Positions 1 to 41,088 of a stretch of DNA of 41,088 nt are shown here, one piece after another. The stretch is from Candidatus Woesearchaeota archaeon. Its GTDB lineage: Archaea > Nanobdellota > Nanobdellia > Woesearchaeales > JACPBO01. Under the pieces are notes generated by a model, which worked only from the letters and a program-made list of their open reading frames with translations, searched no databases and had not been told where the DNA came from. The stretch covers positions 1-41,088 of the forward strand of contig JACPBO010000010.1 in NCBI GenBank assembly GCA_016180285.1. Direction: 5' to 3'. The position numbers and the translations under genes were made by a program. Positions within the stretch are counted from its first letter, which is position 1; each line of letters starts with the position of its first letter.

Positions 1-52
1 GAACGGCAGCATTAGCTACTGGCATGTTAGCTGCCGTTCAATTTTTGTTTTA
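1..52 (+). terminator. Stem-loop followed by T-rich run
   Basis: A perfect 10-base inverted repeat (GAACGGCAGC at 1-10, complement at 30-39) encloses a 19-base loop and is followed by a T-rich run at 41-50. It lies before the TATA box of the next gene, so the simplest reading is the 3' end or terminator of a gene outside the window. A structured RNA end is an alternative. Nothing upstream can be seen. Confidence 0.4.
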
Positions 53-110
53 GAGAAGGAGATATTTATTGGTTAGCACCATTAAGTTGACTGTGCCCTT
101 TGCAGCAAAC

Positions 111-120
111 ATATTTAAAT
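111..120 (+). promoter_or_regulatory. TATA box of the RNA methyltransferase gene
   Basis: ATATTTAAAT at 111-120 ends 24 bases before the ATG at 144. This is the spacing of an archaeal TATA box on a leaderless or nearly leaderless transcript. No ribosome binding site precedes the ATG, which fits. Confidence 0.6.
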
Positions 121-143
121 AGCCTGCATCATTCTTTTATTTC

Positions 144-1070
144 ATGGATAAGGATAACATCAAATTCAAGCCGGAGTTTATAAAAAGGTACTCTGAATTA
201 ACTGATTTTAAGGAGTTCAAAGAATATTCCCTGAAATTTTTAAGGAGAAGCATCAGAGTAAATACTTTAAAGATTGAAATTGAGAAACTGAAAAAAAGCT
301 TAGGGAAAAGCTGGATATTGGCTCAAATACCCTGGTGCAAGGAAGGATTCTGGGTTGAGCATAAGCAGGGAAGAAGGGATATTGGAAATGCGATTGAGCA
401 TTTTCTCGGCTATATTTATGTTCAGGAATCGGCTTCAATGATCCCGCCTATAGTTCTTGACCCGAAGCCAGGAGAGATTGTATTGGATATGTGCGCTTCT
501 CCCGGGTCAAAGACAACGCAGATAGCGCAGTACATGAAAAACAAAGGAATATTGGTTGCAAATGATTATAAGGGGGAGAGAATTGTGCCGCTTGAGATGA
601 ATATGCAGAGATGCGGGGCAGCAAACTGCATCATAACAATGATGCACGGAGAGTGGCTCAAGGAAATGAAGTTTGACAGGATCCTTGTTGATGCGCCGTG
701 CTCCGGAACAGGAACAATAAGGAAGAGCTTTAAAACATTATTGATGTGGAACCCGAATATGGTGAAAAGGCTGTCAGCAACGCAGAAGAACCTGATCGAG
801 ACTGCATTCAGCAATTTAAAAGAAAATGGAACCTTGGTTTATTCAACTTGTTCGCTGGAGCCTGAGGAGAATGAAGAGGTTGTTGATTACTTGTTGGGCA
901 AACATGATAATGCTGAACTTGAAGAAATAAAATTAGACATAAAAAGAAGCGAGCCTATTTTAAAATTTGAAAATAAAAAATACAGTGATGAAATAAAAAA
1001 ATGCCTGAGGATCTGGCCGCAGGATAATGATAGTGAGGGGTTCTTTGTGGCGAAGATTTCTAAATTATGA
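144..1070 (+). CDS. NOL1/NOP2/Sun-family RNA (cytosine-5) methyltransferase
   Basis: Predicted S-adenosylmethionine-dependent m5C methyltransferase acting on tRNA or rRNA in the cytoplasm. In 308 residues all family landmarks are present: the SAM-binding motif I DMCASPGSKT (115-124), motif IV DAPCSGTG with Cys186, and motif VI STCSLEPEENE with Cys236. In this family the TC cysteine is the nucleophile and the PC cysteine releases the product. The short N-terminal region (about 1-90) resembles the RNA-binding part of archaeal Trm4-like enzymes; there is no separate PUA domain. A TATA box about 25 bases upstream makes the ATG at 144 the natural start. Family assignment is firm; whether the target is tRNA C48/C49 or another site cannot be told from sequence. 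Confidence 0.93.
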   Translation: MDKDNIKFKPEFIKRYSELTDFKEFKEYSLKFLRRSIRVNTLKIEIEKLKKSLGKSWILAQIPWCKEGFWVEHKQGRRDIGNAIEHFLGYIYVQESASMIPPIVLDPKPGEIVLDMCASPGSKTTQIAQYMKNKGILVANDYKGERIVPLEMNMQRCGAANCIITMMHGEWLKEMKFDRILVDAPCSGTGTIRKSFKTLLMWNPNMVKRLSATQKNLIETAFSNLKENGTLVYSTCSLEPEENEEVVDYLLGKHDNAELEEIKLDIKRSEPILKFENKKYSDEIKKCLRIWPQDNDSEGFFVAKISKL

Positions 1071-1385
1071 GTTATTACTAATAAATGATTACTTAATGGA
1101 AATATTTAAATAGTGAGGAGCATTTTCTTTGTAAAAATAGAACTGAGATGGTTTTTATCAAACGATTGAAAAATCATTTTTTAGCTAGAATAAGGTTAAA
1201 TTAACCCAATAATGTCAGAATACGCATAAAAAAGTTCATTTAAAAAAAAGTGGGGCTTTAGGAACAATTACAGATAAGAGATAGTTAGCATAAAGCTTTA
1301 AAGATAAAAAAGAGCAGATCGGCAATCAGTAAAAAATATATGTTAGCTGGCAAATTGAACCATTTAATACTAAATCAGGTGAAAC
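1071..1385. other. 315-base intergenic region with an orphan TATA-like box
   Basis: AATATTTAAA at 1101-1110 is as good a TATA box as those of real genes here, but the next gene starts 275 bases later and has its own RBS (AGGTGA at 1378-1383). The only short frame just after it is an 18-codon basic one (1148-1204) without an RBS. I see no tRNA fold and no box C/D pair. The A/T-rich stretch at 1331-1341 may be the promoter of the next gene. Confidence 0.35.
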
Positions 1386-2330
1386 ATGCACAATAAAACA
1401 GCCTTGTTATTGCTGTTGTTTTTACTGCCCTCAATTGTAATGGCAGAAACACTAGAAGCCTACAATATAGACCTGCAAGTCAAAGACATCAATAGCAGAT
1501 ACTATATTTTATCTGCAATCGAATACAATTTTAATTCTTCTTCCAATAAAAACCTTACAGTTGTTTTGCCACCTGATGCATGGGGTGTTTCTCTTGCCAT
1601 AGATGACATAACTTTAATTCCTGATGTTTCAAACAACAAAACAACCATACCAATAAAAACTTCTACAAAAAAAGTAAAATTGAGCTTTTACACAAGGGAA
1701 ATGCTCAACTATAATTCGCCAATGGCTGTTTTTTTCACAGAATTCATTGCCCCTTTTGATTCCAAATTGTTCAAGGCCGCTTTAACGCTGCCACCGCACT
1801 CCATCTTGATGGACCCAGTAGAAGAAGCAAATGCAAAGCCAACACGGATTGAAAGCAATGGCCAAAGTTCAATGCTTGTCTGGGAAAATTTCAATGCTTC
1901 AAAAAATTCCAAAATGACCGGCATGGCTGTATTTAACATTGGAGAAAGATCAGGCATCTTTTCTGACAAAAAAATGAACATAGTGCTTTCTGTATTAGTT
2001 GCAATCATAATGGCCCAAATCACGTTTTTAATAGTTTACAAGAAAACAAGGATGAAAAAGCTTGAAAGGAAACTCAGTAAAAAGTTCAGCATTGATGAGC
2101 ATCTCAAGGAAGACGAAAGCCAGATCATCAATATATTAAGAATGAAAGAAGGCAGAACAACACAAGGCACATTAAGGGTTATTACAGGGATGCCAAAAGC
2201 GAGCCTAAGCAAGCTTCTTTCGGAATTAGAAGCCAGAAAAGTGGTGCATAAAGAAAAAAGCGGCAAAAAAAACATTGTTAGCCTAAGAGAACATTTTATG
2301 AACAATAATGAGAAAGGTGCAGAAGTATGA
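1386..2330 (+). CDS. Membrane-anchored winged-helix protein
   Basis: A 314-residue protein with a signal peptide (1-20, ending VMA), an extracytoplasmic beta-rich domain of about 175 residues with several N-x-S/T sites, a single membrane helix (about 198-218), a basic stretch, and a C-terminal winged-helix domain (about 242-303) of the MarR/DUF7343-like kind. This arrangement, outer domain plus cytoplasmic wHTH, is common in archaea and is generally taken as a one-component surface-sensing regulator; that role is inference. The ATG at 1386 has an AGGTGA ribosome binding site just upstream. It lies 82 bases before a giant surface-protein gene on the same strand, a possible target. The ligand is unknown. 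Confidence 0.7.
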   Translation: MHNKTALLLLLFLLPSIVMAETLEAYNIDLQVKDINSRYYILSAIEYNFNSSSNKNLTVVLPPDAWGVSLAIDDITLIPDVSNNKTTIPIKTSTKKVKLSFYTREMLNYNSPMAVFFTEFIAPFDSKLFKAALTLPPHSILMDPVEEANAKPTRIESNGQSSMLVWENFNASKNSKMTGMAVFNIGERSGIFSDKKMNIVLSVLVAIIMAQITFLIVYKKTRMKKLERKLSKKFSIDEHLKEDESQIINILRMKEGRTTQGTLRVITGMPKASLSKLLSELEARKVVHKEKSGKKNIVSLREHFMNNNEKGAEV

Positions 2331-2412
2331 TGCCTATTTTGACAAAAACAAGCGATTGTTCCCGCAGTAAGATATTTACACTAGCCTTAAATACTGCCAA
2401 AGGTGATAAAAT

Positions 2413-5409
2413 ATGAATAAAAAAATGCTGCTTATAATTCCTTTGCTGTTTTTAGCTTTGATCAGCTTGGCTCTTGCATCAGGGCCACCCATAATAGTGG
2501 ACAAGCCCACAAATAACTCCATATTGCCAAATTCAACAACATCTGTTATTTTAGAAATCTATACAAACGAGTCATTTTGGTCAAAATGCAAATATGACAC
2601 AACAACAGCAAACTTCAGTTATGAAAATAGTCCTTCTAACTTAACATCAACTATCCTGTACGGAAATCTTGTCAAATATAATTTAACGTGGAACGTATCC
2701 AGCGGCAACACATATAACTTTTATTATAAATGCAATTCATCCAGCGGAATAAATGATGTTGGCGTATACCATACATTCAGCGTTAATGCTACGCCAGATA
2801 CAACTCCGCCAGCAATCTCAAATGTTGGAAATTCAACGCCGCCAACTGACAATGTAACCATCATCTGGAACACAAATGAAATTTCAAACAGCACTGTTTA
2901 TTACGGCCTTACAACAGCATATGGCTCAAAAGCAAAAAATGATACAGATACAGCAAACCACTCTGTTTTATTGGCTGGCTTGGCAACTGGCAGTATTTTA
3001 TACCATTACGCTGTTGAAAGCTGCGATGCTGCAGGCAATTGCGCAAACAGCTCGGATTATAATTTTACAACAGTCGGAGTTGCCGCCGGAAGTGCAGGCG
3101 GCTCTATAAACTGCACATGGCCTGCGACTGGAAACTGGACAATAAACGGGACAATGTATGTTAAATGTGAAAATGAGAATATAACGCTGAACGAAAGACT
3201 GTATGTGAAAGACAGGGCAGTTTTGGTATTAAACAAAAGTTCACTTGTATTAAATGGAAGTTCTCGGCAAAATAGCATTTACATAGAAAATACTGCAAAT
3301 CTTACGATAATAGAGTCTACAATATATGCAAATAATATTGCAACCATTATAAGATTTTATTTCAACGCAAAAAGCAGAATTGAGAACTCTTTCTTTGAAA
3401 AGACCGAGTTCTTTGGAAATTCAGCAAATGAAATAATTGACTCTGTGTTCAATGATACGGCAGATTTCTTTGATTATTCAAATAACACAATAATAAATTC
3501 GACATTTAATTTAGAGGCCAGATTTTACAATTACTCAAACAACACAATCAAGAATGCAACATTCAAGGATTATGCCAGGTTCTTTGGAAATACAACCAAC
3601 AAGATAAACAGAACAACATTCTATTCAACAACCAGCTTTGATGGAAACAGCAACAACAGAATAAACGAATCAACTGTATTTTATAGTGAAACCAGCTTTA
3701 ACGGCTCTTCAATAAACTCCATTGATGGTTCAACATCCAATGAAAGCGCATATTTCTACAATTATTCACAGAATACAATAAGGAATTCAAAACTAACAGA
3801 CATCAGCATTTACGGAAATTCAACAAACATATTCGAAAATGTTATCCAGTCATTCGGCAGCGGTACAGAATACGCAGCAGGAACAGGAGGCTCTAGCTCA
3901 AGCGATTATGAAATGGGGGGAAATATTGTCATTTATGGCGAATCAAATAATACATTTGTGAACACAACAATAAATGCTACAGCGTCTATAAGCGAAAAAT
4001 CAAATAATAAAATCAGCGGCGGCTATATTGATCATTTAGTAATTTATTCCGACTCGACAAACAACCTGACAATAGATGGCTTAAGAACAGGAATTGCAAC
4101 GAATGACATGCGGTCTACCACAACAAACTTTGCCATAAATCTCAGCAATGTTGATATAGCTTATTTAGGGTTTGATGCAAGGGGCAATTCAACAAATTTT
4201 TTAACAAATTCAATGATAAATGTAACCCTGCTTGAAGGCAACAGCACAAACAGGCTGAGAAATTTTGAAGCGCGCCGTGTTGGGGATTCTTCCCTATATC
4301 TGGCTGACAGTTCAGATAACACAATTGAAGATTCAAACATAAGCTCTTTATTTATCCAGCCATATTATGGAACTTTGGCTGTAAAAGATTTACAACCAGG
4401 CTTAATCAGCAATCACATAAACTCAACAGAAAGATTCAAGATAAATATAAGCAATACAAACATAAGCGAGATAAAATTCAGCTCATATCTTAATTCTGTA
4501 AATTACATCCAAAACTCCACGTTCAGCTATATTATTTTAAGAGGGAATTCAACCATTAATTTTAATGCCCCTCTAAGCACCACTAATGAGTTTGATGTTT
4601 ATACAAAAGATTCGACTGTAACAATAAGAGGGCACATCAATATAACCGCAAAAGACATAGCAGATTTCCATGACCGTACAAATATTACTAGAGTCTTCCC
4701 AATCTATGTATATGACCAGCATGGCAGCCTGGTCAATAACAAAAAAATAGAGATCAGGGATGAAAATGACAGTGTGATCTATGAAGGAAACACAAACGAA
4801 GGATACATAAATATTACATTGCTGTTCAATTATTCAAACTATTACAAAAACTACAGCATTTATGTTGAAGCGCCTCCTACTCAGAAAATAGGTGAATTCG
4901 GCTTGTTGAACAGCACACCAATAGAAGTCCAGATTGCATTGCCAGCGCAGCCAACACCTTCCACTACAGATGATAACAGCGGAGGCTCTCCTCCTACAAT
5001 CACACCATGCAAACCGAACTGGCAGTGCGCTGATTGGGAGCCTTGCTCTAAAGAAGGCGCAAGAAGCAGAAGCTGCACGAACTTAAACAGCTGCGCTGGA
5101 ACTAAACCCGCAATAACAGAAACATGCACTTATGCAGAGCTTGCTCCAGCCAAGGAGGAAGCGAAAAAAGAAGAAACAAAAGAAGAAGTTGTAAATCTAT
5201 TTGAAAAGGCTAAAATGCCTGATAAATTAAACAACGAAGTAAACAGAATAACTGCAGCAGCTGTCAGCGGGTCAATTGCAGAAGCAAATACGCCCATAGA
5301 CCGAGTAGTAAACACAACCAATCTGATAGCTGCATTAAGCACGATAGTTGCTGGCCTGGGAGTTTATATGTTTTACCAGCTAAAAAGCTTAGTTTTCATC
5401 AATTTATGA
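2413..5409 (+). CDS. Large beta-helix surface protein with FnIII-like domain
   Basis: A 998-residue predicted secreted, membrane-anchored protein. In order: signal peptide (1-23); a beta domain (about 25-125); a fibronectin III-like domain (about 130-222; DTTPPAISNV start, YHYAVESCDAAGNCA near the end); a long Asn/Ser/Thr-rich right-handed beta-helix-like region (about 245-800) with regular 19-residue repeats at 333-477; a Pro/Ser/Thr linker; a Cys-rich thrombospondin-1-like motif (near 864-900, WQCADWEPCS and RSRSCTN); a K/E-rich stretch; and a C-terminal membrane helix (about 970-992). Dozens of N-x-S/T sequons suggest heavy N-glycosylation. The ATG has a GGTGA site 7 bases upstream. It is probably an adhesin or cell-envelope protein; that role is inference. 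Confidence 0.75.
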   Translation: MNKKMLLIIPLLFLALISLALASGPPIIVDKPTNNSILPNSTTSVILEIYTNESFWSKCKYDTTTANFSYENSPSNLTSTILYGNLVKYNLTWNVSSGNTYNFYYKCNSSSGINDVGVYHTFSVNATPDTTPPAISNVGNSTPPTDNVTIIWNTNEISNSTVYYGLTTAYGSKAKNDTDTANHSVLLAGLATGSILYHYAVESCDAAGNCANSSDYNFTTVGVAAGSAGGSINCTWPATGNWTINGTMYVKCENENITLNERLYVKDRAVLVLNKSSLVLNGSSRQNSIYIENTANLTIIESTIYANNIATIIRFYFNAKSRIENSFFEKTEFFGNSANEIIDSVFNDTADFFDYSNNTIINSTFNLEARFYNYSNNTIKNATFKDYARFFGNTTNKINRTTFYSTTSFDGNSNNRINESTVFYSETSFNGSSINSIDGSTSNESAYFYNYSQNTIRNSKLTDISIYGNSTNIFENVIQSFGSGTEYAAGTGGSSSSDYEMGGNIVIYGESNNTFVNTTINATASISEKSNNKISGGYIDHLVIYSDSTNNLTIDGLRTGIATNDMRSTTTNFAINLSNVDIAYLGFDARGNSTNFLTNSMINVTLLEGNSTNRLRNFEARRVGDSSLYLADSSDNTIEDSNISSLFIQPYYGTLAVKDLQPGLISNHINSTERFKINISNTNISEIKFSSYLNSVNYIQNSTFSYIILRGNSTINFNAPLSTTNEFDVYTKDSTVTIRGHINITAKDIADFHDRTNITRVFPIYVYDQHGSLVNNKKIEIRDENDSVIYEGNTNEGYINITLLFNYSNYYKNYSIYVEAPPTQKIGEFGLLNSTPIEVQIALPAQPTPSTTDDNSGGSPPTITPCKPNWQCADWEPCSKEGARSRSCTNLNSCAGTKPAITETCTYAELAPAKEEAKKEETKEEVVNLFEKAKMPDKLNNEVNRITAAAVSGSIAEANTPIDRVVNTTNLIAALSTIVAGLGVYMFYQLKSLVFINL
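3409..3843 (+). repeat. Tandem 19-residue (57-base) beta-helix repeats
   Basis: Seven units of 18-20 residues and a partial eighth run through residues 333-477 of the surface protein. The unit looks like F-F/Y-x-N/Y-S/T-x-N-x-I-x-N/D-S/T-x-F followed by 5-6 polar residues; for example FYNYSNNTIKNATF follows FFDYSNNTIINSTF exactly 19 residues later. The DNA has diverged more than the protein pattern, so the periodicity is old and selected. Looser copies continue toward residue 800. Confidence 0.75.
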
Positions 5410-5487
5410 CTCTTTAAAATGGATTAAATGAAAATAAACGATAATTTATATATCGGGATTATAAATTCAATAACGAGAAAGGAAATT

Positions 5488-6036
5488 ATGAAAAGATTCT
5501 TATTAACGGGATTGATATTAGTTGTAATTTTAATGGCCGGGTGTAAGGTATCTCAAGATGTATCTGCGCCAATTGAGACTGGTTTTAAGGAATATAAAAA
5601 CAGCGATATAGGTATAAAATCCATGATTTACCCGGCAGATTGGAGTTTTGTGGTTAGCGAAGATAGAGCAGTAGCAAGTTTTTCATCACCGGATAAAATA
5701 GCTGGATTTGACATTGGCGTGTATATTTATGATGAAAGCATAAATTTAGAAACCTTTCACTCTCGACTTTTAAAGATGTTTCCTGAAGAGCCTAATGTGG
5801 AATTCACAATTTTAGATGAGGAAATAAAAGAAATAAACAATCGTAAATGGTTGATTTCTAATCGTATTGTAAAAATTAATAATGTATCTATATGGCAGAA
5901 ATTTGGTTTGATATTAACAGGGTACTATGACAACCAGCAGACCATACAAATTGTTATGGAAACAGATGAAGAGCATTTTAAAGAATATAAATTACTATTT
6001 GATAAAATAGTGAAATCGATTAGATTCACAATATAA
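5488..6036 (+). CDS. Lipoprotein with PsbP/DcrB-like domain
   Basis: A 182-residue lipoprotein: MKRF start, hydrophobic core and lipobox LMAGC (Cys at about residue 19), then one alpha/beta domain with an FxSP motif and a final amphipathic helix ending in a short strand (IVKSIRF). The pattern resembles the PsbP/DcrB/Mog1 fold seen in many prokaryotic lipoproteins of unknown role; this is a fold guess only. I prefer the ATG at 5488, preceded by GAAAGGA, over the in-frame ATG at 5428: the upstream stretch would add 20 residues before the signal peptide and contains the TATA-like box (5445-5455). Base composition is more AT-rich than the neighbouring surface gene. Confidence 0.7.
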   Translation: MKRFLLTGLILVVILMAGCKVSQDVSAPIETGFKEYKNSDIGIKSMIYPADWSFVVSEDRAVASFSSPDKIAGFDIGVYIYDESINLETFHSRLLKMFPEEPNVEFTILDEEIKEINNRKWLISNRIVKINNVSIWQKFGLILTGYYDNQQTIQIVMETDEEHFKEYKLLFDKIVKSIRFTI

Positions 6037-6065
6037 ATTAAAGGTCAATAGCCAATTCCAAAATA

Positions 6066-6239
6066 TTATTTTTTTGGTTTTGTTTTTGAAACTATGAAGA
6101 AATCTTTTCCAACATATCCGCAATCAAGACATTTCCACCCAACCAAACCTTGAGTCAATATAGGATTTCCTAATTTTGAGAAACCTTCTGCAATTACGAT
6201 CTTTTTACTGCCACATTTTGGACATGCTTGTTTTGCCAT
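6066..6239 (-). CDS. Small zinc-ribbon protein (57 residues)
   Basis: A 57-residue frame, MAKQACPKCG to KTKPKK, with two zinc knuckles: CPKCG (Cys6, Cys9) and CLDCG (Cys37, Cys40), 27 residues apart. This is a classic zinc-ribbon layout, as in small RNA- or protein-binding ribbon proteins of archaea. The C-terminus is basic. The ATG at 6239 lies about 25 bases after a TATA-like CTTTTTATAA on the minus strand, suggesting a leaderless transcript. Partner and function are unknown. Confidence 0.75.
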   Translation of the reverse strand: MAKQACPKCGSKKIVIAEGFSKLGNPILTQGLVGWKCLDCGYVGKDFFIVSKTKPKK

Positions 6240-6360
6240 ATATTAACAAATAAATTGGGGGTTATAAAAAGATTTCGTTTTATTTGGAATTGGCAATTTC
6301 ATCCGAAAAGTTCAAGTCGCCGAGCTAGAATAAGTAAATTTAGTTAGAGCTCCAGAAAAT

Positions 6361-7518
6361 CTAATATTGTTCGATAAATGAGTAGTATGATTTTTTTAAC
6401 TCATCATTATTTAATCTATCACAGAACATAAACTTTTTACAACTCACAATAAACAGTGTTGTTTCGACAGTATTATTTTTATCAGTGATGCAATATATAT
6501 TCTCAATTCTTTCATTTTCTGCATCTATCAAAGGATAGCAATTTTTATCCTTGATTTTAACAAAATCATATCTTCTTTTATCCATGACTGGCGCATAGTT
6601 GTTTTCAACGAACCAATTGTTAATTTCGGGTCTTAAATCAGCATTAATTTTTGATTCATCTAAAGGCGTACTAAGATTAAAAAAGTAAAAATTTTTTCCT
6701 TGTACAGGGATTTTACTATCGCTAAACAAAGTATAGACTGTCCAGTTTTTTTGTAAAGGCATTTTATAAACTGTATAAGTCATTCTATCCTCTGGTTTTA
6801 ATTTGAGATCGGCATAGTCTGTGATTGAATAGTGCATATAAAAAGTAGTGGCGATGGGTGTAAAATCGCCAATATCTGAAAGAAGATTATCCCTAAATTC
6901 AGGAGTAATATAATTATAAATTTCTGTTAAATTGTCTGTTGGAAATGAACTATACAAGAATTTCTTTTGTTCTTTTGTTATTGAATTCAGCATATTTTTA
7001 TCTTGGAGACTATAACACCTTAAATTAATGGTCTTATTAAAAACTAAATAATTATCAAACTCATATAAGCACATCTTGTCTCCTTTATTCATAAATTGTT
7101 GAATAAATCTATTAGATCTCTCATATCTTTCACGGCTCTTAACCTCATAATCTGAAGGGTACATCACTTTAAGAAATTCGTCATCCCATCCCTTTTGTAT
7201 CAAACGAATACTGTTGAGGAAAAATATTTCGGACTTTTCTTGACTTGTTTCAATATATACAGACTTAACTTTCGGTGGTAAGCCTTCTTTTGTGGCGTGA
7301 GTAAAATAGATACGAATATATTGAATGGGATAGTTAAAAATTCTATAATCTAAAATTTCGGTTTTTTCATTAATTATGGGGTTTGTCTTGTCATATTCTT
7401 CAATAGCTACAGCTTTAGGATATCCTATTTGAAGATAAATATAGCAATATAAGAACACGACTAAAAGAAGCACCAGGAAGAATGTTCCAAATCTTCGAAT
7501 ATTGAATTTATTAAACAT
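6361..7518 (-). CDS. Unknown membrane-anchored protein paired with CPBP protease
   Basis: A 385-residue protein with one N-terminal membrane helix (about 11-29) and a large, presumably extracytoplasmic, polar domain with many aromatic residues and several Cys. I recognise no family. The start is taken as the ATG at 7518, two bases after the stop of the protease gene upstream; a longer in-frame version starting at 7593 would overlap that gene by 73 bases and put 25 residues before the membrane helix. The two genes are almost certainly co-transcribed. A substrate or partner relationship with the intramembrane protease is a guess from coupling. Confidence 0.6.
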   Translation of the reverse strand: MFNKFNIRRFGTFFLVLLLVVFLYCYIYLQIGYPKAVAIEEYDKTNPIINEKTEILDYRIFNYPIQYIRIYFTHATKEGLPPKVKSVYIETSQEKSEIFFLNSIRLIQKGWDDEFLKVMYPSDYEVKSRERYERSNRFIQQFMNKGDKMCLYEFDNYLVFNKTINLRCYSLQDKNMLNSITKEQKKFLYSSFPTDNLTEIYNYITPEFRDNLLSDIGDFTPIATTFYMHYSITDYADLKLKPEDRMTYTVYKMPLQKNWTVYTLFSDSKIPVQGKNFYFFNLSTPLDESKINADLRPEINNWFVENNYAPVMDKRRYDFVKIKDKNCYPLIDAENERIENIYCITDKNNTVETTLFIVSCKKFMFCDRLNNDELKKSYYSFIEQY

Positions 7519-7520
7519 TG

Positions 7521-8183
7521 TCAAAACCGCCAGCCATGAATCAAAGCATAATTTAAAAAAATAACGAACATATTGTATAGCGAATGCAGCCACATTACCG
7601 TGATTAACCCTTTTCTTAAATATATTTTACCAAAAATTAAGCCAATAATAAATGTAGGAATAAGGTATAAAATTGTATAAATTGCTGGTCCGCTTCCAAA
7701 ATATAGATGGGATAAGCCAAACAATAGAGAAGAAAAAACCAAAGAGATTACTTCAGCGTGTTCTGTCCACTTAGAGATGATCTTTTTAGTCCAATTTAGA
7801 ATTCCCCATCTAAAAACTAATTCTTCGAGTGGACCTGCTAAAAGTCCAAAAAACAGCAAGTAGGTAGGAGGAAAAAATTTAAAAACTGTTTCAAGGTCAG
7901 ACAATTTTAAACCTGACATTTCAAAAAATAATCCAACTATTATGGCAATTATAAAAGTACCGAAGAAATAAACAGAAATTTCTCTAAAAAAATCAATGAA
8001 CCAGTTAAAACCATCACTCCAATTATCAGTTTCTCTTTTCTTCATGAATATTGCTAGAAAAAATAAGCCTATTGTTAGACTTAAAAAGAATAACCCTTTA
8101 AAGCCGATAGAAAATGAAAGAATAAAGGTTATGAGAGCAAAGAATAGAATCCAGTTACGTAAAGTAGCAGAGTCTTTTTTCAT
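7521..8183 (-). CDS. CPBP-family (CAAX-like) intramembrane metalloprotease
   Basis: A 220-residue multi-pass membrane protein with the three motifs of the CPBP/ABI/Rce1-like family: EELVFR (Glu120, Glu121, Arg125), FGLSH (Phe155, His159) and HSLYN (His200, Asn204). Five to seven hydrophobic segments surround them. Family members include eukaryotic CAAX proteases and bacterial bacteriocin-immunity proteins; the substrate here is unknown. I use the ATG at 8183 because a strong TATA box (ATTTATATACC, minus strand, about 8206-8216) lies roughly 25 bases upstream. A longer in-frame version from 8285 would extend through that promoter. It forms a pair with the next gene, separated by two bases. Confidence 0.85.
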   Translation of the reverse strand: MKKDSATLRNWILFFALITFILSFSIGFKGLFFLSLTIGLFFLAIFMKKRETDNWSDGFNWFIDFFREISVYFFGTFIIAIIVGLFFEMSGLKLSDLETVFKFFPPTYLLFFGLLAGPLEELVFRWGILNWTKKIISKWTEHAEVISLVFSSLLFGLSHLYFGSGPAIYTILYLIPTFIIGLIFGKIYLRKGLITVMWLHSLYNMFVIFLNYALIHGWRF

Positions 8184-8290
8184 ACGAAGATAATTTTGAA
8201 TTAAAGGTATATAAATCTTCCGACAGATTTTTTTGGGCTCGTAGATGTTGCGTTTAGATAAGACGAGGTGACTTGAATTGAACATAACAA

Positions 8291-9205
8291 CTATTTCCTA
8301 CACAATTTCAATAATTTCTCCCACTCTTCATCAACATTCTTCTGGATCTTTTCAAGAATTTCCTTGTTTTCTTGCTTAAATAAATGCGCAAATCTTCCTT
8401 GCGTCTTTAAGTAGTCTGAGACTGGGATCGGTTTTGCAGGATCGTAATTCAGCTTGTAAACTCCGTTCTCAACTTCGTACAAAGGCCAGAACCTGCTCTC
8501 AGCTGCAAGCTTTGCAATCTCTATTGCCATGTTTCCGGGGAATTTCCATCCAAGAGTGCAGGGCTGCAGAACATTCAGAAATGCCGGGCCGTCTGCATTA
8601 AACGCTTTCTCTGCTTTTGTATAGAGATCATTCCAATGCGCAACAGTTGTCTGCGCAACATAAGGGATATTATGGGCAGCCATGATCTTCGCAATGTCTT
8701 TTTTAAACTGCTCTTTGCCATGATGAATTTTTCCATCTGGCGAGGTTGTTGTCGCTGCTCCAAACGGAGTTCCGGAGCTTCTCTGAACGCCGGTGTTCAT
8801 GTAAGCTTCGTTGTCATAAAGCACATAAACAAATTTATGGCCTCGCTCAGCTGCTCCTGATAAGCTTTGCAGGCCAATATCATAAGTTCCGCCGTCGCCG
8901 CCGAATGCAACAAACTTGATGTCTTTCTTTACTTTTCCTTTTCTTTTCAAGACATTATATGCTGTTTCAACTCCTGAAATTGTTGCAGCTGCGTTTTCAA
9001 ATAATGAATGGATCCAGGGAACTTTCCATGCAGTATGAGGATAAACTGTTGATGTGACCTCCATACAGCCTGTTGCGCACGATGCAACAACATTGCCTGT
9101 GGCTTTCAATACAGTGTTGATTATCTGGGGGAATCCGCAGCCAGCGCATGCCCTATGGCCCGGTACAAACCTGTTCTCTTTCAAGGATAATTCTTTAAGG
9201 TTCAT
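8291..9205 (-). CDS. porB: Pyruvate:ferredoxin oxidoreductase, beta subunit
   Basis: The thiamine diphosphate-binding subunit of the oxidoreductase converting pyruvate, CoA and oxidised ferredoxin to acetyl-CoA, CO2 and reduced ferredoxin. In 304 residues: CAGCG (Cys20, Cys23), Cys47 and Cys216 (LQPC) as the expected 4Fe-4S ligands, and the ThDP motif GDGG (103-106) extending to Asn137 in EAYMNTG. Length is normal for archaeal PorB. Its ATG overlaps the porA stop as ATGA, so the two subunits are translationally coupled. It ends the G-D-A-B operon. Another 2-oxoacid cannot be fully excluded, but the PorB-type motifs favour pyruvate. Confidence 0.93.
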   Translation of the reverse strand: MNLKELSLKENRFVPGHRACAGCGFPQIINTVLKATGNVVASCATGCMEVTSTVYPHTAWKVPWIHSLFENAAATISGVETAYNVLKRKGKVKKDIKFVAFGGDGGTYDIGLQSLSGAAERGHKFVYVLYDNEAYMNTGVQRSSGTPFGAATTTSPDGKIHHGKEQFKKDIAKIMAAHNIPYVAQTTVAHWNDLYTKAEKAFNADGPAFLNVLQPCTLGWKFPGNMAIEIAKLAAESRFWPLYEVENGVYKLNYDPAKPIPVSDYLKTQGRFAHLFKQENKEILEKIQKNVDEEWEKLLKLCRK

Positions 9206-10368
9206 TTTCTTAATCCTGCATATTTTTCCTGTTTTTTATTTGCCAATAAAGTATCAAAAATGCCTTCAATGTCTTTCTTGAAAATCTCCCTTCCACCCAG
9301 GCCAAATACAATGCCTGAAACATCCGGCTTTTTGTCTAATACGAACAATGAATTTAAAATTTCAGAATAAAGCGGTGCATTCGCGCCATAAGACTCTGCC
9401 CTGTCCAGAACAGCAATCTTTTCTGCATTCTTTAATGCTTCATTTACCTCGCCATATGGAAATGGCCTGAACAATCTTATTTTTAACAATCCAACTTTCT
9501 TTCCCTTGCTCCTTAATTCATCAACAACATCTTTCACAATGCCTGCAGTTGAGTTCAGCACAACAATAACAGCTTTTGCATCCTTTGATTTATATTCCTC
9601 AAAATAGCCATATTCCCTGCCTGTTATTTTTGAGATTTCACTGCCTATTTTCAGGAATTCCTTTTTTGCGCCCTGCATAGCATCATCGAGCTGGCTTTTT
9701 GTTTCAAAATTATAATTCTGGAGCTGTATTGCGCCATAAGTTATTGGGCGATCAACATCGAGCAACGAATACTTTGGCTCGTAATTGCCTGCAAATTTTT
9801 TAACAATGTTGTCATCTAAAATCTCAACATTTGCAACACAGTGCGAAGTTATAAATCCGTCCTGGCAGACCATGACCGGCAATAAGACATTTTTTGATTC
9901 TGCTAATTTGATTGCGATTAGATTGTGATCGTAAACTTCCTGCGCATCCTCGCTGTAGAGCTGGATCCATCCTGTATCTCTGCATGCCATTGAATCAGAA
10001 TGGTCGCAGTGTATGTTTAACGGAGATGACAGCGCCCTGTTGACAACATTCATGACAATCGGCAGCCTCAAGCCTGAAGCGACATTGAGGACTTCAAACA
10101 TCAATGCGATTCCCTGCGAAGATGATGCTGTCATTACCCTTGCGCCTGCTGCGCTTGCTCCAACAGCAATGCTCATTGCGCTGTGCTCTGACTCTGCATC
10201 AACTGTTTCCCCTGAAACTTTTCCGTCTGCATAAAACTGGGCAAATGTTTCAATAATGAAAGTCTGCGGGGTTATCGGGTAAGACGGAATTACATCAGGA
10301 TCGATCTGCCGCATTGCCTCTGCTGCTGCTTCATCCCCTGTTAATGCAAGTGTTTTTTTATTGGGCAT
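9202..10368 (-). CDS. porA: Pyruvate:ferredoxin oxidoreductase, alpha subunit
   Basis: A 388-residue catalytic alpha subunit. The pyrimidine-binding domain begins near residue 10 (ALTGDEAAAEA), with the substrate-loop sequence SYPITPQTFIIE and the SSSQGIALM segment, followed by a domain II-like region (about 260-370) ending in LFRPFPYGEV and VLDRAESYGA, typical of PorA. It starts one base after the porD stop and overlaps porB by four bases. With PorB it forms the ThDP active site; with PorD and PorG it makes the four-subunit archaeal enzyme. Confidence 0.93.
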   Translation of the reverse strand: MPNKKTLALTGDEAAAEAMRQIDPDVIPSYPITPQTFIIETFAQFYADGKVSGETVDAESEHSAMSIAVGASAAGARVMTASSSQGIALMFEVLNVASGLRLPIVMNVVNRALSSPLNIHCDHSDSMACRDTGWIQLYSEDAQEVYDHNLIAIKLAESKNVLLPVMVCQDGFITSHCVANVEILDDNIVKKFAGNYEPKYSLLDVDRPITYGAIQLQNYNFETKSQLDDAMQGAKKEFLKIGSEISKITGREYGYFEEYKSKDAKAVIVVLNSTAGIVKDVVDELRSKGKKVGLLKIRLFRPFPYGEVNEALKNAEKIAVLDRAESYGANAPLYSEILNSLFVLDKKPDVSGIVFGLGGREIFKKDIEGIFDTLLANKKQEKYAGLRK

Positions 10369-10369
10369 T

Positions 10370-10687
10370 TTATTTTTTAAATTCTCCTTCCGGCTTCATT
10401 GTAATTGCTTTTACAGGGCACACTTGGCTGCATACTCCACATCCCTTGCAGTACCTGAAATCCGTGCCTAGGCGCTTTGCTCCTGTTTTTTTATCTTTAA
10501 CAACAATTATGCACATATCAGGGCAGTGCTGCGCGCAGATCATATCCTGGTTGCATTTAGATGCATCATAAACAGGCCTTTCTGCCCTCCATGATCCGGT
10601 TTCTTCTTTTAAGGTTGAGCCTGGCTCTAAAACTATGCCGCCAATCGGCATTTCCTTGCTCGACATTAGCTTAGTTTTTTGCTTCAT
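10370..10687 (-). CDS. porD: Pyruvate:ferredoxin oxidoreductase, delta (ferredoxin-like) subunit
   Basis: A 105-residue 2[4Fe-4S] ferredoxin-type subunit that carries electrons out of the Por complex. The second motif is standard (Cys80, Cys83, Cys86, Cys90-Pro). The first reads C-x2-D-x2-C-x3-C-P (Cys45, Asp48, Cys51, Cys55), so an aspartate stands where the second cysteine is usual, as in Pyrococcus furiosus ferredoxin; Cys59 is extra. The ATG at 10687 is supported by GAGGT five bases upstream and overlaps porG by 17 bases; an ATG at 10666 is possible but less well placed. Confidence 0.92.
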   Translation of the reverse strand: MKQKTKLMSSKEMPIGGIVLEPGSTLKEETGSWRAERPVYDASKCNQDMICAQHCPDMCIIVVKDKKTGAKRLGTDFRYCKGCGVCSQVCPVKAITMKPEGEFKK

Positions 10688-11228
10688 TAAAACCTCTTGC
10701 TACAGCATTTATGTTCGCATTAGTTTTTTCTTCTCCTAATTTTTTCAAAAAATAATCCTTTATTTTTTTGTTTATGTTTTCAAGGCTTACAATGCTTGTT
10801 GCCTTGATCAACGCCCCCAACAACGGCGTATTCGGCTTATTTGCTTTTATCGCTTCAAAAGCAATCTTTGTTGCATCCAATGTGAATATTTTTCCTTTGA
10901 ATTCTGTTAAATTTTTTATTTCTGCAGGATTTTTATTTGTGTTTACAATCAAAATGCCATTTTCCTTTAAGCCTTCGGCAACATCAATCTGCTCGATAAA
11001 GTAAGGGTCTATAACCATTACAACATCCGGGTTGAGCACAGGCGAATAATCCCTGATCTTTTTATCTGAAATTCTTACATAAGACTTCATTGGAGCCCCC
11101 ATTCTTTCTGCGCCGTATTCCGGGAATGCCTGCACAAACTTCCCTTTTTCCATTGCAGCCTCTGCTATGAACTGGGCTGCTGATTTTGCGCCCTGCCCTG
11201 CTCTGGCGTGGATTCTTATTTCGATCAT
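10671..11228 (-). CDS. porG: Pyruvate:ferredoxin oxidoreductase, gamma subunit
   Basis: A 185-residue subunit of the pyruvate/ketoisovalerate oxidoreductase catalytic domain III family. The N-terminus RIHARAGQGAKSAA is the usual signature loop, and residues about 120-160 (KIAFEAIKANKPNTPLLGA) are typical of PorG. First gene of the porG-porD-porA-porB operon. A TATA-like CATTTAAAAAC on the minus strand lies about 25-35 bases upstream of the ATG at 11228, and no strong RBS is seen, so the operon probably starts from a short leader. Confidence 0.92.
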   Translation of the reverse strand: MIEIRIHARAGQGAKSAAQFIAEAAMEKGKFVQAFPEYGAERMGAPMKSYVRISDKKIRDYSPVLNPDVVMVIDPYFIEQIDVAEGLKENGILIVNTNKNPAEIKNLTEFKGKIFTLDATKIAFEAIKANKPNTPLLGALIKATSIVSLENINKKIKDYFLKKLGEEKTNANINAVARGFNEAKN

Positions 11229-11283
11229 TTTTATTGTGTAGAAAAAGGATTTCTTAAGTTTTTAAATGTTGTGAATTCGAAAA

Positions 11284-12342
11284 TTAAATGTTCTTTTTTT
11301 GTTTTGATCTTTTTATGATTTTTATTAACCCTTCATTTGCATTAACTTCTATTAAGTCGCCATCTTTTAAAACTTGTGTAGCTATCTTAGTTCCGATAAT
11401 ACATGGTTTTTTCATTTCTCGTGCAACAATTGCTGCATGCGAGATAATACCGCCTTCATCAGCAACAAAAGCGGCTGCTTTGTGCATTGCTGTTAGAAAA
11501 TCAGGGGCTGTTGTTGGCGCTATTAGGATTTCACCTCGCTTCATTAAAGACAGTTGTTTTCTGCTAATAATCACTCTTGCTTTGCCGCATATAATGCCCT
11601 TATAAGCTGCCTGGCCCCTGATTTTATTTATTCTAACTTTTCGGGGTCTTTCTATGCTAATCTTGAATTTGCTCTCGATATCTTCAATTTTTGCACTGAC
11701 AAATAGGGTCTTGTTTGTATAAAAATATCCTTTCAATCTTTTTTCAAGTTTTTTTTGTGATGGCATTCTGCCTGAAATTGCTTCATCTAACAAAATAACG
11801 TCAACATAACTTGTTAATTTAGGATATGCATGTTTAATGGATTTTCTGATTACTGCATCAGAACCAGCACCGATCAATTCTCCTTCTTTACGGGCTTGCA
11901 ATAAGGGCGATAGTTCTTTTGTTCTGCCTTCTTCTTCCAGTAAATCTATTGCCCACCACAACGCTCCAAACCACGGCCATGATGCACGCACTCTAGAAGT
12001 AAATTTTTTAAGCGACTTGAGATCAAGTATGCTCTCTTTTTTCAAAATATATTGTATTGGTTTGATAATATTCAAAAAATTTTTAGCAACAAAAAAGGTA
12101 TAAGCCCCATCCTTATTCATCATGCGTCTAATTTTATTTTTTGTCCATCTTATGCCATTATGATTCATATAACAGACTACAGCATCGTTTTTTCTCTGAA
12201 AAATTATGTAAGGCATGAAAGGCTGTTCTTCTTTAGCCCACTGTCTTGGATCGGTGCTTTCACCAGCGCACCAAAGTTCAACCATGCCCAATGAAAAATC
12301 TCTTGTAAATGTCTTTTTGTATACTTGTTTTGATCTGACCAT
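11284..12342 (-). CDS. Protein with PEP-utilising (phosphohistidine swivel) domain
   Basis: A 352-residue protein whose last ~115 residues (about 238-350) are the mobile phosphohistidine domain of PEP synthase and pyruvate phosphate dikinase: GKARVI, then DEGGIISHAAIVAREMKKP with the phosphorylatable His302. The first ~235 residues do not look like the ATP-grasp or PEP-binding TIM-barrel domain of those enzymes and I do not recognise them. Stand-alone swivel proteins occur widely in archaea without an assigned reaction. It begins 13 bases after the trxB stop and probably shares its transcript. It should not be called PEP synthase. Confidence 0.75.
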   Translation of the reverse strand: MVRSKQVYKKTFTRDFSLGMVELWCAGESTDPRQWAKEEQPFMPYIIFQRKNDAVVCYMNHNGIRWTKNKIRRMMNKDGAYTFFVAKNFLNIIKPIQYILKKESILDLKSLKKFTSRVRASWPWFGALWWAIDLLEEEGRTKELSPLLQARKEGELIGAGSDAVIRKSIKHAYPKLTSYVDVILLDEAISGRMPSQKKLEKRLKGYFYTNKTLFVSAKIEDIESKFKISIERPRKVRINKIRGQAAYKGIICGKARVIISRKQLSLMKRGEILIAPTTAPDFLTAMHKAAAFVADEGGIISHAAIVAREMKKPCIIGTKIATQVLKDGDLIEVNANEGLIKIIKRSKQKKNI

Positions 12343-12355
12343 TTTAAGATAATAA

Positions 12356-13405
12356 TTACTTCAAACTCGACAAGTACCTTATCGCCCCCAGCGCAGCTTT
12401 TGCGCCTTCTCCTGCTGCTACAACGATCTGCTTTTCCGGCGTATTTGTAACGTCGCCTGCTGCAAAGATCCCGGGAATATTTGTTTTTGCTGACTGATCT
12501 ATGATTATTTCTCCGAACTCATTCTTTTTGGCGATATTTGCAAAATCTGTTTCAGGAACAAGCCCGATTTCAATGAAAACGCCCTGAACAGCAATAATTT
12601 TTATTTTGTCAAGAACCACATCAGAGATAGGTGGAATGTTGTTGCTATTCATAGCATCAGGTGGTTCTTGAGCATGCTCGGAAATTTTCCGCAATCTGAA
12701 ATTGATTGGCTTTCTGCCACCAGTTTTAAACTGGTGGAAAATTTCCGACATTTTATCCTGCTCTAACTTGATCCCTTTTACAAATTTATCCCCAAAAATC
12801 TCAACTGTTTTTGAATTATTCAAAACAGCCACTTTCTTGTTTTTTTCAATTTTCTGCCTTAATACTTCCTCTCCGCCAAGCTCGCCTGTTATATTGATCA
12901 TATAAATTTTATTTGCATACTTTGTAAGCTGCAATGCTGCATCTAATGCAGAATTCCCTCCGCCAATAACTGCCACGTCTTTTCCGGAAAACAAAGGGGC
13001 ATCGCATACTGCGCAATAAGTCACGCCTTTCCCCCTGAATTCCTTTTCACCAGGAACATTGAGCATCCTTGGCTTTTTGCCTGATGCTATAATGACTGTT
13101 TTTGCCTGATACTTTTTGCTGCTCTTTGCTTCAACTTCAAAAATGCTGTTTGGCTTTCTCAGCTCAACAATTTCATCAGTAATGATCTGCACATTATACT
13201 TTTTAACATGCTCTTCAAACTTTTGCGTAAGCTCTGCGCCAGTTATGAATTGGTAGCCAATGTAATTCTCAACATCAGATGACCATACTGCCTGGCCGCC
13301 AATGTCTTTTGAAATAATGAGAAAATCCAGCTTGTTTCGGGCTGCATAAACAGCAGCGCTCATTCCTGCTGGCCCAGCTCCGATTATGATAAGGTCATGT
13401 ACCAT
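12356..13405 (-). CDS. trxB: Thioredoxin reductase (with in-frame insertion)
   Basis: FAD- and NAD(P)H-dependent reductase of thioredoxin. Landmarks: FAD motif GAGPAGMSAA (9-18), redox disulfide CAVC (Cys131, Cys134), nucleotide-binding GGGNSALDAA (148-157), and the second FAD motif GIFAAGDVT (312-320). At 349 residues it is about 40 longer than usual; the excess is residues 219-266, inserted between GIKLEQDK and KIKIIAVQGVF inside the NAD(P)H-domain/linker region. The DNA of this insert is strongly palindromic. All catalytic motifs remain, so the enzyme is probably active. TATA box ATATTTAAAAAC (minus strand, about 13429-13440) sits about 25 bases before the ATG. Its likely partner is the thioredoxin at 34595-34924. 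Confidence 0.93.
   Translation of the reverse strand: MVHDLIIIGAGPAGMSAAVYAARNKLDFLIISKDIGGQAVWSSDVENYIGYQFITGAELTQKFEEHVKKYNVQIITDEIVELRKPNSIFEVEAKSSKKYQAKTVIIASGKKPRMLNVPGEKEFRGKGVTYCAVCDAPLFSGKDVAVIGGGNSALDAALQLTKYANKIYMINITGELGGEEVLRQKIEKNKKVAVLNNSKTVEIFGDKFVKGIKLEQDKMSEIFHQFKTGGRKPINFRLRKISEHAQEPPDAMNSNNIPPISDVVLDKIKIIAVQGVFIEIGLVPETDFANIAKKNEFGEIIIDQSAKTNIPGIFAAGDVTNTPEKQIVVAAGEGAKAALGAIRYLSSLK
12608..12751. mobile_element. Palindromic in-frame insertion in trxB (144 bases)
   Basis: The 144 bases encoding the extra 48 residues of TrxB contain three perfect inverted repeats: 11 bases at 12609-12619/12661-12671, 13 bases at 12678-12690/12736-12748, and 10 bases at 12717-12726/12728-12737 with a one-base centre. 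The outermost arms end one and three bases inside the borders inferred from the protein. It looks like a small palindromic repeat element that entered a coding region in frame, as described for Rickettsia palindromic elements; the comparison is mine. I see no second copy in the window. Confidence 0.6.
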
Positions 13406-13490
13406 GTTAAAAGAACAGAGGCTCGATAGTTTTTAAATATTGCGTTTATATCTGCATTCTAAAATGCACAAATAAAAAAAGAAATAAAAA

Positions 13491-14312
13491 TCAATAGTAG
13501 CCTCCGCCTGTGCTTACTCCTGCAGATGTACTTGAGCCAGCAGATGAAGCAGAACTTCCGCTTGCACTGCTGCTTGATTTGGCTTGTTCGCTGACAAGGG
13601 CTCCGATCTTTATTTTTCCGCCTTCGATTGACAGCACCTCATTCAGCCCGATTTTCAATCCGACACCTACATTTCCGTCGATGTCCATTCCGACCTTAGT
13701 TTTTGTAATTGTTTTTCCTAACTTAATTTCCACTTTATTATCGGATTTTACTTCTACATCTGCTTTTTCCTTGGTTTCAAGCTCTACAACAGGGGCCAGG
13801 ATATACTCGCCATTCCCGGTTAAATGAAGGGACTCGTCTGCCATGAAGTCAAATGTTGCTGTTGATGTTGAGCTTGCATCAATTACAAGATTTCCTAAAA
13901 TCTTCAGTTCGCCTGACGGCAGCTTGGCTTCATGCTCTCCGGATGCATCCATAACAACAACTTTTGAAATATGCAGGCGGACTTGCTCATAAATTCCCGG
14001 CTTTAGGCTTATATCTGCCAAAAGCTCCTGGCTTCCTTCTGCTTTCAGCTTAAGAAGGTCATATGTCTTCTGCGCTGATAAAACAGTTGCCCATCCTTCT
14101 GCCGCGCTATGCACGCTTACCTCGTCAATAGTAATTTTTATGCTTGTAACTGCCTTCATGTCTGCAGCAGCATCTGTTATTGCAAAAACAGCTCTGCCTT
14201 CTTCAGTTTGCTTCGGCGGAATTACACCGGTTGCCGGCTCTTGCGGCAATTGCTGACAAGCAGCCAGAAATAAAACCATCACCGAAAGCAAACCTATTAT
14301 TTCTTTGCCCAT
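13491..14312 (-). CDS. DUF4382-type lipoprotein
   Basis: A 273-residue lipoprotein: signal peptide with lipobox LAAC (Cys at about 19), a DUF4382-like domain (about 38-180; AVFAITDAAADMKAVTSIKITIDEVSVHS and the later PGIYEQVRLHISKV are typical), a second beta region, then a Ser/Ala/Gly-rich low-complexity tail from about residue 245. The function of DUF4382 is not established; the protein is placed on the cell surface. The RBS AGGTGG lies five bases before the ATG at 14312. It is the last gene after the small redox-like genes on this strand, 23 bases from DUF1059. Confidence 0.8.
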   Translation of the reverse strand: MGKEIIGLLSVMVLFLAACQQLPQEPATGVIPPKQTEEGRAVFAITDAAADMKAVTSIKITIDEVSVHSAAEGWATVLSAQKTYDLLKLKAEGSQELLADISLKPGIYEQVRLHISKVVVMDASGEHEAKLPSGELKILGNLVIDASSTSTATFDFMADESLHLTGNGEYILAPVVELETKEKADVEVKSDNKVEIKLGKTITKTKVGMDIDGNVGVGLKIGLNEVLSIEGGKIKIGALVSEQAKSSSSASGSSASSAGSSTSAGVSTGGGYY

Positions 14313-14335
14313 CTAAACCACCTTTTGTTTTATAT

Positions 14336-14521
14336 TTATTTTCTCTTTATGACTGATTTCAGTTTTTTAACCATTCCCGGGTCTTTAAGCTCTTTTTCTG
14401 TATAGCCATGCACCGCCTTTCCATGCTCTGTTACTTTTGACATCAAAGCCCCCATGCTGCGCGCGGTTGCTGTATAGCTGCAGTCCATACCCAGATTACT
14501 GCACGATATTTCGTATGTCAT
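14336..14521 (-). CDS. DUF1059 small protein
   Basis: A 61-residue protein matching DUF1059: MTYEISCSNLGMDC with Cys7 and Cys14, then an HGKAVHGYT segment with two His, and a basic end. The conserved Cys and His suggest metal binding, but no function is established for the family. The ATG at 14521 is set by a near-ideal GGAGGTGAG five bases upstream; a longer in-frame version (from 14557) would run through that site. It follows the 47-residue gene by 41 bases. Confidence 0.85.
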   Translation of the reverse strand: MTYEISCSNLGMDCSYTATARSMGALMSKVTEHGKAVHGYTEKELKDPGMVKKLKSVIKRK

Positions 14522-14562
14522 TTTACTCACCTCCAAATTTATCTTTACAGGCGCCATTAAAA

Positions 14563-14706
14563 TTAAGTTCCATGAAGCCTGTTCTTCAGCAAATCAAGCT
14601 CTATTTGCTCTACAATATTTGTTCTGTTGAACAAACTGTCAAGCTCGTGTTCTATTGCCTCAAAATCAAAACACCTTCCTTTTTGGCAAACAATCTCTCG
14701 GGTCAT
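14563..14706 (-). CDS. Small unknown protein (47 residues)
   Basis: A 47-residue frame that begins directly after the stop codon of the DUF1858 gene and has GGGAGGTGAG (inside the end of that gene) as its ribosome binding site. It starts MTREIVCQKGRCFDFEAIE, with Cys7 and Cys12, and continues as a predicted amphipathic helix (acidic/hydrophobic). The strong RBS, exact stop-start junction and position between two Cys-containing small genes argue that it is real. No family recognised. Confidence 0.7.
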   Translation of the reverse strand: MTREIVCQKGRCFDFEAIEHELDSLFNRTNIVEQIELDLLKNRLHGT

Positions 14707-14928
14707 TTATCTCACCTCCCGTTTTAGAATTAACGATTCGTTTATTTTTCTGATTAAAGCATTAATATCTGCCTTGTTGGCTGCTGCAGCCTGCTCCAGA
14801 GTTTCCCATGTTGCGACATGGCAGCCAATGCACTGTATGCCGTAATCCAGCATTATTTCTATTGATTCGGGATATTTCTTTACAACATCCCCGATCAGCA
14901 TTTCTTTTGTAACCGGATCTTTTGGCAT
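14707..14928 (-). CDS. DUF1858 / hybrid-cluster-associated redox disulfide protein
   Basis: A 73-residue DUF1858 protein with the CIGC pair followed by HVATWETLEQAA, the signature of the hybrid cluster protein-associated redox disulfide family (TIGR03980). Such proteins are thought to be small thiol redox or metal-binding modules; the reaction is unknown and no hybrid cluster protein is in this window. I use the ATG at 14928 with AGGTG eight bases upstream; a GTG at 14940 overlaps that RBS. A TATA box (ATTTATATATTT on the minus strand, about 14964-14975) lies about 40 bases upstream. It heads the operon with the 47-residue protein, DUF1059 and DUF4382. Confidence 0.85.
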   Translation of the reverse strand: MPKDPVTKEMLIGDVVKKYPESIEIMLDYGIQCIGCHVATWETLEQAAAANKADINALIRKINESLILKREVR

Positions 14929-14959
14929 TTTGTCTAGCACCTAACAAGGTTATATCTGG

Positions 14960-15045
14960 AAAATATATAAATCTAATTACTTTGAAATATAAGTAAATAT
15001 CATTAAAATATTCTAAATAAAAGGAAAAGTTTATAAATATAGGCT
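14960..15045. promoter_or_regulatory. Divergent promoters with candidate operator
   Basis: Two TATA boxes face away from each other: AAATATATAAAT (14961-14972, for the leftward DUF1858 operon) and GTTTATAAATATA (about 15029-15041, for the rightward Lrp-like gene). Between them TTACTT (14977-14982) and AAGTAA (14991-14996) form an inverted repeat with an 8-base spacer. This is a plausible binding site for the adjacent regulator; the arm is short, so the call is tentative. Confidence 0.4.
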
Positions 15046-15068
15046 TATTACTAATATATTATAAGAAA

Positions 15069-15629
15069 ATGAAAAACAATAACCTGTTCATGAAATTGGA
15101 AGACTTCAAGAAAAAAACCCAGTTCAACGAGCAGCTGGGCCTTGATGACAGGGATAATACGATTCTGTCTTTAATCCAGAAAAATCCGGATGTATCGCAG
15201 GATGAGATTGCAAAAAAAATAAAGCTCTCCCAGCCTTCAATCGGGGCAAGAATAAAAAAACTCAGGCAAAAAGGGATCTTGCACAGCATAAGCGGAGTGA
15301 ATTTCAGAATAGTTGACCTGAGCCTTGCAAAGGTGGATGTGAATGCGACTGACACAACAGCCATCATTAATGAATTCAAGGACTGCCCATTCTTCATTAA
15401 TGCTCTAATCACTTCAGGAAGGCATAATCTCTGCCTTTTTTTCATGGCAACTGACCTCAAAAGGCTTGAGGGCATAGTCAATCATCATCTAAGGGGAAAC
15501 CCGAAAGTGAAAGATATTGAGCTGAATATAGTGATATCAACTGCAAAAGATCTTGTCCTGCCGCTCAACATAGATTATGAGAACAAAGCGCAGATTGACT
15601 GCAACCAGGAATGCAGGAATTGCGTATAA
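15069..15629 (+). CDS. Lrp/AsnC-like regulator with Cys-rich tail
   Basis: A 186-residue regulator. An AsnC-type HTH (about 24-75: DDRDNTILSLIQKNPDVSQ and later QPSIGARIKKLRQKGIL) is followed by a RAM-like alpha/beta domain (about 80-165) and a tail with Cys178, Cys182 and Cys185 (C-x3-C-x2-C). The tail is not part of ordinary Lrp proteins and may bind a metal or Fe-S cluster, or form a disulfide; this is inference. It is transcribed away from the small redox-like operon, so that operon is its likely target. Alternative in-frame ATG at 15090 would remove only seven residues. Confidence 0.85.
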   Translation: MKNNNLFMKLEDFKKKTQFNEQLGLDDRDNTILSLIQKNPDVSQDEIAKKIKLSQPSIGARIKKLRQKGILHSISGVNFRIVDLSLAKVDVNATDTTAIINEFKDCPFFINALITSGRHNLCLFFMATDLKRLEGIVNHHLRGNPKVKDIELNIVISTAKDLVLPLNIDYENKAQIDCNQECRNCV

Positions 15630-15688
15630 AAAGAAAACATAATTGCCAATAGAAATATTTATTAACTAAATTACCGAAGGTTTCATTT

Positions 15689-16411
15689 ATGGCATGGTAC
15701 AGCTTCATTTTACCTGTTTTGAATGCAGCCTGGATCTTTTTGATCTGGATCTGGCAGTTCTTTCTGGTATGGATCGGCATATTTGGAGCATATTTCACAA
15801 ACTTCAATCTTTTATGGATAGGCATTCCTGTATTTTTGAGCTGGTTTTTTGCTGAATTTTTCCAGGAGAAGAGAGGGACATCTTTGGGCAATGCGATTTC
15901 AAACGGAGTTATTCCATTATGGGTGGGGATAGACTGGGCAAGAACGCTTTTTTTAATGCTTGAAAAAAAAGAGATGGTTCTGGGCGTTTATTTTTTCCTT
16001 AAATTATTTTTGGCAGCCCTGATGTTTGCTTACGGCATCTGGATAATTATTGAAGGGCTGAAGGCTAAAAAGATGATACATTTCATAGGAAGAGTTCGTG
16101 TTGTAACTTATTTTGCGCTTGTTTTCACGCCGATATTTTATGACAAAGTAAAGCCGACATGGCAGGTTTTCATTTCAATAGCCTTGTTTTTCCCGCTCTT
16201 TTATTATTTGATTGAACTAATAGACAAGATAACCCCGAATCCCGAGTCAATTAAAGAAGAGGGGAATATGGAGAAAATGCCTTTTGAAGGCGAAGAAGAG
16301 CTGCCGCAGATGGGACGGGAAAATCCAAATATGAGACCTTTAATGCCCACAAACCCTTATTTCCAGCATCCGACACAGCCAGCAAGCATGAGAGAAAGAT
16401 TGTTTCCTTAA
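15689..16411 (+). CDS. Multi-pass membrane protein of unknown function
   Basis: A 240-residue protein with about five to six hydrophobic segments between residues 5 and 190, rich in Trp and Phe, and a polar Met/Pro-rich cytoplasmic-looking tail (about 190-240). No catalytic motif or transporter signature seen. A TATA box AATATTTATTA (15654-15664) lies 25 bases before the ATG, so the gene has its own leaderless promoter. Convergent with the TrmB gene. Confidence 0.7.
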   Translation: MAWYSFILPVLNAAWIFLIWIWQFFLVWIGIFGAYFTNFNLLWIGIPVFLSWFFAEFFQEKRGTSLGNAISNGVIPLWVGIDWARTLFLMLEKKEMVLGVYFFLKLFLAALMFAYGIWIIIEGLKAKKMIHFIGRVRVVTYFALVFTPIFYDKVKPTWQVFISIALFFPLFYYLIELIDKITPNPESIKEEGNMEKMPFEGEEELPQMGRENPNMRPLMPTNPYFQHPTQPASMRERLFP

Positions 16412-16457
16412 GTCATAATGTTAGGATCAATTTTTAGAAACTTGTCCATATCTGTTT

Positions 16458-17183
16458 TTAAAAGTGTGCTTTTTTCCAGAATACATCAAATATTTTTTTA
16501 TAGGATTCTGCTGCCTGTTTACTCACTATCAAAACAGCAAATGGCGGATTTGCATTCCAAATTACAATCAGGACTTTATCATCATAGATAAAAGTATCAG
16601 TTGGGAAATATGTCAAGGGATAAAATTTTATTGCTCCAGAAGTTATTTTTAGAATATCTTTTCTTTTTTTAAACTCCTCATCATATATTATCAATGATTT
16701 TATCTTATTCCTTTCCTTTTCTTTTTGATAAAGATCATAATAAGGGCCTATTGTATCCGCCATATTCCCGGAAGCAAATGCGCAATAAGTTCCTTTTGGG
16801 GAAAGCTCTTTTAGCATATTCTGCAGGGCGGATTTTAAACCTCTGACTCCTTCATAAATAGAAACTTGCTGTTTTGCTTTTGCTATTTCCCTCTTCAGGC
16901 TTAATTCTGGCAGTAAAGATTTAGCTAATTCTTCTTTTTCTTTGAGAAAATCCAATAACCTATTGGGATCACTAGCTTGGAAATACTTCCTGTTTTCCTT
17001 AATAACAAATGTCGCAAGGCCTTTTTTGATAAGGCGTTCTAAAGCATCATAAATAAGAACACGATGCAAACTTGTTTTTTTGACTATGGCTCCTGTTTTA
17101 GTTTCACCTATCTCTAATAGAGCCGTATAAGTCAATGCCTCATTATGCGTTAACCCTAATTCTTCAAGTTTTGCTGCATCCAT
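16458..17183 (-). CDS. TrmB-family transcriptional regulator
   Basis: A 241-residue regulator: N-terminal winged helix (about 1-75; LEELGLTHNEALTYTALLEIGETKTGAIVKKT) typical of TrmB, a coiled-coil linker (about 78-105) and a C-terminal TrmB-like effector domain (about 110-240). TrmB proteins respond to sugars or other metabolites in archaea; the effector here is unknown. TATA box GATTTAAATAC (minus strand, 17206-17216) is about 25 bases before the ATG at 17183. An inverted repeat lies between it and the divergent gene at 17292. Confidence 0.85.
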   Translation of the reverse strand: MDAAKLEELGLTHNEALTYTALLEIGETKTGAIVKKTSLHRVLIYDALERLIKKGLATFVIKENRKYFQASDPNRLLDFLKEKEELAKSLLPELSLKREIAKAKQQVSIYEGVRGLKSALQNMLKELSPKGTYCAFASGNMADTIGPYYDLYQKEKERNKIKSLIIYDEEFKKRKDILKITSGAIKFYPLTYFPTDTFIYDDKVLIVIWNANPPFAVLIVSKQAAESYKKIFDVFWKKAHF

Positions 17184-17203
17184 GTTCAGGTAGATGATTC
17201 AGC

Positions 17204-17258
17204 CCGTATTTAAATCTTTCTACATTGTTATCAAATATTTATAACAAAGATTTATATG
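17204..17258. promoter_or_regulatory. Divergent promoters with 7-base inverted repeat
   Basis: GTATTTAAATC (17206-17216) is the TATA box of the leftward TrmB gene and AGATTTATATGG (about 17247-17258) of the rightward gene. TTGTTAT (17225-17231) and ATAACAA (17241-17247) form a perfect inverted repeat with a 9-base spacer between them. Its position suits an operator controlling both directions, possibly bound by TrmB itself. Confidence 0.45.
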
Positions 17259-17291
17259 GCGAATATACACTACTACTTAATTGTGATTAAA

Positions 17292-17759
17292 ATGATGAAA
17301 GAGTATAATGACCGGGAACCAAGTAAAAGTAAATTCGGAACAGATATAACCGAATTAGTTAGGTCTATTCCCCTCGATAGGTTAGTGGGAAAAATAATTG
17401 TAACTGGAACTTACACCCCTTACAGAGAGGGTATGACAAGAGGTGATTTCGATAAACCTGAGAAAATAGGATTATCCACAATAAATATTGAAGAAGTAAT
17501 ATCTGCATTGCAGAAAATAGAACCGCAATATTTTCATTTTCAAGCTTCTTTTTTTTATTGGTATTACAGACCTATAGTAAGCTTGTCGACTGAAGAAGCA
17601 AAAGTTAGTAGTATACGCAAATTGTTAGGGCGCGAAGAAAACTATGAACATATAATATCTGTAGTCAGATGCTATTTTGCTGCTGATCTTTATAGTGGAG
17701 AAGCAAAAGGTGAACCCAAAAAGCATGATGAAATGACTGTAAAATATTTTCTTAAATAA
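17292..17759 (+). CDS. Unknown protein divergent from TrmB
   Basis: A 155-residue, soluble-looking protein (starts MMKEYNDREPSK) with mixed alpha/beta character and a Tyr/Phe-rich middle (QYFHFQASFFYWYYRP). I recognise no family. I take the ATG at 17292 because a TATA box covers 17247-17258, so transcription would start near 17280; the in-frame ATG at 17256 is part of that box. Being divergent from TrmB across an inverted repeat, it may be a regulated target. Confidence 0.6.
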   Translation: MMKEYNDREPSKSKFGTDITELVRSIPLDRLVGKIIVTGTYTPYREGMTRGDFDKPEKIGLSTINIEEVISALQKIEPQYFHFQASFFYWYYRPIVSLSTEEAKVSSIRKLLGREENYEHIISVVRCYFAADLYSGEAKGEPKKHDEMTVKYFLK

Positions 17760-17778
17760 CTTTATTTTCTCAGTAATC

Positions 17779-17850
17779 TTTATAAATAAACACGCAATTC
17801 TCTGCATTGCTGAGGCTATAATGTGAATGTTATAGTTCTCGGGAGGAAAA
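17779..17850 (+). promoter_or_regulatory. Promoter and leader of the S6e-aIF2 gamma operon
   Basis: TATA box TTTATAAATA (17779-17788) is followed by a leader of about 40 bases, unlike the leaderless genes around it. The leader holds an inverted repeat CTATAA (17816-17821)/TTATAG (17830-17835) with an 8-base loop, just before GGGAGG and the ATG at 17851. It may be a site for feedback control by S6e or simply a weak hairpin. Confidence 0.45.
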
Positions 17851-18345
17851 ATGGACATAAAACTAACAATAAGCGACTCTAAGACTGGAAAGTCTTACAA
17901 GAGAGAGCTGAAAGGGCAGGATTCTAAGGTGCTGATCGGCAAGAAGATCGGCGACATTGTAAAGGGCGACAACATTGGATTTAGCGGCTATGAGTTCCAG
18001 GTAACAGGCGGCTCTGATGACTGCGGATTTCCTATGAGAAGAGATGTTGAAGGGATCACCAAAAGAAAAATCTACACTGTAAAGAGCAAGGGAATCAGAG
18101 TCGGGGAAAAGGGCATCAAGATCAGAAAAACAGTTGCCGGCAACACAGTCGGAATCAAAACTTCCCAGGTGAATCTGAAAATCACAAAAGAAGGAAATGA
18201 AAAGTTTGCTGAAGAGAAGAAAGAAGGCGAAGAAGCGGCAAAGGAAGAAAAACCGGCTGAGGTAAAGAAAGAAGAAGAAAAGCCTGCTGATGTAAAAGAA
18301 AAGAAAGTTGAACATAAAGAAGAAAAAACTGAAGAAAAGAAATAA
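17851..18345 (+). CDS. rps6e: Ribosomal protein S6e (eS6)
   Basis: Small-subunit ribosomal protein eS6. Residues 1-115 carry the family pattern: MDIKLTISDSKTGKSYK start, GKKIGDIVKG, GGSDDCGFPMRRDV and RKTVAGNTVG. The following tail of about 45 residues is almost entirely Lys/Glu with Ala and Pro; archaeal S6e usually ends near residue 125-130, so the tail is an added disordered extension. RBS GGGAGG is seven bases upstream. The next gene, aIF2-gamma, starts nine bases after its stop; this pairing is common in archaea. Confidence 0.95.
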   Translation: MDIKLTISDSKTGKSYKRELKGQDSKVLIGKKIGDIVKGDNIGFSGYEFQVTGGSDDCGFPMRRDVEGITKRKIYTVKSKGIRVGEKGIKIRKTVAGNTVGIKTSQVNLKITKEGNEKFAEEKKEGEEAAKEEKPAEVKKEEEKPADVKEKKVEHKEEKTEEKK

Positions 18346-18398
18346 AAACTTAACATGCCAAGGAAGAAACCGGAAGAATCTGAAAAAACTGAAGAAAA
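18322..18398 (+). repeat. 17-base direct repeat across the S6e/aIF2 gamma junction
   Basis: GAAAAAACTGAAGAAAA occurs at 18322-18338 and again at 18382-18398, exactly 60 bases apart. Both copies are read in frame and encode EKTEEK, once at the end of S6e and once near the start of aIF2-gamma. It could be a local duplication or convergence of two K/E-rich low-complexity stretches. Confidence 0.5.
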
Positions 18399-19668
18399 AG
18401 GGGAAATTAAAATAAAAGAGCAGAAAGAATCAAAAGAAGAAAAAGTGCAGCCGGAAATAAATATAGGCATGGTCGGGCATGTTGACCACGGCAAAACAAC
18501 TTTAACAATGGCCCTGACAGGCAAATGGACTGACACTCATTCTGAGGAGATCAAAAAAGGGATAACTATAAGATTAGGCTATGCTGATGCATCATTCTAT
18601 AAATGCGATAATTGCGAAGGAACAGATGCTTACACAACGCAGCCAGCCTGCAAGAAATGCAATGGCAAGGCAGAGTTTTTGAGAAAGGTCAGCTTTGTTG
18701 ATGCCCCTGGCCATGAATCCTTGATGGCAACAATGCTTTCCGGAGCAACAATTATGGACGGCGCTTTGCTGCTTGTTGCTGCGAATGAGGAATGCCCGCA
18801 GCCGCAGACAAGAGAGCATTTGATGGCGCTGGAAATTATCGGCATCAATAAGGTTGTTGTTGTGCAGAACAAGGTGGATACTGTTTCAAGGGAAGGCGCA
18901 GTCCAGAATTATGAGCAGATAAAGAAGTTTTTGGGAAATACAAAGTTCAAAGATGCGCCGATAATACCTATAAGCGCGCAGCACAGAGTCAATATCGGAG
19001 CATTAATAGATGCAATACAGAAAGTTATAACAACTCCTGCAAGAGATCCTAATAAAGAGCCCATTATGTTTGTCGCAAGGTCATTTGACATAAACAAGCC
19101 GGGCGATCTGCCTGAGAAGCTTATCGGCGGGGTTTTAGGCGGATCATTGAAGCAAGGCATGCTTAAAGTCAATGATGAAATAGAGATAAAGCCAGGTTAT
19201 GAAGTGACAGAGGCAAATAAAAAAATCTGGAAGCCGTTAAAGACAAAGATAGTTGGCTTGGTGACTGGCTCTGAAAAAGTAAATGATGTAAAGCCAGGCG
19301 GCTCGATCGGGGTGCTTACTTTATTAGACCCTTCCATTATAAAAGCAGATTCCCTGGGCGGCGCAATAGTTGGCTTTCCTGGAAAGCTGCCTGATGTCTG
19401 GTATAACCTTAACTTAGAAACACATCTGCTTGAAAGGGTTGTTGGATCCAGAGAAGAATTAAATGTGGAGCCCATAAAACTGGGTGAATCATTAATGCTT
19501 AATGTAAACTCAGCAGCAACTGTCGGCATTGTCACAAAGATCGGCAAAAACAAGGCAGAGTGCAGGCTGAAGCTGCCAGTATGCGCTGAAAAAGGGTCGA
19601 GGGTTACGATCTCCAGATTGATCAAGACAAGGTTCAGGCTAATAGGATATGGGATAATAAAGGAATAA
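18355..19668 (+). CDS. eif2g: Translation initiation factor aIF2, gamma subunit
   Basis: GTPase subunit of archaeal initiation factor 2, which brings initiator Met-tRNA to the small ribosomal subunit. In 437 residues: an extra K/E-rich N-terminus (1-34), P-loop GHVDHGKT (41-48), switch I region, a zinc knuckle (Cys84, Cys87, Cys99, Cys102), DAPGHE (116-121), NKVD and SAQ motifs, then domains II and III. The start is set by the short spacing to S6e. The N-terminal extension resembles the S6e tail next door and shares a 17-base direct repeat with it. Confidence 0.95.
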   Translation: MPRKKPEESEKTEEKGEIKIKEQKESKEEKVQPEINIGMVGHVDHGKTTLTMALTGKWTDTHSEEIKKGITIRLGYADASFYKCDNCEGTDAYTTQPACKKCNGKAEFLRKVSFVDAPGHESLMATMLSGATIMDGALLLVAANEECPQPQTREHLMALEIIGINKVVVVQNKVDTVSREGAVQNYEQIKKFLGNTKFKDAPIIPISAQHRVNIGALIDAIQKVITTPARDPNKEPIMFVARSFDINKPGDLPEKLIGGVLGGSLKQGMLKVNDEIEIKPGYEVTEANKKIWKPLKTKIVGLVTGSEKVNDVKPGGSIGVLTLLDPSIIKADSLGGAIVGFPGKLPDVWYNLNLETHLLERVVGSREELNVEPIKLGESLMLNVNSAATVGIVTKIGKNKAECRLKLPVCAEKGSRVTISRLIKTRFRLIGYGIIKE

Positions 19669-19689
19669 CGGATTAAACCCATAGAAAGC

Positions 19690-19738
19690 TTTATAAATTA
19701 GTTATTTCAATACAGCTGTATTGCATATTTTATACATA
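19690..19738 (+). promoter_or_regulatory. Pilin-operon promoter with 16-base perfect palindrome
   Basis: TATA box TTTATAAAT (19690-19698) is followed by the perfect palindrome CAATACAGCTGTATTG at 19708-19723, which would cover the predicted transcription start. A second TATA-like stretch (19725-19738) comes after it. A protein bound here would block transcription of the pilin-like operon. Confidence 0.5.
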
Positions 19739-19763
19739 TATGTCGTTAAAAAGAGGTGTGAAG

Positions 19764-20300
19764 ATGAGGATGAATAAAAAAGGCGCTTTGGAGCTTTCTA
19801 TAAATGCGATTGTGATCTTGATTCTTGCAATAACAATGCTTGGCTTAGGCCTTGGATTCATGAAAAAGACATTTGGAGGCGTTACATCCCAGTTCGGAGA
19901 GGTTTCTGACCAAATAAAAAAGGAAATGATTGACAGGATTAAGGATTCCACAAGCAAGGTAATGCTGAATGTTTATGAAATTGAGATGAAACGAAGCGAG
20001 GAAAAGAGCATTTTTCTTGCGATAAAAAATGATCTGCAAGATGACACCCTTGTTGAGTTCAGCATAGCCATTAAAACCGACGACTGTAAAACGATAGCCG
20101 GAACTGCTTGTGAAGGAGATGTTACAGTATCAACCTTTTCTACTAAAAAAGTGCAGCCTGGTGAAGTTGAAGTCATCCCGATGAAGGTGAAAGTAAGTTC
20201 AGGAGCTGAGCCAACTACCTATTTGATTCCGATTGAAGTAACGCCGCCAGGGGCAGGTAGCCAGCCACAGACAGTTGACCTTTACGTAACAGTCAAATGA
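19764..20300 (+). CDS. Pilin-like protein 1 (archaellin/type IV pilin-type N-terminus)
   Basis: A 178-residue protein: short basic leader MRMNKKG, then ALELSINAIVILILAITM, a hydrophobic helix (about 8-30) as in class III signal peptides of archaeal pilins and archaellins, followed by an extracellular beta domain (about 80-178). The leader would be cut by a PibD/FlaK-like peptidase; the exact +1 to +5 residues differ from the classic Q-x-S-x-E pattern, so this is likely rather than certain. RBS GAGGTG is five bases before the ATG at 19764; an in-frame upstream ATG at 19740 is less well placed. First gene of a four-gene block. Confidence 0.7.
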   Translation: MRMNKKGALELSINAIVILILAITMLGLGLGFMKKTFGGVTSQFGEVSDQIKKEMIDRIKDSTSKVMLNVYEIEMKRSEEKSIFLAIKNDLQDDTLVEFSIAIKTDDCKTIAGTACEGDVTVSTFSTKKVQPGEVEVIPMKVKVSSGAEPTTYLIPIEVTPPGAGSQPQTVDLYVTVK

Positions 20301-20307
20301 GGCCAAG

Positions 20308-20529
20308 ATGAAAATCAAAAGAAGGCTAACTCAGGCAGAAGAATTCGAGATCATGAAGATCACATTTGACAAGTTTCTGTGGGTTGGCGTGATTATCATG
20401 CTGTTTGGCCTGTATCAATTATTCCAGCAGGCAGCGATCAACCCGATCTATATCATTTTAATCGGAGCAGTGATCCTTGTGATTTTCATGGCAATAATAG
20501 CCAAGGAATATGAAATCAAAAGGGTTTGA
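20308..20529 (+). CDS. Small two-helix membrane protein
   Basis: A 73-residue protein with a charged N-terminus (MKIKRRLTQAEEFEIMK), two membrane helices (about 24-40 and 46-64) and a charged end. It starts seven bases after the stop of the pilin-like gene, so it is co-expressed. Nothing identifies a function; a pilus-assembly accessory is only a contextual guess. Confidence 0.65.
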   Translation: MKIKRRLTQAEEFEIMKITFDKFLWVGVIIMLFGLYQLFQQAAINPIYIILIGAVILVIFMAIIAKEYEIKRV

Positions 20530-20574
20530 TTTTTGTTTTTTAATCTTTATATGATTTTAATAAAGGGACAATAA

Positions 20575-21960
20575 ATGAAAAAAAGTCATTATTTGTTTTT
20601 GACATCTATAATTATTCTTGTTTTTTTAATAAGCGCCTGCGGAAAAAGCAATGTTGAAAAATGCAAATCAGTTTCTGACTGCGCAGCAAAAACATGCTAT
20701 GACGCAAGCTGCGTTAAGGGAAAATGCAGCTATATTGCTGAAATGAACTGCTGCGGAAACAAAATAAAGGAATCCGGGGAAAATGAATGCGGCTGCCCTG
20801 CAGATTACGGCCAGTGCTCGGCAAAATCAAAGTCAGGCATAACATATGCGTGCGATAAAAAGGATGAATGCGTTCCCCAAAAAATATCACAGACATTTTC
20901 TTCAGAAAAAGATGTTGGGAAATTCAAGCTCCAGCTGAGCACAACAATAGACAAGCCATTCGATACAAGACGCTCCGCCCTTGGATTAAGCATAATGCTT
21001 GCGCAAGCTGATGCTGGCGTGACGGATATAAAAATAAACAAAATAATGGTTGAAACATCAATGGGCAGCTCGAATATTTTATTGAGCGAAAAGCCAATTG
21101 AAAGAATGCTGTGGAAAATAAATGACGCAATAAGCGAAGTCATTGTGATTGATTATGATTTTGGCGCTGATAAGGCGGACAAGCGAATATCATTGAGAAT
21201 ATTTTATGAGTATAAAGAAAAAGGAGTGAGCAGCAGCGGAAGCTATGTCGAGCAGATAAAAACAGATGTAACGTTTGTAAAAGGGCCTGAAGCTTCATGC
21301 CCGGATTCCTGCGATGACGGCAACAGGTGCACAAATGATTACTGCAATGAACAAACAAATAATTTCTGCAGGCATGACATAATAGCTGACTGCAACGGCA
21401 ACTGGATCTGTGAAGAAGGGGAAACGAAATGCAATGCTCCGGCAGACTGCGGGCCTTGCGAAGGAGATGTTGGAAATTACATGCAATACGGCTGTTTTGA
21501 AGACAAATGCAAAACTGCAGTGAAGGAGGGGATTCAATTATCCAAGCTTTACCCGAATACAAAAACAGCATCTTACTTCACATTGGACTTTGACGTTTCC
21601 CTTGAGCAACCGCTTAATATCAAGAACAATACAGTTAAAATTGACTTTACGTTGAGCAAATTTGATGAAAAAAATGCTGTTTTGCCACTAACTATCAATA
21701 AAGTGCAAATAAATGATAAAACAGTTGTCCTTGGCCAAGAGACCGGTAATTTAATTTTCCCAACTGTCGGCTATAAAAACAGCATTGAGATACCGGTAAG
21801 CAGCTATGAATTTGACGGCTATCAAAAAGATATTTACCTTAATATAAAAATAGACTATGAATTCGGAAAAACCAGCTATGGAGCAACAACCACTTATGCA
21901 GATTCATTCGAACAGGCGTTAAAAGAAAAAGTAACCGTTATAAAGCCAGATGTCAGTTAA
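20575..21960 (+). CDS. Cys-rich lipoprotein with two similar domains
   Basis: A 461-residue lipoprotein with lipobox LISAC (Cys22). Two units follow, each a Cys-rich knot then a beta domain: Cys-rich about 22-105 with beta about 110-240, and Cys-rich about 245-315 with beta about 320-460. Both beta domains share the order I-x-K-I/V..., an S/T-rich loop, then I-x-L/N-I-x-I/F-x-YE(Y/F), so the protein looks like an internal duplication. The Cys knots (CDDGNRCTNDYC) are typical of archaeal and bacterial surface proteins. It overlaps the second pilin-like gene by 11 bases. Likely surface partner of the pilin-like proteins. Confidence 0.7.
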   Translation: MKKSHYLFLTSIIILVFLISACGKSNVEKCKSVSDCAAKTCYDASCVKGKCSYIAEMNCCGNKIKESGENECGCPADYGQCSAKSKSGITYACDKKDECVPQKISQTFSSEKDVGKFKLQLSTTIDKPFDTRRSALGLSIMLAQADAGVTDIKINKIMVETSMGSSNILLSEKPIERMLWKINDAISEVIVIDYDFGADKADKRISLRIFYEYKEKGVSSSGSYVEQIKTDVTFVKGPEASCPDSCDDGNRCTNDYCNEQTNNFCRHDIIADCNGNWICEEGETKCNAPADCGPCEGDVGNYMQYGCFEDKCKTAVKEGIQLSKLYPNTKTASYFTLDFDVSLEQPLNIKNNTVKIDFTLSKFDEKNAVLPLTINKVQINDKTVVLGQETGNLIFPTVGYKNSIEIPVSSYEFDGYQKDIYLNIKIDYEFGKTSYGATTTYADSFEQALKEKVTVIKPDVS

Positions 21961-22531
21961 AAACAAGAAAGGCATGGAGTTGAGCATAAATTTCATAGTG
22001 ATGCTTATCCTGGCCATAGTTGTTTTCGGGCTTGCAGTAACATTGACATACAGGTTTATGCAGCAGGCCTATGCAACGCAGAAAGATCTTGACCAGCAGA
22101 CAAGAGCGCAGATACTTGATGCTCTTGACACAGGGTCAAAGGTTGCTGTTATTCCGAATTCCATCAATGTACGGGCTGGGAAGAGCGATGTTGCCGGGAT
22201 TGGAATAAGGAATATTCTGGATTCTGGCGATACATTCAGCATAAGCGTTAAATGGGATGCTGCTATTGATGAAAAAGGAGAAACAATTTCAACTGCGACA
22301 GAAGCTACAACTAAATGGTTTGTTTACCCAACAACAAAAACAATTAAAAAATTTGAAAGAGACATTGCAAGGGTTGCATTCAACATACCTGGCGGAGCTA
22401 AGGCTGGAACTTATATTTATAATGTGATGGTTTGCACAGGAGCAAATTGCGATGCTAGCGGAGGAGCGGCAAATGCCCAATCGCAAGCTTATGACCAGCA
22501 GATCCACAAGATTTACGTTTATGTTTCTTAA
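21950..22531 (+). CDS. Pilin-like protein 2
   Basis: A 193-residue protein with leader MSVKNKKG followed by MELSINFIVMLILAIVVFGL, the same KKG-x-(E/L)ELSIN-type start and single helix as pilin-like protein 1, and an exterior domain (about 50-193) with a Cys pair (CTGANC). It overlaps the lipoprotein gene by 11 bases, so expression is coupled. No pilus ATPase or platform protein is in this window; they would have to be elsewhere. Confidence 0.7.
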   Translation: MSVKNKKGMELSINFIVMLILAIVVFGLAVTLTYRFMQQAYATQKDLDQQTRAQILDALDTGSKVAVIPNSINVRAGKSDVAGIGIRNILDSGDTFSISVKWDAAIDEKGETISTATEATTKWFVYPTTKTIKKFERDIARVAFNIPGGAKAGTYIYNVMVCTGANCDASGGAANAQSQAYDQQIHKIYVYVS

Positions 22532-22608
22532 ATCAACTACAAATGAACTACTAAAAAGTAATTACAAAATAGAAAGATTTAAATATTTCAAGTGCCATAA
22601 TAAGCGCT

Positions 22609-22971
22609 ATGGGAGAAAGGCTTGAAAGAATAGTGGAAGGAGCATATGCTTTTCTGCCGGTAATAGGCAGCGTTGCAGTCGCAGCAAAATACCCTGCAGG
22701 AAATTTCACAGGCAAATATTTGATCGAAACTGCATTTCCTTTTGGAGCATATTTTTTAACCGAATTGATCTCCCCATATTATGGCGCTTCATTTAAGAAT
22801 AGGGGAAGATTTGTTGCAGGATTTCTCCTTTCCTTATTTTACGGCATTGAGATCGCGCAAGCATTCAGCGGGTTTTTTGGAAAATTTGATCCCAATGATT
22901 TTGTTGCTTATACAGCAGGCATGTGCTTGGCGTTAGCTGCGGATAAGCTAACATTCGGAAGAAATCCGTAA
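22609..22971 (+). CDS. Small membrane protein, VanZ-like appearance
   Basis: A 120-residue protein with about four hydrophobic segments; the C-terminal part (SGFFGKFDPNDFVAYTAG) has the D-x-x-D-x-x-A-x-x-x-G spacing seen in VanZ-like/DUF2809 proteins. That resemblance is weak. A TATA box GATTTAAATATT at about 22577-22588 sits about 25 bases before the ATG, giving a separate leaderless transcript. Confidence 0.6.
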   Translation: MGERLERIVEGAYAFLPVIGSVAVAAKYPAGNFTGKYLIETAFPFGAYFLTELISPYYGASFKNRGRFVAGFLLSLFYGIEIAQAFSGFFGKFDPNDFVAYTAGMCLALAADKLTFGRNP

Positions 22972-22974
22972 TTG

Positions 22975-23000
22975 CCATTTTTGCTTATTTTATTTTACAT
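22975..23000. terminator. T-rich run between convergent genes
   Basis: CCATTTTTGCTTATTTTATT lies just after the stop of the rightward membrane gene and before the 3' end of the leftward lipoprotein gene. Oligo-T runs are the usual archaeal termination signal. No hairpin is needed or obvious. Confidence 0.4.
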
Positions 23001-23016
23001 TCTCCTATGAGGATTA

Positions 23017-23964
23017 TTAATTCTTAGTGAGTTCGTTCTTTGCAGAAGATAAGGCATCACATCGTAGTTTCTGTCTGGATCCAAGTTCATATTGTTTATC
23101 AAACAGATGATCCATTTTATTTTCTAATAAGCTGCCTGATTTGTTTGATGTATTTGGAAGAAATTTTAAATTGCCTTTGTAAGGGGCTCTGTATATGTCC
23201 CACTGCTCATGACCTATCCATCCATTTTTTCCGTAATAACCAACAAGAAGTTCAATAATATTGCCTTCATTATCCGTTCTAAAGTCATTTACTTCCAATA
23301 GACATTTATTTTGCGCTATAGCTTCTAGTTGGTCTTCATTTATTCCTAATCCATTCCATAATTCCTTTTTAAGTTCCTGAATCGTATATTGTTTTCTTGC
23401 AATGATGGATGGAAAAGCACTAATCTCCTTTTTATCCCCATTTAATGAAACTTCGTATATATGATTACCCGACTTATATGATTCTGTGGTAACATAAAAT
23501 TTATCTCTAAAAGAACCTTCCAAAAAAACATAAGCCTCGAACTGTTCGGGTATAAATATTAGCTTATGACTTCCATCAGCAGGGTCAACTAGGCTAATGC
23601 ATAGTTTGTGTCTTGTCTCATTAGGCATAAGGGAATAAACAGGTACAAGAATTTTTCCATTGTCCAACTGGCGCAGATTATTTCTGCCACCAAAGAAATT
23701 ATCTATAATCTCATCACCTAAATCTATTTTTATTGGAGCTTTATCGCCAATATAAATTTCTTGAGAACCAGAACCCATTTTCCTGCTTGTGTAAGCAACA
23801 CTGTCTCCTAAGAAAGCTGCAAGCCATTCGGCTTTTGTATCATTTGTTAATTTTACAGCATTGTACTTTTCAACTAATCTATTTTTAGCTGTGCACCCTG
23901 TTGTTAGGTATGTTAGATAAGATACCATTAAAGCAATATAAAGTGCCTTGGTTTTTTTATCCAT
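23017..23964 (-). CDS. Lipoprotein of unknown function
   Basis: A 315-residue protein with a signal peptide and lipobox LTTGC (Cys24). The mature part looks beta-rich with repeated short strands and aromatic residues (KIDLGDEIIDNFFGG, GKILVPVYSL), loosely reminiscent of a beta-propeller, but no family is recognised. RBS AAGGAG is about nine bases before the ATG. It follows the surface-protein gene at 24024 by 59 bases and probably is the last gene of the same operon. Confidence 0.6.
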   Translation of the reverse strand: MDKKTKALYIALMVSYLTYLTTGCTAKNRLVEKYNAVKLTNDTKAEWLAAFLGDSVAYTSRKMGSGSQEIYIGDKAPIKIDLGDEIIDNFFGGRNNLRQLDNGKILVPVYSLMPNETRHKLCISLVDPADGSHKLIFIPEQFEAYVFLEGSFRDKFYVTTESYKSGNHIYEVSLNGDKKEISAFPSIIARKQYTIQELKKELWNGLGINEDQLEAIAQNKCLLEVNDFRTDNEGNIIELLVGYYGKNGWIGHEQWDIYRAPYKGNLKFLPNTSNKSGSLLENKMDHLFDKQYELGSRQKLRCDALSSAKNELTKN

Positions 23965-24023
23965 TTTATTCTTCTCCTTAATTTATCAAGAACCACCTAT
24001 CAGATATGGGTGTAATGCTGCTG

Positions 24024-25694
24024 TCATTTCCTCTGATCATGCGGCACTAGAACAGCAGCTGATGTTATGGCATTATTTCCGGCGTTATCAGCTGATTCGA
24101 CAGTTATTGTATAATTCCTGCCGTCATTGTCGTTGCCATCTCTCCATGCTATCAGCTTTATCGAGGTATTAAATCCATTTACAGTATTTTTAACTTCATT
24201 ATACTCATCAATTAATTTGAAGCTGTTAATTTTAACGCCGCTTAAGGAATCAACAGCATAGCCATTTACCTTAACGCTCACTTCTTTATGGTCCGGAGGC
24301 CATATTTGATTTGGATTTAATGCCAAGCTTAACTCTGGCGGTGTTTTATCTATTTTTATTATTGTTTCTTTTGCTTCTTCTTTGTTGCCCGCATTATCTA
24401 CACTGTAATATTTCAAATACGCTATGCCCTCTGCTGTTATTGATATTGGCTCTTTATAGCTGATGTTTGGAACGCAAGCATAATTTCCAATGCAGTATAA
24501 TGTTTCTTTCACTCCGGATAAATCATCTGTGGCGCTTAAATTGATCACAGCATTTTTATTAACCCATGTGTTATTGTATTTATAATCATCCTTTGTGACA
24601 GGGGGCTCTGTATCTATCGCCATAATGACAGCATATACGCCTAAGTGGCCAATATGCGCGGTTAACTCATTTTTCTCTTTATTTATTGAAGCATTTTGAG
24701 CTATCCAATTATTGTTTTCTTCATCATAAAGATAAATATCCAGCCTATCTTCATTTATTGCCGGATCTTCATCATAACCTATAGTTATGGCTGAGGGAAG
24801 CGCAAATGCAAGTTCTTGGGGTATAAGCCTATAAACAACAAGGATATTATTTTCACTATTGATGTAAAGAGATGTATCTTCTTTCATAATTGTTATAATT
24901 GTACCGGAGAGAGCATTGTTTGTTGTAACAATAGTGCCGCTTCCTTTTAATGCATCAGGCGGGACATCTAGCTCTATGAAGGACCCTCTTAAGATTATAG
25001 AGCATCCTGGAGCTCCGCAAAGCGCTGATGTCGCAAGAGTTCCCGAACCAGCAGCTCCGCCTGTTCCTCCACCGGAACCGCCTCCAGCTGGCCCGCCAGC
25101 AGTTCCGCAGTCAACAGAGCTAAGCGGAGCAGGGGGATCCCATCTGGCATTCTCTAAACCATGGCAAACAAGGCGATAGTTTGGTTTATCATAGGCAAGA
25201 TGTGTAATGGTCCAGGACCATGGAGGGTCCCAGCGTTCATACCCACACCCAGGCTCGCCATCAGGATCAACGCATTTATATTTATTGCCATCCTGGGGCG
25301 GAGTATAAATAGGAGTCTCTGGCCACTTCTCAAAAGTCGGTTCAGTAGTGCAATCGCCAGTATAAAATTTTCTTATATTGCCATTGCAGTCGCAATAATA
25401 GCTCTGGTAAGAAACATCATTATTGTATGCCATCATAAATTGCGTATTGCTGCCGCCAACACGGCCCCCAACAGTTTGGGAACAGTCGCACCCGATTATC
25501 ATGTTTCCACTAACTTGATACATACTTACATGATTCTCAAAACAAAAATACTCTTGTATGCCCCCAGTGCCAAGAGCTGCGCATCCTTCATTACATCCGT
25601 TAACACTGTCGCTGCCACCGCCATTTGCCAGAGGAAGAACTACAAGAAATGCCAATAAGAACATTACTGAATAATTTATTTCCTTGTTTATCAT
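24024..25694 (-). CDS. Secreted multi-domain protein with ZU5-like and Ig-like domains
   Basis: A 556-residue protein: signal peptide (about 1-25), a Cys-rich region (about 30-195), a Gly-rich linker (about 203-220), a ZU5-like segment (about 232-355; ELDVPPDALKGSG, then YRLIPQELAFALP and HLGVYAV), an Ig-like domain of the OmpL47 type (about 362-455; LSATDDLSGVKETLYC to VDNAGN), and a second Ig-like domain (about 460-550) ending without a membrane anchor. The start is fixed by the four-base ATGA overlap with the gene before it. Probably a surface protein working with the glycine-rich protein of the same operon. Confidence 0.7.
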   Translation of the reverse strand: MINKEINYSVMFLLAFLVVLPLANGGGSDSVNGCNEGCAALGTGGIQEYFCFENHVSMYQVSGNMIIGCDCSQTVGGRVGGSNTQFMMAYNNDVSYQSYYCDCNGNIRKFYTGDCTTEPTFEKWPETPIYTPPQDGNKYKCVDPDGEPGCGYERWDPPWSWTITHLAYDKPNYRLVCHGLENARWDPPAPLSSVDCGTAGGPAGGGSGGGTGGAAGSGTLATSALCGAPGCSIILRGSFIELDVPPDALKGSGTIVTTNNALSGTIITIMKEDTSLYINSENNILVVYRLIPQELAFALPSAITIGYDEDPAINEDRLDIYLYDEENNNWIAQNASINKEKNELTAHIGHLGVYAVIMAIDTEPPVTKDDYKYNNTWVNKNAVINLSATDDLSGVKETLYCIGNYACVPNISYKEPISITAEGIAYLKYYSVDNAGNKEEAKETIIKIDKTPPELSLALNPNQIWPPDHKEVSVKVNGYAVDSLSGVKINSFKLIDEYNEVKNTVNGFNTSIKLIAWRDGNDNDGRNYTITVESADNAGNNAITSAAVLVPHDQRK

Positions 25695-26305
25695 TTTACA
25701 TTTACCTTTGTAACTTCCGGGCTTCCATATTCTTCTTTAATTGTTTTATTTACAGAACCATAATCTGTTACTTTAATTCTAAAATATTTATCCTTGCCTT
25801 CTTTTATTGTCTTAACCCAGAATTCTTGCCCAACATGTTCTATCTTTGCCTCGGATTGCCAAACTAATTCTTCTAAAGGTGGAGGGCAATTTGATGTTTC
25901 CGTTGGAATATACGCAGGGTTAACCCCTTTCGGGATAGGAAAGATTCCAGATTCGCCTTTTTCCTTAGGCAGAACCTTAAGAGTAAGATCCTTTTCTAAA
26001 GCAAATTCTGCTAAATTTTTATTTGAAGAATCTTCAAAAAGAAAGCCGTTAAGATAGTAATTATGACCCGGTATTAATATGCCATAACAGCGCATTCCAA
26101 AAACAGATTCTGAATACGTTACATCCCTATAGTTTACTTCAACTACTACACTTCCTTCCTCATTCAGAGCACCTGTTCCGATTTTTGAGGCGTCATATAT
26201 GTCATGATGTTTTGGGCTAAGGGCTTGTTTTACAGATGGGTAGGCCGCCAAAGTAGCTAAAAGAATGCTGCTGATTACTGCTATTTTTTTAGTTGTTGCT
26301 TTCAT
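25691..26305 (-). CDS. Secreted/anchored protein of unknown function
   Basis: A 204-residue protein with an N-terminal hydrophobic segment (about 7-23) that may be a signal peptide or anchor, then a polar domain with a Cys pair candidate (Cys72 and Cys140 region). No family recognised. The ATG at 26305 is chosen because GGAGGT lies eight bases upstream, formed by the end of the glycine-rich gene; a longer version from 26332 overlaps that gene. Its stop overlaps the next start as ATGA. Confidence 0.6.
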   Translation of the reverse strand: MKATTKKIAVISSILLATLAAYPSVKQALSPKHHDIYDASKIGTGALNEEGSVVVEVNYRDVTYSESVFGMRCYGILIPGHNYYLNGFLFEDSSNKNLAEFALEKDLTLKVLPKEKGESGIFPIPKGVNPAYIPTETSNCPPPLEELVWQSEAKIEHVGQEFWVKTIKEGKDKYFRIKVTDYGSVNKTIKEEYGSPEVTKVNVK

Positions 26306-26309
26306 TTTA

Positions 26310-29300
26310 TTAACCTCCGCATTTTGGAGCAATTCCTATTGAATCGCTAGCTGTTGCTTCAGCGCACCTGTCCTCTATTTTTGCAATACACTTTATATTA
26401 TCCCCGTAATCAGTATATTGCTTGGGTATGGTCAACTCAACAATGCAGGTGCAGCTGGCATAATCCCAATCACAATTAGTAACATCATTCATAACGCCAT
26501 TCGGATAGCTGTTTGCCAAAGAGCCATGGCCGCCACTAATATTGTATTCCACTTCATTAGTGTATTCTGCTGCGCCACCAGAGCAATCGCCCCTTATTTC
26601 TATTCTGCACAGTAGATCGTCACAAACAGTAGGTGATGCATCGCTGTTTTTTGCCGCTATATCTGCGCTTACTGTTAGCGCATGATTTTCTGTAGGCACA
26701 GACGTATTGCTGATGAATGAAATTGAATCTTGGCTGTTTCCAGCTTCTCCATCTGCGCCTGATGGCTTGCAAGGTTTGCCGCAATATGGGCTGATTAAAG
26801 AAATCGAACAGCCTTCACCATAGTCTTTTCCTCCTTTTCCAGCTATTCCGCCTTTTCCGCCTTTTGCATTTGCAGTGCAATCAGAACAAGAGCCTGCTTC
26901 CCCTCCATCCCCGGCATTTCCACCGCTGCCAGAAATGCCAGTTTGGTGCTCGTAATAATATCCGCAAAAATTACACACATCTGTTGAACAATGCGATCCT
27001 GGCAAGCAAGACGCTGAATTTCCTGCGTTTCCGCCATCTCCAGCATCACCGCCGTTTAAACTAAATGTATTTTTGCATGAGCTTTCTTTTAATCCGCTGA
27101 TAGTTCCTGCATCGCCACCATCTCCTGCATTACTTCCAGATCCGGTATTTCCCTGGGTATCTCCTCCTTTTCCCCCGCTTCCTCCATTCCCGCCATTAAG
27201 AGAAAATTTACTGCAGCCAACGATGAGGCCATCTATAATAACAGTTCCAGCATTTCCGCCATTGCTGCCCTCTGTTCCATCTGCAGCATCCGTCATTAAA
27301 GAAGCCTCAGTACACCCTGGATATCTGCATACGCCCGCTCTGTCACTATAACAGGAGTAAGCTCCCCCGGCTCCATTCCCGCCACTGCCTCCACTGCCTC
27401 CATTTGCAGAGAACAAATAAGAGTTTATTACAGGCTTATTATCGTTGTGATTTACTTTAATATTTATAGAGCCTCCATTTCCTCCCTTGCTAGACTCTGC
27501 TGATAGCCCTGCTTTACCAGGCATGCTTGAAAAACACGAGCTTGTGAAATGTGTGAAGCAGCCGCTGCCATCAGCTGGTTTTCCTCCATTTCCGCCGTTT
27601 CCGCCATTGCCAGCATTTGCTGATAAACTTCCTGCTTTGGAATCGCACTTATATTTATCAAAATTAATATTAATTGCCCCGCCATCTCCGGCTTTTCCGG
27701 CTTTTTTTCCTGAACCACTATCTCCTCCATCATATAAAATATAATTTATAGTAAACGTGCCGCTCCACCAGAAAACTGTTTCATAGTACCTTCCGGTTGT
27801 AGGGCCTCTGCTGCCATCACCGCCTTTACCCCCTAAGCCTGCATTGCCTCCGTTAGCAATTGCTGAAACAGAAGATTTGCTTAGTTTTGCTTTAATATTT
27901 ATAGGCCCGCCATTTCCAGCATTTCCTCCAATACCTCCGTCTTTTCCATTTGGATCGCCAGAGCAACTGCATAATCCTCCATAGCAATAATTAGAGCCCT
28001 CTGTAGAGCCAACACAATCACCAGATCCTCCTGCTCCACCATCGCCGCCTCTGCCGCCATTAGAAATAAATTTGCACTCACCTTCAAGAACACCAACATC
28101 TATTGTTATTGGCTTTCCATCTTTTCCATTTGTTCCATCTACTCCAGCTGTCGGAGCAGGGCCAGAAACGCCTTTTGCGCCATTAACGCCATTATCCCCG
28201 CTCATATCAAATGCTGAGCCAGGAGCGCAATAAAGCTTTTCTTCACTAATCACAGAAAACCCTGTATGCTTTGACTTTGTCCCGTTTATTACGCCATATA
28301 ATTCAAAATCACCGGTTAAATTAAACACTAAATCGCCATCAACCACTACCTTTCCGTAGATCTTAACATTCTCAGCATTGATTATAACATTATCAACAGC
28401 CTTTAATGTAACAGTTGAATCAATCACTAAATCTTTAAAATTATAGGTTCCAGAAACTTCAGAGCTTTTTTTGATGCTGCAATCTGAAAGATTATTCTCG
28501 CTGCAGTATTGCAAAGTATTGCATTGCGTTAAATCTGTGCAGCAGTCATTTGGGTCATTATTTGGGTTCTCATAGTTAGGGTCGCAAACGCCATCTCCAA
28601 CGTAACAATCCTTGGGACAGTTTCCATTGCTTTCAGGATAATATGGCTTGTTAGCATCGCAAACTCCGTTTCCGCATGTTGCCATAAAATCAGTATAATA
28701 ATCAAAACAGCAGTATTGGCTTTGGCTGCAGTCTGGAAAACCTCCTTTCTCTCCCGTGCTGTCTATAACAACCCCGCCAAACCAGTAACTGCGCCATGAT
28801 GTTCTCCCAAAACACCAGCTATAATTCTGGCCATAGTAATTCCAGAACCATGCATAATCTGCGCAGAAATAATAATTGCCTCTGTTTAAGCATGAGCATT
28901 TAGGATAAGGGTTTTCGCAGCCATCTGCATCTGTTCCTGCGCCGTCTCCATTGCAGTCTGTATAATTTACAGGGCAGGATGAGCTTACTGTTGTGAAAGA
29001 AGAAAAGTGGGAAGCAGTAAAGGCCAGTATTCTGAGCACAGGATCGTAAGAAACATTAAAGCACGTATCTTCCGGGCATGGATTCTTGATTTCATTTCTA
29101 TTGGTTGTGAATTCATTCGTATATAATATCCTGGGTGTTTGTTTGTAATGGAGATTTTCTATTGTAATTGCGGCCGGTTCATTGAGCTCCGGCAATTCTT
29201 TGCTGTTTATAGCAATCAGATTATCATCAACATAAATATTTGGGTTTTCTTCAACATCAGTTACATCCATGCCAATATCTTTGTCAAATTTTATTTTTCC

Positions 29301-29627
29301 TTTTCCTTTGTTTTCAATTATTTTATTTTCATTAATGGAAACTTCTTTCTTCTTTTTTATTTTTTTAGCTTCTTTATCAGCAATGCCTTCTGTTGAAGCT
29401 GCAGCAGTTGAAATTAAATTATTGCATGCTTCATAAATATAGGGCAGGGTTGTGTTTTCAGGATCAATGCCTGCTTCAATTAACTTTTTATTTAAATCTG
29501 CTTTGTCTATTTTTGACAAATCACTGCAGATTTTAGAGAAATCCTGCTCTGAAATATTGGCAGAAGAAATATTTATGAGTAACAAAAAGGATAAGATCAA
29601 AGCGAGTAATAGTATGCTGCACTTCAT
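26310..29627 (-). CDS. Giant glycine-rich secreted protein
   Basis: A 1105-residue protein: signal peptide (about 1-23); an N-terminal domain with a K/E-rich stretch (about 100-125); Cys-rich EF-hand-like and NGVCD-type motifs (about 215-365); a beta-solenoid-like stretch (about 385-470); a glycine-rich region (about 475-965) with runs such as GGNGGSGGKGGD alternating with short hydrophobic beta segments; and a C-terminal Cys-rich beta domain (about 985-1105). There is no C-terminal membrane helix or sorting signal that I can see. The glycine runs resemble PE_PGRS-like or glycine-rich beta-helix sheets. TATA GTTTATAAAGT (minus strand, about 29669-29679) lies about 45 bases upstream. It heads the secreted operon. 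Confidence 0.7.
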   Translation of the reverse strand: MKCSILLLALILSFLLLINISSANISEQDFSKICSDLSKIDKADLNKKLIEAGIDPENTTLPYIYEACNNLISTAAASTEGIADKEAKKIKKKKEVSINENKIIENKGKGKIKFDKDIGMDVTDVEENPNIYVDDNLIAINSKELPELNEPAAITIENLHYKQTPRILYTNEFTTNRNEIKNPCPEDTCFNVSYDPVLRILAFTASHFSSFTTVSSSCPVNYTDCNGDGAGTDADGCENPYPKCSCLNRGNYYFCADYAWFWNYYGQNYSWCFGRTSWRSYWFGGVVIDSTGEKGGFPDCSQSQYCCFDYYTDFMATCGNGVCDANKPYYPESNGNCPKDCYVGDGVCDPNYENPNNDPNDCCTDLTQCNTLQYCSENNLSDCSIKKSSEVSGTYNFKDLVIDSTVTLKAVDNVIINAENVKIYGKVVVDGDLVFNLTGDFELYGVINGTKSKHTGFSVISEEKLYCAPGSAFDMSGDNGVNGAKGVSGPAPTAGVDGTNGKDGKPITIDVGVLEGECKFISNGGRGGDGGAGGSGDCVGSTEGSNYCYGGLCSCSGDPNGKDGGIGGNAGNGGPINIKAKLSKSSVSAIANGGNAGLGGKGGDGSRGPTTGRYYETVFWWSGTFTINYILYDGGDSGSGKKAGKAGDGGAININFDKYKCDSKAGSLSANAGNGGNGGNGGKPADGSGCFTHFTSSCFSSMPGKAGLSAESSKGGNGGSINIKVNHNDNKPVINSYLFSANGGSGGSGGNGAGGAYSCYSDRAGVCRYPGCTEASLMTDAADGTEGSNGGNAGTVIIDGLIVGCSKFSLNGGNGGSGGKGGDTQGNTGSGSNAGDGGDAGTISGLKESSCKNTFSLNGGDAGDGGNAGNSASCLPGSHCSTDVCNFCGYYYEHQTGISGSGGNAGDGGEAGSCSDCTANAKGGKGGIAGKGGKDYGEGCSISLISPYCGKPCKPSGADGEAGNSQDSISFISNTSVPTENHALTVSADIAAKNSDASPTVCDDLLCRIEIRGDCSGGAAEYTNEVEYNISGGHGSLANSYPNGVMNDVTNCDWDYASCTCIVELTIPKQYTDYGDNIKCIAKIEDRCAEATASDSIGIAPKCGG
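26740..28200 (-). repeat. Glycine-rich repeat region
   Basis: Encodes roughly residues 475-965 of the giant protein. Clusters of 10-30 residues dominated by Gly with Asn, Asp, Ala and Ser (for example NGGNAGLGGKGGDG, AGNGGNGGNGG, NGGSGGSGGNGAGG) are separated by 20-40 residue segments such as SINIKVN or PINIKAKL. At DNA level the region is full of degenerate CC-rich triplets (CCGCCATTTCC), so the other frames and strand stay open over long stretches; those frames are by-products. Confidence 0.75.
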
Positions 29628-29711
29628 TAACCCAGCTCCCTAACCCCTCTAAACCAATAAAACACATCTACTTTATAAACTTTTCTATATTTAATCACTG
29701 AGAAATAGTTA

Positions 29712-30458
29712 TCACTGCCTGTATTTTACAATCTTCACAAAATCGTCAACTTTCAGGGAAGCTCCCCCGACTAATGCGCCATCAATGTCTTTCTGCTCCA
29801 TTAGCGCCTTGATGTTATCCGGCTTTACAGAGCCGCCGTATTGGATCCTCACATTACTTGCAATTTTTTCATCATATAAGTTTTTAACTAACTCTCTTAT
29901 GAATAAATGAACCTCTTCAGCCTGTTCCGGCGCAGCAGTTTTACCGGTGCCGATTGCCCATATTGGCTCGTAAGCAATGACTATCTTAGAAGCATCTATA
30001 TCTTTTAAGCAGCCTTTGACTTGTTCTTCAATGACTCTCTTTGTTTCGCCTTTTTCCCTTTCTTCAAGCTTTTCTCCTACACAGAGTATCGGAATGAGGT
30101 TATGCTGCAATGCCTTCTTTATTTTCTTGTTTATAAGATCATCAGCTTCGTTAAAGTGCTGCCTTCTTTCAGAATGGCCTAAAATAACATATTTAACTCC
30201 TAATTCCTTCAGCATTAAGGCGGATATTTCGCCTGTAAATGCGCCAGAATCCTCAAAGTGCATGTTTTGGGCGCCTAGCTTGATGCTTGAATTCCTTATC
30301 TCTTTTGCAGCGTCATGCAGCGCAGTGAAAGGCGGGCATACAACGATCTCGACATCCTTGACGTCAATCAACCGCAGCTTTAATTCACTGACAAAAGCAA
30401 CTGCCTCAGAATTGACCTTGTTCATCTTCCAGTTCCCTGCGATTATTGGCTTTCTCAT
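29712..30458 (-). CDS. tpiA: Triosephosphate isomerase
   Basis: Interconverts dihydroxyacetone phosphate and glyceraldehyde 3-phosphate. The catalytic set is complete: NWKMN with Asn9 and Lys11, GHSERR with His95, and [11 protein letters not shown] with Glu164; phosphate-binding GGS and GGASL follow. At 248 residues it has the length and motifs of the bacterial/eukaryotic enzyme; archaeal TIMs are usually near 225 residues with shortened helices. That suggests acquisition from bacteria by this lineage, an inference. The start is the only sensible one ([13 protein letters not shown]). Confidence 0.95.
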
Positions 30459-30606
30459 AGTGAAATTATTGGTTTTATTTGGTTTATATAGTTTTCTTAT
30501 TTTCCGTATTGGTCACCCTGTGGATGTCAATCCTATCCGTTAAATAGCGGATGTTCTTAGTAGTCTTGTTTTTTCTCACTTTTTTGAAACCAGTAATTAC
30601 AGCCAA

Positions 30607-30675
30607 GTCAAGTCTGCACGAATAAAGACAGTGGACATGTCAAGTCCAACTCATTTGAGTAATATTTATAAAGTT
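30607..30675 (+). promoter_or_regulatory. Promoter and candidate operator of the ribbon-helix-helix operon
   Basis: TATA box AATATTTATAAAG (30661-30673) ends 24 bases before the ATG of the ribbon-helix-helix gene. Upstream, TGGAC (30632-30636) and GTCCA (30644-30648) form an inverted repeat, and GTCAAGTC occurs twice (30607-30614 and 30639-30646) on one face 32 bases apart. Ribbon-helix-helix repressors often bind such short repeats at their own promoters, so autoregulation is likely. Confidence 0.45.
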
Positions 30676-30697
30676 GTGCAAATATTTACTGGTTAGA

Positions 30698-30835
30698 ATG
30701 GCTAGTAAGAATATAACACTCAAAGTCGATGAGAAAATCTATAAAATGTATAAAAAGTATTGCAAGAAAAAAGGATTGGTTATATCTCGCCAATTCGAAA
30801 TATTTGTTGAAAAACAATTAAAGAAGGGAAATTAA
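30698..30835 (+). CDS. Ribbon-helix-helix DNA-binding protein (45 residues)
   Basis: A 45-residue frame beginning MASKNITLKVDEKIYKMYKK: a beta strand (NITLKV) followed by two helices, the pattern of an Arc/MetJ/CopG-type ribbon-helix-helix dimer. Such proteins are often antitoxins or autorepressors. It starts 24 bases after a TATA box and is the first gene of an operon with exact junctions: next ATG one base after its stop. Base composition is AT-rich. Confidence 0.7.
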   Translation: MASKNITLKVDEKIYKMYKKYCKKKGLVISRQFEIFVEKQLKKGN

Positions 30836-30836
30836 C

Positions 30837-30974
30837 ATGTATCTCAACGAATTTTTAACAATCATGGAAAAAATTGAATCATTAAGGCAAAAACAATCAG
30901 AAACAACTTCCGACATAAACAATTTGTTTGATGCATTGATGCAGAAAGCGTTTAATGGTGAGTTAGTCGAATGA
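30837..30974 (+). CDS. Mini-protein equal to the C-terminal helix of HsdS
   Basis: A 45-residue frame whose sequence (EKIESLRQKQSETTSDIN, then NLFDALMQKAFNGELV) matches the end of type I restriction specificity subunits, where the last helix of HsdS packs against the methyltransferase subunit and ends in LF-x-S/A-L-x-Q-K/R-A-F-x-G-E-L. No target-recognition domain or hsdM/hsdR is present. It has its own ATG, an AGAAGGG site upstream, and overlaps the rhomboid gene as ATGA, so it is translated in the operon rather than being an obvious remnant. Its role is unknown: a decayed tail kept for coupling, or an oligomerisation or decoy peptide. Confidence 0.65.
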   Translation: MYLNEFLTIMEKIESLRQKQSETTSDINNLFDALMQKAFNGELVE

Positions 30975-31900
30975 AGAAACTCTCCAAGAAACAAAGACTG
31001 AATTTATTGATTAAAAGATTGAGTTATCAGAATCTTTTAAAGGATTCCAAAAAAATTGTCGGAAATATTACTTTTATGGATATAATTTTGTTATTGATTC
31101 TACCCCTAATTATAACTCTGTTAATGCTCTTACCTGATGCAATAAGAACAGCTATGCAAATTCACATCAAAGAACCAATGTGGTGGCAGTTATTTACTGC
31201 TAGTTACATGCATGGAAGTTGGAAACATTTAACTGATAACTTAACGGGATATTTTTGGTTTGTTATCCCAATATTTATCTTTGCAGCATATTCTAATCTG
31301 AAGCAATTATACTATAAAATGTACCTTACGATTTGTATCTCGCTCCCAATAATTAGTGGATTTGCGGAATTATGGATAACACCAAAATATTTTCCTAATT
31401 TGTTGACATCGACAGGAACCTCGGGAGTAATATCTGCTTTTTTAGGCATCATAATTTTTATTTGGATTAGACACTATGCAATTAAAAGTAACAATAACCT
31501 CCATAATAACTTATTCTTTTATTTGATATTATTTTATGTAGCATTAATTTTTTCATGCATATACTCGTTTAAGTCTATAATTTTAATATTGCCTCTCGCC
31601 TCGCTCTTCTTATTATTTGTATTTTTATGGAGAAAGAATTTTAATATTCTGTATTTCATAATTCAAAAAGAAAGTAAACGAAATATGTTAATTTTATTCT
31701 TGTCTTTATTTATTCCCTTATTTTTTATGGTTGCACCATTCCTTCTATTTCCGACTATTAACAATGTCGCAAGTAATGGGACGCTCGTGAACTTTTTTAT
31801 GCATTATTTTGGTTTAATCTATGGTGTGATAATTGGGTGGTTATTTGTAATGATTGATAAGAGTACATTTAGGAGAAAACAAACGGAGAATAATTCATGA
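30971..31900 (+). CDS. Rhomboid-family intramembrane serine protease
   Basis: A 309-residue multi-pass membrane protein with the rhomboid layout: HGSWKHLTDN (His81, His86, Asn90), catalytic GTSG with Ser151, and a late membrane helix with His278 (MHYFGLIYG), giving the Ser-His dyad. About seven membrane segments; there is an extra hydrophobic region (about 180-260) between the Ser and His helices that is longer than in bacterial GlpG. The substrate is unknown. Coupled by four-base overlaps to the mini-HsdS gene before and the PIN gene after it, which makes a shared function likely. Confidence 0.85.
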   Translation: MKKLSKKQRLNLLIKRLSYQNLLKDSKKIVGNITFMDIILLLILPLIITLLMLLPDAIRTAMQIHIKEPMWWQLFTASYMHGSWKHLTDNLTGYFWFVIPIFIFAAYSNLKQLYYKMYLTICISLPIISGFAELWITPKYFPNLLTSTGTSGVISAFLGIIIFIWIRHYAIKSNNNLHNNLFFYLILFYVALIFSCIYSFKSIILILPLASLFLLFVFLWRKNFNILYFIIQKESKRNMLILFLSLFIPLFFMVAPFLLFPTINNVASNGTLVNFFMHYFGLIYGVIIGWLFVMIDKSTFRRKQTENNS

Positions 31901-32250
31901 GCAGGCTTTACATTGACACAAATCTCTTCATCAATGTCATTAATAATGAAGTGAGTATGCATTCGAATAAGAATATGGCTGAGCCATGGACGGTAAAAGA
32001 ACTATTAAAAAAGCTTCGCGGAGATCAAATTAAAGCATCTTTTGAGATTTTGAAAAGGAAAATCGAAATCTGCAAATATTCTCTTGAAGAAGAAGTTCAA
32101 GCAAGAAAACGATCAGAAACTAATTTTCCAGATGCTCTTCATATTGTAATTGCTGAAAATGTAAAAGCAGATTATATCATCACAAGAAACATTGACGACT
32201 TTCTTCAAATCGGAACAAAAATACCAATAAAAAAACCAGAATTATTGTAA
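31897..32250 (+). CDS. PIN-domain protein (VapC-like), short
   Basis: A 117-residue PIN-fold protein: LYIDTNLFIN with Asp7, FPDALHIVIAENVKADYIITRN with Asp79, and the final NIDDF (Asp100/101). Glu35 in TVKELL may be the central acid. The stretch between Asp7 and Glu35 is shorter than in usual VapC nucleases, so one secondary-structure element may be missing and activity is uncertain. It overlaps the rhomboid stop by four bases. A classic vapB antitoxin is not adjacent; the ribbon-helix-helix protein at the head of the operon is the nearest candidate. Its 3' end overlaps the convergent wHTH gene by nine bases. Confidence 0.75.
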   Translation: MSRLYIDTNLFINVINNEVSMHSNKNMAEPWTVKELLKKLRGDQIKASFEILKRKIEICKYSLEEEVQARKRSETNFPDALHIVIAENVKADYIITRNIDDFLQIGTKIPIKKPELL

Positions 32251-33387
32251 GCCTGCTTGTTCTAGCAACCATTCTTGGAATTTATCGTGTCCTAGTTCTT
32301 TCTCTTTTTGTTCTAAGAATTTTTCCTGTTTCTTCTGTTCATCTTCAGTAAGAAGAACTACCGAACTTAACATAGCTTTTATTTTTCTATATGTTTCATC
32401 GTCTGGCTCTGCTTGACGAGGGAGAAGATCATTAAGGTACTTTAAATGTTCAATAACTTCCATCTTTTGAGTATTCATTTCAGAAATGAAATGTTTTAGC
32501 TCAAGTTCTTTACTGAAATTATTTGAATAATAAGGTTCCAAATCTGAGAAGTAATTATACAAAGCAATTAGTTTCCAAATCTCGTTGAATGATTGATAGA
32601 TATCATTCTTTACCATTTTAAGATCTTCATCAGAAATAGCATTTACCATTTGTAAAACTAAACCGACAAAATCATTTACTAATCTCTTAGAAACTTTATC
32701 AAAAATGGGGGGAGAGTTTTTTAGTAGAGTGTAAAGTTGATTATTTATCTCTTGAATATATTTTTTAGAGAAATTAGATGAAGATAATAGAGACAATAAC
32801 ATTTCTTTTGTTTTATAAAGAGTGTGATTTTCTTCATTATAATGTCTTAATTTGAGTGCTGTTGCGTTGACTTCTTTCGAATAAGTTCCAACTATATCGA
32901 CTATGCATTTGTTTACTTCGTCATTTAATCCAGAAAAATCATAATCTAAATTTTGGTCGTAAGGTTTGACACACAATGTTCCAAATTGATACCATCCAAT
33001 TGGAAGATTCAAATTACATTCTTTATTTATTCTTGCAAGAGTTTTTTGTACTTGGATTCTACCAGGAATTATTCCTGTTTTTTGTTTCCACTCTTCTTTA
33101 ATTTTAGAAAATAAAGAATCAATTAGTTTTTCATCTTCTGATCTTATTGGTAAATCAAAATAATTCCCTGTTTTGTTAGTTTTATCACATTGCACTAAAG
33201 AGAATACTCTTTTATTTGCGATTTCTGTTTCTAACAGTACGCCTGCCTCTTTTAGACTTTCCAGGTATATCTTAATAGATTCCCAATTAGATTCGCAATC
33301 TTTGGCAATTTCGTGTATTGACTTTGGAGCTTCAGACACAGATTTTAAAATTCTTTTTATAAGCTCCTTAGCAGATTTCCTCTCCAT
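32242..33387 (-). CDS. Winged-helix protein with long helical domain, unknown
   Basis: A 381-residue protein: N-terminal winged helix (about 1-65; KSIHEIAKDCESNWESIKIYLESLKEAG), then a helical region with a conserved-looking segment IGWYQFGTLCVKPYD (about 134-148) and coiled-coil-like helices to the end (ELEQKEKELGHDKFQEWLLEQAG at the C-terminus). No known family recognised beyond the wHTH. TATA AATTTATATAC (minus strand, about 33407-33417) is about 25 bases before the ATG. It converges on the PIN gene and faces a structured intergenic region, so it may regulate the divergent small membrane genes or the island. Confidence 0.6.
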   Translation of the reverse strand: MERKSAKELIKRILKSVSEAPKSIHEIAKDCESNWESIKIYLESLKEAGVLLETEIANKRVFSLVQCDKTNKTGNYFDLPIRSEDEKLIDSLFSKIKEEWKQKTGIIPGRIQVQKTLARINKECNLNLPIGWYQFGTLCVKPYDQNLDYDFSGLNDEVNKCIVDIVGTYSKEVNATALKLRHYNEENHTLYKTKEMLLSLLSSSNFSKKYIQEINNQLYTLLKNSPPIFDKVSKRLVNDFVGLVLQMVNAISDEDLKMVKNDIYQSFNEIWKLIALYNYFSDLEPYYSNNFSKELELKHFISEMNTQKMEVIEHLKYLNDLLPRQAEPDDETYRKIKAMLSSVVLLTEDEQKKQEKFLEQKEKELGHDKFQEWLLEQAGLQ

Positions 33388-33404
33388 TTTAATAAAAGTA
33401 CGAG

Positions 33405-33545
33405 CAATAGTATATAAATTTTTCGTTTTACTGGTAAAAAGTATTAGCAGTAGCTTATAATACTCACAAGTATAAGCTAAAACAGATAAATATTTAAATT
33501 AGAAGCAATAACTGATATACTGGACGTAAGTCCGGAGGAAAACAT
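33405..33545. promoter_or_regulatory. Structured divergent regulatory region
   Basis: Between TATA boxes for the leftward wHTH gene (33407-33417) and the rightward small membrane gene (AAATATTTAAATT, 33488-33500) lie two overlapping inverted repeats: AGTATTA (33440-33446)/TAATACT (33458-33464) and TAGCTTATA (33451-33459)/TATAAGCTA (33471-33479). They could form alternative hairpins or be two operators. In the rightward leader, CTGGAC-GTAA-GTCCGG (33520-33535) forms a hairpin with a GNRA-type loop whose last two bases belong to the ribosome binding site GGAGG (33534-33538). Confidence 0.5.
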
Positions 33546-33739
33546 ATGGTACAGAAAATTTTTGGATCGGAATGGGTGCAACAGGCATCGTCGGTGTATT
33601 AATCATAGCAGGACTCCTTTTGAAAGGAACAAATCTTTCAGCAGGAATGGGCGACCTAGCAATCTTTGGTGGCGTTGGAATAGGCATCGTGCTAGGATTA
33701 CTTGGAATATTTGCTGTCGCAAAAAGAGTGATTGGCTAA
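33546..33739 (+). pseudogene. Small two-helix membrane protein with apparent frameshift
   Basis: The ATG at 33546 has an ideal GGAGG site but its frame stops after 18 codons (MVQKIFGSEW...). A second frame, entered just after ATTTTTGG (33559-33565), encodes WIGMGATGIVGVLIIAG, and on to FAVAKRVIG, two membrane helices, ending exactly one base before the next ATG. Adding one T to the T5 run would join MVQKIF to WIGMG and give a 64-residue protein. Alternatives: translation starts at the weakly preceded ATG at 33572, programmed slippage, or a sequencing error. Confidence 0.6.
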
Positions 33740-33985
33740 ATGGGCAAGATTACTATTTTTGGAATAATTGCATTTATTGTAGCACTATCGGTATTCTTGT
33801 TAAATAATTATATCCAAGGCGTTGCAGAAGACGCCATGCTGGATGCAACTGGTCAAGTCGTTAAAGACAGTCCGATTGATCAACAAACAAAAACTTCAAT
33901 ATTATCAACACTGACACTTTATGAAATTGCAGGTTTCTTTGTATTCATTGGAGGAATAGTATTTTTGGTCAAAAAATTCTTTTGA
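33740..33985 (+). CDS. Small membrane protein of unknown function
   Basis: An 81-residue protein with an N-terminal hydrophobic helix (about 3-22), an acidic/polar middle (about 25-55) and a C-terminal helix (about 60-78). It starts directly after the stop codon of the preceding small membrane gene, with no strong RBS of its own, so it depends on coupled translation. No family recognised. Confidence 0.6.
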   Translation: MGKITIFGIIAFIVALSVFLLNNYIQGVAEDAMLDATGQVVKDSPIDQQTKTSILSTLTLYEIAGFFVFIGGIVFLVKKFF

Positions 33986-34142
33986 ATAAGTAATTCTCTA
34001 AGAAAACAGCCGAATTCTTAACAGCCTACGGTTAATATCTACAGGTTGAACAATACGCTTATTTTCATTCACCAAGTACAGGCAAGACATTAGTTCTCGC
34101 ATAAAACGAAAACAATTTAAACAGCTTCAATCCCGCTTTTTC
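33986..34142 (+). promoter_or_regulatory. Intergenic region with TATA box
   Basis: The only signal I see is AACAATTTAAAC at 34108-34119, about 24 bases before the ATG at 34143, a leaderless promoter for the broken gene that follows. The rest holds no convincing frame or structure. Confidence 0.4.
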
Positions 34143-34564
34143 ATGGTTGAATTCAATCCAGACGGCAGCATTAAGCTTCCAGAACAGCTTGCAAAAAAGA
34201 AGAAAATAAGGAAAAATTAAGATCTCAGAGATGTATAAAAATAAAAAGAAATGCAGTAAGCTTCACTGCTCCAAAAAAATGCGTCCTTCACATAACTCTT
34301 TCAGAAGCTTTTGCCGATAACAGATTCATAGACACCATTTATACTTATTTTAAAGAAAGGTCAGTTGTTCCGCATAAAATAAAGAAGCTCAATGAAAAGC
34401 AGTTTGAAATTGAGATAGGCACTGATTTTAAGAGGTGCAGCGACTGCAACTCCCTGATTAACAGTTATAGAGAATTCTTAGACGGCAACATAATTGATGA
34501 AAAAGGCAGCTGCACATTTGAAGGAGCGAATAAAAGTTTCTGCTATGAAGATTATTTTAGCTGA
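34143..34564 (+). pseudogene. Conserved hypothetical protein broken by a one-base frameshift
   Basis: The frame starting at 34143 (MVEFNPDGSIKLPEQLAKK) stops at 34218-34220. Another frame then gives RCIKIKRNAVSFTAPKKCV, through IEIGTDFKRCSDCNSLIN and REFLDGN, to SFCYEDYFS, stopping at 34562-34564. Adding one A to the A6 run at 34193-34198 joins the two into about 140 residues with a C-x2-C pair (KRCSDCN) and several other Cys. The sequence style (FNPDGSIKLP start, CSDC motif) recalls a small conserved protein of DPANN archaea, which I cannot name. The promoter is intact, so this is either a recent inactivation or a sequencing error. Confidence 0.6.
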
Positions 34565-34594
34565 TAAGGGCAATTGTGAATGCATCAGCAAGGC

Positions 34595-34924
34595 CTATTT
34601 TTCTCCAATAATCCCCTTAATCTTGTTTTCAAGCTCATTTTTGTTTATATTTCCGACAATCCTTCCGATTTCCCTGCCTGATTTGAAGACAACAATGCAC
34701 GGAATTCCCCTTATTCCGTATTCTTCAGCTATTTCAGAAGCGCTGTCAACATTGAACTTGCAGAACTTCAGCATTGCCAATTTTTTTGAAAGCTCCTCGT
34801 AAGCAGGGGCCATCATTTTGCAGGGCATGCACCATTCTGCCCAGAAATCCACTAGCACAACCTTATCGCTGTCCAGAATTTCTTCCTTGAAAGTATCCTT
34901 ATTTAGCTCTATTACCGCCATCAT
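34595..34924 (-). CDS. trxA: Thioredoxin
   Basis: A 109-residue thioredoxin with FWAEWCMPCKM active site (disulfide pair two residues apart) and the cis-Pro segment RGIPCIVVF, where an additional Cys follows the cis-proline. The normal thioredoxin length and fold order are kept. The ATG at 34924 has GAGGTGA eight bases upstream; a GTG at 34936 would overlap the RBS. It overlaps the end of the NfnB-like gene by 26 bases, so thiol reduction is coupled to NADPH production in expression. Partner reductase: TrxB at 12356-13405. Confidence 0.93.
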   Translation of the reverse strand: MMAVIELNKDTFKEEILDSDKVVLVDFWAEWCMPCKMMAPAYEELSKKLAMLKFCKFNVDSASEIAEEYGIRGIPCIVVFKSGREIGRIVGNINKNELENKIKGIIGEK

Positions 34925-36275
34925 TTTTAATTTCACCTCTTAAAAAGGCATCTATTGCCGCTGCTGCGTTCTTGCCATCAGCCATTGCTTTTATGACTGT
35001 GGATTCCTGGCCGATCACATCACCGCCTGCAAATATTTTGGGTTCGGATGTCTGGTAGTTTTCATTCACTTCTATTGCGCCCCTCATAACCGTCCTTAAT
35101 TCAGAATTCCTTGTCAGCAAAGGATTTATGCCCTGGCCTATTGCGATGATAACCTGGCCGCACTCAAGGCTGAACTCGGAATCTTCTATCGGCAATGGAG
35201 TTCTTCTTCCTGACGAGTCCATTTCGCCAAGCATCATCTGCTGGAATTCCATGCCTGTGACAAATTTATCGCCAATTATTTTTGTTGGGCTTGTCAGCAT
35301 TAAAAAGTTAATCCCCTCTTCCTTGGCGTGCTCTATCTCTTCAAGTCTTGCAGGCATTTCATCAAAAGAACGCCTGTAAACAACAGTTACATCAGAGCCA
35401 AGGCGCCTGGCTGTTCGTGCAGCGTCAATCGCAACATTCCCTCCTCCGACAACTATGGTTTTGTTTGCCCTCTTTATCGGAGTTTTTGCTTTTGGAAATT
35501 CATTCGCTTTCATCAGGTTTATCCTTGCTAAAAATTCATTTGCAGAATAAACCCCATTAAGGCTTTCCCCCGGAATGCGCATAAAATAAGGCAAGCCAGC
35601 GCCTGTTCCTATGAAAACAGCATCATACTGTTTTGAGAGCTCGTCAAGCGAGATAGTTCTGCCAATCACAGAATTAAGCTCGATCTCAACTCCGAGTTTT
35701 TTAATATATCTTATTTCATCATCAACAATCTTATTTGGCAGCCTGAATTCCGGAATTCCGTAGAGCAGAACGCCTCCTGCCTTGTGCAATGCCTCAAATA
35801 TTTTCACATTATGGCCCATTAAAGCAAGCTTCGCAGCGCATGTAAGCGAAGCAGGCCCGGAGCCGACAACAGCAACCTTTTTGCCTGTTTTCCTGATTGC
35901 AGGAATTAAAAAACTTTTTTCATTATCTCCTGCAAACCTTTCCAGGCAGCCAATTGCAATCTGCTGCTTTTTCTTTGCTAAGATGCATTTTTCCTCGCAC
36001 TGCGTTTCCTGGGGGCACACCCTGCCGCAAACTTTTGGAAGAAAATTCTGCTCTTTTATTGTCTTTATCGCATCATCAAATTTCTTGTCTTTGATCTGCT
36101 TTATAAACTTCGGAATGTTTATTTTGACAGGGCATCCTTCGATGCAGACTGGCTTTTTGCACTGCAGGCAGCGGGATGCTTCTTTGATCGCCAGTTCATC
36201 ATTATAACCTAGATTGACTTCATCGAAATTTTTAATTCTCTCTTCTGATTTTTGCTGCGGCATTATGGTTTTCAT
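34899..36275 (-). CDS. nfnB: NADPH-binding subunit of NfnAB/SudAB-type oxidoreductase (GltD-like)
   Basis: A 458-residue flavo-iron-sulfur protein of the glutamate synthase small subunit family. N-terminal Cys-rich domain (CLQCKKPVCIEGCPV; CGRVCPQETQCEEKC) for Fe-S clusters, FAD site VAVVGSGPASL, NAD(P)H site VVGGGNVAIDAARTARRLG with YRRS as in NADPH-specific members, and a final FAGGDV motif. No glutamate synthase large subunit is nearby; the alpha subunit at 36748-37560 makes an NADPH:ferredoxin oxidoreductase (Nfn) or sulfide dehydrogenase (Sud) the better call. Start at 36275 chosen because the longer form from 36308 overlaps the preceding gene by 28 bases. Confidence 0.85.
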   Translation of the reverse strand: MKTIMPQQKSEERIKNFDEVNLGYNDELAIKEASRCLQCKKPVCIEGCPVKINIPKFIKQIKDKKFDDAIKTIKEQNFLPKVCGRVCPQETQCEEKCILAKKKQQIAIGCLERFAGDNEKSFLIPAIRKTGKKVAVVGSGPASLTCAAKLALMGHNVKIFEALHKAGGVLLYGIPEFRLPNKIVDDEIRYIKKLGVEIELNSVIGRTISLDELSKQYDAVFIGTGAGLPYFMRIPGESLNGVYSANEFLARINLMKANEFPKAKTPIKRANKTIVVGGGNVAIDAARTARRLGSDVTVVYRRSFDEMPARLEEIEHAKEEGINFLMLTSPTKIIGDKFVTGMEFQQMMLGEMDSSGRRTPLPIEDSEFSLECGQVIIAIGQGINPLLTRNSELRTVMRGAIEVNENYQTSEPKIFAGGDVIGQESTVIKAMADGKNAAAAIDAFLRGEIKNDGGNRAK

Positions 36276-36280
36276 TTTGT

Positions 36281-36751
36281 TTATATCCACAAACGCTCCG
36301 GGATACACTTTATGGTCACTTTATTTCTGAAATATCTCTTAAGGTATTCTATAATCAGTTTGAGACTCGAATATTCCTGGCCATAAGTATATATTTGGAT
36401 TGACCTCTCGTTATTCTTAATAATCTTTCGCAGATGAATAATCTTTAAACAAGATTTCAGATTTAATTTGCTGGCAAAATAGTTTTGGATTATTAATTGT
36501 TTTTTCTTTTTGTTTAATTTTATTATATACATGTGCATAAGGAAGTAGGTAAGGTATATGGACAAAAATAGGTAAATATTTGCTATTAAAATTTTAAATA
36601 ACATATTGGACGATTTAATTATTATGAATAGGAGAGCTAACAAAAGCAACAAATAAAATATTGCCGCTATTAAATAACTTTCTGGATAAAACTTTTTTGG
36701 TGAAGACACATACATGGACATTCTATTTTCTGATTTTTCTTTTTTTCTCAT
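36281..36751 (-). CDS. Unknown two-helix membrane protein inside the nfn operon
   Basis: A 156-residue protein: basic N-terminus, two membrane helices (about 26-46 and 51-77), then a strongly basic cytoplasmic region (about 78-156) rich in Lys and Ile, with YTYGQEYSSLK as its most distinctive stretch. No family recognised. It overlaps the stop of the NfnA-like gene by four bases (ATGA) and ends five bases before the NfnB-like start, so it is translated between the two subunits. It is much more AT-rich than its neighbours, suggesting an insertion. It could anchor the complex to the membrane; that is a guess. Confidence 0.6.
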   Translation of the reverse strand: MRKKEKSENRMSMYVSSPKKFYPESYLIAAIFYLLLLLALLFIIIKSSNMLFKILIANIYLFLSIYLTYFLMHMYIIKLNKKKKQLIIQNYFASKLNLKSCLKIIHLRKIIKNNERSIQIYTYGQEYSSLKLIIEYLKRYFRNKVTIKCIPERLWI

Positions 36752-37560
36752 TTTATTTTTCTCAAATTGCAGACATGCTTCTCTTCTTCAGCATAATAGC
36801 TTGTCCTGTTGAGCAGATCATCCCAGTCAACCTTATGCCCGTTGAATTCAGGGCCGTCAATGCATGCAAATCTTATTTGGCCATCAACAACAACCCTGCA
36901 GCCGCCGCACATGCCTATTCCGTCTATCATTATCGGATTCAATGAAACTATTGTCCTTGCCTTGTCCGTTGTCAATGCAGAAACAGATTTCATCATTATT
37001 GCAGGGCCGACTGCATAGACTAAGTTTAACCATTCTTTTTTCAGCAAAGCTTCCAATGCTGCTGTAACAAACCCCTTTAATCCTCTGCTTCCGTCATCTG
37101 TGCAGATTATAAGCTGCTTGGAGAGCTTTTTAAGCTCATCAACAAGTATCAATGATTTTTTATTTTTAGCGCCGATTATTGTTATGATCTTGTTCTTTGC
37201 TCTCTTCAATGCTTTTGCCAATGGCAATAATTCAGCAGCTCCAACGCCGCCGCCAACAAGGCAGACTGTCCCGTATTCCCTTATATCAGACGGGTTTCCC
37301 AATGGGCCGATTAGATCAAGCATACTATCGCCTTTTTTTAATTCGGAGAGCTGTTTTGTTGTCTTTCCTATTGCCTGAAACACAAGCGTTATTTCAGTCT
37401 GATTTGAATCTGCGATTGTCAGCGGAATCCTCTCGCCTTCTTCATCTAGCCTCAATATTATAAACTGCCCGGGCTTTGCATTTTTAGCAATATTTGGAGC
37501 CCTAACATTCATCAGGAATATGTTTTCAGCTAGTTTCTGCTTTTTTGTTATGATGGGCAT
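36748..37560 (-). CDS. nfnA: FAD/[2Fe-2S] subunit of NfnAB/SudAB-type oxidoreductase (PyrK-like)
   Basis: A 270-residue ferredoxin-NADP reductase-like subunit. FAD-binding barrel (about 1-95; RIPLTIAD), NAD-binding domain (about 96-215; TVCLVGGGVGAAELLPLAKALK) and a C-terminal [2Fe-2S] site CGGCR ... CIDGPEFNG (about 223-245). It matches the alpha subunit of NADH-dependent ferredoxin:NADP oxidoreductase (NfnA) or sulfide dehydrogenase, and also dihydroorotate dehydrogenase electron-transfer subunits; the presence of the GltD-like partner decides for the former. Nfn couples reduced ferredoxin and NADH to NADPH by bifurcation, which fits Por as the ferredoxin source. Confidence 0.87.
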   Translation of the reverse strand: MPIITKKQKLAENIFLMNVRAPNIAKNAKPGQFIILRLDEEGERIPLTIADSNQTEITLVFQAIGKTTKQLSELKKGDSMLDLIGPLGNPSDIREYGTVCLVGGGVGAAELLPLAKALKRAKNKIITIIGAKNKKSLILVDELKKLSKQLIICTDDGSRGLKGFVTAALEALLKKEWLNLVYAVGPAIMMKSVSALTTDKARTIVSLNPIMIDGIGMCGGCRVVVDGQIRFACIDGPEFNGHKVDWDDLLNRTSYYAEEEKHVCNLRKIK

Positions 37561-37573
37561 TTTAGATTTTGTT

Positions 37574-38077
37574 TTATTTCTCTATCAGAAACTTTTTAGG
37601 AGCTTCATCTAGGTCTGTGAACTCATCAGCTTCTTCTATCAGCTTAGCTGAGGCGCTTTTGCCAAATGCTATGATTTCAACCCTGCAGCCGATTGCCCTT
37701 TTAAGATGCTGGACTAAAGGAGCAAAATCCCCATCGCCGCTTACAAGAATTATCGTGTCCAGCTTATGGGCAAGCTCAATTGTGTCCATTGCAATGCCGA
37801 TGTCCCAGTCTCCTTTTTTCTGGCCGCCGTAGAAAATCTGCAGGTCTTTTGCCCTAACTTCAAACCCGATATTTTTCAATGCTTCAAAAAATCCCTGCTC
37901 TTCCTTTATGTCTGCTTTTATCACATATGCGAGCGCCCTGACTAAGTTCCTTCCTTTGACTGCTTCCTTCAGGATTTCCTTGAAGTTTACCTTTGCGCCA
38001 TACATCTGCTTTGCAGAGTAATACATGTTCTGCACATCTATAAAAACACCCACTCTTTGCCCTTTATGCTTGTACAT
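37574..38077 (-). CDS. NYN/LabA-like (DUF88) domain protein
   Basis: A 167-residue protein of the NYN (PIN-like) nuclease fold: VGVFIDVQNMYYSAK with Asp14, GDWDIGIAMD in the middle and VSGDGDFAPLV, the LabA/DUF88 signature. Such proteins are predicted metal-dependent RNases acting on structured RNA. RBS AGGTGAT is four bases before the ATG at 38077. It sits between a small membrane gene and the nfn genes on the same strand, with a 13-base gap to nfnA; no functional link is evident. Confidence 0.88.
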   Translation of the reverse strand: MYKHKGQRVGVFIDVQNMYYSAKQMYGAKVNFKEILKEAVKGRNLVRALAYVIKADIKEEQGFFEALKNIGFEVRAKDLQIFYGGQKKGDWDIGIAMDTIELAHKLDTIILVSGDGDFAPLVQHLKRAIGCRVEIIAFGKSASAKLIEEADEFTDLDEAPKKFLIEK

Positions 38078-38096
38078 TTTATCACCTTTTTATCTT

Positions 38097-38336
38097 CTAA
38101 AAACCAATGACCGAGAAAAGCAAGACAATAAGCATCACTATGAACAATATGGCAAAAACCCCGACTATCGTGATTAAATAGAGCTTTGAAACAAATGCAA
38201 GCAAAGCCCATCCTTTTTCATTTGCAAAAAGATAGATGAAGTAGACAACTATGAGGCTGAACATGCTGTTCGTAAAATTAAAGATGCCGGATGCAGTGCT
38301 TATGAAAGATCCCCTGTAAAATTTCAATTCTGCCAC
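38097..38336 (-). CDS. Small two-helix membrane protein
   Basis: A 79-residue protein with two hydrophobic segments (about 18-40 and 48-76) and little else. The start is not settled: GTG at 38336 lies inside the GAGGTGG site, while TTG at 38327 has that site five to six bases upstream and would shorten it by three residues. A TATA-like CTTTTTAAAA (minus strand, about 38360-38369) between nadB and this gene gives it its own promoter. No family recognised. Confidence 0.6.
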   Translation of the reverse strand: MAELKFYRGSFISTASGIFNFTNSMFSLIVVYFIYLFANEKGWALLAFVSKLYLITIVGVFAILFIVMLIVLLFSVIGF

Positions 38337-38375
38337 CTCGATAAAGGGTGAATATGGCGTGTTTTAAAAAGGTTT

Positions 38376-40046
38376 CTATGCATCATGCTTTTTTATTATA
38401 GTCAATTTCCTGAATCTCTTATCATTCTGATTTGGAAAATCCTCCCTGAAATGGCATGCCCTGGATTCTTCCCTTGCAATGGCGCTTTCTACAATTATGC
38501 CGGCAACATCCGCTATGTTCCTGACTTCTAAGAATTCCTTGCTCACATGATAATTCCAGTAAAATCCGTTGATGTTTTTTCTGAGCGCGGATAATACTTG
38601 CTTTGCAGCATCCAATCTTTCTTTATTTCTTGATATTCCGCACAATGAAGTCATTGTTCTTCTGACAGTTTCCCAATAATAGGCTATGGCAGCCTTGTCC
38701 CTTATATCATTTGCAGAGCCCGCATTCCATAATGGAACACTCATATTTGCTTGATTCTTGAGCTTTAAGAAATGCTTTGCAGCCAGCCTGCCGAATAAAA
38801 TGCATTCTGGCGCAGAATTGCTAGCCAGCCTTGTTGCGCCGTGCAGGCCTGTATAAGAAGTTTCACCTATGACATAGCATCCTCTTATTTTTGTTTCTGC
38901 ATTCCGGTTAACAAGCACGCCTCCATTTGAATAATGAACAGCATAAATGACAGGCACAGGCTCTTTTGTTATGTCGACTCCCTTGGCCAAGCAGAACTCA
39001 TAAGAATTCCTGAAATCCTCCTTTAATCTTTTTTTGTCTATTTTTGCGCAGTCCAGCCATAAATGCGCCAAGCCGTGTTTTCTCATTTCTATATCTTCTG
39101 CTCTTGTAACAACGTCCCTTGTTGCTTTCGAGCCAAGCGGATGATATTTTAAAACAAAATCTTCTTTTGAATCTTTTCTTAGCTTCAATATTGCGCCTGC
39201 TCCTCTAAGCGCCTCTGTAAGCAAAAATCTTCTGCTGTATTCATTGACAGCAGACGGGTCATAAAACACAGTTGGGTGAAATTGCACAAATTCCATGTTT
39301 GCCAATGGCAAGCCTGCCCTATAGCATATTGCAAATCCATCTCCTGTTGCAGCATCTGAGTTTGTTGTATAAAGAAAGACTTTCCCAAGGCCGCCTGTTG
39401 CAATGAATGTTCCATTGCAGGAGATTGTTTCAATACGATCATTTTTAATATCATAAACATAAAACCCCAGGCAGGCATCTTTCGCTTTTGCCTTGATTTT
39501 TTTTCTTTTTTCCAGCTTGTTCTTTGTTATAAGGTCAATTGCAACATGCTCTTCATGAACCCTTATATTGCGGTTGCTTTTCACTAACCTGCCAAGCGTC
39601 TTCATTATCTGCACGCCTGTTGTGTCATTTGCGTGAAATATCCTGTTTTTGGAATGGCCGCCTTCCCTGTGCAGATCATACTTGTATCCTTTTTCAGATG
39701 CATTAAATTTAACGCCTTTGCCAATCAGCCACTGAATAACATCTTTGAAAAAATGCTCCACGCAGAATTTAACAATCTTGACATCATTAAGGCCTTTTCC
39801 TGCAATCAATGTTTCTTTAATATGCCTTTCAAAGGAATCTCCCTTAATAGGCTTTCCATCCACCAGAGGAATTGCTGCCAGGCCGCCGGCTGTCAAATAG
39901 CTGTTGCAGTCTTCCACTAACTTTCCTTTGATAAATAAGTCAACCTTTTTGCCGGCTCCAGCCAGTTCGAGCGCAGCTGCGCAGCCGCCAAAGCCGCCGC
40001 CTATTACTCCGCAATCTGTTTTTATAAGCTCTTTTGCGCTGCTCAT
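38376..40046 (-). CDS. nadB: L-aspartate oxidase
   Basis: FAD enzyme oxidising L-aspartate to iminoaspartate, the first step of de novo NAD synthesis. In 556 residues: FAD site CGVIGGGFGGCAAALELA (about 11-28), GGLAAIP, EFVQFHPTVFYDP, RRFLLTEALRGAGAIL with the substrate-binding Arg, and YTGLHGATRLASNS near the end of the FAD domain, then a helical C-terminal domain. The succinate dehydrogenase/fumarate reductase flavoprotein is the close relative, but the ATGA overlap with nadA makes NadB the right call. Confidence 0.92.
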   Translation of the reverse strand: MSSAKELIKTDCGVIGGGFGGCAAALELAGAGKKVDLFIKGKLVEDCNSYLTAGGLAAIPLVDGKPIKGDSFERHIKETLIAGKGLNDVKIVKFCVEHFFKDVIQWLIGKGVKFNASEKGYKYDLHREGGHSKNRIFHANDTTGVQIMKTLGRLVKSNRNIRVHEEHVAIDLITKNKLEKRKKIKAKAKDACLGFYVYDIKNDRIETISCNGTFIATGGLGKVFLYTTNSDAATGDGFAICYRAGLPLANMEFVQFHPTVFYDPSAVNEYSRRFLLTEALRGAGAILKLRKDSKEDFVLKYHPLGSKATRDVVTRAEDIEMRKHGLAHLWLDCAKIDKKRLKEDFRNSYEFCLAKGVDITKEPVPVIYAVHYSNGGVLVNRNAETKIRGCYVIGETSYTGLHGATRLASNSAPECILFGRLAAKHFLKLKNQANMSVPLWNAGSANDIRDKAAIAYYWETVRRTMTSLCGISRNKERLDAAKQVLSALRKNINGFYWNYHVSKEFLEVRNIADVAGIIVESAIAREESRACHFREDFPNQNDKRFRKLTIIKKHDA

Positions 40047-40945
40047 TTTATTCTCAGCATTCTATCCAATGCCTTCTTTGCATTTTTTCTTATTCTTGCA
40101 GGCACATCAACTTCGTTTGTTTCATTATTAAGGCAATCATAAACCTTCTGCAGATTGTTCTTTTTCTGCTGCAGGCAGATTGTTCCCAGCGTATAAAATA
40201 TTTTATTCGGAACTTCCAGCCTGAGCCTTTCAACCATTCCTGCTTCTGTGCAGATCATGAATTCATTGGCATCTGATTTTTTGGCAATATCAACCATTCC
40301 GGATGTCGAGCAGACAGCATCTGCTTCATCTATCGCATCAGCCGGGCATTCTGGATGAGCGATAACAACTGCATCTGGGTGCTGCTTTTTTGCTTCCTTA
40401 ATTTGTTCTGATAAAAACCTTGCATGCACATAGCAATAGCCCTGCCACGGGATTATCTTCTTGCTTGTGAACCTTGCAGCATAATCAGCAAGATTCCTGT
40501 CGGGAACAAAAATAATATTTCTTTCTTTAAGCGAGTTAACAACTTTAACAGCATTTGCAGAAGTGCAGCAAATATCCGAAACTGCCTTTACTTCTGCTGT
40601 TGTATTTATATAAGAAACAACAGCCACATCCTTGTATTTCTTTTTTTCCTCAAGCAATTCTTCTGCGGTAACCATTGCAGCCATAGGGCATTTTGCCTCC
40701 AAGGCAGGCAGCAGCACTTTCTTTTCAGGATTCAGTATTTTTGCGGATTCTGCCATGAAATCAACTCCGCAGAATACAATGATCTTTGCATTAGTTTCAG
40801 CTGCTTTTCTGCTAAGCTCAAGCGAGTCGCCGATAAAATCAGCTACTTTGTAGATTTCAGGCCGCTGGTAGTTATGAACCAGTATAACTGCATCTTTCTT
40901 TTTCTTCAGGTTGTTTATTTTTTGAATTAATGTTCTTTCATCCAT
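40043..40945 (-). CDS. nadA: Quinolinate synthase
   Basis: [4Fe-4S] enzyme that condenses iminoaspartate with dihydroxyacetone phosphate to quinolinate. The three cluster cysteines are in place: Cys86 (KCPMA), Cys171 (GYCYVH) and Cys257 (TICLQQKKN), with the usual spacing of about 85 residues, and HNYQRPE and HPEC motifs. Its second substrate comes from the pathway served by TpiA. The ATG at 40945, one base after the upstream stop, is preferred over an in-frame TTG at 40954 that overlaps it. nadC (the next enzyme) is not in the window. Confidence 0.94.
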   Translation of the reverse strand: MDERTLIQKINNLKKKKDAVILVHNYQRPEIYKVADFIGDSLELSRKAAETNAKIIVFCGVDFMAESAKILNPEKKVLLPALEAKCPMAAMVTAEELLEEKKKYKDVAVVSYINTTAEVKAVSDICCTSANAVKVVNSLKERNIIFVPDRNLADYAARFTSKKIIPWQGYCYVHARFLSEQIKEAKKQHPDAVVIAHPECPADAIDEADAVCSTSGMVDIAKKSDANEFMICTEAGMVERLRLEVPNKIFYTLGTICLQQKKNNLQKVYDCLNNETNEVDVPARIRKNAKKALDRMLRIK

Positions 40946-40946
40946 T

Positions 40947-41088
40947 TTAACCAAACTCTATTGTCCTTAATGGCTTGTCTGCAATGCTGACTCTTATTAC
41001 AGATTTATGGCCATAATTAAAATCTTTCCATCCATCAATTGTTAACAAATCGTTTTTAGTCATGCCTGAAATTACTGTTATTTCCTTA
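40947..41088 (-). CDS. Probable NAD kinase, C-terminal fragment (runs off the window)
   Basis: A 46-residue C-terminal end reading EITVISGMTKNDLLTIDGWK, then NYGHKSVIRVSIADKPLR and TIEFG, open at the window edge. The pattern (V/I)TIDG ... (D)xVxVxxADKPLRxI matches the last strands of ATP-NAD kinases. The position directly before nadA, one base apart from its ATG, suits a NAD(P) operon. Only the tail is visible, so the identification is provisional. Confidence 0.5.
   Translation of the reverse strand, partial: KEITVISGMTKNDLLTIDGWKDFNYGHKSVIRVSIADKPLRTIEFG

Follow-up and report, generated by a model that had tools for sequence, protein, structure and literature searches.

The window analysed here, a stretch of 41,088 nucleotides from a Candidatus Woesearchaeota genome, contains a thioredoxin reductase gene, trxB, that carries a palindromic element of 144 bp in its reading frame (Table 1). 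The original prediction held that TrxB is overlong by an in-frame segment, and this segment is real: the excess over the TrxB of a congener (genome G001) is exactly residues 219-266, which are encoded by the element plus one base of the target site. The predicted length of 144 bases stands; the proposed borders, 12608-12751, do not, as they follow the codons and lie one base off the DNA element because the element's first ATG codon takes its A from the target site. In the trxB orientation the element reads TGTC-hairpin1-GAGCATGCTC-hairpin2-GACA, has short terminal repeats (TGTCA..TGACA) and contains, at the places predicted, three inverted repeats of 11 bp (12609-12619/12661-12671), 13 bp (12678-12690/12736-12748, the core of a 24-nt imperfect pair) and 10 bp (12717-12726/12728-12737). 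The element strand folds at -49.7 kcal/mol compared with -29.2 kcal/mol for dinucleotide shuffles (z -5.1; 0/200). Elsewhere in the window, the decayed half of a second copy seems to supply the last codons of the 556-aa reading frame that it overlaps.

Table 1. Features of the trxB insertion and of a second, decayed copy in the window
Feature	Position	Strand	Basis
trxB, thioredoxin reductase, 349 aa, insertion host	12356..13405	-	Pyr_redox_2 match
Mobile palindromic element, 144 bp, TGTC..GACA	12607..12750	-	family copies; congener empty site
Hairpin 1; stem arms 12736-12746 / 12680-12690; inner perfect hairpin 12717-12737	12680..12746	-	fold, covariation over 74 copies
Central palindrome GAGCATGCTC linking the two hairpin units	12670..12679	.	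family alignment, unit count
Hairpin 2; outer arms AAGAACCAC / GTGGTTCTT	12611..12669	-	fold, covariation over 74 copies
5' target flank TAAAA directly before TGTC	12751..12755	-	present in empty site
Decayed right half of second copy	23986..24054	-	blastn match; overlaps last codons of 556-aa ORF 24024-25694 (-)

Empty sites and the insertion target

The congener trxB lacks the insert and is 86-88% identical on both sides of the site; its protein, 87% identical to that of the window, is without the segment, as are eight other TrxBs of the order, so that the expectation of empty sites in orthologues was met. Exact removal of TGTC..GACA from the copies in trxB and in the gene of an NTP-transferase/hexapeptide protein (L002) yields the congener site at equal length, and nucleotide comparison with the congener reveals no target-site duplication at either empty site. 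The congener also lacks the element at two further sites (L004 and L012), whose flanks have diverged more. On the hairpin-1 side, the copies share a conserved 5' flank, TTAAWA (about 1.1 bits each at positions -1 and -3), and the 5' flank of the congener's own copies is identical in type; the 3' flank is nearly free of conservation. Given that the 5' flank, including the TAAAA in trxB, is present in the empty sites, it is part of the target. At the level of the sequences compared, these data show (i) that insertion is precise, 3' of an A-rich target (TTAAWA) and without duplication, and (ii) that the trxB insertion postdates the split from the congener. Only one congener entered the comparison, so that the direction of the change, insertion as opposed to loss, rests on the outgroup TrxBs.

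The short terminal repeats, together with a size and a copy number typical of MITEs, raise the possibility of MITEs that a DDE transposase moves via terminal inverted repeats. The duplication that would mark such elements is, however, missing from the resolved empty sites, those in trxB and the NTP-transferase gene being exact, and the conservation of the flanks is one-sided, and we regard this origin as unlikely.

The repeat family and its taxonomic range

With positions 12600-12760 as query, blastn against the genome to which the window belongs (1.33 Mb in 51 contigs, 96% complete) returned 25 further matches at E<1e-6, which correspond to about 22 distinct places because some copies were matched in two halves. 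The best copy (C6:14477-14628) is 89% identical over its whole length (E 3e-50), the remaining full-length copies are 73-79% identical, and most copies are intergenic, some of them adjoining gene 3' ends. Recurrence of the segment outside trxB, which the original prediction had named as support, is thus evident from more than 20 further copies in the same genome and from copies in relatives.

These data also bear on the view that the segment is an ordinary, lineage-specific insertion or domain of TrxB that is palindromic by chance. Its in-frame position and the preservation of every catalytic motif would suit such a domain. The same DNA, however, recurs mostly between genes, as well as in other proteins in another frame, and neither the closely similar congener protein nor the eight other TrxBs of the order have it. 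The dispersed non-coding copies refute the ordinary domain, to which we attach practically no credence.

The copies align with common ends and a common plan and usually measure 141-165 bp. Each element consists of two inverted hairpin units placed foot to foot, TGTC-hairpin-GAGCA and then TGCTC-hairpin-GACA; in five own-genome copies (L010, L011, L017, L019 and L021) an extra module of ~53 bp, which begins with a small TGTC-stem-GAGCA unit, lies between the hairpins. TGTC-stem-GAGCA units occur 189 times in the examined loci, versus 0-1 times for nine control (altered) foot pairs, and 173 of the 189 directly precede TGCTC or a closely similar sequence. In stem 1, positions 6-9, where the finding script did not require pairing, are paired in 71-72 of the 74 oriented copies, with 32-63 expected from column composition; judged by this excess of pairing, the stems are maintained by compensatory change. 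Small palindromes of like design also lie in or beside larger copies (L090, L096, L103, L119, L124 and L126), examples of which read TGTC-stem-GAGCA followed by CACTC, CAGTC or CATTC.

A scan of 84,980 species genomes for the exact core GAGCATGCTCAARAACCACC gave 70 matching stretches, almost all of them in records titled Candidatus Woesearchaeota, Nanoarchaeota or uncultured archaeon. In the order of the window's genome the core is found in 31 of 352 genomes, belonging to 25 genera; it is absent from 172/172 genomes outside the order in an even draw of the phylum, where a reversed control pattern gave zero matches. No Rickettsia was returned by the exact-pattern scan of the 84,980 genomes, and IMG/VR viral contigs contain no exact match to the core pattern. 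All range counts are lower bounds, given that only the exact core was asked for. By this measure the family is restricted to a single archaeal order, publicly named Woesearchaeota. Three records have titles that point elsewhere. The Magasanikbacteria-titled record LCRX01000014.1 has the same locus as the woesearchaeal JAGVXW010000026.1 (L107, L125) and is probably a mis-binned contig; a locus titled Aenigmatarchaeota (L076) belongs, according to genome grouping (G062), to the same order as the window; and a Flavobacteriales match (L078) lacks hairpins and is apparently due to chance.

Alternatively, the copies could be kept as functional RNA or DNA signals, such as a terminator, an mRNA stabiliser or a nucleoid site, with mobility being secondary. 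The covariation of the stems would agree with this, as would the intergenic position of most copies and the proximity of some to gene 3' ends; stem conservation is, however, equally expected if hairpins are needed for movement. Moreover, the range is patchy, with the core pattern missing from most genomes of the order, copies lie inside genes, and orthologous loci have empty sites. We consider retention as a signal quite improbable.

Copies within protein genes

Among ~79 copies examined, four are clearly in frame inside long protein genes: those in trxB (144 bp) and in the NTP-transferase gene (147 bp; empty in the congener) in the window's genome, and those in a YgiQ radical-SAM gene (147 bp) and in a gene for a Lit-like membrane protein (207 bp) in another woesearchaeon, isolate RIFCSPHIGHO2_02_FULL_36_13. 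Copies in other genes had been anticipated by the original prediction. The criterion for a protein-invading element, that is, in-frame copies and orthologues without them, is met by orthologues for trxB, the NTP-transferase and YgiQ, the last of which is without the segment in three relatives (53-75% identity), and by an interrupted Pfam match for the Lit-like protein. A copy of 165 bp that is open in frame near the N-terminus of a long membrane protein (L037 / L101) may be a fifth coding insertion. Another copy of 144 bp (L003, G000:C11:22385-22535) lies in a short ORF and has several in-frame stops; unlike trxB, this ORF appears interrupted.

Three of the coding copies share one reading phase and trxB uses another; with two phases among four copies, no single peptide is selected. 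Of 71 non-coding copies tested, not one would leave trxB open in its phase, and seven would be open in the phase of the other three genes. Given that none of the 71 is open in the trxB phase, the insert in trxB is evidently translated and tolerated, although translation and TrxB activity are inferred. The catalytic motifs are all intact and the insert is in frame, as predicted, and since trxB is the only TrxB match in the genome, a dead gene is less likely. Compared with the congener, the flanking codons have a dN/dS of about 0.12 in trxB and about 0.17 in the NTP-transferase gene; these values, which average over the time before and after insertion, indicate that the flanking codons of both genes are under constraint.

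In an AlphaFold2 model of TrxB the reductase is confident and intact, with 223 residues scoring >=90, and residues 219-265 score <50 and are disordered between strands 209-216 and 267-272; the segment is looped out, an outcome that the original prediction had named as a possible result of modelling. A PDB fold search with the model returned thioredoxin reductases with modest TM-scores, which we take to be due to the usual domain rotation and the disordered insert, without further inference. According to the model, then, the element adds a floppy loop of 48 residues to TrxB, provided that the gene is translated and the enzyme active, as we infer. The loop would be tolerated because of its location between two strands, and insertions in needed genes would persist only with a length divisible by three and a phase free of stops.

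Archaea have introns that are cut by the tRNA splicing endonuclease. With its strong RNA fold, the element could instead be removed from the transcript, as a bulge-helix-bulge intron or a self-splicing RNA, and the protein would then never contain it. Against such removal, all four coding copies are divisible by three and stop-free in the phase used and most non-coding copies are not, Rfam gives no match in five copy-bearing loci, and splicing is needless for intergenic copies; we consider removal very improbable. We are nearly certain that a mobile repeat is read through in frame and infer that the ribosome reads through the insert in genes that remain under constraint. In total, the data are in our judgement best explained by a mobile non-coding palindromic family of one archaeal order that has inserted in frame in trxB, an explanation that we hold to be highly likely.

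Known palindromic repeats and possible mobilisation

Rickettsia palindromic elements (RPEs; Ogata et al. 2000, 2002, as reviewed in PMC10969869) are dispersed palindromic repeats of ~150 bp, some of which are in frame in unrelated protein genes, and nearly half of the first-reported RPEs are coding copies. The woesearchaeal element is likewise a dispersed palindrome of ~150 bp with some copies in frame in unrelated protein genes, but it differs from RPEs in its host domain, in having fewer coding copies (4 clear of about 79) and in lacking a single conserved peptide, because the four coding copies use two phases. The comparison with RPEs made in the original prediction is apt for behaviour; as homology is not shown, the element is comparable to RPEs, not a member. 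In organisation and tags it is closer to REPINs and CGTC/TGTC-tagged REPs.

In REPINs and BIMEs, two inverted hairpin units form a replicative unit that has no gene of its own and is mostly intergenic (PMC3116915). The woesearchaeal element shares the unit of two inverted REP hairpins, the absence of a gene of its own and the mostly intergenic location, whereas its foot is TGTC/GAGCA and not GTAG/GGAG, its hairpins are longer, its host is archaeal and it has no linked RAYT (TnpA_REP): Y1_Tnp has no match in the window's own genome, and in relatives the element does not flank the Y1 genes on both sides. In CGTC-tagged REPs, many repeats have the tag TGTC, head-to-head dimers predominate, and intragenic copies occur; stems are 8-9 bp and loops 4-5 nt, no dedicated transposase was found in bacteria, the class includes RPE-4 and RPE-6, and no archaeal family was found (PMC3733652). 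The TGTC tag, the predominance of dimers, the intragenic copies and the lack of a dedicated transposase recur in the woesearchaeal family, but most of its hairpin halves span about 63-90 nt, so that, short nested units excepted, the stem and loop sizes do not fit; homology is not shown here either. The element behaves like RPEs and is built like a REPIN, yet differs in sequence, tags and host domain, and we file it among the small palindromic mobile repeats, as a variant.

In the open-access literature, subscription papers being outside our scope, no earlier account of the element was found, in agreement with the claim that it had not been described, and no palindromic or MITE-like element of Woesearchaeota is described there. 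Discussion of protein-invading palindromes has centred on Rickettsia, and that of REPINs on bacteria; the family reported here belongs to a DPANN order and shows that protein-invading mobile palindromes exist in archaea too. Its clean empty sites in the congener make insertions datable and the tolerance of proteins for mobile loops measurable.

The Y1 transposases of IS200/IS605 elements insert precisely and without duplication, with conservation of the 5' flank only, an unvarying 3' tetranucleotide and subterminal hairpins. The woesearchaeal element resembles non-autonomous members of this group in its subterminal hairpins, lack of duplication and conservation of both a short 5' target flank and the 3' terminal tetranucleotide, and it meets the criterion of a single-strand element (no duplication, target flank conserved 5' only); it differs in that no TnpA with matching ends was found. 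From precise duplication-free insertion, 5'-only flank conservation, an invariant 3' tetranucleotide and the pair of subterminal hairpins, we tentatively suggest that copies may move in single-stranded form, with a Y1 (HUH) transposase acting in trans and recognising the DNA through its two hairpins, a mode of movement known for IS200/IS605 and proposed for REPINs. This Y1-type mobilisation is inferred by analogy, and we put slightly less than even trust in it.

IS200/IS605 Y1 enzymes read the flanking tetranucleotide via a guide at the hairpin foot (PMC6006769). In the woesearchaeal family flank and stem 1 vary together: ..ATA precedes 17/20 of the elements with ATATA in the stem, and ..AA precedes 33/34 of those with TTTT. 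Such covariation would be in keeping with tetranucleotide reading of this kind, but may also have arisen from common ancestry within subfamilies. The broader proposal of order-specific, single-strand-mobile archaeal twin hairpins whose own stem sequence sets the target, and which are a recurring source of in-frame protein segments, remains doubtful.

The search for a mobilising enzyme gave negative results. A Y1 transposase as linked partner was rejected: no element-bracketed Y1 gene exists among the 42 genomes searched, and the association of Y1 presence with carriage is not significant (14/23 carriers versus 7/19 non-carriers, P about 0.2). No transposase gene was found between intact element ends, and a composite element with a gene between distant halves was discarded, as far pairs at 488-1737 bp look like neighbouring separate copies. 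The element was not found at the congener's IS200-like gene. Only the IS200 subclass of TnpA has been reported in archaea (PMC6006769), and the family opens the search for a mobilising enzyme in a domain with this type of Y1 transposase alone on record.

Two observations concern Y1 genes directly. At L146 (530-551; G015:C37), a hairpin that follows a Y1 transposase gene has 22 bases (CCATCCAGTCTTTGACTGGTGG) identical to the consensus hairpin 1. At L239 (~1500-1545; G223:C112), an IS200-like TnpA gene is split by a mini unit of ~52 bp, which consists of two short hairpins and ends in TGCTC-stem-GACA; very short relatives of the element thus seem to be mobile as well.

What the first reader, a model, noticed from the sequence alone, without database searches (positions are those of the whole stretch)
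30698..32250. Coupled operon: ribbon-helix-helix protein, HsdS-tail mini-protein, rhomboid protease, PIN protein
Seen: four genes from one TATA box, with a one-base gap and then ATGA overlaps, so translation is coupled throughout. Known: ribbon-helix-helix plus PIN pairs are usual toxin-antitoxin parts; rhomboids cut membrane proteins; the HsdS C-terminal helix docks onto HsdM. Inference: the four together may be a membrane-linked toxin or defence module in which proteolysis releases or activates a nuclease. I know of no described system with this composition.
Basis: partly seen in the sequence, partly recalled or inferred. Interest (0 to 1): 0.75.

Follow-up and report, generated by a model that had tools for sequence, protein, structure and literature searches.

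The report
Relic restriction operon beside RNase-like pair
Four small genes that looked like a new membrane-controlled toxin system in a tiny archaeon are mostly the collapsed remains of a DNA-restriction operon, but the search exposed a conserved, apparently undescribed pair of overlapping, head-on genes (an RNase-like protein and a DNA-binding protein) that travels with such restriction systems.

Summary
The four ORFs, the one-base gap and the two ATGA overlaps are real. The proposed four-part module is not supported as such. (1) The 45-residue protein is the C-terminal tail of a type I HsdS; this genome has no detectable N6-methylase partner. (2) The ribbon-helix-helix gene resembles the gene that precedes hsdM in a relative. 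(3) In a relative the same locus reads hsdS, membrane gene, PIN, then a convergent winged-helix gene; hsdS overlaps the next gene by ATGA there too. The window is therefore best read as RHH-[hsdM and most of hsdS deleted]-S tail-rhomboid-PIN. The two overlap at their 3' ends in 19 of 19 loci (17 genomes) and co-diverge (Mantel r 0.79). (5) The window's PIN has lost about 18 core residues that all 18 relatives keep. (6) The whole 3.56-kb block is absent from the same-genus genome and lies between 9-bp repeats. (7) The rhomboid is intact at its motif residues, rare, and variably placed beside restriction, CRISPR or nuclease-like genes. Most likely: a partly decayed restriction-linked defence island. 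The new object is the convergent PIN/winged-helix pair.

The parts
30496..30504 (.). left copy of the 9-bp direct repeat CTTATTTTC at the island edge
   Evidence: the same-genus genome has one copy at the joined site; DNA alignment jumps from 30504 to 34102
30665..30672 (+). TATA-like box of the RHH gene
   Evidence: TTTATAAA, 26-33 bases before ATG; no expression data
30698..30835 (+). ribbon-helix-helix protein, 45 aa; first gene of a former restriction operon
   Evidence: relatives precede an hsdM-like gene in G144 (E 5e-14, ATGA overlap) and two N6_N4 methylases in G001 (E 3e-10)
30837..30974 (+). C-terminal tail of an HsdS specificity subunit, 45 aa (relic)
30971..31900 (+). rhomboid-like intramembrane serine protease, 309 aa, motif residues intact
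31897..32250 (+). PIN-domain protein, 117 aa, about 18 core residues shorter than its relatives
33572..33739 (+). small two-TM protein (TM55 family) that also follows the pair in G061, G081 and G067; its usual start MVQKIFG (ATG 33546) is out of frame here
33740..33985 (+). 81-aa two-TM ORF without a relative in the fetched loci
34058..34066 (.). right copy of the 9-bp direct repeat CTTATTTTC

Best explanation
The block 30505-34066 is a defence island derived from a type I restriction-modification (R-M) locus that has largely collapsed. The ancestral order, inferred from relatives, was RHH regulator, hsdM, hsdS, one accessory (often membrane) gene, then a PIN RNase-like gene converging on a winged-helix gene. 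A deletion fused the RHH gene to the last 45 codons of hsdS, giving the apparent mini-HsdS gene; the rhomboid is the accessory gene in this copy. In intact copies I propose that the PIN protein is a latent RNase held back or regulated by the winged-helix protein whose mRNA overlaps its own 3' end, and that it acts as a second line when the linked R-M enzyme fails or is inhibited (a PrrC-like logic). Shown: composition, order in relatives, co-divergence and 3' overlap of the pair, missing methylase, missing PIN core segment, absence of the block in the same-genus genome. Inferred: the direction of change (deletion), RNase activity, silencing by the winged-helix protein, and the fail-safe role. 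In this genome the PIN is probably impaired; the rhomboid, RHH and winged-helix genes may still work.
For: HsdS identity. Template loci: G061 hsdS 441-1577, ATGA, 286-aa gene, PIN, 9-bp overlap, winged helix, TM55; G505 hsdS end, ATGA, 287-aa gene, PIN, 6-bp overlap, winged helix. RHH ahead of hsdM with an ATGA overlap in G144 and ahead of N6_N4 methylases in G001. No PF02384 methylase in the window's genome, 96% complete. PIN lacks 12-19 (typically 17-18) of the residues between D7 and W31, and conserved S29, against 18 relatives. 3' overlap in 19/19 pair loci against 6/48 convergent neighbours with at least 6 bp. Mantel r 0.79, 0/10000 permutations. R-M genes near 10/17 pair loci against 1/20 control stretches. 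Block absent from the same-genus genome.
Against: Rhomboid, RHH, mini-S and PIN frames are all open, and the PIN shortening is in frame and keeps D7, E35, D79 and N98, so some function may persist. The RHH/mini-S junction is tidy (one base). No intact RHH-hsdM-hsdS-rhomboid-PIN locus was found in one piece; the ancestral order is pieced together from G144, G061, G505 and G298. Without an outgroup the insertion could be a loss in the sister instead. RNase and antitoxin roles are untested.
Confidence: 0.66

Rival explanations
1. The four genes are one functional new module: RHH controls transcription, the mini-HsdS coil is an adaptor or antitoxin for the PIN, and the rhomboid cuts a membrane tether to release the nuclease.
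For: Tight coupling and open frames; rhomboid motif residues intact; rhomboid and the PIN/winged-helix pair also lie within about 1 kb in G298.
Against: None of the other full-length rhomboid relatives has RHH or a mini-S beside it; the gene ahead of PIN varies; PIN lacks a core segment; nearly all other HsdS tails are in full-length HsdS; no obvious membrane anchor is seen in the PIN, mini-S or RHH sequences (by reading).
Confidence: 0.08
2. The PIN/winged-helix pair is a toxin-antitoxin-like module unrelated in function to R-M; it sits near R-M genes only because both accumulate in the same defence islands.
For: 7 of 17 pair loci have no recognised R-M gene in the fetched stretch; radC is an equally frequent neighbour (7/17).
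Against: Strict hsdS-X-PIN order with an ATGA overlap in two genomes plus the window; enrichment 10/17 against 1/20.
Confidence: 0.3
3. The mini-HsdS is not a scar but a retained half coil that still works in trans, for example on a partner supplied by the host cell of this probably symbiotic archaeon.
For: Precise open frame with its own start; separately expressed halves of HsdS can reassemble in trans (PMC3874165).
Against: No N6-methylase in the genome; it lacks any target-recognition domain; a second free tail (G330) is plainly a 97% copy of the neighbouring hsdS end.
Confidence: 0.08

Closest known systems
EcoprrI/PrrC and RloC: nucleases linked to type I restriction (PMC3874165, PMC2610378)
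   Same: an RNase-type gene travels with a type I R-M locus; RloC of G. kaustophilus lies beside a decayed hsdR relic, as the genes here lie beside an hsdS relic
   Different: the nuclease here is a PIN-domain protein with no ABC ATPase part, and it pairs with a convergent winged-helix gene
VapBC-type toxin-antitoxin (PIN toxin)
   Same: PIN domain with conserved D/E/D residues; weak profile match to a solved VapC (7BY2)
   Different: the partner is a 300-400-aa winged-helix protein on the opposite strand with a 3' overlap, not a small co-directional antitoxin
Rhomboid proteases (PF01694)
   Same: HxxxxHxxxN, GxSG and HxxGxxxG motifs
   Different: about 127 residues between the motif Ser and His; about 53 in E. 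coli GlpG by my own recollection
Type I R-M systems
   Same: HsdS tail; RHH ahead of hsdM in a relative
   Different: no M, no R and no target-recognition domains left here

Membership tests
Type I restriction-modification system | HsdS with target-recognition domains | tested here: not met
   only the last 45 codons remain
Type I restriction-modification system | HsdM methylase in the genome | tested here: not met
   no PF02384 match in G000, 96.4% complete
Rhomboid protease | motif Ser/His and TM2 His/Asn, several TM helices | tested here: met
   alignment; hydropathy gives 7 candidate TM segments
Rhomboid protease | Pfam gathering score | tested here: inconclusive
   20.8 of 22.6 bits; just over in the genome search
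Rhomboid protease | solved-structure similarity | tested here: inconclusive
   no PDB sequence hit; AlphaFold model too poor, pLDDT 48
PIN nuclease | conserved acidic residues | tested here: met
   D7, E35, D79 and N98 kept
PIN nuclease | complete PIN core | tested here: not met
   23 residues between D7 and W31 against 35-42 in 18 relatives
VapBC toxin-antitoxin | small antitoxin gene in the same operon next to the PIN gene | tested here: not met
   the conserved neighbour is convergent and large
PrrC/RloC | ABC ATPase plus anticodon-nuclease motif | tested here: not met
   no such domain in the Pfam scan of the island's main proteins
RHH antitoxin | binds own promoter or neutralises a toxin | not testable with these tools
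   weak Arc/RelB-like profile hits only

The most novel reading that the evidence does not exclude
The convergent, 3'-overlapping PIN/winged-helix pair is an undescribed RNase-plus-regulator defence module of nanoarchaeal-type genomes, linked to restriction operons as a fail-safe, whose two mRNAs regulate each other through their overlapping ends; rhomboid and other membrane proteins are its exchangeable third gene.
Probability: 0.3. Interest if true: 0.68.

Novelty: new variant of a known kind. Interest (0 to 1): 0.45.

Why it matters
It turns an apparent one-off four-gene oddity into an explained scar, a caution against reading stand-alone HsdS-tail proteins as functional adaptors. It also points to a conserved pair with a strict gene architecture (tail-to-tail overlap in every copy found) that matched no curated defence or family model as a pair here and can be tested in simple hosts. 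If the pair is an R-M-linked RNase fail-safe, it would extend the PrrC principle to archaea with small, probably symbiotic genomes.

Tried and rejected
AlphaFold models of the winged-helix protein (pLDDT 41) and of the rhomboid with two sequences (pLDDT 48) were too poor, so no fold search was run. Rhomboid relatives were sought in viral contigs (none), phages (none, using a haloarchaeal member), plasmids (haloarchaeal only; in the regions inspected a gene on its own or in mixed contexts, not restriction-linked) and genome contigs (only the G144 contig). The winged-helix family was not found in plasmids, phages or viral contigs. Literature searches for rhomboid with restriction or anti-phage defence found no system of this make-up in the titles and abstracts shown, and none for a convergent PIN/winged-helix pair. 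A bacterial sigma-70 promoter scan was no richer than shuffles. Rejected: HsdM docking (no methylase); weak PADLOC Csa3/CARF hits of the winged-helix family (in the window protein the hit covers the HTH only). No tRNA lies in the window.

Full report
What is there. The four ORFs and their couplings are as reported: RHH 30698-30835, a 45-aa ORF 30837-30974, a 309-aa rhomboid-like protein 30971-31900 and a 117-aa PIN-like protein 31897-32250, with a TATA-like box at 30665-30672.

The block is an island. The only same-genus genome held (TIM protein 91% identical) aligns on both sides but jumps from window 30504 to 34102. The sister has one CTTATTTTC at the joined site; the window has it at 30496 and again at 34058, so 3,562 bp (30505-34066, one repeat copy included) separate the sites. 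A further 27 bp to the right also differ. Gain here or loss in the sister cannot be told apart without an outgroup.

The mini-HsdS is a tail. It matches the very end of type I specificity subunits (PADLOC E 6e-9; HsdS C-termini of 3OKG/5YBB). Of the other matches in 371 genomes of the phylum, nearly all lie in frames of 370-418 aa. One exception is a 54-aa ORF in G330; there the DNA is 97% identical to the end of the adjacent full-length hsdS, with a NYN-type gene in between, an evident duplication scar. Two further matches have a stop inside the frame. The closest relative of the window's tail is the HsdS of G061 (E 1e-14). The window's genome has no N6-methylase by PF02384, so no HsdM is available.

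The template. In G061 the order is hsdS, ATGA, a 286-aa one-TM protein, PIN, 9-bp 3' overlap, winged helix, then a TM55-family gene. In G505 it is hsdS end, ATGA, a 287-aa coiled-coil-like protein, PIN, 6-bp overlap, winged helix. The window has the same frame: S tail, ATGA, rhomboid, PIN, 9-bp overlap, winged helix, TM55 family. The RHH gene resembles (E 5e-14) a gene that overlaps the start of an hsdM-like gene in G144 (hsdM and hsdS in that operon), and (E 3e-10) one before two N6_N4 methylases in the sister G001. The simplest history is a deletion that joined the first gene of an R-M operon to the tail of its hsdS. That direction is inferred.

The rhomboid. Single-sequence and profile searches find few true relatives: own genome, G144, G298, G177 and G157 among 371 genomes. 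They lie after a type IIG restriction enzyme (ATGA overlap, G144), after hsdR (G298), beside cas6/cas10-like genes (G177, by reading the sequences) and after a 128-aa nuclease-like ORF (G157, by eye; no Pfam hit). So the rhomboid is repeatedly linked with defence genes, yet no relative repeats the four-gene set. G298 comes closest: hsdR, rhomboid, then the winged-helix/PIN pair in the opposite orientation. Haloarchaeal members on plasmids are not restriction-linked in the regions inspected. Motif residues are invariant in seven aligned members.

The PIN and its real partner. Searching 193 genomes of the order with the PIN and with the 381-aa protein gave 19 loci in 17 genomes in which the two converge, and all 19 overlap at their 3' ends by 6-71 bp. 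Among 48 other convergent neighbours in fetched loci, 6 overlap by at least 6 bp (Fisher p 7e-12, not corrected for relatedness). Distances between PINs and between their partners correlate (17 loci, Mantel r 0.79, 0 of 10000 permutations). The partner has an ArsR-type winged helix at its N-terminus and a C-terminal region without a convincing family match, with a PxGWYxxG motif. R-M genes lie in 10 of 17 fetched pair loci and in 1 of 20 control stretches from the same set of genomes (p 5e-4); the R-M query set was partly chosen from these loci, which biases the contrast upward. radC is another frequent neighbour (7 of 17 against 0 of 20).

The window's copy looks partly decayed. Its PIN has 23 residues between D7 and W31; the 18 relatives have 35-42, and all keep the serine that is Glu here. 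D7, E35, D79 and N98 remain. The usual start of the TM55 gene is out of frame. A plus-strand gene just right of the island (from about 34144) is frameshifted relative to the sister by a short length difference. The RHH, rhomboid and winged-helix frames are intact.

Mechanism, with what is inferred. The closest known logic is PrrC: an anticodon nuclease silenced by its linked type I enzyme and released when a phage inhibits that enzyme (PMC2610378, PMC3874165). RloC even has a case beside an hsdR relic. I propose that intact hsdS-X-PIN/winged-helix loci work likewise, with the PIN as latent RNase and the winged-helix protein, or its overlapping transcript, as restraint. None of the activities is shown. 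In the window the arrangement has lost its R-M part and probably an active PIN.

Names.

Noticed in passing
L051 2582-4672 (G330:C14): Full-length hsdS, then a NYN-type nuclease-like gene, then a free hsdS tail that is a 97% DNA copy of the hsdS end: a gene seemingly inserted with duplication of the hsdS 3' end.
   Followed up: partly
L013 2016-6890 (G177:C26): A rhomboid of the same subfamily directly ahead of cas6/cas10/csm-like genes, identified by reading the sequences.
   Followed up: no
L014 6809-9154 (G157:C4): Rhomboid overlapping a 128-aa nuclease-like ORF, preceded by a 381-aa ORF with a possible ExK nuclease motif; no Pfam match.
   Followed up: no
window 34144-34590: Gene right of the island is frameshifted against the same-genus genome by a short length difference near its start.
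   Followed up: partly
window 22533-29670: Most of this 7-kb stretch, including an 1105-aa Gly- and Cys-rich secreted-type protein, does not align with the sister genome, which has about 4 kb there.
   Followed up: no
L006 2854-5479: The sister genome carries about 2.6 kb that the window lacks at window 38380-38389.
   Followed up: no
L141 6157-12989 (G001:C6): Sister genome defence cluster: RHH, two N6_N4 methylases, nuclease-like ORF, TM55 family, winged helix (one internal stop reported), N6 methylase, HsdS-like gene and a tyrosine-recombinase-like gene.
   Followed up: partly
L125, L128, L135, L136, L138: A radC gene lies directly upstream of the PIN gene in the same direction in five loci, sometimes overlapping it.
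   Followed up: partly
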